Of a stretch of 64,000 nucleotides of DNA, positions 1 through 64,000 are shown one piece after another. The position numbers and the translations under genes were made by a program. Below the pieces are notes generated by a model. That model was not told the DNA's origin, made no database searches, and saw only the letters and a list, made by a program, of their open reading frames with translations. Each line of letters starts with the position of its first letter. Positions within the stretch are counted from its first letter, which is position 1. The DNA is from Micrococcales bacterium 72-143 (lineage in GTDB: Bacteria > Actinomycetota > Actinomycetes > Actinomycetales > Microbacteriaceae): NCBI GenBank assembly GCA_001898835.1, contig MKVM01000005.1:124001-188000 (forward strand), written 5' to 3'.

Positions 1-1
1 C

Positions 2-259
2 TACGGCTTCGAGATCTACAAGACCATCCGCGACGCGACCGGCGGCGCCCACGAGATCAAGGAGGCGACGCTCTACGCCACCTACCGGCGGCTCGAGAAA
101 GACGGCCTCGTCGAGTCCTTCTGGGGCGATGAGACCCAGGGCGGCCGCCGCAAGTACTACCGCATCACCGACGCCGGTCGCGCCGTCTACGCGCGCAACG
201 TCGCCGCCTGGGCCGCCACGCGCGACATCATCGACTCCCTCCTCATCGAAAGGCACTGA
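2..259 (+). CDS. PadR-family transcriptional regulator (5' truncated)
   Basis: Open frame from the window edge reads YGFEIYKTIRDATGGAHEIKEATLYATYRRLEKDGLVESFWGDETQGGRRKYYRITDAGR, a PadR winged helix; stop at 257-259. Confidence 0.85.
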   Translation, partial: YGFEIYKTIRDATGGAHEIKEATLYATYRRLEKDGLVESFWGDETQGGRRKYYRITDAGRAVYARNVAAWAATRDIIDSLLIERH

Positions 260-260
260 C

Positions 261-1136
261 ATGACCACGATCCACCGCCTGCTCGACGAGGCCTTCGCCG
301 GAATCGAGCCCACCCCCGACGCGCAAGACCTCAAGGAGGAGATGCGGGCCAATCTCGAGGCGCGCGTCGCCGAACTCGAGGCCGACGGGGTCTCCCCCGA
401 CGCCGCCGCCCGACGCGCGATCGGCGAGCTGGGCGACATCCGCGAGCTGCTCGGCGAGCTGCCGGACGCTCCGCGCCGCAGCCCGTGGGACCCGCCCGCG
501 GGCGTGCGCATCCGCCCGAAGCCCGCCTTCGTGGTGCGCGTCACCGTAGCTGCGACGGTCGCCGCCGCCGCCCTCGCGACCTTCGCGCTCGGCGCGCTGG
601 GCGTCATCCCGCTGCCGCTCGGCGCGACGATCGGGCTGCTGGCGCTCGGCGCATCCGCGATCGGCTGGACGGTCGGCGACGCTCTGCACCAGGAGACCAC
701 CACCAACCACCCCATGCCGCAGGCGCGGGCGGGCGGCTTCTACGCCGCCACCTCGCTCGTGATCTTCGCGCTCGGCTTCGGGGCGCTCATCGCCCTCGGC
801 CCGGCGCCGTTGTGGACCGTGGTGTTCCCCTCGATCGCCCTCGTGCTCGGGATCGCCCTGTTCGCGTTCCTCGGCGCCACCCAGACGAACCGCCACAAGA
901 GCTGGGCGCTGCGCCACTCGGAGCAGTACACGCAGCAGGAGGACCGCTTCTCACAGGATCCCGCCGCGGCGGCGCGGTTCGGCATCTACACGCTCGTCAT
1001 CATCGTCGTCGCGGTCGTCGCCTTCATCGTGCTGGGGTTCACGACCGGCTGGGCATGGGCCTGGCTCGCGCTCGTCGCCGGCTTCCTCGTCATGATGATC
1101 GTGCTCGCCCGGATGCTGTTCCCGCCGACGCACTGA
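261..1136 (+). CDS. Permease prefix domain 1-type membrane protein
   Basis: MTTIHRLLDEAFAGIEPTPDAQDLKEEMRANLEARVAELEADG N-terminus plus several TM segments; directly follows the padR gene. Confidence 0.8.
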   Translation: MTTIHRLLDEAFAGIEPTPDAQDLKEEMRANLEARVAELEADGVSPDAAARRAIGELGDIRELLGELPDAPRRSPWDPPAGVRIRPKPAFVVRVTVAATVAAAALATFALGALGVIPLPLGATIGLLALGASAIGWTVGDALHQETTTNHPMPQARAGGFYAATSLVIFALGFGALIALGPAPLWTVVFPSIALVLGIALFAFLGATQTNRHKSWALRHSEQYTQQEDRFSQDPAAAARFGIYTLVIIVVAVVAFIVLGFTTGWAWAWLALVAGFLVMMIVLARMLFPPTH

Positions 1137-1185
1137 CGCATCCGCCCCCACCCCACGCCCCACTCACACCCTCGGACGGTTCACC

Positions 1186-2196
1186 ATGCCCTCATCGCCC
1201 CCGCCCGCCATCGAGGCGGACTCCCTCACCAAGCGCTACCGCACGGGACGGCGCACTCCCCCGGTCGACGCCCTGCGCGGCCTCAGCTTCCACGTCGAGG
1301 CGGGCTCCGTGTTCGGGCTGCTGGGCCCCAACGGCGCCGGCAAGTCGACGACGACGAAGATCCTCACGACCCTCGCCCTGCCGAGCTCCGGCACGGCGCG
1401 CGTCGCCGGAGCCGACGTCGTGCACGACGCCGCAGCCGTGCGGGCGCGCATCGGCTACGTCTCGCAGGGCACGAGCACCGACCCGCTGCTGACGGTGCGC
1501 GAGAACCTCGTGCTCGCGGCGCGCCTGCGCGGCGTCGCCCGAGCGGATGCGAGCGCGCGGAGCACACGGCTCATCGAGGAGTTCGCGCTCGGCGAGCACG
1601 CGGATCGCCCCACGGGCAAGCTCTCCGGCGGCACCCGGCGCCGCGTCGACGTGGCGGCCGCCCTCGTGCACGCGCCGCGCGTGCTGTTCCTCGACGAGCC
1701 GACGACCGGACTCGACCCCGAGTCGCGCGCGGCGATGTGGGCCGAGATCCGCCGGCTGGCCGGGCGCGACGCCCTCACCGTCGTGCTCACCACGCACTAC
1801 CTCGAGGAGGCCGATCGTCTCGCCGACCGCGTCATGATCGTCGACCACGGCGCGAAGGTCGTCGAGGGCACCCCGCGCGAGCTCAAGGCCGGCCTCGCGG
1901 GTGACGGCGTGCGGGTGGAGCTGTTCGAACCGGATGCGGAGCGCGCCCGCCGGGCCGCGGCATCCGTCCCGGGGCTGCGCGACCCGCTCGTCGAGATCTC
2001 CGGTCCCACGGGCGTGCTGATCGCCCGTGCCGACGACGGGTCGGCCGCGCTCGGCCCCCTCATCCAGGCGCTCGACGCGGCAGGGCTCGCCGTCGGCGCC
2101 GCCTCCGTCTCGGGCCCGACGCTCGACGACGTCTACCTGCACCACGTGGGCCACAGCTTCGCCGGGGCCCCCGACACGGAAGGAGCGGCGGCATGA
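1186..2196 (+). CDS. ABC transporter ATP-binding protein (DrrA-like)
   Basis: Walker A GPNGAGKST, signature LSGGTRRRVDVA, Walker B VLFLDEPTTGLD. Confidence 0.93.
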   Translation: MPSSPPPAIEADSLTKRYRTGRRTPPVDALRGLSFHVEAGSVFGLLGPNGAGKSTTTKILTTLALPSSGTARVAGADVVHDAAAVRARIGYVSQGTSTDPLLTVRENLVLAARLRGVARADASARSTRLIEEFALGEHADRPTGKLSGGTRRRVDVAAALVHAPRVLFLDEPTTGLDPESRAAMWAEIRRLAGRDALTVVLTTHYLEEADRLADRVMIVDHGAKVVEGTPRELKAGLAGDGVRVELFEPDAERARRAAASVPGLRDPLVEISGPTGVLIARADDGSAALGPLIQALDAAGLAVGAASVSGPTLDDVYLHHVGHSFAGAPDTEGAAA

Positions 2197-3020
2197 CCGC
2201 GCTCGACCACCCATCCGTCCGCACCGCCCGCGCCTCGTGGGCCGGTCAGACCGGCCAGGTGTTCCGGCGCTGGATCGTCGGAACCTGGCGCCAGGTCTGG
2301 GGTCCGGCGATGTCGCTGCTGCAGCCGGTCATCTGGATCGTGCTGTTCGGCCAGGTGTACAGCGCGCTCGGCGAGCTGCCGGCCTTCGGCGACGGCGGGT
2401 ACATCGGCTACCTGGTGCCGGGCGTCCTGATGATGACCGTGCTCTACTCGGGCGCGTGGGCCGGCACCGGCTACATCGACGACATCCGCTCGGGCGTCAT
2501 GGACCAGCTGTTGAGCGCGCCGCTCTCGCGCAGCGCGATCGTCACCGGCCAGCTGCTGCAGCAGCTCGTCATCAACGCCCTCCAGTCGGCGGTCGTGCTC
2601 GGCATCGGCGCGCTCGCGGGCGCCCGCTACCCGGGTGGTCCTGGCGGAGTGCTGGTGGCGCTGCTCGCCGCGACGCTGCTGGCCATCGTGTTCTGCTGCG
2701 CCTCGAGCGCCGTCGCGTTCATGACCCGCAACCAGGTCGCGCTCATCGGGCTCTCGCAGCTCATCGTGCTGCCCGCGACGTTCCTGTCGACGACCATGAT
2801 GCCCGCGTCGCTGCTTCCGGGCTGGGTGCAGTCGGTCGCCCTGTGGAACCCCATGACCTGGGCGGTCGAGCTCGGACGCGCCGGACTCGACGGCACTCTG
2901 TGGGACGGATCGGCCGACGCCGCGGCGCTCGCCGCGCACGGAGCGGCGCTGCTCGCCCTTGCCGCGCTGGCCTTCGCGTGGACGGTGCGCTCGATCCGCG
3001 CGTACCAGCGCTCGCTTTAG
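2193..3020 (+). CDS. ABC-2 type transporter permease (DrrB-like)
   Basis: Overlaps the ATPase stop by 4 nt; multiple TM segments, ABC-2 pattern. Confidence 0.9.
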   Translation: MTALDHPSVRTARASWAGQTGQVFRRWIVGTWRQVWGPAMSLLQPVIWIVLFGQVYSALGELPAFGDGGYIGYLVPGVLMMTVLYSGAWAGTGYIDDIRSGVMDQLLSAPLSRSAIVTGQLLQQLVINALQSAVVLGIGALAGARYPGGPGGVLVALLAATLLAIVFCCASSAVAFMTRNQVALIGLSQLIVLPATFLSTTMMPASLLPGWVQSVALWNPMTWAVELGRAGLDGTLWDGSADAAALAAHGAALLALAALAFAWTVRSIRAYQRSL

Positions 3021-3751
3021 AGGGTCCCGGGCGAGGGCAGCGGCCCCGTGAGCTCGCCGAGGTAGCGCCGCACGAGGAACCACTGGACGACCCGCACGAT
3101 CGGCAGCACGAGCGTCCAGAGGCCGCCGGCCGCCCGCGAGAAGATGCGCACGGTGAGCCAGACCGAGTCGTCGTCGCGACGCTCGACCACGAAGAGCTCC
3201 TCCCCCGCGAGCGGATGCCCCGGCAGGGTCCCGAAGGCGGCACCGCGCCGCTCGGGCTCGTCGACGACGTAGACGACCCGCACAGGGAACGGCTTCGGCC
3301 AGAACGGGGCGCGCAGCAGGCCGGTGTCGCCGGCGCGCACGATCGCGTCACCCTCGGGGGTGAAGAGCGCCTCGCCGCCCGCTCCGACGGTCGCCGGGGC
3401 GATCGGGGTGCCGTCCGCGCCGAAGGCGACGGGCACGTAGCTCGCCTCGGTGGCGGCGGCCGGGGCGTCGAGGGGCGTGACGCGGAGGCCGGCGCCGCGC
3501 TGGATGCCCCAGCTCATGACGCGCATCCACGCGTACTCCCAGCGCTCCGGACCGTGCCCGACGCGGACGACGCGCTCGAGCGGGCGATAGCCGCGAGGCG
3601 GGTACCGCAGCAGGTCGGGGGCCTGAGTGGCACCGACGGCGCCGTAGGTGACGGGCACGCGCCAGAGCTCCGCGGGGTCGTCGACGACGGTCGCGGCGGG
3701 AGCCGTCGACCGTCGAGGGGCGTCGCCGGGGGGCGCGGACGCGGTGGTCAC
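3017..3751 (-). CDS. DUF1990 family protein
   Basis: GTG start; YGAVGATQAPDLLRYPPRGYRPLERVVRVGHGPERWEYAWMRVMSWGIQRGAGLRVT...YVVDEPERRGAAFGTLPGHPLAGEELFVVER is DUF1990-like. Confidence 0.75.
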   Translation of the reverse strand: MTTASAPPGDAPRRSTAPAATVVDDPAELWRVPVTYGAVGATQAPDLLRYPPRGYRPLERVVRVGHGPERWEYAWMRVMSWGIQRGAGLRVTPLDAPAAATEASYVPVAFGADGTPIAPATVGAGGEALFTPEGDAIVRAGDTGLLRAPFWPKPFPVRVVYVVDEPERRGAAFGTLPGHPLAGEELFVVERRDDDSVWLTVRIFSRAAGGLWTLVLPIVRVVQWFLVRRYLGELTGPLPSPGTL

Positions 3752-3785
3752 GCCCCGATTCTCCCAGAATCCGGGGCCGATCGCC

Positions 3786-4523
3786 CTATTGCGATGAGGA
3801 TGCGTCGTCTTCGCGGTCGCGCAGCTCCCACGGGAGCGCGTCCTCATCCAGGTCAACTGGCTCCGCGGGAGGGCTGTCGAACGGTCCGCGCGGAGGATTC
3901 ATCATCCCGTAGCCGAGCTTCGCGATGCCCTCGACGCCCGAGGACCCCTCGCCGACCATACGGCGTCGCATCCGCCGCAACCCGGGCAGCGGCGCATCGT
4001 CGCCGAGGATCAGCAGCAGCGCGCTCTCGGCGTATCGACGCTGGAAGACATCGATGCCGAGACAGACACCGAGCCACAGCCAGCGCCAGCGCCCGCGCGA
4101 CACGCGTGAGACGGTGCGCACGACGAGCCACACGGCACCGTCGGCGTCGCGCTCCACGAGGAAGCACTCCTCCCCCGTGACGGGATGGCCGAGCCGCGTG
4201 CCGTAGCCGAACCCGCGACGGCCGCCCTCGTTCGCGACCCACACGACCCGCACCGGCTCGAACTGACGGACGAGTCCCGAACGGTAGCTCGTGTCGTAGT
4301 CGCGACCGGGCACGACGCGCTCGTCGTCGGGGTCCACCGTGAAGCCGATCGCCGTCTTGATGCGCCAGCCCGACACCACCTCGACCGCTCGCGCCCAGAG
4401 GGCGTCGCCCTCGCCGAGCCGGATGCGCTGGGTGCGCTCCGTGAAGCCCCGCGGCGTCGGCGCGCCGGGCCGCGCGATGCCCGGGGTCTCGTACGTCAGA
4501 CCCTCGAGCGACACGGCATCCAC
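3786..4523 (-). CDS. DUF1990 family protein (paralogue of the upstream neighbour)
   Basis: SLEGLTYETPGI...WVANEGGRRGFGYGTRLGHPVTGEECFLVERDADGAVWLVVRTVSR, parallel motifs to 3017-3751. Confidence 0.75.
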   Translation of the reverse strand: MDAVSLEGLTYETPGIARPGAPTPRGFTERTQRIRLGEGDALWARAVEVVSGWRIKTAIGFTVDPDDERVVPGRDYDTSYRSGLVRQFEPVRVVWVANEGGRRGFGYGTRLGHPVTGEECFLVERDADGAVWLVVRTVSRVSRGRWRWLWLGVCLGIDVFQRRYAESALLLILGDDAPLPGLRRMRRRMVGEGSSGVEGIAKLGYGMMNPPRGPFDSPPAEPVDLDEDALPWELRDREDDASSSQ

Positions 4524-4629
4524 TGCTCGATCATGGCAGGCGACGGCCGAGAGCCGACACGATGCGACCCGGCACGACGCGGGACCTCCGGCACTTCGCC
4601 GACGAGTCGTCTCGCGGTATCCCTGACGC

Positions 4630-5097
4630 ATGACCACCCGCACCGGATACGCGGCATCCCGCTGGCAGCGCGTGACGCTGCTGACCCTCACCTGGTTCAA
4701 CCTCGTGACCGCGGTGATCGGCGCCGTCGGCCTCGCGACCGGCCTCATGCCGCGTCTCGGTCTCCCCCTCTCGCTCCTCGAGGGCTCCGGTTTCACCGAC
4801 TACCTCTGGCCGGGGATCATCCTGGGAATCGTGGTGGGCGGCACGCAGCTGCTCCCCCTCATCGCCTACCGCCTCCGGTTCCGCGCCGCGTGGGGGCTGT
4901 TCGCCATCGCCGGCTTCGGCATGATGATCTGGATCTTCATCGAGACCGGGATCATCGGCGGACAGTCGCCGCTCCAGATCGGCTACTTCACGACCGGGCT
5001 CGCGCAATGCGTTCTCGTCATGCTCGTGCTCGGCGTGTGGCCGCGGCCCCCGCTCGGCCGCGACGTGCCGGTCACGCCCCGCCGAACCGGCGCCTGA
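4630..5097 (+). CDS. Hypothetical integral membrane protein
   Basis: 155 aa, about four hydrophobic segments. Confidence 0.7.
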   Translation: MTTRTGYAASRWQRVTLLTLTWFNLVTAVIGAVGLATGLMPRLGLPLSLLEGSGFTDYLWPGIILGIVVGGTQLLPLIAYRLRFRAAWGLFAIAGFGMMIWIFIETGIIGGQSPLQIGYFTTGLAQCVLVMLVLGVWPRPPLGRDVPVTPRRTGA

Positions 5098-5449
5098 CGT
5101 CCTCGGCCGGGGCCGCATCCGCCCACGCCGACTCGACGAGCTCGACGAGGCGGTCGCGCCCGATCCGATCCAGGCGCGCCAGGACGATCGCGTAACCGTC
5201 GAAGTGGTGGGTCGTGAAGAACACCTCCGGGTCCTCCTCGATCAGCGCGAGCTTCTCCGCCTCGCTCTCGACGCGGGCGCCGAGGATCGGCGCGTCGATC
5301 GGCCCCAGCTCCTCGATCTCGCGCTTGTGCAACGGCCGCTCCCACACGAAGAGGCGCCCCGCGCGCCAGGCGCGGTTGCCGCGCGTCAGGTACTCCTCGG
5401 CGCCCGGCAGAGCGAGCGCGATCCGCCGCACGTCGTCCCAATCCGCCAT
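5072..5449 (-). CDS. MmcQ/YjbR family protein
   Basis: MADWDDVRRIALALPGAEEYLTRGNRAWRAGRLFVWERPL...FFTTHHFDGYAIVLARL typical of MmcQ/YjbR. Confidence 0.8.
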   Translation of the reverse strand: MADWDDVRRIALALPGAEEYLTRGNRAWRAGRLFVWERPLHKREIEELGPIDAPILGARVESEAEKLALIEEDPEVFFTTHHFDGYAIVLARLDRIGRDRLVELVESAWADAAPAEDVRRRFGGA

Positions 5450-5477
5450 GCGGACGAGGCTACGCCCGGGAGTGGCG

Positions 5478-7334
<1,857 letters not shown>

Positions 7335-7384
7335 ATCCGGACGATTCTCCCATGCGCGGAGGCCGTCTCGGTTCGGCGCGGGAA

Positions 7385-7428
7385 CGCCGGATGCGGCCCC
7401 CGCGCTGGGCGGGGGCCGCATCCGGGCG
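7385..7428 (-). terminator. Strong stem-loop downstream of the 7443-7832 gene
   Basis: cgccggatgcggcccccgc / gcgggggccgcatccgggcg, about 19-bp stem; no clear U tract. Confidence 0.6.
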
Positions 7429-7442
7429 TCACCGGCCGGACG

Positions 7443-7832
7443 TCACCAGCCGAAGCCGCCGGGGCCCCACCCGAGCGCGGCGCCCCACAGGGCGAACGGC
7501 GCGACGAACGCGAGGCCGAGGATCGCCACCACGATCCAGCCGAACGCGCCCACGAAGCCGAGGGCGATGCCCCAGTTGGCCATCGTGCGCCCCTGCGGCT
7601 CGCGCGAACGGGCCAGGAAGCCGAACACGATGGCGAGCACCGAGGCGATCCACCATCCGGTCGGGATGGCGGCGATGCCGAGCACGAGGCTCGCGATGCT
7701 GAAGCCGGCCGTGCCGCTCGCGGGGGCGTCGGCGGGGCGCTGGGGGGCGGCGTAGGGGTTCTCGGGGACGGATGCGGTGACGGGCTCGTCCGGAGTCGTG
7801 CCCGCCTCGGGGAGGGAGGTCGTTTCGGTCAT
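7443..7832 (-). CDS. DUF4190-like small membrane protein
   Basis: N-terminal Pro-rich segment (ENPYAAPQRP) followed by two TM segments (FSIASLVLGIAAIPTGWW...NWGIALGFVGAFGWIV). Confidence 0.7.
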   Translation of the reverse strand: MTETTSLPEAGTTPDEPVTASVPENPYAAPQRPADAPASGTAGFSIASLVLGIAAIPTGWWIASVLAIVFGFLARSREPQGRTMANWGIALGFVGAFGWIVVAILGLAFVAPFALWGAALGWGPGGFGW

Positions 7833-7931
7833 GCATCCAGCGTCGCCCGGCCGACCGACCGGCGATATCCGGCTGACCCCCGGATGCGACGGCGGCCATC
7901 CGGCGGAGGCGGGCGGAGGGTGGCGCCCGGG

Positions 7932-7961
7932 TTCGCACCGGAACGCGGCGCCTGGTAATGT
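7932..7961 (+). promoter_or_regulatory. Candidate promoter of rpsT
   Basis: TTCGCA -18 nt- TAATGT ahead of a ~140-nt leader to the rpsT start. Confidence 0.4.
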
Positions 7962-8106
7962 GAATCCTTGGACCTCGACACGCGTCGCCTCGCGTCGCAG
8001 CTCGATCCTCCAGATTTCCGCGTGACCCACACCACGCGATTCGCCGGGATGCGCCCCTCTACCGCAGACGGCACACACCAACCGTTCCAGAACGAAAGAC
8101 ACATCC

Positions 8107-8367
8107 ATGGCGAACATCAAGTCGCAGATCAAGCGCATCAACACCAACAAGAAGGCGCAGGAGCGCAACAAGGCCGTCAAGAGCGAGCTCAAGACCTCCG
8201 TGCGCGCCACCCGTGAGGCCGTGGCCGCCGGCGACAAGGCCGCCGCCGAGGCCGCCCTCGTGAAGGCCACCAAGAAGCTCGACAAGGCCGTGAGCAAGGG
8301 CGTCATCCACAAGAACCAGGCCGCCAACCGCAAGTCGGCGATCTCGAAGCAGGTCGCCGCGCTCTGA
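8107..8367 (+). CDS. rpsT: 30S ribosomal protein S20
   Basis: [30 protein letters not shown]...[18 protein letters not shown]. Confidence 0.98.
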
Positions 8368-8382
8368 GCGCCGCATCCGTCG

Positions 8383-8416
8383 AACGGGCCTCGCACCTCA
8401 CGGTGCGGGGCCCGTT
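8383..8416 (+). terminator. Rho-independent terminator of rpsT
   Basis: aacgggcctcgcacc-tcac-ggtgcggggcccgtt, 15-bp stem with one mismatch, T-containing tail. Confidence 0.85.
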
Positions 8417-8502
8417 TCCGTGTGCGGCGCCTTCCGCCGCCGCGCGTCCCGGATGAAGGACTCGGCATGCCGGATGGTCCTTCTTCGGGGAGGAGGGCAG
8501 GG

Positions 8503-9006
8503 TCAGGCGAGGTCGCGACGCATGGGCACTCGGGGCCAGCGGTCGAGCCCGTGCTCGGCCTCGCGACGCAGGCGCGCGACCAGCTCGGGGCCGCACTCCT
8601 GCGCCGTCAGGATGCGGAACCCGCGTCGAGCGTAGAAGCCCGCGTTCCACGGCACGTCGCGGAACGTAATCAGGCTGAGGGCGCTCAGACCACGCTCGCG
8701 GGCCCACTGCGCGGCGACGTCGAGGAGGGCCGTGCCGATGCCGCGCCGACCCGACACCGGGTCGACGCTCAGCTGCTCGACGTGCGCCGCGTCGTCGAGC
8801 ACCTCGACGAGCAGGTAGCCGACGGGGCGGTCGTCGACCTCCCAGACCCACGCGCCGTCGCGCTCGACGAAGGCCGCGAAGTCGGCCGCGCCGATCGGCT
8901 CGTCGTCGGCGATCTCGCGCATCCCTATCTCGCGGAACAGCTCCCCCGCCGCACGCTCGATGCCGACGACGGCGTCGTGATCGGATGCGGTGGCGCGGCG
9001 CTCCAT
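8503..9006 (-). CDS. GNAT family N-acetyltransferase
   Basis: VEQLSVDPVSGRRGIGTALLDVAAQWARERGLSALSLITFRDVPWNAGFYARRGF acetyl-CoA binding motif. Confidence 0.92.
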   Translation of the reverse strand: MERRATASDHDAVVGIERAAGELFREIGMREIADDEPIGAADFAAFVERDGAWVWEVDDRPVGYLLVEVLDDAAHVEQLSVDPVSGRRGIGTALLDVAAQWARERGLSALSLITFRDVPWNAGFYARRGFRILTAQECGPELVARLRREAEHGLDRWPRVPMRRDLA

Positions 9007-10028
9007 CAGCCGGCGCCCCGGGATGCGATCACGCCGATCATGCGCTCGAGAGCGAACACGGGGTCGCGACCCGCGCCCTTCACTTGAGCGTCCGCGGCGG
9101 CGAGCGCCTCGATGGCGCGGGCGAGCCCCTCATCCGTCCACCCCTGGAGGTCGCGGCGGGCCCGGTCGACCTGCCACGCCTGCAGCCCGAACTGGCGGGC
9201 CAGGTCGTTGGATGAGCCGCGGGTGCCCGCGAGTTTCGCCATCGTGCGCACCTTCATCGCGAAGGCGGCGACCATCGGCACGGGGTCGGACCCCGACGAC
9301 AGCGCGTGCCGCATGAGACCGAGCGCCTCGCCCGGGCGGCCGGCGATCGCGGCATCCGCCACCGCGAACGCGGTCACCTCGGCACGCCCCGCGTAGTAGC
9401 GGTCGACGACCGCCTCGGTGATGTCGCCCTCGGTGTCGGAGACCAGCTGACGGCAGGCTGCCGCGAGCTCGGCGAGGTCGTCGGTGAACGCGCTCACGAG
9501 GGCACGGACGGCCCCCGGCGTCGCCTTGCGCCCCGCGGTGCGGAACTCGGCGGCGGCGAAGTCGATCTTGTCGCCCTCGCGCTTCAGCTCCGCGCACACC
9601 ACCTCGACGCCGCCGCCCGCGCCGGCACGGATGGCGTCGAGCAGCTTCTTGCCGCGCACGCCCCCGCCGTGGCGCAGCACGAGCACCGTGTCGTCGGCGG
9701 GCGTCTCCAGGTAGGCGAGCGTCTCCTCCAGGAAGGCGTCGGTGGCCTTCTCGACCTGGCTCACCCGGATGAGGCGTGGCTCGGCGAAGAGCGAGGGGCT
9801 CGCGAGCGTCAGCAGCTCGCCGGGCGCGTACTGGCCTGCGTCGATGTCGGACACCTCGAGGCTCGGGTCGGCGGCCCGCAGCTTCTCGCGCACGGCGCGG
9901 GTGGCTCGCTCGGCGAGCAGCTCCTCCGGGCCCGTCACGAGGATCACCGGGGCCGGCCCGACGCGGTGCCAGTCGAGCTGCGGGATGGCGGCCCTCGCGC
10001 CCTTGGTCGCTGTCGCCCGTGCCGCCAT
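9006..10028 (-). CDS. holA: DNA polymerase III subunit delta
   Basis: VILVTGPEELLAERATRAVREKLR...; C-terminal LARQFGLQAWQVDRARRDLQGW; conserved position next to rpsT/comEC. Confidence 0.93.
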   Translation of the reverse strand: MAARATATKGARAAIPQLDWHRVGPAPVILVTGPEELLAERATRAVREKLRAADPSLEVSDIDAGQYAPGELLTLASPSLFAEPRLIRVSQVEKATDAFLEETLAYLETPADDTVLVLRHGGGVRGKKLLDAIRAGAGGGVEVVCAELKREGDKIDFAAAEFRTAGRKATPGAVRALVSAFTDDLAELAAACRQLVSDTEGDITEAVVDRYYAGRAEVTAFAVADAAIAGRPGEALGLMRHALSSGSDPVPMVAAFAMKVRTMAKLAGTRGSSNDLARQFGLQAWQVDRARRDLQGWTDEGLARAIEALAAADAQVKGAGRDPVFALERMIGVIASRGAG

Positions 10029-10061
10029 GGGCCCAGCCTAACGAGCGCCGACGACGCCGGC

Positions 10062-12389
10062 TCAGCGCTCGGTCCAGACACGGGGCGGGGCACCGGGGGC
10101 GGCGGGCGGGGCGACGAGGATGAGTCCGTCTCGGTCGGTGCGGAAGGCGGCGGTGCCGGATGCGGCGAGCGCGGCGAGCGCCGCATCCGTCGGGTGACCG
10201 TAGTCGTTGTCGGCCCCGACTCCGATGAGGCCCACGGAGGCGCCCGCGGCGGCGTACAGCTCGGGGCTGAAGTCGGCCGAGCCGTGGTGCGCGACCTTGA
10301 GCACGTCGACCGCGGGCGGATGCGTCTGGCCGAGCATGCGCCGCTGCGCCTCCTCTCCGAGGTCGCCGAGCAGCAGGCCGCTGAGGCACGAGCCGCACCC
10401 CTCGCCGGACGTGACCAGCAGTGCGATGCTCGCGGCGTTGCCCGGCTCGACCCCGCGGTCGGGCGGCCAGAGCGCGCGCCAGTCCAGCGCGCCGAGCCTT
10501 CCCGCCATGCCCTGCTCGGCGTCGACGAGCCGCGCCCCGGCCGCCCTCAGCTCGTCGTGCAGCGTCGTGTCCTCCGGATCCCCGACGGGGCCGACGAGTG
10601 CGACGTCGACGCGGCCGAGCACCGCATCCGTGCCTCCCACGTGGTCGTGGTCGTAGTGCGTGAGCACAAGCAGGTCGATGTGCGCGATGCCGAGCTCGTC
10701 GAGGCACCCGGCCAGCGACTCCGGCTCGGGCCCGGTGTCGACAAGGGCGACGAGCCCCGCGGAGCGGATGAGCGTCGCATCCCCCTGGCCCACGTCGCAC
10801 ATCGCGTACTGCCAGTCGCCGGGGCGGGTGAGGAGGGTCGCGACGCGGATGCCGCCGACGGCCCCCGCATAGCCGAGAGCGCCGACGCACACCACCGCGA
10901 TCGCCCGGCGGCGCCACCGCGAGCCCGGCCGGCCAAGGACGGCCCCGAGCGCGATGACGCTCAGTGCGAGGAGCGCGACGACTCCGACCGGGCCACCCGG
11001 CCACGGCAGGCGCGCCCCCGGAAGCCCGGCGAAGAAGGACGCGACGGCGGCGACCCACGACGCGGGCAGCCACGCGATGCTCGCGACCGCCTGGGCGAGG
11101 GGTGGCGCGAGGGGCGCCAGCAGGCAGGCGATGAGACCCAGCACCGTCGCGAGCGGCGCAGCGGGTCCCGCCAGCAGGTTCGCGGGGACACCCCAGAGCG
11201 GAATGCTGGGGCTCAGCAGGAGCAGCACCGGCTGACACGTGAACTGGGCGGCAGCGGGCACCGCGATGACGAGCGCGAGCGGCGCCGGCATCCACCGGGC
11301 GAGCACCGCGGCGAGCGGCGCCGCGAGCAGCAGCAGCCCCGCCGTCGCGAGCACGGAGAGCGCGAAGCCGTAGGAGCGGGCGAGCCAGGGGTCGACGGCG
11401 AGCAGCACGACGACGGCGAGGCACAGCGCGGGCACACCCCGGGTCGCCCGGCCGAGCGACAACGCGAGCAGCACGACCGCGCCCATCACCGCCGCACGCA
11501 GCACGCTCGGCTCGGGCGTCACGAGCACGACGAATCCGGCGAGCGCGGCGAGCGACACCCCGACCCGCGCACCCCGCGGCATCCCGAGCAGAGCGCACAT
11601 CGCGAACACCGCCCCGACCACGACCGCGCAGTTGGCCCCCGACACCGCGGTCAGATGGGTGAGCGACGAAGCCTTCATGGAGGCGTCGAGCGGTGCATCC
11701 ACGCGGCTCGTGTCTCCCACCGCGAGGCCCGGCAGGAGCAGCGCCCCCGCGCCCGGCAGCGGCTCGCTCACGCGCACGAGCCCCGCGCGCAGCCCGGATG
11801 CCGCCTCGAGCAGCGGAGGCGCGCGGCCGACCCGCTCGGCCTCCCCCTCCGCGAAGGCGAGGAAGGCGATGTCGTCGCCCGGCTCGGCGCCGCGAAGGCG
11901 AGCCGTCAGCCGCCAGGTCTCGCCGATGCGCGGGGCGGCGGACGCGTCGAGGAAGACGAGCACAGATGTCGACCCCGCCTCGGGACGGTCGCTCAGCGAG
12001 GCGATGCCGGGAAGCCGTCCGGCGGTCTGCGCACCTGTCACGACGACGTCGAGCTCGAGGGAGCCGTCGCGGCCCGCATCCGCGAACGCGGGCGGCACGC
12101 GAGCGGGCGCCTGGACCGCGACCACCGTCGCCACGAGGGCGGCCGCGGTGAGACCGAGCGACACCGCCGCGAGCGCACGCAGGCGGAACACCAGCAGCGC
12201 CGAGGCGGCCGCGGCCGCCCACAGCACCGCAGCGACCGACCCGAGCGGCGCATCCGGCGCGAGGCCGATGAGCGCTCCTCCGGCCGCCCAGGCGCCGAGG
12301 ACGGCGGGCACGAGCCGAAGCTCCGCCGCGCGTACGCGCCTGCCGGCCGAGGCGAGCACGGCATCCGTCGCCGCCACCGCCGCGCTCAC
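10062..12389 (-). CDS. comEC: ComEC/Rec2 family competence protein
   Basis: TM competence domain (HLTAVSGANCAVVVG) and C-terminal metallo-beta-lactamase fold (LLVLTHYDHDHVGGTDAV, VLKVAHHGSADFSPELY). Confidence 0.93.
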   Translation of the reverse strand: MSAAVAATDAVLASAGRRVRAAELRLVPAVLGAWAAGGALIGLAPDAPLGSVAAVLWAAAAASALLVFRLRALAAVSLGLTAAALVATVVAVQAPARVPPAFADAGRDGSLELDVVVTGAQTAGRLPGIASLSDRPEAGSTSVLVFLDASAAPRIGETWRLTARLRGAEPGDDIAFLAFAEGEAERVGRAPPLLEAASGLRAGLVRVSEPLPGAGALLLPGLAVGDTSRVDAPLDASMKASSLTHLTAVSGANCAVVVGAVFAMCALLGMPRGARVGVSLAALAGFVVLVTPEPSVLRAAVMGAVVLLALSLGRATRGVPALCLAVVVLLAVDPWLARSYGFALSVLATAGLLLLAAPLAAVLARWMPAPLALVIAVPAAAQFTCQPVLLLLSPSIPLWGVPANLLAGPAAPLATVLGLIACLLAPLAPPLAQAVASIAWLPASWVAAVASFFAGLPGARLPWPGGPVGVVALLALSVIALGAVLGRPGSRWRRRAIAVVCVGALGYAGAVGGIRVATLLTRPGDWQYAMCDVGQGDATLIRSAGLVALVDTGPEPESLAGCLDELGIAHIDLLVLTHYDHDHVGGTDAVLGRVDVALVGPVGDPEDTTLHDELRAAGARLVDAEQGMAGRLGALDWRALWPPDRGVEPGNAASIALLVTSGEGCGSCLSGLLLGDLGEEAQRRMLGQTHPPAVDVLKVAHHGSADFSPELYAAAGASVGLIGVGADNDYGHPTDAALAALAASGTAAFRTDRDGLILVAPPAAPGAPPRVWTER

Positions 12390-12997
12390 GGCACCACCAG
12401 CGGACGCAGCGCCTCGACCGTCTTCGCGCCGATGCCGCTCACCGCGAGCAGGTCGTCGACCGAGCGGATAGGGCCGTTCGCCTCGCGCCAGTCCACGATG
12501 CGCTGCGCCATGGCGGGCCCGATGCGGGGCAGGGTGTCGAGGGTCGCGACGTCGGCGGCGTTGAGATCGACGCGGCCGTCGGATGCGGTGCCCGTGGCCG
12601 CCGCGGGAGCCTCGCCCACGGCGGGCACGACGAGCTGCTCCCCGTCGGCGAGCGGGCGGGCGAGGTTGATCCCGGCCGGGTCGGCGGCCTCCGTGAGCCC
12701 TCCGGCGGCCGCCACGGCGTCGACCACCCGGTCGCCGTCGCGCAGTTCGTAGAGGCCCGGACGCGCCACCTGGCCGAGAACGTGGACGAAGATCAGGGGG
12801 TCCGCGGCGGAGACGATCGGCCCGCCGTCGGCGGCGCCCGCACCCGGGCTGGGCACCACCTCGCGCTCGGCTCCGCGCGGCGTCACCGCGGTCACGAAAA
12901 CCGCGACGGCGGCACCCGCGAGCAGCACGACGAGCGCCGCCCCGACCCCGCGGCGCACCCGGGCGCGGGAGGTGCCGGGGTCGGGACGGTCGCTCAC
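12386..12997 (-). CDS. comEA: ComEA family helix-hairpin-helix protein
   Basis: SLBB-like VHVLGQVARPGLYELRDGDRVVDAVAAAGG and HhH VDLNAADVATLDTLPRIGPAMAQRIVDWREANG. Confidence 0.93.
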   Translation of the reverse strand: MSDRPDPGTSRARVRRGVGAALVVLLAGAAVAVFVTAVTPRGAEREVVPSPGAGAADGGPIVSAADPLIFVHVLGQVARPGLYELRDGDRVVDAVAAAGGLTEAADPAGINLARPLADGEQLVVPAVGEAPAAATGTASDGRVDLNAADVATLDTLPRIGPAMAQRIVDWREANGPIRSVDDLLAVSGIGAKTVEALRPLVVP

Positions 12998-13151
12998 CCG
13001 GGAAGGCTAGGCCGCCCCGCGATTCACTCCCGCGACCGACCCCGCCGATCCTGAACAAGTGCACCGCGCCGCGCCTGGGAGGGACAGGACGGCACCCACC
13101 GCGCAGCGACCGCCGACAGCGCGGGACGTTCCGCGCCGCCCCGAACCCGGG

Positions 13152-13310
13152 TCAGTAGCGCTCGAGACCCTCCTTGCGGCGGGCGTCCTGCGAGCCGGCG
13201 TCGTCCGCGGCACCCTCGCGCTCCTCGAACGCGTCGTCGCGGAGCTGCTGGCGATGCGCCTCCTGCTCCTGGCGCTCGTCCCGCAGCTCGTCGTTCTTGT
13301 CGTGGCTCAT
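13152..13310 (-). CDS. Small hydrophilic charged protein
   Basis: MSHDKNDELRDERQEQEAHRQQLRDDAFEEREGAADDAGSQDARRKEGLERY. Confidence 0.55.
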   Translation of the reverse strand: MSHDKNDELRDERQEQEAHRQQLRDDAFEEREGAADDAGSQDARRKEGLERY

Positions 13311-13390
13311 GGGGCCCTCCTCCGTGCGACACCGCGTCCACGGCATCCATGGTCCTCAGTCTCGCCCTCGACGACCCGAACGACAACCGG

Positions 13391-13750
13391 CTAACCGGTC
13401 AGCAGCCGCTGGAGCACCGTGGCCTCGCTGATCTCGGCGTCCCTCGCCGCGGTGAGGAGCGTGACCGGCCCCTGCCGGACGAGCTCCGCCAGCCCCGCGA
13501 ACGCCTCCGCGGCCGGCGGCTCGCCCAGCTCCGCCCGGTAGCGCCGGGCGAACTCGTCGAACTTCGCGGGATCGTGCCCGTACCACTGCCGCAGCTCGGT
13601 CGAGGGCGCAACATCCCTGCACCACTCGTACAGCTCGGCACGCACCTTGCTCATGCCGCGAGGCCAGAGGCGGTCCACGAGCACGCGCCTGCCGTCGGTG
13701 CTCGCGGGCGGCTCGTAGATGCGGCGCACCTGCACCTGCTGTCCCGTCAT
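13391..13750 (-). CDS. DUF488 family protein
   Basis: VQVRRIYEPPASTDGRRVLVDRLWPRGMSKVRAELYEWCRDVAPSTELRQWYGHDPAKFDEFARRYRAEL. Confidence 0.88.
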   Translation of the reverse strand: MTGQQVQVRRIYEPPASTDGRRVLVDRLWPRGMSKVRAELYEWCRDVAPSTELRQWYGHDPAKFDEFARRYRAELGEPPAAEAFAGLAELVRQGPVTLLTAARDAEISEATVLQRLLTG

Positions 13751-13808
13751 GGCGCGGTCCTCCCCCGGCCGGATGCCGGCCCCGCGAAACGGGGCCGCGG
13801 TGGGGAGC

Positions 13809-16373
13809 CTAGCCGCGCGTCGCGATGTTGACGACCTTCGGAGCCCGCACGATGACGTTCACGATCTCGCGGTCGCCGATCGCCCGTTGCACGGCCGCAG
13901 ACGCCCGGGCGAGGGCCTCGAGCTCCGCGCCCTCGATCGTCGGCGACACCTCGAGCCGGTCGCGCACCTTGCCGTCGACCTGCACGATCGCCGTGACCGA
14001 GTCCTCGACGAGCAGGCGCGGGTCGGGCTTCGGCAGCGGCTGCAGCGCGACCGTCGGCGCGTGGCCGAGCTTCGCCCACATGTCCTCGGCGGTGTAGGGC
14101 GCGAACAGCGACAGCAGCACCGCGAGCGCCTCGGCCGCCTCACGCACCGCGGGATCCGCTCCCCCGACCCCCGCGTCGATCGCCTTGCGCACGACGTTGA
14201 CGTGCTCCATGAGCCGCGCGACGAGCACGTTGAACTTGAACGACTCCACGAGACCCGGCGCATCCGCGAGCAGCCGGTGCGTCGCGCGGCGCAACGCCGT
14301 GTCACCCGCACCGAAGGCGACGCCCGGCTCGGACGTCACATCCCCCGCGACCCGCCACGCGCGCGCAAGGAACTTCGCCGACCCCGAGGGCGACACGTCG
14401 GCCCAGTCGATGTCGTCCTCCGGCGGGCCCGCGAACGCCATCGTGAGGCGCACCGCGTCGACGCCGAACTCGTCCAGCTGGTCGGAGAGCCGCACCAGGT
14501 TGCCGCGGCTCTTCGACATCGCCGAGCCGTCCATGAGCACCATGCCCTGGTTGAGCAGCGCCGAGAACGGCTCGGTGAAGGTCACGTAGCCGAGGTCGAA
14601 CAGCACCTTGGTGATGAACCGCGCGTACAGCAGGTGCAGGATCGCGTGGGTCACGCCGCCGACGTACTGGTCGACGGGGGCCCACTTCTCCGCCTCCGCG
14701 ACGTCGAACGCCTGGGTGTCGTCGTTCGGCGAGAGGAACCGCAGGAAGTACCAGGAGCTGTCGACGAAGGTGTCCATCGTGTCGGGGTCGCGGCGGGCGG
14801 GCGTGCCGTCGGGCAGCGTCACGTTGACCCAGTCGGATGCCGCCCCGAGCGGCGAGGTGCCCTTCGGCTGCAGGTCGAGCCCCTCCGAGGCCGGCAGGGC
14901 GACCGGCAGCGCCGACTCCTCCACCGGGATCTCGCGGCCGTCCTCGGTGTGCAGGATCGGGATGGGCGTGCCCCAGTAGCGCTGGCGCGAGATGAGCCAG
15001 TCGCGCAGCCGGTAGGTCTTCGCGGCGCGCCCGGTGCCCGCCTCCTCGAGCAGCTCGATCACGCGACGGATCGCGTGCTGCTTGCTGAGGCCGTCGAGCG
15101 GGCCGGAGTTCACCATCCGCCCGTCTCCCGCGAGCGCCTCGCCCGTGACGGCGGGGTCGAGCGAGGCGAGGTCGCGCACCGCGTCCGCGTTCTCGAGCAT
15201 GTCGGGCGTGACGACGGGGATCGCGCCCGTGATCGGCGCGGTCACGTCGACGACGACCTTGACCGGGAGGCCGAACCTGCGGGCGAAGTCGAGGTCGCGC
15301 TGGTCGTGCGCGGGGACGGCCATCACCGCGCCGTGACCGTAGTCGGCCAGCACGTAGTCGGCCGTCCACACGGGGATGCGCTCGCCGTTGACGGGGTTGA
15401 TGGCGTAGCGCTCGAGGGGGATGCCGGTCTTCTCGCGCGTCGTGTCCTGGCGCTCGATCTCGGTCGACTTCTGCACCTGCGCGAGGTACGCGGCGAACGC
15501 GTCCTGCACCTCGGGGGTCGACTCGGCGGCGAGCTGGGCTGCGAGCTCCGAGTCGGGGGCGACGACCATGAAGGTCGCCCCGAACAGGGTGTCGGGGCGG
15601 GTCGTGAAGACCGTGACCTTCTCGTCGTGGCCCTCGATCACGAAGTCCACGTCGGCACCGGTGGAGCGGCCGATCCAGTTGCGCTGCATCGCGATGACCT
15701 TCGACGGCCAGCTGCCCTCCAGCTGGTTCAGGTCGTCGAGCAGCCGGTCGGCGTAGTCGGTGATCTTGAAGTACCACTGGGTGAGCTTCTTCTTCACGAC
15801 CAGGTTGTCGCAGCGCTCGCAGCGCCCGTCGACGACCTGCTCGTTGGCGAGCACGGTCTGGTCGAAGGGGCACCAGTTGACCCAGCTCGCCTTGCGGTAG
15901 GCGAGGCCCTTCTCGTAGAGCTTGAGGAAGAGCCACTGGTTCCACTTGTAGTACTCCGGGTCGGAGGTGTGGATGACGCGGTCCCAGTCGAAGCTCGTCG
16001 CGTAGCGGCGCATCGAGGCGCGCTGCTGGGCGATGTTGTCGTAGGTCCACTCGCGCGGGTCGATGCCCCGCTTGATGGCGGCACCCTCGGCGGGCAGGCC
16101 GAAGGAGTCCCAGCCGATGGGGTGCAGCACGTTGAAGCCCTGCAGCCGCCAGTAACGGGCGATGATGTCGCCGAGGGCATACGCCTCCGCGTGCCCCATG
16201 TGGAGGTCGCCCGAGGGGTACGGGAACATGTCGAGCACGTACTTGCGCGGCCGCTTGTCATCCGCGTCGGAGGTGGAGAACGGCTTCAGCTCGTCCCACA
16301 CCGGGAGCCACTGCTCCTGGATGCGGCGGAAGTCGTATCCGCTCTCGTTCTCGCTGTGCTCGTGCTGCGTCAC
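13809..16373 (-). CDS. leuS: Leucine--tRNA ligase
   Basis: [42 protein letters not shown]. Confidence 0.98.
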
Positions 16374-16454
16374 TGACCGTCTGCCTCTCGGGAATACAAC
16401 CTGTCCAGAGTAGTCAACGTTTGCGGGCCTGTCCGTGTGCCCGGTCGTCTGCGA

Positions 16455-16994
16455 TCAGGCGAGCGGATGCTCGTGGATCGCGGAGCTGAGGGCGACCCCG
16501 CCGAGGTCGAGGTACAGCTGGCCCTCGGTGAGCGACAGCGTGATCTCGGTACGGCGGCCGAGGTGCGCCGCCGCCTCGTCGACGAAGCCCGGATCGAAGC
16601 TGCGGAGCACGATGTGCTCGGCGCGGTGGATCTTCTTGCCCGCCCACTGCGGCAGCAGCTTCGCGGGGTCGCGGTGGGTGTACACGACCGTTCGGTCGGC
16701 GAGCCTGCTGCCGAAGTGCAGGCGTTCGGCGTCCGGGGCGCCCACCTCGATCCAGGCGGTCGTGCGCCCCGTGAGGTCTCGCACGAGCACGGCGGGCTCG
16801 TCGGTCGCCGCGATCCCGCCTCCGAACGCGATCCCCTCCTCGTATTCGAGGCAGTAGGCGAGCACCCGGGTGAGCATGTACTCGGCGGTCTCGGAGGGAT
16901 GCCGCGCGACGCGCAGCTCGAGCTCCTCGTAGACGCCGCGATCGACGTCGGCCAGGTGCACCTCGAAGGTGTAGATCGTCGCGCCGGCAGCCAC
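16455..16994 (-). CDS. YaeQ family protein
   Basis: ATIYTFEVHLADVDRGVYEELELRVARHPSETAEYMLTRVLAYCLEYEEGIAFGGGIA. Confidence 0.9.
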   Translation of the reverse strand: MAAGATIYTFEVHLADVDRGVYEELELRVARHPSETAEYMLTRVLAYCLEYEEGIAFGGGIAATDEPAVLVRDLTGRTTAWIEVGAPDAERLHFGSRLADRTVVYTHRDPAKLLPQWAGKKIHRAEHIVLRSFDPGFVDEAAAHLGRRTEITLSLTEGQLYLDLGGVALSSAIHEHPLA

Positions 16995-17003
16995 GGGTCG
17001 AGC

Positions 17004-18302
17004 CTAGGCGAGGGCGGCGAGCAGGGCGGCCGCCTTGAGGCGGGCCTCGGCGAGCTCGGCGTCGGGGTCGGAGAGCGCCGTGATGCCGCCGCCCGTCCCC
17101 ACGGATGCGCCCTCCGCGTCGATCACGACCGTGCGGATCGTCATCGCCAGGTCGGCGGACCCGTCGGCGCCCAGGTAGCCGAACGCGCCCGCGTAGGGCC
17201 CGCGAGGGCGGTGCTCGAGCGCGTCGAGCAGCTCCATCGCGCGCCGCTTGGGCGCCCCCGTCATGGAGCCCGCGGGGAAGCAGGCGGCCACCGCGTCCAC
17301 GGCCCCGAGGCCCGCGCCGAGGCGGCCCTCGATGGTGGAGACGAGCTGGTGCACGTGGGCGTACGACTCCACCTCCAGGAGGCGCGTCACCGCGACCGAG
17401 CCCACCTCGCACACGCGCGAGAGGTCGTTGCGCATGAGGTCGACGATCATGAGGTTCTCTGCGCGCTCCTTCTCGCTCGCGACGAGCTCGCCGCGCAGCC
17501 GCGCATCCTCGTCGGGCCGCGGATCGCGGGGCCGGGTGCCCTTGATGGGGCTCGTGCGCACGACGCCGTCGGGGGTCACCTCGAGGAAGCGCTCGGGTGA
17601 GGCGGAGACGAGCGCCGTCCCGCCGATGCGCACGAGGCCGCCGTGGTGCGTCGCGCTCGACGCGCGGACGGCGTCGAAGACGGTGAGGGGGTCGAAGGCG
17701 CCCGGCACGCGCGCCTCGGTCGTGAGGCACAACTGGTAGGCCTCGCCCTCGCGGATGGCGGCCTGGCAGGCGACGACGTTCGCGAGGTAGCGCTCGGGGG
17801 TGTCGTGCCAGCGCACCGGCCCGCGTGCGGCGGGTTTCGACACGCCCGCCCGCGGGGGGCCGCTCACCCGGCGGGCGGTGCGATCCCGCCACTCCCTCAG
17901 CTCCCCGTCCCACGACTCGCCGAGCGCGAGGAGCGACGCCGAGCCGTCGCCCTCCACCGCGACGAGCCGGTCGACCCGCAGGAACGCGGCATCCGGATGC
18001 GGACCGCGCTCGCGCACCGGCATCCCGCAGGTCTCGCCGCGCAGCTCGTAGCCGAGCCAGCCGACGAGCCCGAGCGGCACCGCGCCGAGCGGCTCCTCGA
18101 CGCGCATCGCCGCGAGCGCGTCGCGCAGCCCGGCGAGCACCTCCCCGGTCGCCGGGATGAGGCGCTCGCCCGTGCCGAGGAACGCCCGCCCCCCGGGTCC
18201 CGAGTCGAGCCAGAACGCGTCGCCCTCCGGATGCAGCGCCGCGAACAGCTCGCGCGCGTCGAATCCGTCGCCGAGCGGATGCCGCAGGAGCCGGGGACGC
18301 AT
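17004..18302 (-). CDS. pabB: Aminodeoxychorismate/anthranilate synthase component I
   Basis: SPERFLEV, SPIKGTRPRD, MIVDLMRNDLSRVCEVGSV, FPAGSMTGAPKRRAMELLD. Confidence 0.9.
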   Translation of the reverse strand: MRPRLLRHPLGDGFDARELFAALHPEGDAFWLDSGPGGRAFLGTGERLIPATGEVLAGLRDALAAMRVEEPLGAVPLGLVGWLGYELRGETCGMPVRERGPHPDAAFLRVDRLVAVEGDGSASLLALGESWDGELREWRDRTARRVSGPPRAGVSKPAARGPVRWHDTPERYLANVVACQAAIREGEAYQLCLTTEARVPGAFDPLTVFDAVRASSATHHGGLVRIGGTALVSASPERFLEVTPDGVVRTSPIKGTRPRDPRPDEDARLRGELVASEKERAENLMIVDLMRNDLSRVCEVGSVAVTRLLEVESYAHVHQLVSTIEGRLGAGLGAVDAVAACFPAGSMTGAPKRRAMELLDALEHRPRGPYAGAFGYLGADGSADLAMTIRTVVIDAEGASVGTGGGITALSDPDAELAEARLKAAALLAALA

Positions 18303-18313
18303 AGCCTGATCCT

Positions 18314-19144
18314 ATGAGCGCTCCCCCCGCCTCCCCCGTGGCGACGACGTCGCTGTGGCAGGCCGGGGTGCTCGTGCCCCGCGACGACTGCGACGTCGCC
18401 CCGGCGATCGTCGAGGTCGCCGACTCCTGGCTCGTCGAGGAGGGCGCCGCACGCGGGCTCGGGCTGCATCGCGAGCGGTTCCTCACCTCCATCCCCCGAT
18501 CGCGCGCGCGCGAGCTCGACCTCGACGCGTTCTGGTCGACGGCGATCGGGGGCATCCCCGCGCACGGTGCCTGGTTCCCGCGTGTCGAGCTCCGCGAGCA
18601 GCTCGGGATGCCGCAGCTGCTGTTCCGCCTGCGCGAGGCGCCGACCCTGCAGCGCTCCCTCGTGCTCACGACCCACACGGGCCGCGACCCGCGCACCGCG
18701 CCGACCGTCAAGGGACCCGACCTCGCCGCGATGGTGAGGCTGCGCACCGAGGCGCAGCGACGGGGGGCCGACGAGGCGGTGCTCGTGACGCCCGATGGGC
18801 ATATCGTCGAGGGCTCGACCACGAGCATCGTGTGGTGGGAGGGCGACATCCTCTGCGTCGTCGACCGCACGCTCCCCCGCATCCCTTCGACCACCGAACG
18901 CACCGTCGCGGCGCTCGCGACGGCGCTCGGCATCCCCGTCGAGGAGCGGCGCGTCCGCCCCGAGGAGCTCGACGGCCGGGAGGTGTGGGCGCTCAACGCG
19001 CTGCACGGCATCCGGATCGTCACCGCCTGGCAGGGCGGGCCGCCGGCGACCGCCGAGGAGCCGGGCCGGCTCTCCCGCTGGCGACTGCGGATGGATGCGC
19101 TGCGGCGCCCCCTCCCGCACGGCACGGACGGCGTCGCCGCGTGA
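18314..19144 (+). CDS. Class IV aminotransferase (4-amino-4-deoxychorismate lyase-like)
   Basis: GADEAVLVTPDGHIVEGSTTSIVWWEGD fold-type IV PLP motif; divergent to pabB. Confidence 0.85.
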   Translation: MSAPPASPVATTSLWQAGVLVPRDDCDVAPAIVEVADSWLVEEGAARGLGLHRERFLTSIPRSRARELDLDAFWSTAIGGIPAHGAWFPRVELREQLGMPQLLFRLREAPTLQRSLVLTTHTGRDPRTAPTVKGPDLAAMVRLRTEAQRRGADEAVLVTPDGHIVEGSTTSIVWWEGDILCVVDRTLPRIPSTTERTVAALATALGIPVEERRVRPEELDGREVWALNALHGIRIVTAWQGGPPATAEEPGRLSRWRLRMDALRRPLPHGTDGVAA

Positions 19145-19842
19145 ACTGGTTCAACGACGTGCTCACCGCGCTGCTGGATGCCGTGCAGTCGGTCGACCCG
19201 GTGCTGCGCACCCTGCTCGCCGGCGTGGGCATCTTCCTCGAGACCTCGGTGCTCGTCGGGCTCATCGTGCCCGGAGACACGATCGTCATCGTCGCCGCGA
19301 CCGCCGTCGACAGCCCCGTGGAGTACGCGGCGCTCGTCGCGGTCGTGATCCTCGGCGCCCTCGGGGGCGAGTCGGTCGGATTCGCGCTCGGCCGCTTCTT
19401 CGGCCCGAAGATCCGGCACTCGCGGCTCGGTCGACGGATCGGTGAGCACAACTGGCGTCGTGCCGAGAACTACGTCGACCGGCGGGGCGGCATCGCGGTG
19501 TTCGTGTCGCGCTTCCTGCCCGTGCTGCACTCGCTCGTGCCGCTCACCGTGGGCATGAGCACCATGAGGTACCGCCGCTTCATCGCGTGGACCGCCCCCG
19601 CGTGCGTGCTCTGGGCGTTCGCCTACGTGACCGTCGGCGCGGTCGCCGCGGGCTCCTACCGGGAGCTCGCGCAGCAGCTGCACTGGGCCGGCTACGTGTT
19701 CGTCGGGGTCATCGCCCTGTTCCTGGTGGCTGTCGTCGTGGGCAAGAAGCTGCTCGAGCGCTCGGAGGCGCGGCACTGGGCGCGTCCCGGTGACGGCGAC
19801 GCGAACACGATCGAGGACGCCGAGGAGCGACCCGCGGAGTAA
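19141..19842 (+). CDS. DedA family membrane protein
   Basis: GTG start overlapping the previous stop; IVPGDTIVIVAA, SVGFALGRFFG, FVSRFLPVLHSLVPLTVGMSTM. Confidence 0.93.
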   Translation: MNWFNDVLTALLDAVQSVDPVLRTLLAGVGIFLETSVLVGLIVPGDTIVIVAATAVDSPVEYAALVAVVILGALGGESVGFALGRFFGPKIRHSRLGRRIGEHNWRRAENYVDRRGGIAVFVSRFLPVLHSLVPLTVGMSTMRYRRFIAWTAPACVLWAFAYVTVGAVAAGSYRELAQQLHWAGYVFVGVIALFLVAVVVGKKLLERSEARHWARPGDGDANTIEDAEERPAE

Positions 19843-19906
19843 CCGCCCGTCACAGGACGTAGCACCGCGCGGCCCCCGAACGCGAACGTGGCAGCCTGTC
19901 CCCACC

Positions 19907-21208
19907 ATGTCCGCATCCTCCGAGGCCGGCTTCGCGACCCGGCAGCTGCACGCACCGCGCCCCCGCGGCGAGGTGCGGTCCCGCACCACGCCCATCTATC
20001 TCTCGGCGGGGTTCCCGTTCGACGACTTCGACCAGGCGGCGGAGCACTTCGCGGACGGCGGGGGCTACTCGTACACGCGCGTCGCCAACCCGACGACGGC
20101 GGCCGCCGAGGAGCTCATCGCGAGCCTCGAGGGCGGCGCCGAGGCGCTCCTCGTGGGCAGCGGGCAGGCCGCGATCGCGGTGACGCTGCTGGGGCTGGTC
20201 GACGCGGGCGGGCACGTCGTCGCCGGCGCGAGCCTCTACGAGGGCACCCGCGGGCTGCTGACCGACAACCTCGCGCGGCTCGGGGTGTCCACCGACTTCG
20301 TCGACGACGCGAACGACGCCGACGCGTGGGAGCGGCTCATCCGGCCCGAGACCCGCGCCCTGTTCGTCGAGTCGATCCCGAACCCGCGCAACGACCTCGT
20401 CGACCTCGACCTCATCGCCGACGTCGCGCACGCGCACGGCATCCCGCTCGTCGTCGACAACACGCTCGCGACGCCCTACCTGCTGCGTCCGCTCGAGCAC
20501 GGGGCCGACATCGTCGTGCACTCGACGAGCAAGTTCCTCGCGGGCCACGGCTCGGTGCTGGGTGGCGCGATCGTCGACAACGGCCGTTTCGACGCCCTGC
20601 GGTCGGGCGCCCTCTTCCCGCACCTCACGGCGCCGAACCGCCTCGGCGGCCCCGGATACGCGGACCGCTTCGGCGGGCGGGCGCGCATCGCCTACCTCCG
20701 CGAGAACGTGGCCGTGCGATTCGGGCCGACCCTCTCGCCGCTCAACGCGTTCCTCCTCGCGCAGGGGGTCGAGACGCTCTCACTGCGCGTCGAGCGTCAG
20801 TCCGCGAACGCCCTCGGTGTGGCGAGCTGGCTCTCCGAGCGGCCCGAGGTCGCCTCCGTCGACTACTCGGGACTGCCCGGCAGCCCCTCGCACGAGCTCG
20901 CGCGCCGCTACCTGCCCGACGGGCAGGGGTCGGTGTTCTCGTTCACGCTCGACGGAGGTGCGGATGCGGCGCGCCGGTTCGTCGACGCGCTCACCCTGTT
21001 CACTCCGATGACCCATCTCGGCGACGTGCGCTCGCTCATCCTGCACCCGGGCACCACGAGCCACAGCCTCCGCAGCGCCGAGGAGCTCGAGCGCGCCGGA
21101 ATCCTCCCCGGGACGCTGCGCGTGTCGATCGGCATCGAGCACCTGCCCGACCTGCTGCACGACCTCGAGCGGGGCCTCGCCGCGATCCGCGGGACGGCAG
21201 CCGCATGA
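19907..21208 (+). CDS. Cys/Met-metabolism PLP enzyme (O-acetylhomoserine sulfhydrylase-like)
   Basis: ATRQLHAPRPRGEVRSRTTPIYLSAGFPFDD, VVHSTSKFLAGHGSVLGG. Confidence 0.9.
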   Translation: MSASSEAGFATRQLHAPRPRGEVRSRTTPIYLSAGFPFDDFDQAAEHFADGGGYSYTRVANPTTAAAEELIASLEGGAEALLVGSGQAAIAVTLLGLVDAGGHVVAGASLYEGTRGLLTDNLARLGVSTDFVDDANDADAWERLIRPETRALFVESIPNPRNDLVDLDLIADVAHAHGIPLVVDNTLATPYLLRPLEHGADIVVHSTSKFLAGHGSVLGGAIVDNGRFDALRSGALFPHLTAPNRLGGPGYADRFGGRARIAYLRENVAVRFGPTLSPLNAFLLAQGVETLSLRVERQSANALGVASWLSERPEVASVDYSGLPGSPSHELARRYLPDGQGSVFSFTLDGGADAARRFVDALTLFTPMTHLGDVRSLILHPGTTSHSLRSAEELERAGILPGTLRVSIGIEHLPDLLHDLERGLAAIRGTAAA

Positions 21209-22524
21209 GCAGGCCGCAGCACTTCGGCTGGTTCCTCGCCCGCGGCTTCGGACCGCAGGGCTGGGGGCACCCGTACCTGGACTGGAACTGGCGCTGGACC
21301 GATCCCGCGCTCTACCAGCAGGCGGTGCGCGAGCTCGAGCAGGCCGGTCTCGACCTGCTCATCATCGAGGACGCCCCCTCGCTCGGAAGCCCCACCACGA
21401 TCGACCTGCGGGTGCGGCAGGCCTTCGGCGGGCCCAAGCACGACCCGCTGCTGCTCGCACCGTACCTGTTCGCGGCGACGCAGCACCTCGGCATCGTGCC
21501 GACCGTCAACCCCGCCGCCACCCTGCCGTACACAGCGGCCCGGCAGTTCGCGAGCCTGCAGCACCTGTCCGGGCACCGGCTCGGCCTCAACGTCGTCACC
21601 GACACCGGAAGCGCCCGGCACTTCGGCGACGCGCCGCCGCTCGGCCACGACGCCGCCTACGACCGCGCCGAGGAGTGGCTCGCCGGCATCCGGGCGCTGT
21701 GGCGCAGCTGGCCCGACGACGCGCTCATCGCCGACCCCGCGCGCGGACGCTACGCCGACGGCACCCGGCTCGAGGCGGTGCGGCACCGCGGCGAGTACTT
21801 CGCCTTCGACGGGCCGCTCAACGCGATCCCGTTCACGGACGGCGAGCCGGCGATCGTCTCCCCCGGCGGCTCGGGGCGGGGTCTCGCCTTCGCGGGGGCC
21901 AACTCGGACGTGCAGCTCGCGCTCGCGCCCCTCGACGTCGAGAGCATCCGCGCCTACCGGTCGAGGATCCACGCGGCGGCGATCGAGCACGGGCGCGCAC
22001 CCTCGGACATCACGGTGCTCTTCGCGATCCAGCCGGTACTCGTCGGCAGCGCGGAGGAGGCCGACCGGCTCGTCGCCGCCTCCGCGCACCCCGACGATGC
22101 CACCGTCCGCACGATCGCCGAGAAGCAGTCGAGCGACCTCGAGACCGACCTCGTCTCGCTCGACCCCGCTGCGCCGATCCCCGCCGGCACCTTCGGCGAG
22201 CACGTGTCGCACGGCAGCATCGCGCGGCTCGTGGGGGACCGCGATCCGGCGACGACCCCGCTGCGCGAGCACCTCGCCGCGCTCGCGCGGCTCGGCAGGC
22301 TCTCCGACGGCTCCGGGTTCGTCGGCACGGCCGAGGAGCTCGCCGACCTCATCGAGCATCTCGGGGAGGCGGCCGACAACGACGGCGTGCTGTTCTGGGG
22401 CGACCTGCACCCCGTCACGGTGCACCGGATGCTCGACGAGCTCGCGCCGATCCTGCGGCGCCGCGGCATCCTGCGCACCGAATACGCCCCGGGCGGCCTG
22501 CTCGCCAATCTGCGCGCCTTCTGA
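21205..22524 (+). CDS. LLM-class FMN-dependent monooxygenase (NtaA/SnaA/DszA family)
   Basis: HLSGHRLGLNVVTDTGSARHFG, GEYFAFDGPLN, SPGGSGRGLAFAGANSDVQL. Confidence 0.88.
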   Translation: MSRPQHFGWFLARGFGPQGWGHPYLDWNWRWTDPALYQQAVRELEQAGLDLLIIEDAPSLGSPTTIDLRVRQAFGGPKHDPLLLAPYLFAATQHLGIVPTVNPAATLPYTAARQFASLQHLSGHRLGLNVVTDTGSARHFGDAPPLGHDAAYDRAEEWLAGIRALWRSWPDDALIADPARGRYADGTRLEAVRHRGEYFAFDGPLNAIPFTDGEPAIVSPGGSGRGLAFAGANSDVQLALAPLDVESIRAYRSRIHAAAIEHGRAPSDITVLFAIQPVLVGSAEEADRLVAASAHPDDATVRTIAEKQSSDLETDLVSLDPAAPIPAGTFGEHVSHGSIARLVGDRDPATTPLREHLAALARLGRLSDGSGFVGTAEELADLIEHLGEAADNDGVLFWGDLHPVTVHRMLDELAPILRRRGILRTEYAPGGLLANLRAF

Positions 22525-22599
22525 CGCGCACCGGCGCCCTCGTCGCGCCTTCGCGCCATACGCCGCATCCCGCCGGCATCCCGGATGGGGCGCGCGAGA

Positions 22600-22630
22600 A
22601 GGGGGCCGGGGCACGCGGCCCCGACCCCCT
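22600..22630. terminator. Bidirectional-type hairpin between convergent genes
   Basis: agggggccggggc-acgcg-gccccgaccccct, 13-bp stem with one mismatch. Confidence 0.6.
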
Positions 22631-22642
22631 CGATCCTGCGGA

Positions 22643-23554
22643 TCAGACCAGGCCCTGTGCCTTCAGCCACGCCTTCGCGATGTCGGCCGACGACTTCTGG
22701 TCGACCGTCGACTCGACGTTGAGGGCGACGAGGCCCTCGGGCGTGAGCTTCGCACTCACCGCGTTGATGACGTCCGCGATCTTGTCGGCGATGCCCGCGT
22801 TGACGAGCGGGACGACGTTCGAGGCCAGGAAGAGCCCGTCGGGGTCGTCGAGGGTCACGAGGCCGTCGGTCTGGATGCGCGGGTCGGCGCTGTAGACGTT
22901 GGCGATGTTGACCGTGCCCGCGAGCAGGTCCTCGACGGTCGTGTCGCCGGTCGCCTGGAACTGCACGTCGACGCCGTACTTCTCCTTGAGGCCCGCGGGA
23001 CCGTAGGGGCGCTCCTCGAGCTCCGGCGGACCGCCCAGCACGAGCGGCACGTCGACCGACGCGAGGTCGGTGAGGCTCGACAGCGAATACTGCTCGGCGA
23101 ACGCCTTCGTGACGTTGTAGGAGTCCTGGTCGGTCGCCGGCGACTGGTCGAGCACCGTCAGCCCCTTCGGCAGCGCCTTCTTCAACGCGGCGTAGACGTC
23201 GTCGGAGCTCGTCGCGGTCGTCTTCTTGTCGTAGTACTGCAGCAGGTTGCCGGTGTACTCGGGGAACAGGTCGACCGAGCCGTCCTCGAGGGCCGGCAGG
23301 TAGGCGTCGCGCTGACCGATGCTGAAGTTGCGCTCGACCGTGAAGCCGGCGTTCTCGAGGGCCTGCGCGTAGATCTCGGCGATGATCTCGTTCGAGTAGT
23401 ACGCCTGCGAGCCGACGACGATCGTGCCGCTGTCGCCGGTATCCGTGTCGCCCGGGGTGAGCGGATCCCCGGAGGCGCACCCTGAAAGGGCCAATGCCGC
23501 CCCAACCACGACCGCACCGAGTGCGAGCCGGCCCTTGTTCCGTGCTGTGAACAT
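22643..23554 (-). CDS. Glycine betaine/choline-type (OpuC/OsmF-like) substrate-binding lipoprotein
   Basis: Lipobox LSGCASGD; SGTIVVGSQAYYSNEIIAEIYAQALENAGFTVERNFSIGQRDAYLPALEDGSVDLFPEYTGNLLQYY. Confidence 0.92.
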   Translation of the reverse strand: MFTARNKGRLALGAVVVGAALALSGCASGDPLTPGDTDTGDSGTIVVGSQAYYSNEIIAEIYAQALENAGFTVERNFSIGQRDAYLPALEDGSVDLFPEYTGNLLQYYDKKTTATSSDDVYAALKKALPKGLTVLDQSPATDQDSYNVTKAFAEQYSLSSLTDLASVDVPLVLGGPPELEERPYGPAGLKEKYGVDVQFQATGDTTVEDLLAGTVNIANVYSADPRIQTDGLVTLDDPDGLFLASNVVPLVNAGIADKIADVINAVSAKLTPEGLVALNVESTVDQKSSADIAKAWLKAQGLV

Positions 23555-23571
23555 CACGTTCTCTCTTCTCT

Positions 23572-24306
23572 TCAATCGGTGGCCTGTGCCACCACCGCGC
23601 GGCGCCGGGTCGGCGCACCGCGGACATCGGGGGTGCGTCCCGCGGTGACCCCCCGCGGGACGACGAGGTGCTGCAGCAGGGCGAAGACGCCGTCGAGCAC
23701 GAGGGCGAGCGCGACCACCACGAGCGCGCCGCCGAGGATCTGGTCGAAGCGGCGCAGCGGCAGGCCCTGGATGATGTAGTAGCCCACGCCGCCGAGGTTG
23801 ACGTAGGCGGCGATCGTGACCGTTGCGACCACCTGCAGGGTCGCCGAGCGAAGCCCGCCGATCAGGAGCGGCAGGCCGAGGGGCACCTCGACGCGCCACA
23901 CGATCTGCCACTCGGTCATGCCCATCGCGCGCGCCGCGTCGATCACGCGGCGGTCGATCGCCTCGAAGCCGGAGTATGCGCCCGCGAGGATCGATGGGAT
24001 CGCGAGCAGCACGAACGCGGTGACCGCGGCCTCCGGCTTGTGCAGCACCCCGAAGACAAGCACGAGCAGCACGAGCAGCCCGAACGACGGGACGGCGCGC
24101 GCGGCGCCCGAGACGGCGACCGCGACCTCGCGTCCGCGGCCGCTGTGGCCGATCCACCAGCCGAGGGGCACCGCGATGAGCCCCGCGACGACGACCGAGA
24201 CGAAGGTGTAGAACAGGTGCTCGCCGATGGCCTGCGGCAGCGGGTGCGAGCCGCCGAGCCGGTCGGGCGAGAGGATCCAGGCGATGGCCTCCGCGAAGAG
24301 GTTCAT
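23572..24306 (-). CDS. ABC transporter permease (OpuCB/D-like)
   Basis: VPSFGLLVLLV, GAYSGFEAIDRRVIDAARAMGMTEWQIVWRVEVPLGLPLLIGGLRSATLQVVAT. Confidence 0.93.
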   Translation of the reverse strand: MNLFAEAIAWILSPDRLGGSHPLPQAIGEHLFYTFVSVVVAGLIAVPLGWWIGHSGRGREVAVAVSGAARAVPSFGLLVLLVLVFGVLHKPEAAVTAFVLLAIPSILAGAYSGFEAIDRRVIDAARAMGMTEWQIVWRVEVPLGLPLLIGGLRSATLQVVATVTIAAYVNLGGVGYYIIQGLPLRRFDQILGGALVVVALALVLDGVFALLQHLVVPRGVTAGRTPDVRGAPTRRRAVVAQATD

Positions 24307-25001
24307 GCGCGACCTTCCGCCCCCGCCACCGCGGCGGGCGGCACCCGCTCGATCGGTGGGCGCACGGTGCGCCGCCGTGACCACGGCATGAGCAGGCGCC
24401 CCGCGAGCACGAGGAGCGCATCCAGAACGAGGGCGATGAGCATGACCGCGACGACCCCGGCGAGCACCTCGGGGATGATGCGCCGCTGCAGCCCGTTCGT
24501 GAACAGGTACCCGAGGTTGTCGACCCCGATCAGGATGCCGACCGTCGCGAGCGCGATAGTCGACACCGCGGTGACCCGCAGCCCCGCGAGCACGACCGGA
24601 CCCGCGAGCGGGAACTCGACGCTCCAGAACCGCCGCCACGGCCCGTAGCCGACCGCCACCGCGGCCTGCCGCACGGCCGGGTCGACCGAGCCCAGCGCAT
24701 CCGCGATCGAGCGCGCCATGATCGCGACCGCGTAGATCGTCAGCGCGATCACGAGGTTCGCCTCGGAGAGGTACCCGATGCCGAACACCGTGGGGAGGAG
24801 CGCGAAGAGCGCGAGCGAGGGGATCGTGTAGAGCAGGCCCGTGACGGTCAGCACGACACCCCGGGTGAGCTTGTAGCGGAAGGCGAGCCAGCCGAGCGGG
24901 ATCGCGATCAGGAAGCCGAGCACGATGGGCAGCGCGCACTGCCGCAGGTGCTCGAGGGTGAGCGCCGCGATCAGGTCGAGGTTCGCGAGAACCCAGGTCA
25001 T
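24303..25001 (-). CDS. ABC transporter permease (OpuCB/D-like)
   Basis: LTVTGLLYTIPSLALFALLPTVFGIG, AVAVGYGPWRRFWSVEFPLAGPVVLAGLRVTAVSTIALATVG. Confidence 0.93.
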   Translation of the reverse strand: MTWVLANLDLIAALTLEHLRQCALPIVLGFLIAIPLGWLAFRYKLTRGVVLTVTGLLYTIPSLALFALLPTVFGIGYLSEANLVIALTIYAVAIMARSIADALGSVDPAVRQAAVAVGYGPWRRFWSVEFPLAGPVVLAGLRVTAVSTIALATVGILIGVDNLGYLFTNGLQRRIIPEVLAGVVAVMLIALVLDALLVLAGRLLMPWSRRRTVRPPIERVPPAAVAGAEGRA

Positions 25002-25819
25002 GCGTCGTCCCCGACGAGCACGCCCTGGGTGCGGCCGACGGCGTCCACCAGCACCGTGCCGCGGGGGGTGAGCTTGGCACGCAGGGCACGCGAGCCGCGC
25101 TCGGCGCCGATGAAGGAGGCGACGAACTCGCTCGCGGGCGCCTCGGTGATCTCCGACGGCGACCCGAGCTGCGCGATCTGCGCACCCTTCTCGAGGATGA
25201 CGACCTGGTCGCCGAGCAGGAACGCCTCGTCGATGTCGTGCGTGACGAACACGACGGTCTTGTCGAGCTCGCGCTGCAGCCGGATGGTCTCCTGCTGCAG
25301 CTCCGCGCGCACGATGGGATCGACGGCGCCGAAGGGCTCGTCCATGAGCAGGATGTTGGGGTCGGCGGCGAGACCGCGCGCGACCCCGACGCGCTGCTGC
25401 TGTCCTCCCGAGAGCTGGCTCGGGTAGCGCTTCGCGAGCGCCCGGTCGAGCCCCACCGTGTCGAGCAGCTCGAGCGCACGGGCACGCGCCTCGCGCCTCG
25501 GCACGCCGTTCAGCACGGGCACCGTCGCCACGTTGTCGACGACGGTCAGGTGGGGCAGCAGGCCGCCGTTCTGCATGACGTAGCCGATGCTGCGCCGGAG
25601 CTTCACCGGGTCGCGCCCCTGCACGCTCTCACCGTCGATCAGGATCTCACCGGAACTGGGTTCCACCATGCGGTTGATCATGCGCAGGAGCGTGGTCTTG
25701 CCGCTGCCCGAGGAGCCGACGAAAACCGTCGTCTGGCGCGCGGGGATGACCAGGCTGAACTCGTCGACCGCCACCGTGCCGTCGGGGAATCGCTTCGTCA
25801 CCGACCGGAACTCGATCAT
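24998..25819 (-). CDS. ABC transporter ATP-binding protein (OpuCA/ProV-like)
   Basis: VGSSGSGKTTLLRMINRMVEPSSG, LSGGQQQRVGVARGLAADPNILLMDEPFGAVD. Confidence 0.95.
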   Translation of the reverse strand: MIEFRSVTKRFPDGTVAVDEFSLVIPARQTTVFVGSSGSGKTTLLRMINRMVEPSSGEILIDGESVQGRDPVKLRRSIGYVMQNGGLLPHLTVVDNVATVPVLNGVPRREARARALELLDTVGLDRALAKRYPSQLSGGQQQRVGVARGLAADPNILLMDEPFGAVDPIVRAELQQETIRLQRELDKTVVFVTHDIDEAFLLGDQVVILEKGAQIAQLGSPSEITEAPASEFVASFIGAERGSRALRAKLTPRGTVLVDAVGRTQGVLVGDDA

Positions 25820-25833
25820 GCCCGCCCCTCGCC

Positions 25834-25858
25834 GGACCGGTACGGGGGTGACCGGTCC
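25834..25858. repeat. Perfect inverted repeat upstream of the QAT operon
   Basis: GGACCGGT-acgggggtg-ACCGGTCC, 15 bp upstream of the ATPase start codon. Confidence 0.8.
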
Positions 25859-25964
25859 ACCTCCACTCAACCGTACGGAGGCCCACCGACGCTCGGGGGT
25901 TGCGAAACGTGACGGTCGTGACTAGGGCGCGGCGGGCGAGGAGGCCGCCGGCTGCGGCCGCCGC

Positions 25965-26612
25965 TCAGCGCGGGATCGGCAGGTACTCGGCGAGGATCGC
26001 ACGCACCGCATCGCGTGCCGCGCCGAGGCGCTCGGGGTCGCCCGCCGCGTCGCGCGCGAAGGCGCGGGCGACGAGCGCGTCGGCTGCCTCGACCGCGAGC
26101 TCGAACCCGGAGCGCACGCGGGCGTCGTCCGCGATCCCGAAACGGGCCGCGAGGGCGTCGAGGATCGTGCTAGCCATGACGGAGTTGCGCGGCTCGCCCT
26201 CGGCGGGGCGCAGGTCGAGCACGTCGCCCAGCCGCAGCGACGCGAAGCCGACCTCCTCGCGGAAGAAGTCGACGAGCACGTCGAACGAGGCCGAGAACGC
26301 GGCGAGCCAGTCGCCGTGCTGCGGCTCGGCGATGACGGCGACGACACGCTCCGTGATGCGCTCCTCGTTGCGCACGGCGAGGCTCTGCAGCACCGCGATG
26401 CGGTCGGGGAAGTAGCGGTACACGGTGCCGATCGAGGCGCCGGCACCGTCAGCCACCATGGCGGTCGTGAGCCGCTCGTATCCGATCTCCGCGACGACGG
26501 CGGCAGCCGCGTCGAGGAGTGCGGCGAGGCGCGCGGTGCTGCGCGCCTGCATGGGCTCGTTGCGGATCAGGCTCGCGTGGATGTCGCGGGCGGCTGACAG
26601 GGTCTCGGGCAC
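25965..26612 (-). CDS. TetR/AcrR family transcriptional regulator
   Basis: ARLAALLDAAAAVVAEIGYERLTTAMVADGAGASIGTVYRYFPDRIAVLQSLA. Confidence 0.93.
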   Translation of the reverse strand: MPETLSAARDIHASLIRNEPMQARSTARLAALLDAAAAVVAEIGYERLTTAMVADGAGASIGTVYRYFPDRIAVLQSLAVRNEERITERVVAVIAEPQHGDWLAAFSASFDVLVDFFREEVGFASLRLGDVLDLRPAEGEPRNSVMASTILDALAARFGIADDARVRSGFELAVEAADALVARAFARDAAGDPERLGAARDAVRAILAEYLPIPR

Positions 26613-26693
26613 GGGTCACTCCTCGTCGTTGCGGTGATTGTAGCCCGTCCTGGCCTTGGGACGGGCTGAAGATCGGCGTGACACACTGGACGG

Positions 26694-27749
26694 ATGGAGC
26701 CAGCCGCCGAGGCCTCGCCCGCCGACGCGGCGGGGCCCCGGCGCCTCCACCTCGCCGCGCGCATCGAGGATGCGGTCCACCGCTTCCGCGAGCGGCGCGG
26801 GCGCAGGCGCGGTCTCGTGCCCACGATCATCCCGTTTCCGGGGTACGGCGGCGACGGCTGGCTGCGCGTCCTCGGGCGCGTGGTGCTGGTCAAACCGGGG
26901 CGACGAGCCCCCGATCGCTACACGAGCATCCGGGGCTGGCGCAGCTTCACGAGCGTGCCGGTGCGCGACGCCGAGATCCGGGTGCGGGCCGGCGATGCCG
27001 AGCACGTCATCCGCGCCGACCGCGGCGGCGTCGTGGACGCGCGCGTGGAGGCCCGCCTCGCCCCGGGCTGGGGCGCGGCGCTGTTGACGCTGGAGGGGGC
27101 GGACGCTATCGAGGCGCCCGTCTTCGTGGTGGACGCCGCTGTCGGCTTCGGTCTCGTCTCGGACATCGACGACACCGTCGTCGTGACCGCGCTGCCCCGT
27201 CCGCTGCTCGCGGCCTGGAACACCTTCGTCGTCAACGAGCACGCGAGGCGGCCCGTGCCCGGGATGCCGGTGCTCTACGACCGGCTCATGACCGCGCACC
27301 CCGGTGCGCCCGTCGTGTACCTCTCGACGGGCGCCTGGAACACGGTGCGCACGCTCGACCGCTTCCTCTCGCGCAACCTCTACCCGCGCGGGTCGTTCCT
27401 GCTGACCGACTGGGGGCCGACCCCCGATCGATGGTTCCGCAGCGGGCAGGAGCACAAGAAGCTCGGGCTCGCGCGGCTCGCGGATGAGTTCCCGGGGGTG
27501 CGGTGGCTGCTCGTGGGCGACGACGGGCAGCACGACGAGGAGCGCTACCGGGAGTTCGCGGACGCGCACCCCGCGAACGTCGCCGCCGTCGCGATCCGCG
27601 AGCTCACCTCGGGCGAGGCGGTGCTCGCCGGCGGCCGGGCGCAGCGCGAGTCGCACGAGGGCGAGGCTCCGTGGGTGTACGGGGTCGACGGCGCGGAGCT
27701 CGCCGAGCAGCTGGCGGAGCTCGGGCTGCTCGCGGCCCCTCGCGCCTGA
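26694..27749 (+). CDS. App1-like (DUF2183) phosphatase-domain protein
   Basis: GLVSDIDDTVVVTALPRP...PVVYLSTGAWNTVRTLDRFLSRNLYPRGSFLLTDWGPTP...LLVGDDGQHDEERYREFA. Confidence 0.9.
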   Translation: MEPAAEASPADAAGPRRLHLAARIEDAVHRFRERRGRRRGLVPTIIPFPGYGGDGWLRVLGRVVLVKPGRRAPDRYTSIRGWRSFTSVPVRDAEIRVRAGDAEHVIRADRGGVVDARVEARLAPGWGAALLTLEGADAIEAPVFVVDAAVGFGLVSDIDDTVVVTALPRPLLAAWNTFVVNEHARRPVPGMPVLYDRLMTAHPGAPVVYLSTGAWNTVRTLDRFLSRNLYPRGSFLLTDWGPTPDRWFRSGQEHKKLGLARLADEFPGVRWLLVGDDGQHDEERYREFADAHPANVAAVAIRELTSGEAVLAGGRAQRESHEGEAPWVYGVDGAELAEQLAELGLLAAPRA

Positions 27750-27848
27750 GATACACGGACGTTGTCCCCCGGATTGGGGGCTGCTAGCGTGGGGCCACCC
27801 CCCGCGCCGGCGACCCACCGGCTCCTCCCCCACCCGAAGGGATCGGGC

Positions 27849-28139
27849 ATGCCCGGCCTGCTCACCCTGCTGCTGATCGCCCTCGCGGCAGCCGCGCTCA
27901 CCGCGATCGCCTCCGCCGTCGTCGTGCTGCGTCGCGCCGGACGGCTGCGGATGCGGCACGGCCTCGCCTCGGGCGCCCTCGCGCTCGTCACGGGGTTCGC
28001 CGCCGTCGCCGGGGTCGCAGCACTCCAGCCGGTCGCGCCGCGAGCGCCGGCGGTCCAGCCGGCGCCGGCGGTCGCCGTCGTCGATGCACCGGATGCGGTG
28101 GTCGACGTGCAGCTCGCCACCCTCGCCCTGGAGGAATGA
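27849..28139 (+). CDS. Hypothetical membrane protein
   Basis: MPGLLTLLLIALAAAALTAIASAVVVLRRAG..., two TM segments. Confidence 0.55.
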   Translation: MPGLLTLLLIALAAAALTAIASAVVVLRRAGRLRMRHGLASGALALVTGFAAVAGVAALQPVAPRAPAVQPAPAVAVVDAPDAVVDVQLATLALEE

Positions 28140-28179
28140 GGCGGAGGGGCACGTCGCCGGTCGACGGCACACTGTCCTC

Positions 28180-29277
28180 ATGAGCCCACGCCCCCCGGCA
28201 CGCGCCCGACGCCTCCTCACCGGCCTTCGGCTCGCGGCGCAGGGCATCGCGCGCCCCGCCGCCGCCGGCCCCGTCGACGCGGTGCGCTCCCTCCTCGCCA
28301 TGCAGGGTCAGGACTATCCGGGCGTGCTCTGGTCGGTGGGGCTGCGCAGCGGGGCGACGGAGGCCGAGGTGGAGGCGGCCCACGCATCCGGCGCCCTCGT
28401 GCGCTCGTGGCCGTTGCGCGGAACGCTGCACCTCGTCGCCGCCGAGGACCTCGGCTGGATGCTGTCGCTCACGGGCGAGCGCACGGCGCGGCTGGCGGCT
28501 GCACGTCACCGCGAGCTCGGCCTCGATCAGGCCGACTTCGCGCGTGCCGCCGCGATCGCGCGCGAGCGGCTGGCGGGCGGTGCGCGTGCCGACCGCGCGG
28601 AGCTGCTCGAGGCGTTCCGCGCCGGCGGCATCCCGACCGACGGGCAGCGCGGCCCCCACCTGCTCGGCAACCTCGCGCACACGGGGCTCGTCGTGCTCTG
28701 CGGGCGCACCGAGTACGCGCTCCTCGACGAGCACGTGCCCGATCCGCGCCGCCTCGAGCCCGACGCCGCGGCGGACGAGCTCGCCCTGCGCTATTTCACG
28801 GGGCACGGGCCCGCGACGGTCCGCGACCTGGCGTGGTGGTCGGGACTGCCGCTCACGCTCGTGCGCGAGGCGACGGCGCGGGTGCGCGACCGCCTCGACG
28901 CGGTCGAGGTCGAGGGTGTCGAGCACCTCATGCGCTCGGGGCTCGAACCCGACGGCGACGGCGTGCACGCCCTCCCGGGGTTCGACGAGTACCTGCTCGG
29001 CTACGCGGACCGCTCCGCCGCGCTCGCGCCGGAGCACGCCGACGCGATCGTGCCGGGCGGCAACGGGATGTTCCGCCCGACGATCGTCGCACGCGGCGAG
29101 GTGGTCGGCACCTGGAGCCGCGACCGCACCCGGACCGCGGTGCGGGTGACCGCGAGCCCGTTCGGACGGTTCTCCGCGACCGCCCAGCGGCGTCTCGCCG
29201 CCACCCTGCGCCGGTACGGCCGATTCCTCGGCCGGGAAGTGGATCTCGGAGCTCAGCCCGCCGTCAGCAAGGGGTGA
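28180..29277 (+). CDS. Winged helix DNA-binding domain-containing protein (AlkZ/YcaQ-like)
   Basis: LLAMQGQDYPGVLWSVGLRSG...RGTLHLVAAEDLGWM...LPGFDEYLLGYADRSAAL. Confidence 0.88.
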   Translation: MSPRPPARARRLLTGLRLAAQGIARPAAAGPVDAVRSLLAMQGQDYPGVLWSVGLRSGATEAEVEAAHASGALVRSWPLRGTLHLVAAEDLGWMLSLTGERTARLAAARHRELGLDQADFARAAAIARERLAGGARADRAELLEAFRAGGIPTDGQRGPHLLGNLAHTGLVVLCGRTEYALLDEHVPDPRRLEPDAAADELALRYFTGHGPATVRDLAWWSGLPLTLVREATARVRDRLDAVEVEGVEHLMRSGLEPDGDGVHALPGFDEYLLGYADRSAALAPEHADAIVPGGNGMFRPTIVARGEVVGTWSRDRTRTAVRVTASPFGRFSATAQRRLAATLRRYGRFLGREVDLGAQPAVSKG

Positions 29278-31315
29278 GCGTTTCGACCGACGGGGCGAGC
29301 GACACGGGACCGCCGACGAGCGTCACACGCGTGGCGCCCAGCCGGTCGAGGTCGGCGAGCACATCGCGGGTCACGCAGGTCCCCGGCACGACGTACAGCG
29401 GCGCACCGATCGTCCCCGCCCAGGCGGATGCGGCGAGCGCGTCGGGGAAGCCGAGGCCGGTGGCGAGAATCGCACGATCCGAGCTCCCGAAGGCGAACCG
29501 GGCGACCCCGACACCCACCGCGAAGCGGTCGGCGCCCGCGATGCGCGTGACCGGCGCGAAGGCGCCGAGCGCACCCATCACGGCATCGCTCACGGAGGCG
29601 GGACCGCCGACCACGACGATCGAGTGCGGGTCGAGCGCCGAAAGCGCTGCACGGGTGTCGGGTCCGAGCTCCGACGCGCTCCCGGGGACCAGCAGCACGG
29701 GAGCTCCCGCCGCACCGGCGGCCGCCCCAGCGGTGAGCGCATCGGGGAAGTTCTCACCCGTCGCGACGAACACCGTGTCCGGATGGATGCCGTCGAACGC
29801 CGCCCGCGCGATCGCGGCCGACGCCGCATAGCGGTCCGCGCCCGCGATCCGCTCAACGCGGGGCTGGATCGCGGCGAGCTGCGCGAGGACCGTGTCGCTC
29901 ACACTCGCGGGACCGCCGACGACGACGATGCGATCGGGCTCGAGGCGCGCGATCTCAGCGCGCACCACAGCGGGCAGAAAGCCGCCGGCCGTCAGCAGCA
30001 GCGGGCTGTGGTCGCGCGCCGCGACCGGGGCCGCCGACAGCGCGTCGGGGAACTTCTCGCCGCTCGCCACATAGACCGCGGACGCCGCGCCCGGATTCGC
30101 GGCCCGCGACACACCGACAGCTGCGGCATACCGATCGGCGCCCGAGACCCTGTCGACCTGTCGGCCGCCGCCCAGCTCGCGCAGGTGGTCGTGGAACAGC
30201 GTGCCCGCGGGCGCCTTCGGCCGACCGTCGTCGTCGACGAGCGCGTAGCGACTGTTGCTGAGCGACTCGGAGGCGTCGACGCGCCACCACGCCCACGGCA
30301 GGTATCCGATGCCGTGCTCATCGGACCAGTCCATGAGACGGGCGAGGTAGTCGCTGCCGCCGTCGGTCTGGCCGAACTCGGTCACGATGACCGGTACCTG
30401 GTCGGCGATCGGCGCGACCGTCGCATCCCAGCAGCCGATGGTGCGACAGCTCTGCCCCGGATAGGCGTGCCACGACACGACGAGCTGGTCGTCGTGGGGC
30501 CGGTGGGAGAGCCAGCCGTTGAGGTCGTTCGCGTAGTCGATGCCGGCGAGCAGCGCAGGCTGACCCGCGCCCGCGGAACGCACGGCGGCGAGCAGCTCGC
30601 TCATGCCGACCGCTGCATAGCTCGCGCCCGACAGCGCGCCGGCCGCGTCGTCCTCGACCGGCGGATGGCACCCACCGTCGCGCCAGCAGCCCCAGCTGAG
30701 GCTGAAGGCGAGACCGCCCCCGCTCGGCGCCCATCGCGAGTAGGGCTCGTTGAACAGGTCGAACATCACCGAGGGGTCGTCGGCGAAGCGCGCGGCGATG
30801 GAGGCCCAGGCCGTGACCGACTGCGCATCCGGCATCGCCCGCTGACCACGCGCGGCGACCCCGGCCGGTGCGGTGATGTGCAGATCCAGGATGACGGCGA
30901 CGCCCGCGAGGTGCAGCTGATCCACCCAGGACTCGACCGCGGAACGGTAGCCCGCCGCCGTGCGCCCACCCCCGGCCGGGGCGCCGTTGAGGCCCAGCCA
31001 GCAATCCTGGTTGAGCGGCAGGCGCACCAGATCCACACCCCACGACGCGATCAGCTGCGCCTCCGCGGCGGAGGTCGATTGCGAATAGCCCCACCCCTGC
31101 CAGCAGGCGTACTCGAAGCTCGGCCAGTTGACCCCGTGCGGCACCCAGGTCCGCCCGGTGCGAGCGTCGACGAGTCGCGCGCCGTCCACCTGCGGGTGCG
31201 GTGCCCCGGGCGCGGCCTCAGCGGGAGAAGCCGCCGTGAGGCCGGCCGCGAGGAGCGCGACGGCGAGGACGAGCGCCGCCGCCGCGCGCGACGAGACACG
31301 GATCGGACGAATCAT
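29264..31315 (-). CDS. Secreted GH5-like glycoside hydrolase with C-terminal cell-wall-binding repeats (CWB2)
   Basis: Signal peptide; VPHGVNWPSFEYACWQGWGY; acid FDLFNEPYS, nucleophile PVIVTEFGQ; three RISGADRYAAAVGVSR/FPDALSA/VVGGPASVS repeats. Confidence 0.9.
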   Translation of the reverse strand: MIRPIRVSSRAAAALVLAVALLAAGLTAASPAEAAPGAPHPQVDGARLVDARTGRTWVPHGVNWPSFEYACWQGWGYSQSTSAAEAQLIASWGVDLVRLPLNQDCWLGLNGAPAGGGRTAAGYRSAVESWVDQLHLAGVAVILDLHITAPAGVAARGQRAMPDAQSVTAWASIAARFADDPSVMFDLFNEPYSRWAPSGGGLAFSLSWGCWRDGGCHPPVEDDAAGALSGASYAAVGMSELLAAVRSAGAGQPALLAGIDYANDLNGWLSHRPHDDQLVVSWHAYPGQSCRTIGCWDATVAPIADQVPVIVTEFGQTDGGSDYLARLMDWSDEHGIGYLPWAWWRVDASESLSNSRYALVDDDGRPKAPAGTLFHDHLRELGGGRQVDRVSGADRYAAAVGVSRAANPGAASAVYVASGEKFPDALSAAPVAARDHSPLLLTAGGFLPAVVRAEIARLEPDRIVVVGGPASVSDTVLAQLAAIQPRVERIAGADRYAASAAIARAAFDGIHPDTVFVATGENFPDALTAGAAAGAAGAPVLLVPGSASELGPDTRAALSALDPHSIVVVGGPASVSDAVMGALGAFAPVTRIAGADRFAVGVGVARFAFGSSDRAILATGLGFPDALAASAWAGTIGAPLYVVPGTCVTRDVLADLDRLGATRVTLVGGPVSLAPSVETLTPC

Positions 31316-31347
31316 CCTCAGCCCCCTGCGCGGGAGCATAGCGAATA

Positions 31348-32295
31348 TCAGCCCTTGACGGCCCCGCCGAGCCCCGCGCCGCGCAGGATGAGGCGCTGGA
31401 AGGCGAGGAACAGCACGACGGGGATGATCGTCGCGATCGCGAGCGCCGCGAGCGTCACGTCGAGCTCGGTCTGCGACTGGATGTTCGGCAATCGCACCCC
31501 GAGCGGCTGCACGTCCGGGACGGTGAGCACGAGCTTCGGCCACAGGTAGTCCTTGAGCGAGGCGATGACGATGAACACCGACACGACGCCGAGGATGGGA
31601 CGCGACATCGGCAGCACGATCGACCAGAACATCCGCACCGTTCCCGCGCCGTCCGTGCGGGCGGCCTCGAACACCTCCTGCGGGAGGCTGTCGAAGAACC
31701 GCTTCACGATGAGGATGTTGAACGCGTTCGCCGCCGTCGGCAGCCACACCCCGAGGTAGTTGTTGAGCAGGCTCGGCCCGAACGCGGGTCGGGCGACCGT
31801 GATGAACAGCGGCACGAGCAGCACGACCGACGGCACGAAGAGCGTCGCGAGGATCGCGCCCTGCAGCACCCGCGCGTACGCCGGACGCAGGATCGAGAGC
31901 ACGTACGCGCCCGTCGTGGCGATCACGAGCCCGATGACCCACTGGCCGAGGGCGAGCGCGATCGTGTTGAAGAAGTACTTGCCGACCTCGACGTCGACCC
32001 AGGCCTGCTCGAGGTTCGCCCAGTCGATCCCGCTCGGCCAGAACTGGAGGGGGTACTGGATGGTGTCCTGCGTCGTCGAGATCGCCGACTTCGCGAGCCA
32101 CAGGAGTGGGCCGAGGCCGACGACGAGCAGTCCGCCCATGAGCACGATGTGCGAGATCACCTGGCCGACCCGCACGGGGGTGCGGCGGCGGTCGTGGGGC
32201 GAGAGGATGCCGCGCTCGACGTCGGGCTCGGTCGTCGCGTCGAGCGACCGCCTCGTGCGGAGCCGCGGGCGCGGGAGTTTGATCGTGATGCTCAT
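31348..32295 (-). CDS. Carbohydrate ABC transporter permease (MalG-like)
   Basis: EAARTDGAGTVRMFWSIVLPMSRPILGVVSVFIVIASL EAA loop. Confidence 0.93.
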   Translation of the reverse strand: MSITIKLPRPRLRTRRSLDATTEPDVERGILSPHDRRRTPVRVGQVISHIVLMGGLLVVGLGPLLWLAKSAISTTQDTIQYPLQFWPSGIDWANLEQAWVDVEVGKYFFNTIALALGQWVIGLVIATTGAYVLSILRPAYARVLQGAILATLFVPSVVLLVPLFITVARPAFGPSLLNNYLGVWLPTAANAFNILIVKRFFDSLPQEVFEAARTDGAGTVRMFWSIVLPMSRPILGVVSVFIVIASLKDYLWPKLVLTVPDVQPLGVRLPNIQSQTELDVTLAALAIATIIPVVLFLAFQRLILRGAGLGGAVKG

Positions 32296-33260
32296 CAGTC
32301 GGTGCTCCACTTCTCGGTGGCCTTGAAGTACAGGAAGGATGCGGCCGCGAGGAACAGCGCGAGCATGACCGAGAGCGCGGTCGCCTCGCCGTACTTGCCG
32401 CCAAGGCTGTTCTCGAAGGCGTAGCGGTAGATGAGCAGCAGCACGGTGACGGTCGCGTTGTTCGGGCCGCCGCCCGTGAACAGGTAGGGCTCGAGGAAGA
32501 CCTGGGCGGTCGCGATGACCTGCAGGATGAGCATGACGAAGATGACCCCGCGCAGCTGCGGGAGCGTGACGTGCCAGATCTTGCGCCAGATGGAGGCCCC
32601 GTCGACCTCGGCGGCGTCGTACAGCTCCGGCGGGACCGCGAGCAGCGCGGCGAGGTAGATGATGATCGACCCGCCGGCGGCGGCCCACGTCGCCTCGAGG
32701 ACGAGCGACGGCATCGCCTGGGTCGCGTCCTGGATCCACGGCTGCGGGGGGATCCCGAGCACGCCCAGGATCGTGTTGAACACGCCCGTCGGCGAGGCGG
32801 AGTAGAAGAACTTCCACAGCAGCACCGCCACGACGGGAGGCACGATCACGGGGAGGTAGGCGAGGGCCGAGTAGAGGCCCTTCATGCGCTTGACCTCGCT
32901 CATGAGCACCGCCATGAGGATCGGCAGCGGGAAGCCGAACACGAGCGCGAGGAGCGCGAAGTAGAGGGTGTTGACCACCGCGCGCCCGAGCAGCGGGTCG
33001 CTCAGCACGTTCACGAAGTTGTCGAGGCCGACGAACTGGTAGGTGATGAGGTTGGTCTTCTGGAAGCTCATCCAGATCGACTGGAGGATCGGCCACCAGC
33101 TGTACACCGTGAACACGAGGATCATCGGGAGGGCGAACAGCAGCGTGACGAGCCCGCCGCGGCGCACCCATCCGCGGATGCTGCGGTCGCGTCGACGGGG
33201 GCCGGTCTGCCGCGGACGCAGGCGCTGTTCGACGGCGCGCCGTTCGTCGAGGACGGTCAT
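32295..33260 (-). CDS. Sugar ABC transporter permease (MalF-like)
   Basis: YDAAEVDGASIWRKIWHVTLPQLRGVIFVMLILQVI EAA loop. Confidence 0.93.
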   Translation of the reverse strand: MTVLDERRAVEQRLRPRQTGPRRRDRSIRGWVRRGGLVTLLFALPMILVFTVYSWWPILQSIWMSFQKTNLITYQFVGLDNFVNVLSDPLLGRAVVNTLYFALLALVFGFPLPILMAVLMSEVKRMKGLYSALAYLPVIVPPVVAVLLWKFFYSASPTGVFNTILGVLGIPPQPWIQDATQAMPSLVLEATWAAAGGSIIIYLAALLAVPPELYDAAEVDGASIWRKIWHVTLPQLRGVIFVMLILQVIATAQVFLEPYLFTGGGPNNATVTVLLLIYRYAFENSLGGKYGEATALSVMLALFLAAASFLYFKATEKWSTD

Positions 33261-33287
33261 GGGTCTTCCTTCGGGTCGGATCGGGTT

Positions 33288-33318
33288 GGGGCCGCCGGAT
33301 GCGGGATCCGGCGGCCCC
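33288..33318 (-). terminator. Intercistronic stem-loop between SBP and permease genes
   Basis: ggggccgccggat-gcggg-atccggcggcccc, perfect 13-bp stem. Confidence 0.75.
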
Positions 33319-33325
33319 TGCGGCG

Positions 33326-34672
33326 TCAGCCGCCGATGAGCGCCTGAGCGTCCTTGTCTGCCTGGGCGAGAAGAGCGTCGATGTCGGCGTTCCTGTCGGT
33401 CAGCACCGCCTGGACGATCGGGTCGAGGAGCGCGTAGATCTCCTGCGTGTGGCTCTTCGGCTCGCCTACCGGGGTCTGCTCGAAGATGCCGTCGATGAAG
33501 CCCTGCATCTGGTCACGCGGGACGTTCACGTAGGGCTCGATCCAGGTGAGCGACTCCTCGTAGGTGGCCTGGTCGAGCACCGGCAGCACGGGGGTGCCGA
33601 CCGCCTGGCCCGAGTCCGAGAGCGCCTTCGCGTCCGCGACGGCCGCGTCCTTGTTGAGGAGCTTCTGCATGTAGTACCAGTCGACCCACTTCACAGCCGC
33701 CGCCTTCGTGTCGGCGTCGAGCGACGGCGGGAGCACGGCGATGTCGCCGCCGCCGAGCACCTTGCCGCCGTCCTCCATCGGGATGGTGGTCAGGCCGTAC
33801 ACGGCGGGGTCGAGCGAGAAGTCGCGCACGAGGGCCGTGTAGAGGTCGGAGCCGGAGGTGTACATGCCGATGTTGCCGGCCGCGAACTCCTGGTTGATCG
33901 AACCCCAGTCGAGCAGGAAGTTGTCGCCCATGGAGTTGTCGTCCCAGCGGAGGTCGTGGAAGTACTGCAGCGTGGCCTTCACGCCGTCGTTGGCGATCGT
34001 CGAGGTCGTGCCGTCGTCCGACTGCAGGAAGCCGCCGCGCGACGCCGCCTGCGCGGTGAGCTGCCATCCGCCCGTGTTGTTCTGGGTCATGGTCGCGTAG
34101 CCCGCCTTGCCGGTCTTCTCGGAGATCTGCTTGGCGTACTCGCGCACCTGGTCCCAGGTGGTGGGCGGCGAGTCGGGGTCGAGGCCTGCCTGCTCGAACA
34201 GCTGGCGGTTGTACTGCAGCCCGAGCGCGTAGGCCTGGCGCGGGAAGCCGAACAGGTGCCCCTTCGAATCCTTGACCGCGTCGAGGATGATCGGGTTGAA
34301 CTTGTCCTCGTAGCCGAGGGCCTTGATCTCCTCGGTCACGTCGGCGAGCTGGCCGTTCTCGAGCAGCGTCTTCGCGTCGGTGAAGGGCACCGTGAAGACG
34401 TCGGGCAGGCTGCCCGCCGCGAGCTGAGCGGTGAAGGTGGGTCCCTCCCACTCGTACTCGACGCCGATGATGTCGATGTTCGGGTACTTCTTCTCGAACT
34501 GCGCCTCCTGCGTCGCGAAAGCGTCGTAGGCGGCCTGGTCGGCGCCGGGCGGGAAGGTCGCGACGCGCAGCTCGATCTTGCCGTCGGCGGATCCTCCGGT
34601 GCTGCAGGCGGCGAGCGATGCGACAGTCGCGAACGCCGCGGCGATCGCGATCACCTTGGTGGGTGACTTCAT
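33326..34672 (-). CDS. Extracellular sugar-binding lipoprotein
   Basis: Lipobox LAACSTGG; IELRVATFPPGADQAAYDAFATQEAQFEKKYPNIDIIGVEYEWEG. Confidence 0.93.
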   Translation of the reverse strand: MKSPTKVIAIAAAFATVASLAACSTGGSADGKIELRVATFPPGADQAAYDAFATQEAQFEKKYPNIDIIGVEYEWEGPTFTAQLAAGSLPDVFTVPFTDAKTLLENGQLADVTEEIKALGYEDKFNPIILDAVKDSKGHLFGFPRQAYALGLQYNRQLFEQAGLDPDSPPTTWDQVREYAKQISEKTGKAGYATMTQNNTGGWQLTAQAASRGGFLQSDDGTTSTIANDGVKATLQYFHDLRWDDNSMGDNFLLDWGSINQEFAAGNIGMYTSGSDLYTALVRDFSLDPAVYGLTTIPMEDGGKVLGGGDIAVLPPSLDADTKAAAVKWVDWYYMQKLLNKDAAVADAKALSDSGQAVGTPVLPVLDQATYEESLTWIEPYVNVPRDQMQGFIDGIFEQTPVGEPKSHTQEIYALLDPIVQAVLTDRNADIDALLAQADKDAQALIGG

Positions 34673-34683
34673 TGTCTTGCCTT

Positions 34684-36396
34684 TCATCGTTGGGTGATGG
34701 GGTGGGGTTCTCCGGGCTCGTGCTGTGGTCGTAGCCATGCCGTGGAGTTCGTGGGGAGGACGCCGTCGGCGACCTCGGAGCTCGCGAGGAGCACCTCGCG
34801 GTGGGGCGGCAGCTCGACGGGTGCGTCGAAGCTGGTGACGCTGATGAGGTCGTCGCCGCGGCGGAAGGCGAGCGCGTCGGGCCCGAGGTCGAGCCAGGCG
34901 AAGGCGCCGTCGCCGAGCGCGGGCTCGGCCTTCCGGATGCGCAGGGCCGCCTTGTAGAGGTTGAGCATGGAGCCCGGGTCGGCCTCCTCGGCCTCGACCG
35001 TGTAGAGGGCCCACTGCTGGGGTTGCGGCAGCCACGGGGTGCCCGTCGCGTGGGGCGAGCTGAAGCCGAACGGGGCCCGGGTGCCGGACCAGGGAAGCGG
35101 CACGCGGCATCCGTCCCGCCCGGGGTCGACGCCGCCCGAGCGGTAGTGCATGGGGTCCTGGATGAGTTCGCGCGGGATGTCCTCGGCCTCGGGGAGGCCG
35201 AGCTCGTCGCCCTGGTAGATGTAGAGCGAGCCGGGCAGCGCGGCCGTGAGGAGCGCGGCGGCGCGGGCGCGGCGGGTGCCGAGCGCGAGGTCGGTGGGCG
35301 TGCCGAAGCGCTTGGCGAGGAACGCGAAGGAGCTGTCGGCGCGGCCGTAGCGGGTGACGGGGCGCGTCACGTCGTGGTTGGAGAGCACCCAGGTCGACGG
35401 CGCGCCGACCGGCGCGTGGGCGCCGAGGGTGAGGTCGATGGATGCGCGGAGCTCGGCGGCATCCCACGGGCGCGCGAGGAAGTCGAAGTTGAACGCCGTG
35501 TGCATCTCGTCGGAGCGCAGGTACTTCACGAAGCGGTCGATCTCGGGCAGCCAGATCTCGCCGACCAGCACGCGCGCGCCCGGGTACGAGTCGGCGAGGG
35601 CGCGCCAGCTGCGGTAGACGTCGTGCAGCTCGTCGCGGTCCTGGGTGGGGTGCTCGCCGGGGCCGGGGTTCTCGGGTACCTCGCCGAGCTGGGGATCCTT
35701 GATGACCAGCGCGGCGGAGTCGATGCGCACGCCGGCGACGCCGCGGTCGAACCAGAACCGCAGGATGTCCTCGTGCTCGCGGCGCACATCCGGGTGGTTC
35801 CAGTTGAGGTCGGGCTGCTCGGGGGTGAACAGGTGCAGGTACCACTGGCCGGGCGTGCCGTCGGGGTTCGTCGTGCGGGTCCAGGTGTCACCGGCGAAGG
35901 GCGAGACCCAGTGGGTGGGCAGCTCCTCGGAGTCGACGAACCAGAAGCGCTCGCGTTCGGCGCTGCCGGGGCCTGCGGCGAGCGCCGCCTGGAACCACGG
36001 GTGTTGGTCGGAGACGTGGTTCGGGACGACGTCGATGATGGTGCGGATGCCGAGGGCGAGCGCCTCGCGGATCAGCAGCTCCGCCTCGGCGAGGGTGCCG
36101 AAGTCGGGGTGGATGGAGCGGTAGTCGCTCACGTCGTAGCCGCCGTCGGCGAGGGGGCTCGCGTACCAGGGCGTGAACCAGATCGCGTCGACCCCGAGGT
36201 CTTTCAGGTAGCCGAGCCGGCTGCGGACGCCGGCGAGGTCGCCCGTGCCGTCGCCGTTCCCGTCGGTGAAGCTGCGCGGGTAGATCTGGTAGATGACGGC
36301 GGAGCGCCACCAGTCCGGATCCTCGGTGCTCGGCGCGGGGGCGTGCACGGTCGACGCGGTGCGTTGTGCCGGGCTCTGCAGGACGTCTGCGTCCAA
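34684..36396 (-). CDS. GH13 alpha-glucosidase (exact start uncertain)
   Basis: WWRSAVIYQIYPRSFTDGNGDGTGDLAGV, GVAGVRIDSAAL, VLVGEIWLPE, WVLSNHDVTRPVTRYG. Confidence 0.93.
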   Translation of the reverse strand: MDADVLQSPAQRTASTVHAPAPSTEDPDWWRSAVIYQIYPRSFTDGNGDGTGDLAGVRSRLGYLKDLGVDAIWFTPWYASPLADGGYDVSDYRSIHPDFGTLAEAELLIREALALGIRTIIDVVPNHVSDQHPWFQAALAAGPGSAERERFWFVDSEELPTHWVSPFAGDTWTRTTNPDGTPGQWYLHLFTPEQPDLNWNHPDVRREHEDILRFWFDRGVAGVRIDSAALVIKDPQLGEVPENPGPGEHPTQDRDELHDVYRSWRALADSYPGARVLVGEIWLPEIDRFVKYLRSDEMHTAFNFDFLARPWDAAELRASIDLTLGAHAPVGAPSTWVLSNHDVTRPVTRYGRADSSFAFLAKRFGTPTDLALGTRRARAAALLTAALPGSLYIYQGDELGLPEAEDIPRELIQDPMHYRSGGVDPGRDGCRVPLPWSGTRAPFGFSSPHATGTPWLPQPQQWALYTVEAEEADPGSMLNLYKAALRIRKAEPALGDGAFAWLDLGPDALAFRRGDDLISVTSFDAPVELPPHREVLLASSEVADGVLPTNSTAWLRPQHEPGEPHPITQR

Positions 36397-36473
36397 CGCG
36401 GTGGTTCCTTCGGGCTCTCGCGACGCCCGGGTCGGCGTCGACACCCCGAATGTAGGTAACTCGACAGAATGAC

Positions 36474-36514
36474 GCAAGAACTCAACAAACTGCAAGAAAC
36501 TTGCGACGCCTTGC
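36474..36514. promoter_or_regulatory. Putative LacI-family operator cluster upstream of the alpha-glucoside operon
   Basis: GCAAG (36474), GCAAG-aaa-CTTGC (36492-36504), CTTGC (36510): nested inverted GCAAG/CTTGC half-sites. Confidence 0.65.
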
Positions 36515-36579
36515 GCAGCGTCACCCCCTGCCGCTCGTTGAGTAGCGCCGCGCCGCGAAGCGACGCGCCGCTGCAGACC

Positions 36580-37575
36580 TCAGCGGGCGCGGGCCGTCGA
36601 CCCCCGCACCACGAGCTCCGGCTCGAACAGGTACTCCTCGGTGGACGCCCGCCCGCCCTGCAGCTGGGCGACGAGCAGCTCGATGGCGAGCCGCCCCATG
36701 GGCTCGATCGGCTGGCGCACGGTGGTGAGCGCGGGGTCGGTCGCGTTCATGAGGGCGGAGTCGTCGTAGCCGACGATGGAGACGTCGTCCGGCACCTGCT
36801 TCCCGGCGCGGCGCACGGCCCGCACGGCGCCGAGCGCGAGCGGGTCGGATGCGCACAGGATGCCGGTGACGCCCGCCTTCAGCAGGCGCGTGGCGGCCGC
36901 CTGGCCGGCCTCGAGGGTGTAGTGGGAGTGGGCGATCTCGATGGGGATGCCGTCCGCTTCGGCGAGGCGCTGGGCGGATTCGAGCTTGCGCTGGGAGGGA
37001 ACGTGGTCCTCGGGGCCGAGCACGAGGCCGATGCGCTCGTGGCCGAGCTGGCGCAGGTGGTTCCAGCCGAGCTCGATGGCGACGCGGTCGTCGGTGGAGA
37101 CGGTCGGGAAGGCGAGTTCGTCGAGCCGGGCGTTGACGAGCACGGTGGGGATGCCGAGCTCGGCGAGGCGGGCGTAGTGCTCGTGCGGGGCGTCCCCTTG
37201 GGAGTACTGGCCGCCGACGAATACGACGCCGGAGACGCGCTGCTCGAGGAGGAGCTCGATGTAGTCGGCTTCGCTGATGCCGCCGGCGGTCTGGGTGCAG
37301 AGCACGGGGGTGTAGCCCTGCTGCACGAGCCCGCCGCCGACGAGCTCGCCGAAGGCGGGGAAGATGGGGTTGGTGAGCTCGGGCAGGAAGAGCCCGACGA
37401 GGCGGGCGCGTTCGCCGCGCAGCTTGCTGGGCCGCTCGTAGCCGAGCACGTCGAGCGCGGCGAGCACGGCCTGCCGGGTTGACTCGCTCACCCCCGGCTT
37501 CTCGTTGAGCACGCGGCTCACGGTGGCTTCGCTGACCCCGACCTTCTTGGCGACCTCGGCAAGACGACTCGACAT
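36580..37575 (-). CDS. LacI family transcriptional regulator
   Basis: MSSRLAEVAKKVGVSEATVSRVLNEKPGVSESTRQAVLAALDVLGYERPSKLRG. Confidence 0.95.
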   Translation of the reverse strand: MSSRLAEVAKKVGVSEATVSRVLNEKPGVSESTRQAVLAALDVLGYERPSKLRGERARLVGLFLPELTNPIFPAFGELVGGGLVQQGYTPVLCTQTAGGISEADYIELLLEQRVSGVVFVGGQYSQGDAPHEHYARLAELGIPTVLVNARLDELAFPTVSTDDRVAIELGWNHLRQLGHERIGLVLGPEDHVPSQRKLESAQRLAEADGIPIEIAHSHYTLEAGQAAATRLLKAGVTGILCASDPLALGAVRAVRRAGKQVPDDVSIVGYDDSALMNATDPALTTVRQPIEPMGRLAIELLVAQLQGGRASTEEYLFEPELVVRGSTARAR

Positions 37576-37598
37576 GTCAGGAACCCTACGCAATCGAC

Positions 37599-37610
37599 GC
37601 AATTTCTTGC
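37599..37610. promoter_or_regulatory. Putative operator upstream of the LacI gene
   Basis: gcaatttcttgc, reverse complement GCAAGAAATTGC, similar to GCAAGAAACTTGC at 36492. Confidence 0.55.
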
Positions 37611-37705
37611 AACGGTGAGTCCGCTTTGCGCTTCGGCACCCCCGCATCCGCCGCTCGCCGATACCGATTCGTTACCTGCCGCGCCCGGATCCGCCCCACC
37701 CCTCC

Positions 37706-37831
37706 GGCATCCGCCGCCTCTCAGCCCCAGAAATGCAGGAGATACGGACGCGCCGGCGAGCCTCAGCCGACGGAGGCGGCACCCTCCGCGGAGGGCTCCT
37801 GCATTTCTGGGGTTGAGAGGCGGCGGATGCC
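37706..37831. repeat. 36-bp near-perfect inverted repeat (35/36) with 54-nt spacer
   Basis: 37706-37741 ggcatccgccgcctctcagccccagaaatgcaggag and 37796-37831 ctcctgcatttctggggttgagaggcggcggatgcc. Confidence 0.95.
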
Positions 37832-39151
37832 GAGGAACGAGACGAGACCGCCGAGCGCCATGAGCGCGGCGATCACCCAGAGCGAGCGGTGCAGCCCCGC
37901 CAGATCGAGCGCGCCGCCCGTGATGAGCCCCAGCATCGCCACCGCGAGCAGGCCGGCGATGCGCGCCACGGCATTGTTGACGGCGGATGCGATGCCCGAG
38001 CGGGCGGGCTCGATCGACCCCAGGATCGCGGCCGTGAGCGGCGACACCGTCACCGTGAGGCCGACACCGAACAGCAGGATGCCCGGCAGCAGCTGCGTCC
38101 AGTAGTCGAATTCCTCCCCCACCGAGAGCATCAGGAGCGACGCCGCGGCCATGAGCAGCGGGCCGACCGTCATCGGCACGCGCGGGCCGATGCGCCCCGC
38201 GAGCGAACCCGCCCACGACGAGCCGACCGTCATGAGGATCGAGATCGGCAGGCTCGCGAGGCCCGCGAGGGTCGCCGGCAGCCCCGCGCCCTGCTGCAGG
38301 TAGACGCCGATCACGAAGGAGTTGAGGCCGAGCGCGCCGTACACGAAGAAGGTCGCGACGTTGCCCCAGCCGAAGTTCCTGACGCGGAACAGCCCGAGCG
38401 GCATCATGGGTCGCGCCGCGAGGCGCTGGCGCACGAGGAATCCGGCGAAGGCGAGCGCTCCCCCGACACCGGCCGCGACGACCCCGACGTGCCACCCGAG
38501 CCGCGGCTGCTCGATGAGCGCGAACACGATCCCGCCGAGGCCGACGGCGCACAGCAGCGCGCCCGGGAGGTCGATCGACGCATCCGGCCGCCGCACGTCG
38601 CGCTGGCCGAGCACGGCGAGCAGCCACAGCACGAGCGCGATCGGCACGACGTTGATGACGAACGCCCACCGCCAGGACAGCAGGTCGACGAAGAGGCCGC
38701 CCACGAGCGGCCCCGCGAGCATCGCCGCCGAGGTGAGGGCGGTCCAGATGCCGATCGCCTTCGCCTGCAGCGGGCCCGAGAAGTTCGAGGTGATGAGGGC
38801 GAGCGAGCTCGGCACGAGCAGCGCGCCGCCGACCCCCTGCACCCCGCGCGCCACGATGAGCACGAGCGGATCGGGTGCGAGGGCGATCGCGAGCGAGGCG
38901 GCACCGAACACGGCGATGCCGATGCGCAGCATCCGGATGCGTCCGTGCACGTCGCTGAACGCGCCCGCCACGAGGATGAGCGAGCCGAGCGTGAGCAGGT
39001 ACGCGTCGACGATCCACTGCTGCGCCGCGAGCCCGCCGCCGAGCTCGCGCTCGATCGCGGGGAGCGCGACGTTGACGACCGTCGAGTCGAGGAAGGCGAC
39101 GACCGTCGCGAGCACGGCGATCGCGAGCACGAGCCGCTGGTCGCGGGTCAC
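37763..39151 (-). CDS. MFS transporter (DHA2/14-TM-like)
   Basis: VTRDQRLVLAIAVLATVVAFLDSTVVNVALPAIERELGGGLAAQQWIVDAYLLTLGSLILVAGAFSDVHGRIRM. Confidence 0.93.
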   Translation of the reverse strand: MTRDQRLVLAIAVLATVVAFLDSTVVNVALPAIERELGGGLAAQQWIVDAYLLTLGSLILVAGAFSDVHGRIRMLRIGIAVFGAASLAIALAPDPLVLIVARGVQGVGGALLVPSSLALITSNFSGPLQAKAIGIWTALTSAAMLAGPLVGGLFVDLLSWRWAFVINVVPIALVLWLLAVLGQRDVRRPDASIDLPGALLCAVGLGGIVFALIEQPRLGWHVGVVAAGVGGALAFAGFLVRQRLAARPMMPLGLFRVRNFGWGNVATFFVYGALGLNSFVIGVYLQQGAGLPATLAGLASLPISILMTVGSSWAGSLAGRIGPRVPMTVGPLLMAAASLLMLSVGEEFDYWTQLLPGILLFGVGLTVTVSPLTAAILGSIEPARSGIASAVNNAVARIAGLLAVAMLGLITGGALDLAGLHRSLWVIAALMALGGLVSFLGIRRLSTPEMQEPSAEGAASVG

Positions 39152-39843
39152 GGCGCCGCCTCCCGCTCCACCTCGGCTACGACGAGCGCGGGCAGGCGCT
39201 CGTCGAGCAGGATGCGGAAGTGCCCGATCACCGGCAGCGTCACGTTGCGCGCGCCCGGGAGGGTGGAGCCGTCGGGGATGTGCGGGTCCCAGCGGGGCGC
39301 GATCGACACGATGCGCGCGTCGACCCGCCGCTCGGTGACGAGCCCGGAGATCACCGGATGGTCGGGGCGGAACTCGCGCATCGCACGCGGCAGCGCGTAG
39401 TACGCCATCCGCGACCCCGCGAAGGGCGTCGCGACCGCGACGACCCGGTCGACGCGCTGCTCGACGTCGTCGCGGGCCAGCACGTGCTTGCCGATGAGAC
39501 CGCCCTTCGAGTGGGCGACGATCGCCAGCCCGCGGAGGTCGAGCTCGCGGATGCGACGCCACACGATGTCGGCCGACTGCGGGATGGGGCGGTGGTTGAA
39601 GCCGAGACCCGGCACCGTGAAGACGGGATGCCCCGCGTCGCTCAGCGCGTCGGCGACGAGCCGCAGGTAATGCCAGGTCTCGTAGACGCCCGGCACGAGG
39701 AGCACGGGGCGCCGCTCGCCGCGGGCGTAGCGCTCCGGCACCGGCCAGTCCCGCGCGGCGCGCGCCCGGAACCGCATCGCGTTGGGGAAGTCGCCGACGA
39801 TCGCCGCGGCGTGCCGCCCGAGCGACGGCTGCTGCTCGCCCAT
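39148..39843 (-). CDS. Alpha/beta hydrolase, lipase-like
   Basis: RPVLLVPGVYETWHYLRLVADALSDAGHPVFTVPG, nucleophile elbow AIVAHSKGGLIGKH. Confidence 0.8.
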   Translation of the reverse strand: MGEQQPSLGRHAAAIVGDFPNAMRFRARAARDWPVPERYARGERRPVLLVPGVYETWHYLRLVADALSDAGHPVFTVPGLGFNHRPIPQSADIVWRRIRELDLRGLAIVAHSKGGLIGKHVLARDDVEQRVDRVVAVATPFAGSRMAYYALPRAMREFRPDHPVISGLVTERRVDARIVSIAPRWDPHIPDGSTLPGARNVTLPVIGHFRILLDERLPALVVAEVEREAAP

Positions 39844-39960
39844 GCCACCTCCCCCGTCGAGGCTACGCGCGGCCGCCGTCACGCGCTGAGGCGTGCTCCA
39901 GGATCGCGGCGGTGCCGTCCCTCGCCTCACCCGCCGGCCGGCGGAAGGGGGTGCGGCCGC

Positions 39961-40998
39961 TCAGTCGGCCGCGAGCAGCTCGCGCACCCGCGGGATGACG
40001 ACGCCGCCGTAGAGCTCGATCGCGTGCATGAGGTTCTCGTGGGGCACCGTCCCGGACGCGTACTTGAAGTCGAAACGCTGGATGCCGAGGGTGCGCACCG
40101 TCGCCGCGATCTTCTGCGCCACCGTCTCGGGCGAGCCCACGTACTGCGAGCCGTGCTGCACCTCGAGCTCGAAGGAGTCGCGCGTGATGGGACCCCACCC
40201 GCGCTCGCGCCCGATCCGCTCCGCCATCGTGCGGTAGTGGGGCCAGGCGATCTCGCGAGCCTCCTCGTCGGTGTCGGCGAGGAAGCCGGGCGAGTGCACG
40301 CCCACGGGGAGGTCGTCGGCGCCCAGCTGCGCGAGGGCGCGGTGGTAGAGCTCGACGTAGGGCGCGAAGCGCGCGGGGTCGCCGCCGATGATGGCGAGCG
40401 CGAGCGGGAAGCCGTAGCGCGCCGCGCGCACCACCGACTCCGGCGAGCCGCCCACCCCCACCCAGGTGCGGATGGGGCCGCCCTCCGTCTTGGGGAACAC
40501 GTCCGCGTCGACGAGCGGCGCGCGGGTGGTGCCCTGCCAGGTGACGGGCTGCTCCTTCAGCAGTTCGGCGAGCAGGTCGATCTTCTCCTCGAAGAGCACC
40601 TCGTAGTCCTGCAGCTCGTAGCCGAACAGCGGGAACGACTCGGTGAAGGATCCGCGCCCGATGGTGATCTCGGCGCGCCCGTTCGAGACGGCGTGCAGCG
40701 TGGCGAAGCGCTCGAAGACGCGCACGGGGTCGTCGGAGGAGAGCACGGTGACGGCCGTGGAGAGCTTGACGCGCTCGGTGCGGGCGGCGATCGCGGCGAG
40801 CAGGATCTCGGGCGAGCTCACCGCGAAGTCGTCGCGGTGGTGCTCGCCGATGCCGAACACGTCGACGCCGAGGGTGTCGGCGAGCACGCCCTGCTCGACC
40901 GTGTTTCGGATGACCTGGGCGTACGGGAGCCGGTCGCCGTTCGCGTCGACCGTCACGTCGCCGAAGGTGTCGAGTCCGAGTTCGAGCTGCTGCGTCAT
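39961..40998 (-). CDS. LLM-class flavin-dependent oxidoreductase
   Basis: GIGEHHRDDFAVSSPEILLAAIAARTERVKLSTAVTVLSSDDPVRVFERFATLHAVSNGRAEITIGRGSF. Confidence 0.93.
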   Translation of the reverse strand: MTQQLELGLDTFGDVTVDANGDRLPYAQVIRNTVEQGVLADTLGVDVFGIGEHHRDDFAVSSPEILLAAIAARTERVKLSTAVTVLSSDDPVRVFERFATLHAVSNGRAEITIGRGSFTESFPLFGYELQDYEVLFEEKIDLLAELLKEQPVTWQGTTRAPLVDADVFPKTEGGPIRTWVGVGGSPESVVRAARYGFPLALAIIGGDPARFAPYVELYHRALAQLGADDLPVGVHSPGFLADTDEEAREIAWPHYRTMAERIGRERGWGPITRDSFELEVQHGSQYVGSPETVAQKIAATVRTLGIQRFDFKYASGTVPHENLMHAIELYGGVVIPRVRELLAAD

Positions 40999-41043
40999 GG
41001 TTCATGCAACCGCATGGATCTCGCGGTCATTCCCGCGGGCGGG

Positions 41044-42477
<1,434 letters not shown>

Positions 42478-42643
42478 CCTCCCCACCCCCTTGTTGAGGA
42501 GAATACCGGTTGACCGGGCTTTTCGAACCTGTTCGTCTACCCCCGGATGCGCGCCGACATCCGTTCGATGCGTTCGCATGGGTGCGGCGCGTCGAGCGGC
42601 ACATCTCACGCAGCGAGCGGTCCTCATGGCCGTCAGCGGACAG

Positions 42644-42680
42644 AGGAGGGGGCGACCGCGAAACGCGATCGCCCCCTCCT
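42644..42680 (-). terminator. Terminator-like hairpin downstream of the CWB2 gene
   Basis: aggagggggcgaccgcg-aaa-cgcgatcgccccctcct, 17-bp stem with one mismatch. Confidence 0.8.
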
Positions 42681-42692
42681 GCGGGTGTCAGC

Positions 42693-45527
42693 TCAGCTGC
42701 ACGGTGTCAGATCGGCGACCTCCGCCGACAGGCTCGCGGGTCCGCCCAGGAGCACGACGTGCGTGACCTGAAGCGCGGCGAGCGAGTCCAGCACCGAACT
42801 CGGCACACAGGTGTCGCGAGACACGAAGAGCGGAGATCCGGTCTTCGCGGCGAGCGGACCGCCGGCGAGCGCATCCGGGTACTTGAGACCCGTCGCGATG
42901 TAGGCGAGGTCCACGACCCCCGTGAACGCATCGGCGTTGATCGCCACCCCGGCTTCAAAACGGTCTGCGCCGCCCAACCGCTGCACCGCGAAGCGCGCCG
43001 CGAGCTGCGACTGGATGCCGGGCGAGACCGAGGCGGGCCCGCCCGCGATCTTCACCGTGGTCGCGCCGAGATGCTCGATGAGCTGCAGTGTGGCAGCGTC
43101 GAGCGAGTCGGCAGTCCCGTTCACCAGGATCACCGGGGCGTGCTTCGTGGCGGCCGCGGGACCGGCCGACAGCGCGTCGGGGAAGTTGAGCCCCGTCGCG
43201 ATGTACACGACATCCGCATCGTCGAACGCATCGGACGTCACCATGCGGGACACCTCGAAGCGGTCGGCACCCGCGAACCGCTTGACCTGCGGCGAGAACG
43301 AAAGCGCCGCCAACTGGCCCTCGAGCGAGGCCGAGAGGGTTGCCGTCCCGCCGAGCACCACGATCTCGTGGGGGTGGAGACGCTCGAGCTCGGTCGCGAC
43401 AGCCGGCAGGAGACCGGATGCCGGAGTGATCAGCAGCGGGGCACCCATCGCTGCCGCCGCGGGGCCCGCGCTCAGCGCGTCCGGGAACTTCTCACCGCTC
43501 GCGATGTACACGCGGTCGACGCCCGGGGCGAACTTCTGCGAGTACCCGATTGCCGCCAGGTAACGGTCGGCACCGTTGATGCGGTCGACGTCGGGAGCGA
43601 GGGCGAAGTCGAAGGTGGCCTTCTGGCAGCCCACGGTGATTGACGCGATGGTCGCGTCGCCCTGAATACCGGAGCCGAGGCTGTAGCCGTAGGAACGGAC
43701 GCGTGCGTTCGGATACGCCAGCAGGTACTCGTCAAGAGTGCCGTTGATTCCGCTGCCGCCACCGCCGTGCGTCGGAAGTCCGACGAAGCCACCCGACTGG
43801 ATGCCGCTCGACGCCCACCACATGCCCGGCGCATAGACGTCCTCGCGCACCAGGTAGCCGTCCTCGGTGCCGTCCGCATCGAGGTCGACCCCCAACTGGA
43901 TGCTCGGAGCAGCGCCCGAGTGCTGGACCACCGACATCGCCGGCGCACCGACGGCGGACAGCGCGATGTCGATCGGGTGGTAGCCCGCGGCCTTGCTCTG
44001 CGAGGTCGCGCCCACCGTCGTCACACGGAGTCCTGCGTCGGTGAAGGTGTTGCTCCCCGCGGAGCGGGTCTGCGTGAAGTCCCAGCCGTTGTGGTGGGCG
44101 TTGGTCGCGTGCGGGCCGTCGACGACGGTCGGGCAGGTACCCACGACGGGCTGCTCGAAGGTGTAGACGGTGTCGTCCCAGGTGAGGCTCGACACGACGG
44201 CCTCGCTGTCTGCCTGGACGCCGAAGCCCGCAAGCCACACGTCGCCGTTGCCGAGCGCGTAAACGGTGTCGAGCAGCGCCGCGAGCGTGCCCGTGGCGAA
44301 GGCCGGGTAGCTGCCGAGCGCGCGCGAGGTGGTCCAGGTCTGCGAGGTCGAGAAGGTGTTCTCGCCGGCGTTCATCGGTACGAACAAGGTCGTGAACCCG
44401 CCGCCCTGGGCGCTGCCGTAGTGCAGCGGCACCTGGAAGGTCGGCGTGCCGCTCACGACCGTCGCCGAGGCGATCCCGGTGATGAGCCGGCGGAGGTCGT
44501 TCTCGGTGACCTTCGCGCTGTCCGGGTCGGTGCCGACGGCCGTGCCCTTGATGATGGTCGAGGCGCCGCCGACGCCGAGGTGCAGGCCGTCCGCGCCTAC
44601 CTGGAACTTCGGGGTGGCGTTGTTCTTGCCCTCGTGCCAGCTCTGGTAGCTCGCGGCGGTCTCCGATGTCTTGACGTCGACGTTGCGAACCGTCACGTGG
44701 TTGCTGGGCGTCGGAACTGATGCATCGTCGGCCGTCAGCTCGAGGAGCAGGCCACCGTTGCCGGTCCAGCCCGAGTCGAGGCGGAGAGCGCCTGTGCCAG
44801 CCGCGCCGTTGTCACCGTAGGCGGCCGCCCACGTGGACGAGAGGAGAACCTGGTCCTGATTCTCGGAGCCGACGCTCGGGGTCTGGTTGTACGCCACGAC
44901 ATTGAGCGACTCGAAGGGACCGCTGTGGCCGATCGGGTGCGCTCCGTGGGTGTTGGTGTCGAAGGAGACCGTCACCGCGACCTCGTCGGGAGCGTAGATG
45001 CCGAGGCTCGTCAGGTCCCAGCTGAGCGGGAACGCGTATCCGTTGAAGCAGGCGCCTGCCGAATCCTTCCACGCGGTCCCGCACTCCGGATCCGCCGAGG
45101 GCCGGAACGGGATCGTCTTCTCCTCGGTGAGGGTGCCGAGCAGCGCACCCGTGGCCGCCACGGACCCGGAGTGGTCGACCGCATAGATGTTGAGTGTGAT
45201 CGGATGCGTGAAGGTGGCGCCCTCGTCGGTGTGGCAGCTCGCGCCCGAGCCGGTCTCGCACGCCCACGAGGAGAAGACCACCGTGGCGCTCGTGAGCGCC
45301 CGGCCCGCGCCCCCGAGTTCGACGATGTCGCCGAACTCTGAGGTCGACGTCGCCTGGTATCCGACCGACGGGTAGTTGCCGGCGAGGACGGTCGGCAGGG
45401 AGTCGTACACCTTCGCGCTGGCCGCGACCGCGGGAGCGGCGGCGCCTATGGCGATGAGGGATCCGACGACGATCGACGTCGCGGCGAGCGCGGACGTGGA
45501 TCTGCGGGCGGGCAGAGATCGGGGCAT
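42693..45527 (-). CDS. Large secreted protein with C-terminal CWB2 repeats and uncharacterised N-terminal region
   Basis: Signal peptide MPRSLPARRSTSALAATSIVVGSLIAIGAAAPAVAAS; RINGADRYLAAIGYS/FPDALSAGPAAAAMGAPLLI/VVLGGTATLS repeats. Confidence 0.88.
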   Translation of the reverse strand: MPRSLPARRSTSALAATSIVVGSLIAIGAAAPAVAASAKVYDSLPTVLAGNYPSVGYQATSTSEFGDIVELGGAGRALTSATVVFSSWACETGSGASCHTDEGATFTHPITLNIYAVDHSGSVAATGALLGTLTEEKTIPFRPSADPECGTAWKDSAGACFNGYAFPLSWDLTSLGIYAPDEVAVTVSFDTNTHGAHPIGHSGPFESLNVVAYNQTPSVGSENQDQVLLSSTWAAAYGDNGAAGTGALRLDSGWTGNGGLLLELTADDASVPTPSNHVTVRNVDVKTSETAASYQSWHEGKNNATPKFQVGADGLHLGVGGASTIIKGTAVGTDPDSAKVTENDLRRLITGIASATVVSGTPTFQVPLHYGSAQGGGFTTLFVPMNAGENTFSTSQTWTTSRALGSYPAFATGTLAALLDTVYALGNGDVWLAGFGVQADSEAVVSSLTWDDTVYTFEQPVVGTCPTVVDGPHATNAHHNGWDFTQTRSAGSNTFTDAGLRVTTVGATSQSKAAGYHPIDIALSAVGAPAMSVVQHSGAAPSIQLGVDLDADGTEDGYLVREDVYAPGMWWASSGIQSGGFVGLPTHGGGGSGINGTLDEYLLAYPNARVRSYGYSLGSGIQGDATIASITVGCQKATFDFALAPDVDRINGADRYLAAIGYSQKFAPGVDRVYIASGEKFPDALSAGPAAAAMGAPLLITPASGLLPAVATELERLHPHEIVVLGGTATLSASLEGQLAALSFSPQVKRFAGADRFEVSRMVTSDAFDDADVVYIATGLNFPDALSAGPAAATKHAPVILVNGTADSLDAATLQLIEHLGATTVKIAGGPASVSPGIQSQLAARFAVQRLGGADRFEAGVAINADAFTGVVDLAYIATGLKYPDALAGGPLAAKTGSPLFVSRDTCVPSSVLDSLAALQVTHVVLLGGPASLSAEVADLTPCS

Positions 45528-45755
45528 TGATGTTCTCCAGCGGTGGTCGGGCATGCAGAGTGATGCGGGGTGAGGTGGAGCAGGTGAGCGCTGTTGCGTC
45601 ACCGCCGCGAATCGGGGTCGGGTTGTTCCGCGGCTATGGTGCGTGTGGTTCGGTGTACGCGGGTACTTCGGGTTGTGAGGGATACCCTAGAGCGTGCGAC
45701 CGACACCGCGCACCACCCCATCATGGGTACTCGGCCGCACGACGCCGACGGGCGA

Positions 45756-46799
45756 TCAGCGGAGGCCCGCGAGCAGCTCCGCGAAGACGTCGGCCGCGTC
45801 CGTGTGCCGCGCGAGCGCGGCGGCCTGCCCCGCCCAGAGCGAGAGCAGCTCGCCCTCGTCGCGGCGGGCCGCCTCCGCACGGAAGGCGCCCGCCGCCCAG
45901 TTCTGCGCGGGGAACGGCGCGATGCGGCCGTCCGCCTCGATCGTGCGCACGGCGCGGTTCGGGATGCCGCGCGCGAGCCTCCCGCTCATGGCGCGGGTCA
46001 GCACGGTGCCGTCGTCGCTCGCGGCGCGGATCGCACGCCGGTGCGCCTCCGTCGCCGCCGACTGGCGGGTGGCGAGGAAGGCGGTGCCGACGAGCACGCC
46101 GTGGGCGCCGAGCGCGAGCGCGGCGGCGACCCCGCGGCGGTCGGCGATGCCGCCGGCCGCGATGACGGGCACGGCCACGGCATCCGCCACCTGCGGCACG
46201 AGCGCGAGGGTGCCGACGAGCGAGTCCTCGGCGGCGCGCAGGAACGAGACGCGGTGTCCCGCGGCCTCCGCCCCGCTCGCGACGATCGCGTCGACGCCGC
46301 CGGCCTCGAGCGCGCGGGCCTCGGCCACGGTGGTCGCCGTTCCCAGCACGCGGATGCCGCGCTCCCGGGCCGCCGACACGAGCTCCCGCGACGGCACGCC
46401 GTAGACGACGCTCAGCACGGCCGGACGGGCCTCGAGCACCGCATCCAGCTGGTCGTCGACAGAGGGCAGGAACGCGGCCGGGGCCGTCGGCGGCTCCATG
46501 CCGAGTTCGGCATAGAAGGGGGCGAGCGCGGCGGTCGCCGCCGCGGCGTCGACCTCGGCGGGGGTCACCTCCTCCCCCGTCGGCAGCCACAGGTTGAGCC
46601 CGAACGGCGCGTCGGTCGCGGCGCGGAGGGCCGCGACCGTGTCCCGGATGCGATCGGGGGAATATCCGTAGAGCCCGTACTGCCCGAGGCCGCCGAGCTC
46701 GCTCACGGCGGCTGTGAGCTCGACGTTCGAGAGCCCGCCGAAGGCTCCCAGCAGCAGCGGATGCCGGATGCCCAGCAGCTCTTCGATCCGTCCCGTCAT
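45756..46799 (-). CDS. Nitronate monooxygenase family protein
   Basis: MTGRIEELLGIRHPLLLGAFGGLSNVELTAAVSELGGLG, VDAIVASGAEAAGHR, VIAAGGIADRRGVAAALALGAHGVLVGTAFLAT. Confidence 0.92.
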   Translation of the reverse strand: MTGRIEELLGIRHPLLLGAFGGLSNVELTAAVSELGGLGQYGLYGYSPDRIRDTVAALRAATDAPFGLNLWLPTGEEVTPAEVDAAAATAALAPFYAELGMEPPTAPAAFLPSVDDQLDAVLEARPAVLSVVYGVPSRELVSAARERGIRVLGTATTVAEARALEAGGVDAIVASGAEAAGHRVSFLRAAEDSLVGTLALVPQVADAVAVPVIAAGGIADRRGVAAALALGAHGVLVGTAFLATRQSAATEAHRRAIRAASDDGTVLTRAMSGRLARGIPNRAVRTIEADGRIAPFPAQNWAAGAFRAEAARRDEGELLSLWAGQAAALARHTDAADVFAELLAGLR

Positions 46800-46951
46800 C
46801 GCTCCCCCTCCGGCAGCTCCGCCCCGCAGCGCGCGCACACGACGGCGGGCTCCCGCGACTCGTCGAGCGCCCCGCACTCCGGGCACACGCGACCGAGCCA
46901 ACAGGCGGCGTCGCCGACCGGCTCGGGGATCCGGATGATGCCCTCGTCCAC
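46796..46951 (-). CDS. Small zinc-ribbon protein
   Basis: GTG start; VDEGIIRIPEPVGDAACWLGRVCPECGALDESREPAVVCARCGAELPEGER, CPECG/CARCG pairs; overlaps the next gene by 4 nt. Confidence 0.55.
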   Translation of the reverse strand: MDEGIIRIPEPVGDAACWLGRVCPECGALDESREPAVVCARCGAELPEGER

Positions 46952-47028
46952 GCCTCCGACGCTACTCCGGCATCCGCTCTGTGACGGCGGCGACGGCGCC
47001 ACCCCCGAGTTGGGGCCTCCGTCCGCAG

Positions 47029-47056
47029 TTGACACCGGGAGCGCTCCCGGGATACT
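47029..47056 (+). promoter_or_regulatory. Promoter of the beta-glucoside operon
   Basis: TTGACA (47029-47034), 16-bp spacer that is exactly CCGGGAGCGCTCCCGG, GATACT (47051-47056). Confidence 0.8.
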
Positions 47057-47110
47057 GTCTGGCCTCAATACCGGGAGCGCTCCCGGACACCCATCCGGGA
47101 GCGCTCCCGG
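47035..47110. promoter_or_regulatory. Three identical CebR/CelR-like LacI operators
   Basis: CCGGGAGCGCTCCCGG at 47035-47050, 47071-47086 and 47095-47110; core GGGAGCGCTCCC. Confidence 0.9.
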
Positions 47111-47153
47111 CCAGGCCCCGCGCCTGACCCTTCACCGACACAAAGGAGTGACC

Positions 47154-48437
47154 ATGAGGACGACCCTGCGCGCACGCACCGCGCTCGGCATCGCCACCAT
47201 CACGGGCGTCGCGCTCATCGCGAGCGGCTGCGCGACCGGCGGCGACGACAACGGAGGCGGCAAGGGCGGTGACATCACCCTCACCATCGCCACGTTCAAC
47301 GACTTCGGCTACACCGACGCGCTCTTCAAGGAGTACGAGGACGCGAACCCCGGCGTGAAGATCGTGCACAACCGCGCCGCGACCAGCAACGACGCGCGCG
47401 CCAACTTCTTCCAGAAGCTGGGCGCCGGCTCGGGTCTCGCCGACGTCGAGGCCATCGAGGTCGACTGGCTGCCCGAGATGATGCAGTACTCGAACAAGCT
47501 CTACGACCTCACCGACAAGTCGGTCGAGGGCCGCTGGCTCGACTGGAAGGCCGCCGCCGCGACCGACGCCGACGGACGCCTCGTCGGCTACGGCACCGAC
47601 ATCGGCCCCGAGGCCATCTGCTACCGCTCCGACCTGTTCGCCGAGGCCGGCCTGCCGACCGACCGCGCCGAGGTCGCGAAGCTGCTCGAGGGCGACTGGG
47701 ACACCTACTTCTCGGTCGGCCACAAGTACGTCGAGAAGACCGGAAAGGCCTGGTTCGACTCGGCCGGCGCCACCTACCAGGGCATGAGCAACCAGTTCAC
47801 CAACTTCTACGAGAAGAACGACGGCACGGTCATCGCGACCACCAACAAGGACGTCGAGAACACCTTCCGCAGCGTGCTCACGGAGTCGGCCGACCTGTCG
47901 GCGAAGCTCGGCGCCTGGTCGGACGACTGGTTCGGCGCCCTGTCGAACGGCCAGTACGCCACGATGCTCTGCCCCGGCTGGATGCTCGGCGTCATCTCCG
48001 GCAACGCCAAGGACACCAAGGGCTGGGATATCGCGGACGTCTTCCCCGGCGGCGGCGGCAACTGGGGCGGCTCGTACCTGACCGTCCCCGCCCAGGGCAA
48101 GAACACCGAGGCGGCCAAGAAGTTCGCCGCGTGGCTCACCGCGCCCGAGCAGCAGATCAAGGCGTTCCAGAACGCCGGCACCTTCCCCAGCCAGGTGGAG
48201 GCGTACACGGATGCAGCCCTCACCGGCGCCGTCAACGAGTACTTCAACAACGCCCCGGTCGGCGAGATCCTGATCAACCGCGCCAAGGCGGTCAACCCGG
48301 AGCCGCCGTTCAAGGGCCCGAAGTACTTCCAGATCAACGATGCAGCGCAGCAGGCGCTCACGCGCGTCGAGCAGGGTCAGCAGACCATCGACGAGTCGTG
48401 GGAGCAGTTCGTCAGCGAAGTGAACGCTCTCGGCTGA
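47154..48437 (+). CDS. Sugar ABC transporter substrate-binding lipoprotein
   Basis: Lipobox LIASGCATGG; ITLTIATFNDFGYTDALFKEYEDANPGVKIVHNRAATSNDARANFFQKLGAGSGLADVEAIEVDW. Confidence 0.94.
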   Translation: MRTTLRARTALGIATITGVALIASGCATGGDDNGGGKGGDITLTIATFNDFGYTDALFKEYEDANPGVKIVHNRAATSNDARANFFQKLGAGSGLADVEAIEVDWLPEMMQYSNKLYDLTDKSVEGRWLDWKAAAATDADGRLVGYGTDIGPEAICYRSDLFAEAGLPTDRAEVAKLLEGDWDTYFSVGHKYVEKTGKAWFDSAGATYQGMSNQFTNFYEKNDGTVIATTNKDVENTFRSVLTESADLSAKLGAWSDDWFGALSNGQYATMLCPGWMLGVISGNAKDTKGWDIADVFPGGGGNWGGSYLTVPAQGKNTEAAKKFAAWLTAPEQQIKAFQNAGTFPSQVEAYTDAALTGAVNEYFNNAPVGEILINRAKAVNPEPPFKGPKYFQINDAAQQALTRVEQGQQTIDESWEQFVSEVNALG

Positions 48438-48453
48438 GCCGAGCTGACACCCC

Positions 48454-48492
48454 TGCGGGGGCGGGCCGATGGATGGGATGCCCGCCCCCGCA
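48454..48492 (+). terminator. Intercistronic stem-loop between SBP and permease genes
   Basis: tgcgggggcgggc ... gcccgcccccgca, perfect 13-bp stem, 13-nt loop. Confidence 0.75.
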
Positions 48493-48540
48493 CCACCCGA
48501 CCGTCCCTGCACCCCGCTGCACAGCATCCGAGGACTCACC

Positions 48541-49499
48541 ATGACCACGCAGACCGCCGCACCGTCGCGGCGACCGCGGAGCCGCGCACCGCTCACCGGT
48601 GCGCAGCGCTTCGCGAACTTCAGCCACCGGGCGACGCCCTACGTCTACATCTCGCCGTTCTTCATCCTCTTCGCGCTGGTCGGGCTCTTCCCGCTCGTCT
48701 ACACCGCATGGGTGTCGCTCCACGAGTGGAGCCTCATCGGGGGCGACGGCGGATGGGCCGGCTTCGACAACTACGCCGCCGTGCTCGGCGACAAGAAGTT
48801 CTGGATCTCGCTGCGCAACTCGCTCAGCATCTTCCTGCTCTCCTCGGTGCCGCAGATCATCTTCGCGCTGCTCATCGCATCCGCGCTCGACACCAACCTG
48901 CGGGCGAAGACGTTCTGGCGGATGGGCGTGCTGCTCCCCTACGTCGTCGCACCCGTCGCGGTCGCCCTCATCTTCGGGCAGCTGTTCGCCGACCAGTTCG
49001 GCGCCATCAACAACCTGCTGAGCACCTTCGGCATCCCGCCGGTGCGCTGGCACGTCGACCCGCTGTCGAGCCACGTGGCGATCGCCACGATGGTCAACTT
49101 CCGGTGGACCGGCTACAACTCGCTCGTGCTGCTCGCCGCCATGCAGGCGATCCCGCGCGACTACTACGAGGCGGCCGTCATCGACGGCGCGGGCCGCATC
49201 CGGCAGTTCCTGTCGGTGACGATCCCCGGCATCCGCCCCACCCTCATCTTCGTGATCATCACCTCGACGATCGGCGGCCTGCAGATCTTCGACGAGCCGC
49301 GGCTCTACGACCAGTTCGGTCAGGGCGGCTCCGACTCGCAGTGGCTGACGCTCACGCTCTACCTCTACAACCTCGGCTGGGATCGCTTCGACTTCGGCAA
49401 GGCGTCCGCGGTCGCGTGGCTGCTGTTCCTCGTGATCGCGATCTTCGGCCTCATCAACCTGCTGCTCTCGCGCCGCATCTCGACGGAAGGAGGCCGCTG

Positions 49500-49500
<1 letters not shown>
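48541..49500 (+). CDS. Sugar ABC transporter permease (CebF/MalF-like)
   Basis: YYEAAVIDGAGRIRQFLSVTIPGIRPTLIFVIITSTIGGLQIFDEPRLY EAA loop. Confidence 0.94.
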
Positions 49501-51823
<2,323 letters not shown>

Positions 51824-51827
51824 TCCG

Positions 51828-52847
51828 GTGGCCAAGCCGACGACCCCCTCGCGTCGCCCCACCCTCGAGATGGTGGCCGCCGAGGCGGGGGTGACCCGCA
51901 GCACCGTCTCGCGCGCCCTCAACGGCGAGCCGGACGTGTCGCAGGCGACGATCAAGCACGTGCGGGAGGTGGCGGCCCGGCTCAACTACGTGCCGAACCG
52001 TGCGGCGAGGTCGCTCGCGTCGTCGCGGTCGATGGCGATCGCGCTCGTCATCCCGGAGCCCGGGATGCTCGCCCTCGCCGACCCGCACCTGGTCGCCGTG
52101 ATGGCGGGGGTGTCCCGGCGCATCGAGGACTCCGACTACTTGCTGAGCCTCATGGTGGCGGGCGACTCGGAGAACGCGAAGATCATGCGCTACCTCACGA
52201 GCGGGGTTGTCGACGGGGTGCTCGTGGCGTCGCAGCACTCCCGCCACGACGCGCTGCTGTACCTGCACGATCTCGTGCCGGTCGTGTTCAGCGGCCGCCC
52301 GACCGAGCAGACGGACCCGCCGAACTACTTCATCGACCTCGACAACGCGGCCGCCGCCGCGGCCGGCACCGCCCACCTCGTGTCGCTCGGGCGGCGGCGG
52401 ATCGCGACCATCACCGGCCCCGAGGACATGGCGGCGGCATCCGACCGCACCGCGGGCTGGCGCTCCGCCCTCGTCGAGGCGGGGCTGCCCGCCGACCTGG
52501 TGGCGGTCGGCGACTACACGGCCCTCGGCGGCGCCGCGGCGATGCGCGCGCTGCTGGAGCGGGATCCCGGCATCGACGGCGTCTTCGCCGCGAACGACGT
52601 GATGGCCGCCGCCGCGGTGTCGGTGCTGCTGGATGCGGGGCGCCGAGTTCCGCAGGACGTCGCGGTGGTCGGCTTCGACGACTCCTCCGCGGCGCTGACG
52701 GCGCGCGTGCCGCTCACGACGGTCAGCCAGCCGTCGGAGGCGATGGGCGGCCTCATGGCCGATCTGCTGCTGCGCATCCTCGCGGGCGACGACGTGCCCG
52801 TCTCGACGGTGGTCGAGTCGCATCTGGTGCGTCGCGCGTCGGCGTGA
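51828..52847 (+). CDS. LacI family regulator (CebR/CelR-like by context)
   Basis: GTG start; RRPTLEMVAAEAGVTRSTVSRALNGEPDVSQATIKHVREVAARLNYVPNRAARSL. Confidence 0.94.
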   Translation: MAKPTTPSRRPTLEMVAAEAGVTRSTVSRALNGEPDVSQATIKHVREVAARLNYVPNRAARSLASSRSMAIALVIPEPGMLALADPHLVAVMAGVSRRIEDSDYLLSLMVAGDSENAKIMRYLTSGVVDGVLVASQHSRHDALLYLHDLVPVVFSGRPTEQTDPPNYFIDLDNAAAAAAGTAHLVSLGRRRIATITGPEDMAAASDRTAGWRSALVEAGLPADLVAVGDYTALGGAAAMRALLERDPGIDGVFAANDVMAAAAVSVLLDAGRRVPQDVAVVGFDDSSAALTARVPLTTVSQPSEAMGGLMADLLLRILAGDDVPVSTVVESHLVRRASA

Positions 52848-52882
52848 GGGCACCCGCACACGCCTCGTGATCAAACCGAGAC

Positions 52883-52912
52883 TTGCGCGCATCCCGGGCG
52901 TGTCGCTATCGT
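52883..52912 (+). promoter_or_regulatory. Candidate promoter of the sORF at 52957
   Basis: TTGCGC -18 nt- TATCGT. Confidence 0.4.
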
Positions 52913-52956
52913 CGCTCTCCTGCCCATCCGGGCGAACCGACACCGAGGAGCCGACA

Positions 52957-53049
52957 GTGCGCATCCATACCGAGACCTACGCGGACACCCGCGGGCTCGC
53001 GCGCGCCCTCGCGAATGAGCTCCCGGGTTCGCCCGAACACCAGCACTAG
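52957..53049 (+). CDS. Putative 30-aa small protein
   Basis: GTG start 6 nt after GAGGAG; VRIHTETYADTRGLARALANELPGSPEHQH. Confidence 0.4.
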   Translation: MRIHTETYADTRGLARALANELPGSPEHQH

Positions 53050-53053
53050 ACCT

Positions 53054-53072
53054 GGCGGCCACCCCGGCCGCC
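53054..53072 (+). terminator. Hairpin immediately downstream of the sORF
   Basis: ggcggcc-acccc-ggccgcc, perfect 7-bp stem, no U tract. Confidence 0.4.
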
Positions 53073-53233
53073 GCACGAGGTCGGGGCCGAGCGGCCGGAG
53101 GCTGTTGCCCACCCGGTTCCGCGTGTTCGAGCCCGATCCAGCGCAGGACTGTACATCCCGCTATTTGGCATAGGCCGTTCGAGTCGGCAGGGCGTCCGCC
53201 CCGCGCACCCGACGACGGGTCGCCTTGCGCGAT

Positions 53234-53255
53234 GGGGGCGCGGCTCGCCGCCCCC
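53234..53255. repeat. Intergenic hairpin
   Basis: gggggcg-cggctcgc-cgccccc. Confidence 0.6.
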
Positions 53256-53338
53256 GCGTCGCCCGCGATCCGCCGCCGCGTGTGGCGGGCGCCCATCCGT
53301 CCGCCTCAGGCGGCTTGTCCGCGGGCGGCCCTCCTCCG

Positions 53339-53376
53339 CTGGTCGAGTGCCGCGCGAAGCGCGGTGTATCGAGACC
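53339..53376. repeat. REP-like element copy 1
   Basis: ctggtcgagtgccgcgcgaagcgcggtgtatcgagacc. Confidence 0.75.
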
Positions 53377-53412
53377 CCGCAACCACACCTCCCAGCCCGA
53401 CCACCTCCCCCA

Positions 53413-53448
53413 CTGGTCGAGTAGCCGCCGCAGGCGGCGATCGAGACC
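53413..53448. repeat. REP-like element copy 2
   Basis: ctggtcgagtagccgccgcaggcggcgatcgagacc; same outer ends as copy 1, different palindromic centre. Confidence 0.75.
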
Positions 53449-53468
53449 CACCACAGAAAGGAAAGACA

Positions 53469-54149
53469 ATGATCCGCACCCAGACCTCCGGCATCCGCGT
53501 CGTCGTGCAGCCGTGGGAGCGCGCCGTCGTGATCCGCGAGGGCGGGATCGACCGCATCGTCGGCCCGGGCCGCGCCCGTAGGCGCCGCCGCGAGTCGTGG
53601 CGCATGGTGGACCTGCGCGCCCGCTGGATCGCTCTCGCGACCCAGGACGTGCTGACCGCCGACGGCATGCAGGTGCGCGTGACCCCGGTCGTGCGCTTCC
53701 GCGTGTCGGATGTGCGCGCCTGGCTGACCGAGGCCGACTCCCCGGCGGACGCCGTGTACGTGCTGGCGCAGCTGGCCGTGCGCGACGCGGTCGCCGCTCG
53801 CACGCTCGACGAGGTGCTCGCCACCCGCGCGGATGTGCTGGCCGGCGTGCGCGACCCGTTCGCCGCGGCGACGGCCGAGCTCGGCGCCGAGGTGATCGAC
53901 TTCGCCCTGCGCGACGTCACCCTCACGGCCGAGCTGCGTCACGCCTTCGCCGAGACGGCACTCGCCCGCGAGCAGGGCCGCGCCAAGCTCGAGCGTGCCC
54001 GAGCGGACGCGGCCGCGCTGCGTTCCCTCGCGAACGTCGCGCAGGTGCTCGAGGCGCACCCGTCGCTGCTGCAGCTGCGCACCCTCGAGGCCGCGGCCGC
54101 GAGCGGGCAGTTCATCGTGCGCGTCGGCGACCCGCCTCCGGGCGAGTGA
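53469..54149 (+). CDS. SPFH/band-7 domain protein (slipin-like)
   Basis: VVVQPWERAVVIREGGIDRIVGPGRARRRRRESWRMVDLRARWIALATQDVLTADGMQVRVTPVVRFRVSDVRAWL...ELGAEVIDFALRDVTLTAELRHAFAETALAREQGRAKLERARADAAALR. Confidence 0.85.
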   Translation: MIRTQTSGIRVVVQPWERAVVIREGGIDRIVGPGRARRRRRESWRMVDLRARWIALATQDVLTADGMQVRVTPVVRFRVSDVRAWLTEADSPADAVYVLAQLAVRDAVAARTLDEVLATRADVLAGVRDPFAAATAELGAEVIDFALRDVTLTAELRHAFAETALAREQGRAKLERARADAAALRSLANVAQVLEAHPSLLQLRTLEAAAASGQFIVRVGDPPPGE

Positions 54150-54152
54150 CGG

Positions 54153-54184
54153 GCGGGCGGGTCCTTCGGGGCCCGCCCGCTTTC
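54153..54184 (+). terminator. Terminator of the SPFH gene
   Basis: gcgggcgggtccttcggggcccgcccgcttt. Confidence 0.75.
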
Positions 54185-54242
54185 GTTGCGCCTCTGGTGG
54201 TCGTCACAATCATGACGCTCACACCCGGCGCGGGCCGCGATG

Positions 54243-54262
54243 CCCCCCGTACTCGGCATACC
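54243..54262 (+). repeat. Direct repeat A1 upstream of the DUF262 gene
   Basis: ccccccgtactcggcatacc; 18/20 match to 56602-56621. Confidence 0.85.
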
Positions 54263-54323
54263 CTTCGTCGCGCATCCCCGAGACACTGAACGACAAGGAA
54301 CGCATCAGCGAGGAGAGCGCGAA

Positions 54324-56555
54324 TTGAAGCCTGACAAGGAATCACCTCAAAAGGTCTTCTTCCAGCCCGCGAGATTGATCGTCCCCCTGTTCCAGCGGCC
54401 TTACGTTTGGTCGAAGGAGCTTCAGTGGGAGCCCTTGTGGCAAGACATCCAACGCCTCACAGAGTTGTTGGCAAAGGACTCAACCGCGACCCACTTCATG
54501 GGTGCGTTCGTCGTCCAGCAGCTTCCGTCGGAGCTCGGCCACATGCCCACATGGAGCGTTATCGATGGCCAGCAGCGCCTCACCACTCTGCAGGTGCTTC
54601 TCGATGCGTTGCACTCTCAACTTGTTCTGCACGAGGAGGTGATGCTCGCTGGTCAAGTGGAACCTCTAATTGAGAATCCCGCTGCCTTCAGAAAAGGGGC
54701 GCACGACAGATACAAAGTCTGGCCGACGAACCATGATCGCGCGGGGTTCGCAGCCGTGATGTCGGCCGACAATCCCATCGACTACCACGCTCTGGCACCG
54801 TCGAAGCTCCGCGAAGCACACGAATACTTCAGCAAGGCGATTGCGACCTGGTTGCAGGAATCGCCAGATGCCAGTAGCAGTGCCCATCTTCTTGTGACTG
54901 CGGTGACCGCTCAACTGGAGCTTGTGAGCATTCGACTCGACCCAAACGAGGACGCACAGGCGATATTCGAAACCCTTAATGCGCGAGGAGTTCCGCTCAG
55001 CGCAGCAGACTTGATTAAGAACTTCGTCTTTCAGAACTACCCGGGCAACGACTCCGAAATCGAGGACGCCTACCACCAGAATTGGGCAGACCTCGAGACC
55101 CCATGGTGGATCACGACTGTAACTGCCGGCAGAATCACCCATCCGAGGTCGTCGTGGTTCCTCTGGCACTGGTTGCGTGCCCGGAAGCTCGAGGACTTTC
55201 CCATTCGTGAACTGTTTAGTCAGTTCAAGGAGTACGTCACATCAAGCGCCGGAAGTCTCGCCTCACTTCTCCCAGAAATCAAAGAAGCTGCAGATAGTTA
55301 CCGCGCGGTGATAGAGGGCTCCCAACAGCCGAATGGGCCTCTCACCCGTGCTCAGTGGTTCAGCTATCGCGTCGGCACGCTCGACTCAGAGGTCGTTCGC
55401 CCGCTACTCATTTGGCTGGACGAGGCTCCTCAATCCGACGTCACGGACGACGACAAGGCGCGCATATTCCGCTCCCTCGAGAGCTGGTTCGTGCGTCGCG
55501 CAATCGTAAAAGCCCCCTCCCAAGGAGCCAACCGGCTGATCATCGAGCTCATGGTGCACCTCAGCAAGAAGCCGCATGACTCGCTGGCCGACGAAGTCGA
55601 GTCCTACCTGGCCTCCAACAAGACCCCTGTCGGGTACTGGCCCGACGACGCGGAGGTAGCCGAAGCCCTCAGAGACGCGCCTGCGTACAACAAGTATCTG
55701 CGGGCCCGCCTTCGAATGATCCTGGAGGCGCTGGAGGACCGACGACGAGGCTACCCGGACTGGAAAGCGATGGGCATGGGTCCCGTCGCCCGCGGAGTCG
55801 GGACCGTTGAACACCTGTTGCCACAGAAGTGGCGCAACAACTGGGCCACCGATTGGCCTGCCGACCAGGCCGAGTTCAATGCTGCTTCACGCGACCGAAG
55901 GCTTCACGAGCTCGGCAATCTCACTCTCGTCACTCAGAAGCTAAATTCTCGAGCGTCAAATGCCAACTGGGAGACCAAGGTCAACTATTTCCAGGAAGTG
56001 AACGATGTACTGCTGACGAACGACGTCATCCAAGCCACACCTTTGCAATGGGATGATGCACTTATCTCGGCACGCACCGAGACGCTTACCTCATCTATCT
56101 TGGAAATCTGGCCTGTCCCCAACGGACATGTAGGCATCACCGCTAGGCATGAGGCACCATCCACACCTGGTGAAGTTGACCTTGCGCTGCTGGTGTCGGA
56201 AGGACTGATCGCGCCGGGCGCTGCTCTTGTTGCGCGGCCGGCGGTCTTTAGAGGTGTTACGGCCGCGGTCGGTATCGATGGCCGGATCTACATCGACGAC
56301 AAAGCGTTCGATACGCCGAGCGCTGCCGGTGTGGCCGTCAATGCTGCTGGCGGCTACAAGGGGGCTATTAACGGTTGGCGCTTCTGGAAGGTGGCGGACT
56401 CGGGCAAGTCGCTGTGGGACGTTCGAAATGAATACCGTCTCAGCCTCGGGGAGGAATCTGGAGGTGACGATCTCGGCGACGATGCCGTGATCTCCGAGCA
56501 AATCGAGGCGGAGCTCTCGGCTGCCGAAGAGCTCGACGAGCAAGACGAGGTATGA
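54324..56555 (+). CDS. DUF262-DUF1524 (GmrSD-type) protein with C-terminal RAMA/DUF4357-like domain
   Basis: TTG start; VPLFQRPYVWSKELQWEPLWQDI, WSVIDGQQRLTTLQVLLD, VEHLLPQKWRNNW...RLHELGNLTLVTQKLNSRASNANWETK; C-terminal VSEGLIAPGAAL...GIDGRIYIDDKAFDTPSAAGVAVNAAGGYKGAINGWRFWKV. Confidence 0.88.
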   Translation: MKPDKESPQKVFFQPARLIVPLFQRPYVWSKELQWEPLWQDIQRLTELLAKDSTATHFMGAFVVQQLPSELGHMPTWSVIDGQQRLTTLQVLLDALHSQLVLHEEVMLAGQVEPLIENPAAFRKGAHDRYKVWPTNHDRAGFAAVMSADNPIDYHALAPSKLREAHEYFSKAIATWLQESPDASSSAHLLVTAVTAQLELVSIRLDPNEDAQAIFETLNARGVPLSAADLIKNFVFQNYPGNDSEIEDAYHQNWADLETPWWITTVTAGRITHPRSSWFLWHWLRARKLEDFPIRELFSQFKEYVTSSAGSLASLLPEIKEAADSYRAVIEGSQQPNGPLTRAQWFSYRVGTLDSEVVRPLLIWLDEAPQSDVTDDDKARIFRSLESWFVRRAIVKAPSQGANRLIIELMVHLSKKPHDSLADEVESYLASNKTPVGYWPDDAEVAEALRDAPAYNKYLRARLRMILEALEDRRRGYPDWKAMGMGPVARGVGTVEHLLPQKWRNNWATDWPADQAEFNAASRDRRLHELGNLTLVTQKLNSRASNANWETKVNYFQEVNDVLLTNDVIQATPLQWDDALISARTETLTSSILEIWPVPNGHVGITARHEAPSTPGEVDLALLVSEGLIAPGAALVARPAVFRGVTAAVGIDGRIYIDDKAFDTPSAAGVAVNAAGGYKGAINGWRFWKVADSGKSLWDVRNEYRLSLGEESGGDDLGDDAVISEQIEAELSAAEELDEQDEV

Positions 56556-56601
56556 CTTAGCTCCTGGTTCCCAGCTCTACCTCACGATTCAGTCGAACAT
56601 G

Positions 56602-56621
56602 TCCCCCATACTCGGCATACC
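56602..56621 (+). repeat. Direct repeat A2 downstream of the DUF262 gene and upstream of the NERD-helicase gene
   Basis: tcccccatactcggcatacc. Confidence 0.85.
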
Positions 56622-56675
56622 GCACCTCCTCTGTGGTTCGCGACAATCATTCGAGTACCACCGAGGGGACCATGT

Positions 56676-58754
56676 ATGACGGCCGGCGAATCCGCGGGGC
56701 TCGAGGCCGAGCGCCAGCTCGCTCTCGCCGCCGCCCACGAGGCGGAGGCTCTCGCCGCCCGCGAGCGCGCCGAGAACTTCATGGCCGCATCCGCCAGCGA
56801 GAAGCGCACCGTGCAGGCGCTCGCGCCGCTCACCGCCCACGGCTACCACCTGATCGCTGACCGCCAGTGGCCGGGCAGCCGCACCGCGCAAGTCGACCTT
56901 GTGGTGGTCGGCCCATCGGGCGTGCACATCGTGGATTCGAAGATGTGGCGCGAGGTCACCGTAGCCGCAGGGCACATCTACCGGGGCGATGCGGATGTGA
57001 CCGAGGAGTTCGACGGGCTCGCCGAGCTCGCCTGGAAGACGGAGGCAGCGCTCGCGGATGTCGGCCTCGCCCCCGGCGAGGTGCACGCGGTCGCCGTGTT
57101 CACCGGCAAGAAGGGCGTCACCGGCACGGTAAACACGGTCGAGCTGGTGGGCGACGCGGATATCGCGCGCCACATCGCACGTCGCAGCGGCCGGCTCACC
57201 TCGGCGATGGTCGACAAAGTGCACCGCGCGGTGCTCGACTTCTTCCCCCACGTGACCGCGCCTCAGCCGATCGCACTCACCATCCCCGAGCCGGTGCTCG
57301 AGAGCAAGCCCGTCGAACTCGACATCGCCGAGCTGCCGAGCGCCGACGAGATCCAGGCCGAGCTGCTGGAGGCGATGCTCGCCCCGCCCATCGAGGAGTG
57401 GATGGCGTTCCTCCACCCAGACCAAGCGAAGCTCGTACGCCGCGGCTTCAATGGCCCCTCCCGCATCCGTGGCGCCGCCGGCACCGGCAAGACGGTAGTG
57501 GGCCTCCACCGCGCCGCCTACCTCGCACGGTCACGCCCGGGCAAGGTGCTCGTGATCACCTACGTGCGTACCCTGCCCGTGGTGCTGAACAGCCTCATGC
57601 AGCGGATGGCGCCCGAGGTGGCCGACCGCGTTGAGTTCGCGGGCGTCCACCAGCTCGCCCGACGCATCCTCGACGAGCGCGGCGTGGCAGTGCGCCTCGA
57701 CAACCGCAAGGCCGGCGACGCGCTCAAGGCCGCGTGGGCGGCAGCTGAACCGACGCTTGCCTCGATCGAGAAGGACCGCGCGTACTGGCAGGAGGAGGTG
57801 GAGAGCGTCATCAAGGGACGCGGCTTCACCCGCTTCGAGCAGTACGCCGACTGCGCCCGCGTGGGTCGCCGCCGCAAGCTCGGCGTCGACCAGCGTCGCG
57901 CGGTGTGGGCGCTGTTCCTCGACTATGAGCAGCGGTTGCGCGCATCCCGCACCCACGACTTCGCCGACCTCGTGCTGCTGGCCGAGAAGGAGCTCGCCCG
58001 CGAGCCGCTCGCCGGCTACAGCGCCGTGGTGGTCGACGAGGCACAGGACCTCTCGTGCGCGATGGTGCGGATGCTCTCGAGCATCGCCGGCGACGGTCCG
58101 GACGCGTTCACCCTGATCGGCGACGGCCAACAGACCATCTACCCCGGTGGCTACACCCTCGCCGAGGCGGGGCTGTCGGTGGCGGGGCGCGGCGTGATCC
58201 TCGACATCAACTACCGCAACACGGCCGAGATCCTGGAGGCGGCTGCGACGGTGGTGGCATCCGACGGCTACACCGACATCGAGGATGCGGCCGAGCTGCG
58301 CTACGAGGCGGCCCGACCGGTGGCGCGGCACGGGCGTCGCCCTATCCGCGCGAGCTACCCGAACACGGCACTGCACGACGCTGCGCTCGTGGACCATGTG
58401 CGCACGGTGACCGCGGCGATCGACACCGGCCTCGGCGATGTCGGCATCCTGTGCACCAACAACGGCCACGTCGCGCGGGTCGTGCACCTGCTCGAGAACG
58501 CCGACATTCCGACGGTCCAGCTCACCGACTACGACGGCCGCCCCACCGACCGCGTGAAGGTCGGCACGATCCAGCGTGCGAAGGGCCTCGAGTTCAAGCA
58601 GGTGCTGCTGCCGTGGACGGATGCGCGGCTGCTCGCGGCGGGGGCGCCTGGCGCCGAGCGCTCCGAGAAGGACGAGCGCGAGCGGCGGGTGCTGTACGTG
58701 GGGATGACGCGGGCGCGGGATGGGCTGTGGGTGGGATCTGTTGCCGCACGCTGA
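56676..58754 (+). CDS. NERD nuclease domain-UvrD/Rep-type helicase
   Basis: NERD: AQVDLVVVGPSGVHIVDSKMW; helicase: RIRGAAGTGKTVVGLHRAAYLA, VVDEAQDLS, GDGQQTIYPGGYTLAEAG, VKVGTIQRAKGLEFKQVLLP. Confidence 0.92.
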   Translation: MTAGESAGLEAERQLALAAAHEAEALAARERAENFMAASASEKRTVQALAPLTAHGYHLIADRQWPGSRTAQVDLVVVGPSGVHIVDSKMWREVTVAAGHIYRGDADVTEEFDGLAELAWKTEAALADVGLAPGEVHAVAVFTGKKGVTGTVNTVELVGDADIARHIARRSGRLTSAMVDKVHRAVLDFFPHVTAPQPIALTIPEPVLESKPVELDIAELPSADEIQAELLEAMLAPPIEEWMAFLHPDQAKLVRRGFNGPSRIRGAAGTGKTVVGLHRAAYLARSRPGKVLVITYVRTLPVVLNSLMQRMAPEVADRVEFAGVHQLARRILDERGVAVRLDNRKAGDALKAAWAAAEPTLASIEKDRAYWQEEVESVIKGRGFTRFEQYADCARVGRRRKLGVDQRRAVWALFLDYEQRLRASRTHDFADLVLLAEKELAREPLAGYSAVVVDEAQDLSCAMVRMLSSIAGDGPDAFTLIGDGQQTIYPGGYTLAEAGLSVAGRGVILDINYRNTAEILEAAATVVASDGYTDIEDAAELRYEAARPVARHGRRPIRASYPNTALHDAALVDHVRTVTAAIDTGLGDVGILCTNNGHVARVVHLLENADIPTVQLTDYDGRPTDRVKVGTIQRAKGLEFKQVLLPWTDARLLAAGAPGAERSEKDERERRVLYVGMTRARDGLWVGSVAAR

Positions 58755-58991
58755 CAGTGTTCGTTCGAGCAGCGCGCGGACGCGGCATCGGACGACATGG
58801 ACCAAGACTTGGCGGATCTACCGACAACGCCTCGGAAGCCGCTGCGCGCAGTTGGCACTCGTTGCGGCGCCCGGAAACGTCCGCGCCCGTCACTACTCTG
58901 GAACAGCGATCGCACGACCGCCGGAGAGCGTGCGGCCTGATGGGGGTAAGACGATGATGCGAGCCGAGGGAACGTCAAAGACGGTGCCACA

Positions 58992-61900
58992 ATGACGCGC
59001 ATCTTCGACAACATCAACGACAAGCTCGGTGGCCATCTCCAGGCGACGCTCAAGACGTTCGAACGGCTCGACGTTGCGGTCGGCTACTTCAGCCTCCGGG
59101 GGTGGAAGGTCTTCGACGAGATCGTCAAGACGAAGGCACTGCCGCGGGACCAGACAAAGTCCACCGTCCGCATCCTGCTCGGAATGATGTCCGGCGGGCC
59201 CCAGGAGGAGGTGCTCGACGAGCTTCAGGCCACAGTTGAGGGGCGCGAGGTGCAGGACGCGGATCGCGAAATTGCCACCTTCCGAATGCACGAGCTGCTT
59301 GACCACCTCCGCACCCAGCTCATGCGCGGTGTGCCGACGCAGACGGACCGCGAGACGCTCGGCTCGCTACGGCAGCTCATCAAGGAGGGCCGTGTCGAGT
59401 TCAAGGTGTTCACGCGGCGACCGCTCCACGGCAAGGCGTACATCTTCCACCGCGACGATGTCGCGAACCCGATCGCAGCCTACGTCGGCAGTTCCAACCT
59501 CACACCCTCGGGGCTCGCAAGCAACCTCGAGCTGAACGTCGATGTGCTCGACTCGTCCGGTGGCGGCAAGGATCTAGCGAAGTGGTTCGAGGACCGCTGG
59601 AACGATCCATTCAGCATCCTGATCGGCGCACAGCTCCTTGACCTGATCGACCAGTCTTGGGCCGCGGTGGAGCCCCGGTCTCCGTACGAGGTCTTCCTCA
59701 AGGTCTGCTATGACCTGAGCCGAGATGTGCGCGAGGGACTCGACGAGTACTCGGTGCCGAACGAGGTGAAGTCCGAGCTCCTGGATTACCAGTCCACCGC
59801 CGTCCGCACGCTCGCCCGGCGCATCATGTCCCGCGGCGGCACGATGCTCGGCGACGTCGTCGGTCTCGGTAAGACGATCACTGCCGTCGCGGTTGCACTC
59901 ATGCTCCGGGAGGAGCACGGATATCTGCCGCTCGTCATCTGTCCGAAGAACCTGGTCACGATGTGGGAGGGCTACTTCGACAGCTACGGCATCCCCGGGC
60001 AGGTAGTCAGCTACAGCGTCGCCCACACGGTGCTCCCGACCATCAGTCACTACCGCTTCGCCATCGTGGACGAGTCGCACACGCTCCGCAACGACGAGCG
60101 CCGCGACTACAAGGCGGTCCAGGAGTATCTGGAGCGGGCGAACGCCAAGGCGCTACTCCTGACGGCGACGCCGTACAACCGTCGCTTCGAGGATGTCGCG
60201 AACCAGCTCGGCTTGTTCATCCAGCCCGATGACGACCTCGGCATCGCACCGATCAACGCCCTCGCGGCCGACCCGAAGCTCATCGACAAGGTCGATGGCA
60301 AGATCACCACGTTGCAGGCGTTCCGGAAGTCCGAGGACGCGGATGACTGGAAGCGCCTGATGAGCGAGCACCTCATCCGCCGTACCCGGACGTTCATCAA
60401 GAACAACTACTCGGAGACCGACGAGGACGGCCAGAAGTACCTGACCTTCGCGAACGGCGAGCGTTTCCGCTTCCCCGAGCGGATCGCCGTGCCGGTCGAC
60501 CACCCCTTCGCTGCTGACGATCCCGCCGCGCTCATGGTCGACGACATCACTCTCGACGCGCTGTTCGCCCTGATCCTGCCACGCTACTCCCTCGCCGACT
60601 ACGTCGACCGGGCCAAGGAGAAGAGCTGGACGGCTAAGGAGAAGGAGGTCGTGGCGAACTTAGATCGCGCGCGCTCTAATGCGGCGGCGTTCGTCAGGAC
60701 GACACTGTTCAAGCGGCTGTCCTCGGGAGGCCATGCCTTCACGTTGTCGCTGCGCCGCCATGCGGCCCGCAACGAGATGTTCCTCTACGCGATCGACAAC
60801 GGCCTTGCCGTGCCGACAGGGACCATCCAGGAAGCGGACCTGCTCGATGACGACGACCTGATCGAGCATGAGGTCGACGACAGCGAGCGGCTCAATGACG
60901 CGGCCTCCCAGCGGTATGAGGCGCTCGCGAACGACGCCCCGGACTACGTCACCTGGGTCCGCCCAGACCTCTTCACACCTGGACTCCGGCAGGCGCTCGC
61001 CGCCGATACTGACGCGATCCGATCCCTGCTCGACCTCTACGGTGAGTGGGACGCCTCCCGAGACTCCAAGCTGGCGGAACTTATCAAGCTGCTCGAAGAG
61101 ACGCATCCCGAGGACAAGGTGCTCGTCTTCACCGAGTACAAGGACACCGCCAACTACCTCGCCGGGGCACTCCGCGCACATGGGATCGACAAGGTCGATG
61201 CCGCGACCGGTGACAACGAGGATCCCACGCAGCTCGCGATCCGCTTCTCCCCGAAGTCGAACCGCTCGCTCATCCCCGAGGGGCAGACCGTGGACGAGCT
61301 CCGCGTGCTCATTTCGACCGACGTGCTCAGCGAGGGACAGAACCTCCAGGACGCACACATCGTCGTCAACTACGACCTCCCGTGGGCGATTGTCCGCCTG
61401 GTGCAGCGCGCCGGCCGCATCGACCGCGTCGGACAGACCGCGCCTGAGGTGCTCCTGTACTCGATCTTCCACGGCACGCTGAACGGCGTGCTGTCACTGC
61501 GTCGACGGATCGCTGAACGGCTGGAGCAGAATGCCAAGGCGTTCGGCTCGGACGAGCGATTCTTCGGCACGGACGGCGAGGTGCAGGTCATCAAGGACCT
61601 CTACGAGGGACGACTTGACGAGCCAGTCGAGGAGGACGACATCGACGCGGCCAGCCTCGCCTACCTGTACTGGCAGAACGCGCAGAAGCAGACACCCGAG
61701 ATCGCTGCGAAGGTCGAGTACCTGCCCGATCTCCTTGACGCCACACGGGCGAAGCGGATCACCGACGACGATGAAGGCGTCGCCGCTTATGTCCGGACCG
61801 AGGCCGGTATTGACGGCTTCGGCTGGATCGGTCTGGACGGTACGACGCGACTCCTCACGGGTGTCGAGACGCTCCGCATCTTCCAGAGCACCCCTGAGGA

Positions 61901-62258
61901 GCCCGCGCTAGAGCGGCTCCACCGTCATGACGATCTCGTGGCGGAGCTCGTCCGCAGCGACCTCGCGACACCCACCGCCATCGCCGGGCGTCTTCGTGGC
62001 GTGCGGAAGACGGTCTGGAATCGTCTGGGCGCCGGACTCTTCGATTACGGGCAGGAAGCCACTGCGGCGCTCGATCTGCTCTACCAGCACCCCCTCACGA
62101 ACGAGGCCGACCGCCGACTGCGGAACGCGATCCGAAACGGCGCTACCGATGAGGAACTCGCCGGTCGACTCGCGAGCCTGTACCGCGACGAGCGCCTCGT
62201 GATCGAACAGCGCGGGAACGATGCCATTCGGATCGTCAGCGCGATGGGAGTGAAGTAA
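58992..62258 (+). CDS. PLD-like nuclease-SNF2 family helicase fusion
   Basis: N-terminal VAVGYFSLRGWKVF...HGKAYIFHRDD...AAYVGSSNLTPSGLASNLELNV; helicase MLGDVVGLGKTITAVAVAL, VDESHTLRN, LVQRAGRIDRVGQTAPEV. Confidence 0.93.
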   Translation: MTRIFDNINDKLGGHLQATLKTFERLDVAVGYFSLRGWKVFDEIVKTKALPRDQTKSTVRILLGMMSGGPQEEVLDELQATVEGREVQDADREIATFRMHELLDHLRTQLMRGVPTQTDRETLGSLRQLIKEGRVEFKVFTRRPLHGKAYIFHRDDVANPIAAYVGSSNLTPSGLASNLELNVDVLDSSGGGKDLAKWFEDRWNDPFSILIGAQLLDLIDQSWAAVEPRSPYEVFLKVCYDLSRDVREGLDEYSVPNEVKSELLDYQSTAVRTLARRIMSRGGTMLGDVVGLGKTITAVAVALMLREEHGYLPLVICPKNLVTMWEGYFDSYGIPGQVVSYSVAHTVLPTISHYRFAIVDESHTLRNDERRDYKAVQEYLERANAKALLLTATPYNRRFEDVANQLGLFIQPDDDLGIAPINALAADPKLIDKVDGKITTLQAFRKSEDADDWKRLMSEHLIRRTRTFIKNNYSETDEDGQKYLTFANGERFRFPERIAVPVDHPFAADDPAALMVDDITLDALFALILPRYSLADYVDRAKEKSWTAKEKEVVANLDRARSNAAAFVRTTLFKRLSSGGHAFTLSLRRHAARNEMFLYAIDNGLAVPTGTIQEADLLDDDDLIEHEVDDSERLNDAASQRYEALANDAPDYVTWVRPDLFTPGLRQALAADTDAIRSLLDLYGEWDASRDSKLAELIKLLEETHPEDKVLVFTEYKDTANYLAGALRAHGIDKVDAATGDNEDPTQLAIRFSPKSNRSLIPEGQTVDELRVLISTDVLSEGQNLQDAHIVVNYDLPWAIVRLVQRAGRIDRVGQTAPEVLLYSIFHGTLNGVLSLRRRIAERLEQNAKAFGSDERFFGTDGEVQVIKDLYEGRLDEPVEEDDIDAASLAYLYWQNAQKQTPEIAAKVEYLPDLLDATRAKRITDDDEGVAAYVRTEAGIDGFGWIGLDGTTRLLTGVETLRIFQSTPEEPALERLHRHDDLVAELVRSDLATPTAIAGRLRGVRKTVWNRLGAGLFDYGQEATAALDLLYQHPLTNEADRRLRNAIRNGATDEELAGRLASLYRDERLVIEQRGNDAIRIVSAMGVK

Positions 62259-64000
62259 TGCCGGTGTCCCCACTCCTGGCGCTCGTCGAGCAGCGGAAGT
62301 TCCGCGAGCTCTTCCGCGACCATCTGCTCTGGTCCAACCCCGACCAGCCGCCGCTCAAGGTGGAAGTCGAAGGGGTCATCTACACCCTGGAGCAGGTCGC
62401 CGGATTCAAGGGCCTGCGGGTGTGGCACTGTGCCCAGGTGCCCCCGAAGCGCGTGCAGCGGCTCATCGACCAAGAGGTCGGCACCCGCAGTAGCAGCGAG
62501 CGGCTCCTGATCTTCGCGGATGATCGGGTACAGGCGTGGCGCTGGCCGCGACGTGCCCAGCTCGGCGGTGCCAATGCCAAGCTCGTGCTCCACGAGTACA
62601 AGGCAGGCTCCGACGACCAGCGACTCGTCCGCCAGCTCGAAGCGATCAAGATCGGCTTCAGCGAGGACCTCAAGCTCCCCGACCTCCTTGCTCGGATGCG
62701 CGGGGCGTTTGACCACGAGGCAGAGACCGCGTCGGCTCAGGCCGCACGGCTCATGGGCACGCTCTACACCGAGCTGGAGTCGGCGAAGTGGGACGAGCGG
62801 AACGCGACGTTGCTACTGGCTCGCCTGCTGTTCCTCTTCTTCGCTGACGACTCCGCGATGTGGCAGAAGGGACAGGCGAACTGGAGTGGACCGGAGCACC
62901 CGTTCCACGACTACCTCGCCAACCACACGACCGGTGGCACGCTGTCCGCCGACCTGGAGGCCCTCTTCGAGGCGCTGGCGACCGAGGAGGCGAAACGCCG
63001 GGCCGACCTCGACACCGCTGCGGCGGTGTTCCGCTACGTGAACGGCGGCCTGTTCGACGAGCCACTCCAGATGGGCTCGCTCTCGGCAACGTTCCGCGCA
63101 GAACTGATCGCGGCGGGCGAGTTCGATTGGTCGATCATTTCCCCAGCGATCTTCGGCTCGATGTTCCAGACGGTGAAGGACCGGAAAGCGCGTCGCGCTG
63201 GCGGCGAGCACTACACGACCGAGGAGAGCATCCTCAAGACCATCGAGCCGCTCTTCCTCACCGAGTTCCGAGACCGACTGGAAGCCGCACGAGGCGACAA
63301 GGGACAGCTCACCAAACTGCACAACGACCTTGGCCGCGTTCGCGTACTCGATCCGGCGTGCGGCTGTGGGAACTTCCTCATCATCGCCTACCGGGAGCTG
63401 CGCGCGATCGAACTCGACCTGCTCGTCGCGCAGCGGGAGCTGGAAGAAGCGGAGAAGGGGAAGGGCTCTTTCCAGCTGAGCTTCGACGTCAGCGGATTCA
63501 TCAAGGTCACCGTCGACCACTTCTTCGGCATCGAGATCGAGGAGTGGCCGGCACGCATCGCCGAGACCGCCATGCTCCTCGTCGACCATCTCGCGAATCA
63601 GCGCATGGAACAGGACTTCGGCATGGCACCCGACCGCCTCCCAATCCGCATCACGCCGACGATCGTCCACGCGAACGCCCTCCGCCACGAATGGTCAAGC
63701 GTCGTGCCGCCGAGCGAGGACGTCATCATCATCGGCAACCCGCCCTTCATCGGCCAGTACACGAAGACCGCGGAGCAGACGGCCGATGCGAAGCGCATCT
63801 GGGGGACCCGCTACAACGGCTACCTCGACTACGTCACCTCCTGGTACGCGCTCGCGCTGAAGTACTACGGCAAGCAGGCTGGTAGGTGGGCCTTCGTCTC
63901 GACCAATTCCATCGCCCAGGGCGAGGGTGCCGAGTTCTTGTTCCGTCCGATCTTCGGCGCGGACTGGCGGGTCCGGTTCGCTCACCGCTCATTCCAATGG
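62258..64000 (+). CDS. MmeI/PglX-like class I SAM-dependent DNA methyltransferase (3' truncated by the window)
   Basis: TAATG overlap with the helicase stop; frame open to 64000 with RVLDPACGCGNFLIIAYREL, GIEIEEWPARIAETAMLL, VIIIGNPPFIGQYTK, GYLDYVTSWYALALKYYG, AFVSTNSIAQGEG. Confidence 0.93.
   Translation, partial: MPVSPLLALVEQRKFRELFRDHLLWSNPDQPPLKVEVEGVIYTLEQVAGFKGLRVWHCAQVPPKRVQRLIDQEVGTRSSSERLLIFADDRVQAWRWPRRAQLGGANAKLVLHEYKAGSDDQRLVRQLEAIKIGFSEDLKLPDLLARMRGAFDHEAETASAQAARLMGTLYTELESAKWDERNATLLLARLLFLFFADDSAMWQKGQANWSGPEHPFHDYLANHTTGGTLSADLEALFEALATEEAKRRADLDTAAAVFRYVNGGLFDEPLQMGSLSATFRAELIAAGEFDWSIISPAIFGSMFQTVKDRKARRAGGEHYTTEESILKTIEPLFLTEFRDRLEAARGDKGQLTKLHNDLGRVRVLDPACGCGNFLIIAYRELRAIELDLLVAQRELEEAEKGKGSFQLSFDVSGFIKVTVDHFFGIEIEEWPARIAETAMLLVDHLANQRMEQDFGMAPDRLPIRITPTIVHANALRHEWSSVVPPSEDVIIIGNPPFIGQYTKTAEQTADAKRIWGTRYNGYLDYVTSWYALALKYYGKQAGRWAFVSTNSIAQGEGAEFLFRPIFGADWRVRFAHRSFQW

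Follow-up and report, generated by a model that had tools for sequence, protein, structure and literature searches.

A PLD-SNF2 motor protein and an overlapping MmeI-like methyltransferase as a predicted two-subunit restriction-modification enzyme

Two overlapping genes at the end of the window, the 64,000-nucleotide stretch that was analysed (contig MKVM01000005.1, 124,001-188,000), encode a PLD-SNF2 motor protein and an MmeI-like methyltransferase that probably work together as a two-subunit, ATP-dependent restriction-modification (R-M) enzyme. The assignment is based on the domain composition of the two proteins, the intact catalytic residues in both enzymes, the loss of the MmeI nuclease, the near-universal pairing of the genes and their conserved overlap. 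The pair would be expected to form a complex, translocate along DNA, cleave it and act against phage.

Gene layout and the PLD-SNF2 motor protein

The first open reading frame runs from 58992 to 62258 and encodes 1088 amino acids, while the second begins at 62258 and is still open at position 64000. The contig runs on past the window, and in the extended sequence the methyltransferase gene ends at window-equivalent position 65065 and encodes 935 amino acids; an earlier note on this DNA had correctly described it as cut by the window end. The features are as follows.

58992..62258, + strand: PLD-SNF2 protein, the predicted restriction (R-like) subunit with nuclease and DNA motor (Pfam; alignment with 57 full-length relatives over the whole length)
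58992..59696, + strand: N-terminal PLD-family nuclease domain, aa 1-235 (57/57 invariant residues; AlphaFold model)
59427-59435, + strand: HGK (H146, K148) of the PLD domain, invariant in 57/57
59487-59498, + strand: G166-S-S-N169 of the PLD domain, invariant in 57/57, as is E180
59757..61571, + strand: SNF2-type SF2 motor, aa about 256-860 (Pfam; 57-relative alignment)
61572..62255, + strand: C-terminal part of the motor protein, roughly aa 861-1088, kept in relatives and without a Pfam match
62256..62260, + strand: TAATG stop/start overlap; most actinobacterial relatives likewise have a 1- or 4-base overlap
62258..64000, + strand: MmeI-like N6-adenine methyltransferase, truncated by the window end (Pfam MmeI domains; PDB 5hr4)
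62258..62728, + strand: N-terminal domain of the methyltransferase, aa 1-157, alpha/beta, at the place of the MmeI nuclease; candidate motor-docking domain
63350..63373, + strand: methyltransferase motif I DPACGCGN, aa 365-372, invariant in 14 aligned actinobacterial sequences
63737..63748, + strand: methyltransferase motif IV NPPF, aa 494-497, NPPF or NPPY in all aligned sequences

The TAA stop codon of the first frame shares its final A with the ATG start codon of the second, giving a 1-base overlap at the coordinates reported in the earlier note. A GGAG run resembling a ribosome site lies a few bases 5' of the methyltransferase start, and translation of the two genes is predicted to be coupled through TAATG. 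An overlap of -1 or -4 was found in 12 of 16 actinobacterial pairs, including the present one and two with Eco57I-type methyltransferases. The overlap is beyond chance, because it recurs in these pairs and a same-strand methyltransferase also lies 3' of the motor gene in 41/43 distant loci.

Pfam analysis of the first protein gave matches to PLDc_2 (1.3e-8), RE_NgoFVII (1.3e-7; the N-terminal PLD of NgoFVII), SNF2-rel_dom and Helicase_C, with the PLD running directly into the SNF2 and no Pfam match to a B3 recognition domain. The SNF2 motifs GLGKT (aa 291), DESH (360), LTATP (390), SEGQNLQD (780) and QRAGRIDR (805) were invariant across the 57 full-length relatives, as were H146, K148, S167, S168, N169 and E180. 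The position of the classical HKD Asp is occupied by Phe in 34 of these relatives, His in 18, Tyr in 5 and Asp in none, and in the present protein by His (HGKAYIFH). The Asp to His substitution noted earlier is therefore real, but it does not mark a broken site. As judged from the alignment, the missing Asp is a family trait and no sign of a dead enzyme, because it is absent in 57/57 while the H, K, N and E never vary, and because SauUSI is a working enzyme with Glu at this position (PMC7913695).

The fold of the N-terminus was examined with an AlphaFold model of aa 1-245, built from 38 sequences (pLDDT 79, pTM 0.78; weak at 168-180). The closest solved structures were SauUSI (E=1.2e-5) and the NgoAVII R-protein (1e-4), with modest TM-scores of 0.36-0.49 by query length among the matches; BfiI ranked ninth at E=5e-3, below the E<0.001 line. 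SauUSI was again the top solved relative in a sequence profile search (E=0.004). The Pfam profiles and the predicted fold together bear out the proposed fusion of an N-terminal PLD to a full SNF2 motor.

The methyltransferase and its pairing with the motor

The full methyltransferase contains the Pfam domains MmeI_hel, MmeI_Mtase, MmeI_TRD and MmeI_C, and aa 159-913 align with MmeI (PDB 5hr4) at E=8e-157. Motif I and NPPF, both recognised in the earlier note, are present and conserved among the aligned relatives. The same note had called the enzyme MmeI/PglX-like; the first half of this label holds, but a relation to PglX was rejected, as the PADLOC Type IIG profile matched at E=1.2e-252, from profile position 144 onward, against 2.4e-4 for the PglX profile.

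The nuclease residues of MmeI are D70, E80 and K82 (PMC4833311). The MmeI nuclease region in 5hr4 gave no alignment to aa 1-158 of the methyltransferase, and no conserved D..(D/E)xK was found in the N-terminus of 14 actinobacterial sequences or in a 23-sequence alignment with distant relatives. The N-terminal domain (aa 1-157) was predicted as an alpha/beta fold, with high confidence over most of its length, and a search of solved structures with this fold gave no significant nuclease match. A nuclease at this site was rejected on these grounds, the E-Y-K present here being unconserved. The PLD would be the natural nuclease of the pair, because a domain without a conserved nuclease triad replaces the nuclease region of MmeI. 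The N-terminal part recurs in the larger Eco57I-type partner methyltransferases of other phyla, with 21-28% identity across about 357 aa. The simplest reading of this conservation is that the domain serves the partnership with the motor, and as a guess it may be a docking domain.

The specificity of the methyltransferase was predicted from the MmeI recognition code (PMC4833311), with the residues of the target-recognition domain (TRD) mapped through alignments with MmeI and actinobacterial relatives. K820 and D822, equivalent to E806 and R808 of MmeI, correspond in the code to G at position 6, and A788 and R824 to a purine at position 4. The predicted target word is accordingly NNNRAG, in which the A would be modified and the first three positions lie outside the prediction. 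The specificity residues vary among relatives, as they should in an R-M family.

In a scan that covered 85,462 species genomes, 62 loci were recovered. Most are full-length matches at around 40% identity, and the phyla represented include Nitrospirota, Planctomycetota, Verrucomicrobiota, Pseudomonadota, Chloroflexota and Bacteroidota. Among loci with at least 1.5 kb after the motor gene, 41/43 had a methyltransferase of one cluster 3' of the motor, on the same strand and within three genes, a statistic that describes the near family rather than all PLD-SNF2 proteins because the search for relatives used patterns taken from the present protein. The two remaining loci carry mere fragments of the motor gene, and the background, measured on other large genes in the same loci, was 27/375. 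The gene neighbourhoods thus indicate that the motor and methyltransferase pair is a conserved unit.

MmeI-type partners were found in Actinomycetota, at 13 loci and the present one. A rapidly built tree, in which some branches are long, places their motors in one actinobacterial clade (support 99) nested within the family (support 100); the Eco57I label of the other partners was checked with Pfam on examples only. The family is rare, since few sampled genomes of the same family, order, class or phylum hold a full-length relative. The pair is also present on Rhodococcus and Synechocystis plasmids. Carriage by phages was rejected, as none of 50,697 phage records matched at E<=1e-40. A known motif for the partner methyltransferase on Synechocystis pSYSX found no support in the literature searched.

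Genomic island, third gene and proposed mechanism

The pair lies within an island of lower G+C that extends from a LacI gene to a gene which we take to be DUF4192-like (about 52846-74430, window-equivalent). In a same-genus genome these two flanks bracket about 20 kb that shows no nucleotide similarity to the island, and the site is therefore a variable spot. The pair is flanked by NERD-UvrD and Hypoth_Ymh genes, and its further neighbours encode a GmrSD with a C-terminal RAMA, an XRE-ImmA/IrrE, a Schlafen-type helicase, a RecQ that carries a phosphoribosyltransferase domain, and DprA.

In the proposed mechanism the MmeI-like subunit would read an asymmetric DNA word through its C-terminal TRD and methylate a single adenine of it on one strand. 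The PLD-SNF2 subunit would dock on the methyltransferase, perhaps via the conserved N-terminal domain. An unmethylated site would start this subunit, which would move along the DNA driven by ATP, and cutting would occur when two motors meet, bringing two PLD domains together as a dimer with one active site between them. The overall plan would be that of a Type ISP enzyme divided between two proteins, the Mrr-like nuclease being exchanged for a PLD. The R-M reading, which the earlier note had raised as a compact two-gene alternative, is supported by the PLD model, whose nearest structures are the restriction enzymes SauUSI and NgoAVII-R, by the differences in TRD specificity residues between relatives, and by the occurrence of the pair on plasmids and in an island of variable content. 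The MmeI code makes the model directly testable, as methylation is expected at the predicted word.

Against this reading, the canonical PLD Asp is missing family-wide, and the nearest studied relatives in plan, DnmA-YeeB-YeeC of B. subtilis, gave neither restriction nor phage protection under the conditions tested (PMC9973331). DnmA, which methylates GACGAG (PMC9973331), is a nuclease-less MmeI homologue beside a helicase gene (PMC7261158, PMC9973331), and the present pair could similarly be a relic in which the methyltransferase is an orphan regulating gene expression and the motor-nuclease has ceased to restrict, as has been suggested for DnmA. A motor left as a relic would be expected to decay, but the 57 relatives show no variation at the motor and PLD residues and both reading frames of the present pair are intact and overlapping, which makes a relic unlikely. 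Vibrio crassostreae homologues of DnmA-YeeB-YeeC are cited in PMC9973331 as altering phage sensitivity.

A third frame of 395 aa (window-equivalent 65062-66249) begins within the methyltransferase stop (ATGA, 4-base overlap) and encodes Hypoth_Ymh (PF09509). The Ymh family belongs to the HEPN group, is predicted to have an RNase site and is found in operons together with R-M (PMC3710099), and R-N-E-K-A-H at aa 225 of this protein fits Rx4H. These observations, together with the family-wide absence of the HKD Asp, could suggest that the PLD is a dimerisation or DNA-grip domain rather than a nuclease and that Ymh is the killer in an abortive response. No recognisable Ymh was found beside the pair in the loci of the other relatives examined, which rules it out as a core effector for the family as a whole, and the catalytic H, K, N and E of the PLD do not vary; a killer role for Ymh in place of the PLD is accordingly quite improbable. 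The occupant of this slot differed in every genome examined, being elsewhere DUF3644 (also HEPN), AAA_21, SLFN AlbA_2, HNH, RhuM or a GHKL ATPase. The third position seems to accommodate changeable back-up effectors, with only the two-gene pair conserved.

A broader reading is put forward tentatively, at somewhat less than even likelihood: the two-subunit R-M enzyme would belong to an unnamed, widespread class in which a conserved PLD-SNF2 cutting motor combines with exchangeable one-chain methyltransferase-TRD partners. The partners would be MmeI-type in Actinomycetota and Eco57I-type in other groups and would have an N-terminal domain for docking in common; a third, swappable gene, in this genome one for a HEPN RNase, would provide a back-up killer. 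The predicted enzyme family offers a clean case of restriction enzymes built from exchangeable modules, the cutting motor being kept while the recognition-methylation partner changes family. It also serves as a warning about MmeI-like genes that are scored as self-standing Type IIG enzymes, which may be nuclease-less and dependent on a neighbour; PADLOC would score the present methyltransferase half as a self-sufficient Type IIG enzyme.

Comparison with known systems

Membership of a DISARM, BREX or DUF499-centred (BR type-2) system is hardly credible: the DrmD, BrxHI and HmaA SNF2 profiles match the motor, and Type-2 BR helicases also have an N-terminal HKD nuclease (PMC12839542), but the profile scores are far under the curated cut-offs (DrmD 146 of 610 bits), the neighbours are different genes, and the whole genome gave no match to PglZ (PF08665; control positive), DUF1998/MZB (PF09369, the DrmB marker; control positive in 8 genomes) or DUF499 (PF04465; control positive). 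DrmA was likewise absent among the neighbours scanned by Pfam. The suggestion in the earlier note of a PLD-fused DISARM or BREX variant was abandoned on this evidence and because the methyltransferase groups with MmeI rather than PglX/DrmMI. Type-2 BR and PbeA/CxC-ABC share the fusion of an HKD nuclease to an SF2/SNF2 helicase with an N6-methyltransferase nearby (PMC12839542, PMC10853773). Type-2 BR, however, requires DUF499 and DUF3780; the search for the latter gave no match in this genome, nor in any control genome. PbeA/CxC-ABC requires the CxC-ABC ATPase and DndE, neither of which was seen at the present locus. PADLOC also contains a candidate entry "HKD+Snf2".

The Type ISP enzymes LlaGI and LlaBIII likewise combine a nuclease, an SF2 motor, a gamma-methyltransferase and a TRD and recognise an asymmetric site (PMC3874165), but as a single chain with an Mrr-like nuclease, whereas here there are two overlapping genes and a PLD nuclease. 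MmeI (Type IIL) shares the methyltransferase, helical spacer, TRD and C-terminal domains; it has its own PD-ExK nuclease and no ATP motor, while in the present pair the nuclease domain is replaced and the motor-nuclease is encoded by the adjoining gene.

SauUSI, the precedent for a PLD-SF2 enzyme (PMC7913695), carries an N-terminal PLD nuclease on an SF2 ATPase and is the nearest PLD structure. It differs in being a single-chain Type IV enzyme that cleaves methylated DNA and has no methyltransferase, and its HKD site is HxKx4E compared to HxKx4[FHY] in the present family. NgoAVII and CglI also combine a PLD nuclease, an SF2 ATPase and a methyltransferase, and RE_NgoFVII matches here, but there the PLD protein, which bears a B3 recognition domain, is distinct from the ATPase (PMC7913695), and the B3 domain is lacking here.

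Nuclease-less MmeI-like methyltransferases adjoining a helicase gene were noted earlier by Morgan 2009, as cited in PMC7261158. DnmA-YeeB-YeeC of B. subtilis and Vibrio has this arrangement, with an SF2 helicase gene, and occurs in defence islands; the gene order is reversed, YeeB has no reported PLD, and no T5orf172/GIY-YIG YeeC gene lies alongside the present pair. An incomplete literature search found no paper describing a PLD-SNF2 and MmeI-type methyltransferase pair. As DnmA-YeeB-YeeC and the HKD-SNF2 effectors are precedents, the pair is most likely a known kind of defence in a variant form, widespread yet little described, rather than a new kind.

Variable island and genes upstream of the pair

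The PLD-SNF2/MTase pair lies in a variable island flanked by a LacI gene and a gene that we take to be DUF4192-like, and in a same-genus genome the same two flanks enclose ~20 kb of unrelated DNA.

~52846-74430 (window numbering continued past its end): variable island
54240-56555: GmrSD-like protein with C-terminal RAMA domain, two genes upstream of the pair
56676-58754: UvrD-like helicase fused to a NERD nuclease domain, same strand as the pair

The GmrSD-like protein is a Type IV-like restriction protein, with the RAMA domain as a candidate reader of modified bases. The NERD-UvrD gene lies 237 bases upstream of the pair and encodes PADLOC candidate C3a187.

Genes downstream of the MTase

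L002:4062-5249 (window-equivalent 65062-66249): HEPN/Ymh gene whose start overlaps the stop of the MTase gene
L002:8905-11993 (window-equivalent 69905-72993): gene for a RecQ helicase with a fused phosphoribosyltransferase-like domain, and a DprA-like gene immediately after it

The slot after the MTase is occupied in relatives by varied effector-like families (DUF3644, AAA_21, SLFN AlbA_2, HNH, RhuM and GHKL). A DprA-like cluster accompanied the PLD-SNF2 gene in 15 of the 62 distant loci.

SNF2-type motors in other genomes

L098:6847-14303 and L100:3041-10545: more distant PLD-SNF2 proteins
L102:6230-15459 and L103:6320-10236: SNF2-type helicase without PLD, then DUF4391
L137:7001-14434 (Synechocystis pSYSX): motor homologue with an Eco57I-type MTase

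In L098 and L100 an Eco57I-type MTase of 1334-1345 aa is encoded upstream of the PLD-SNF2 gene, not downstream. In L102 the genes after DUF4391 encode an N6/N4 MTase and a Res protein resembling those of Type III systems, giving a four-gene set within the same bacterial family. On pSYSX the motor and MTase genes are set apart by a small gene and a gene for a VapC-family toxin; this well-studied Synechocystis strain would allow the pair to be tested.
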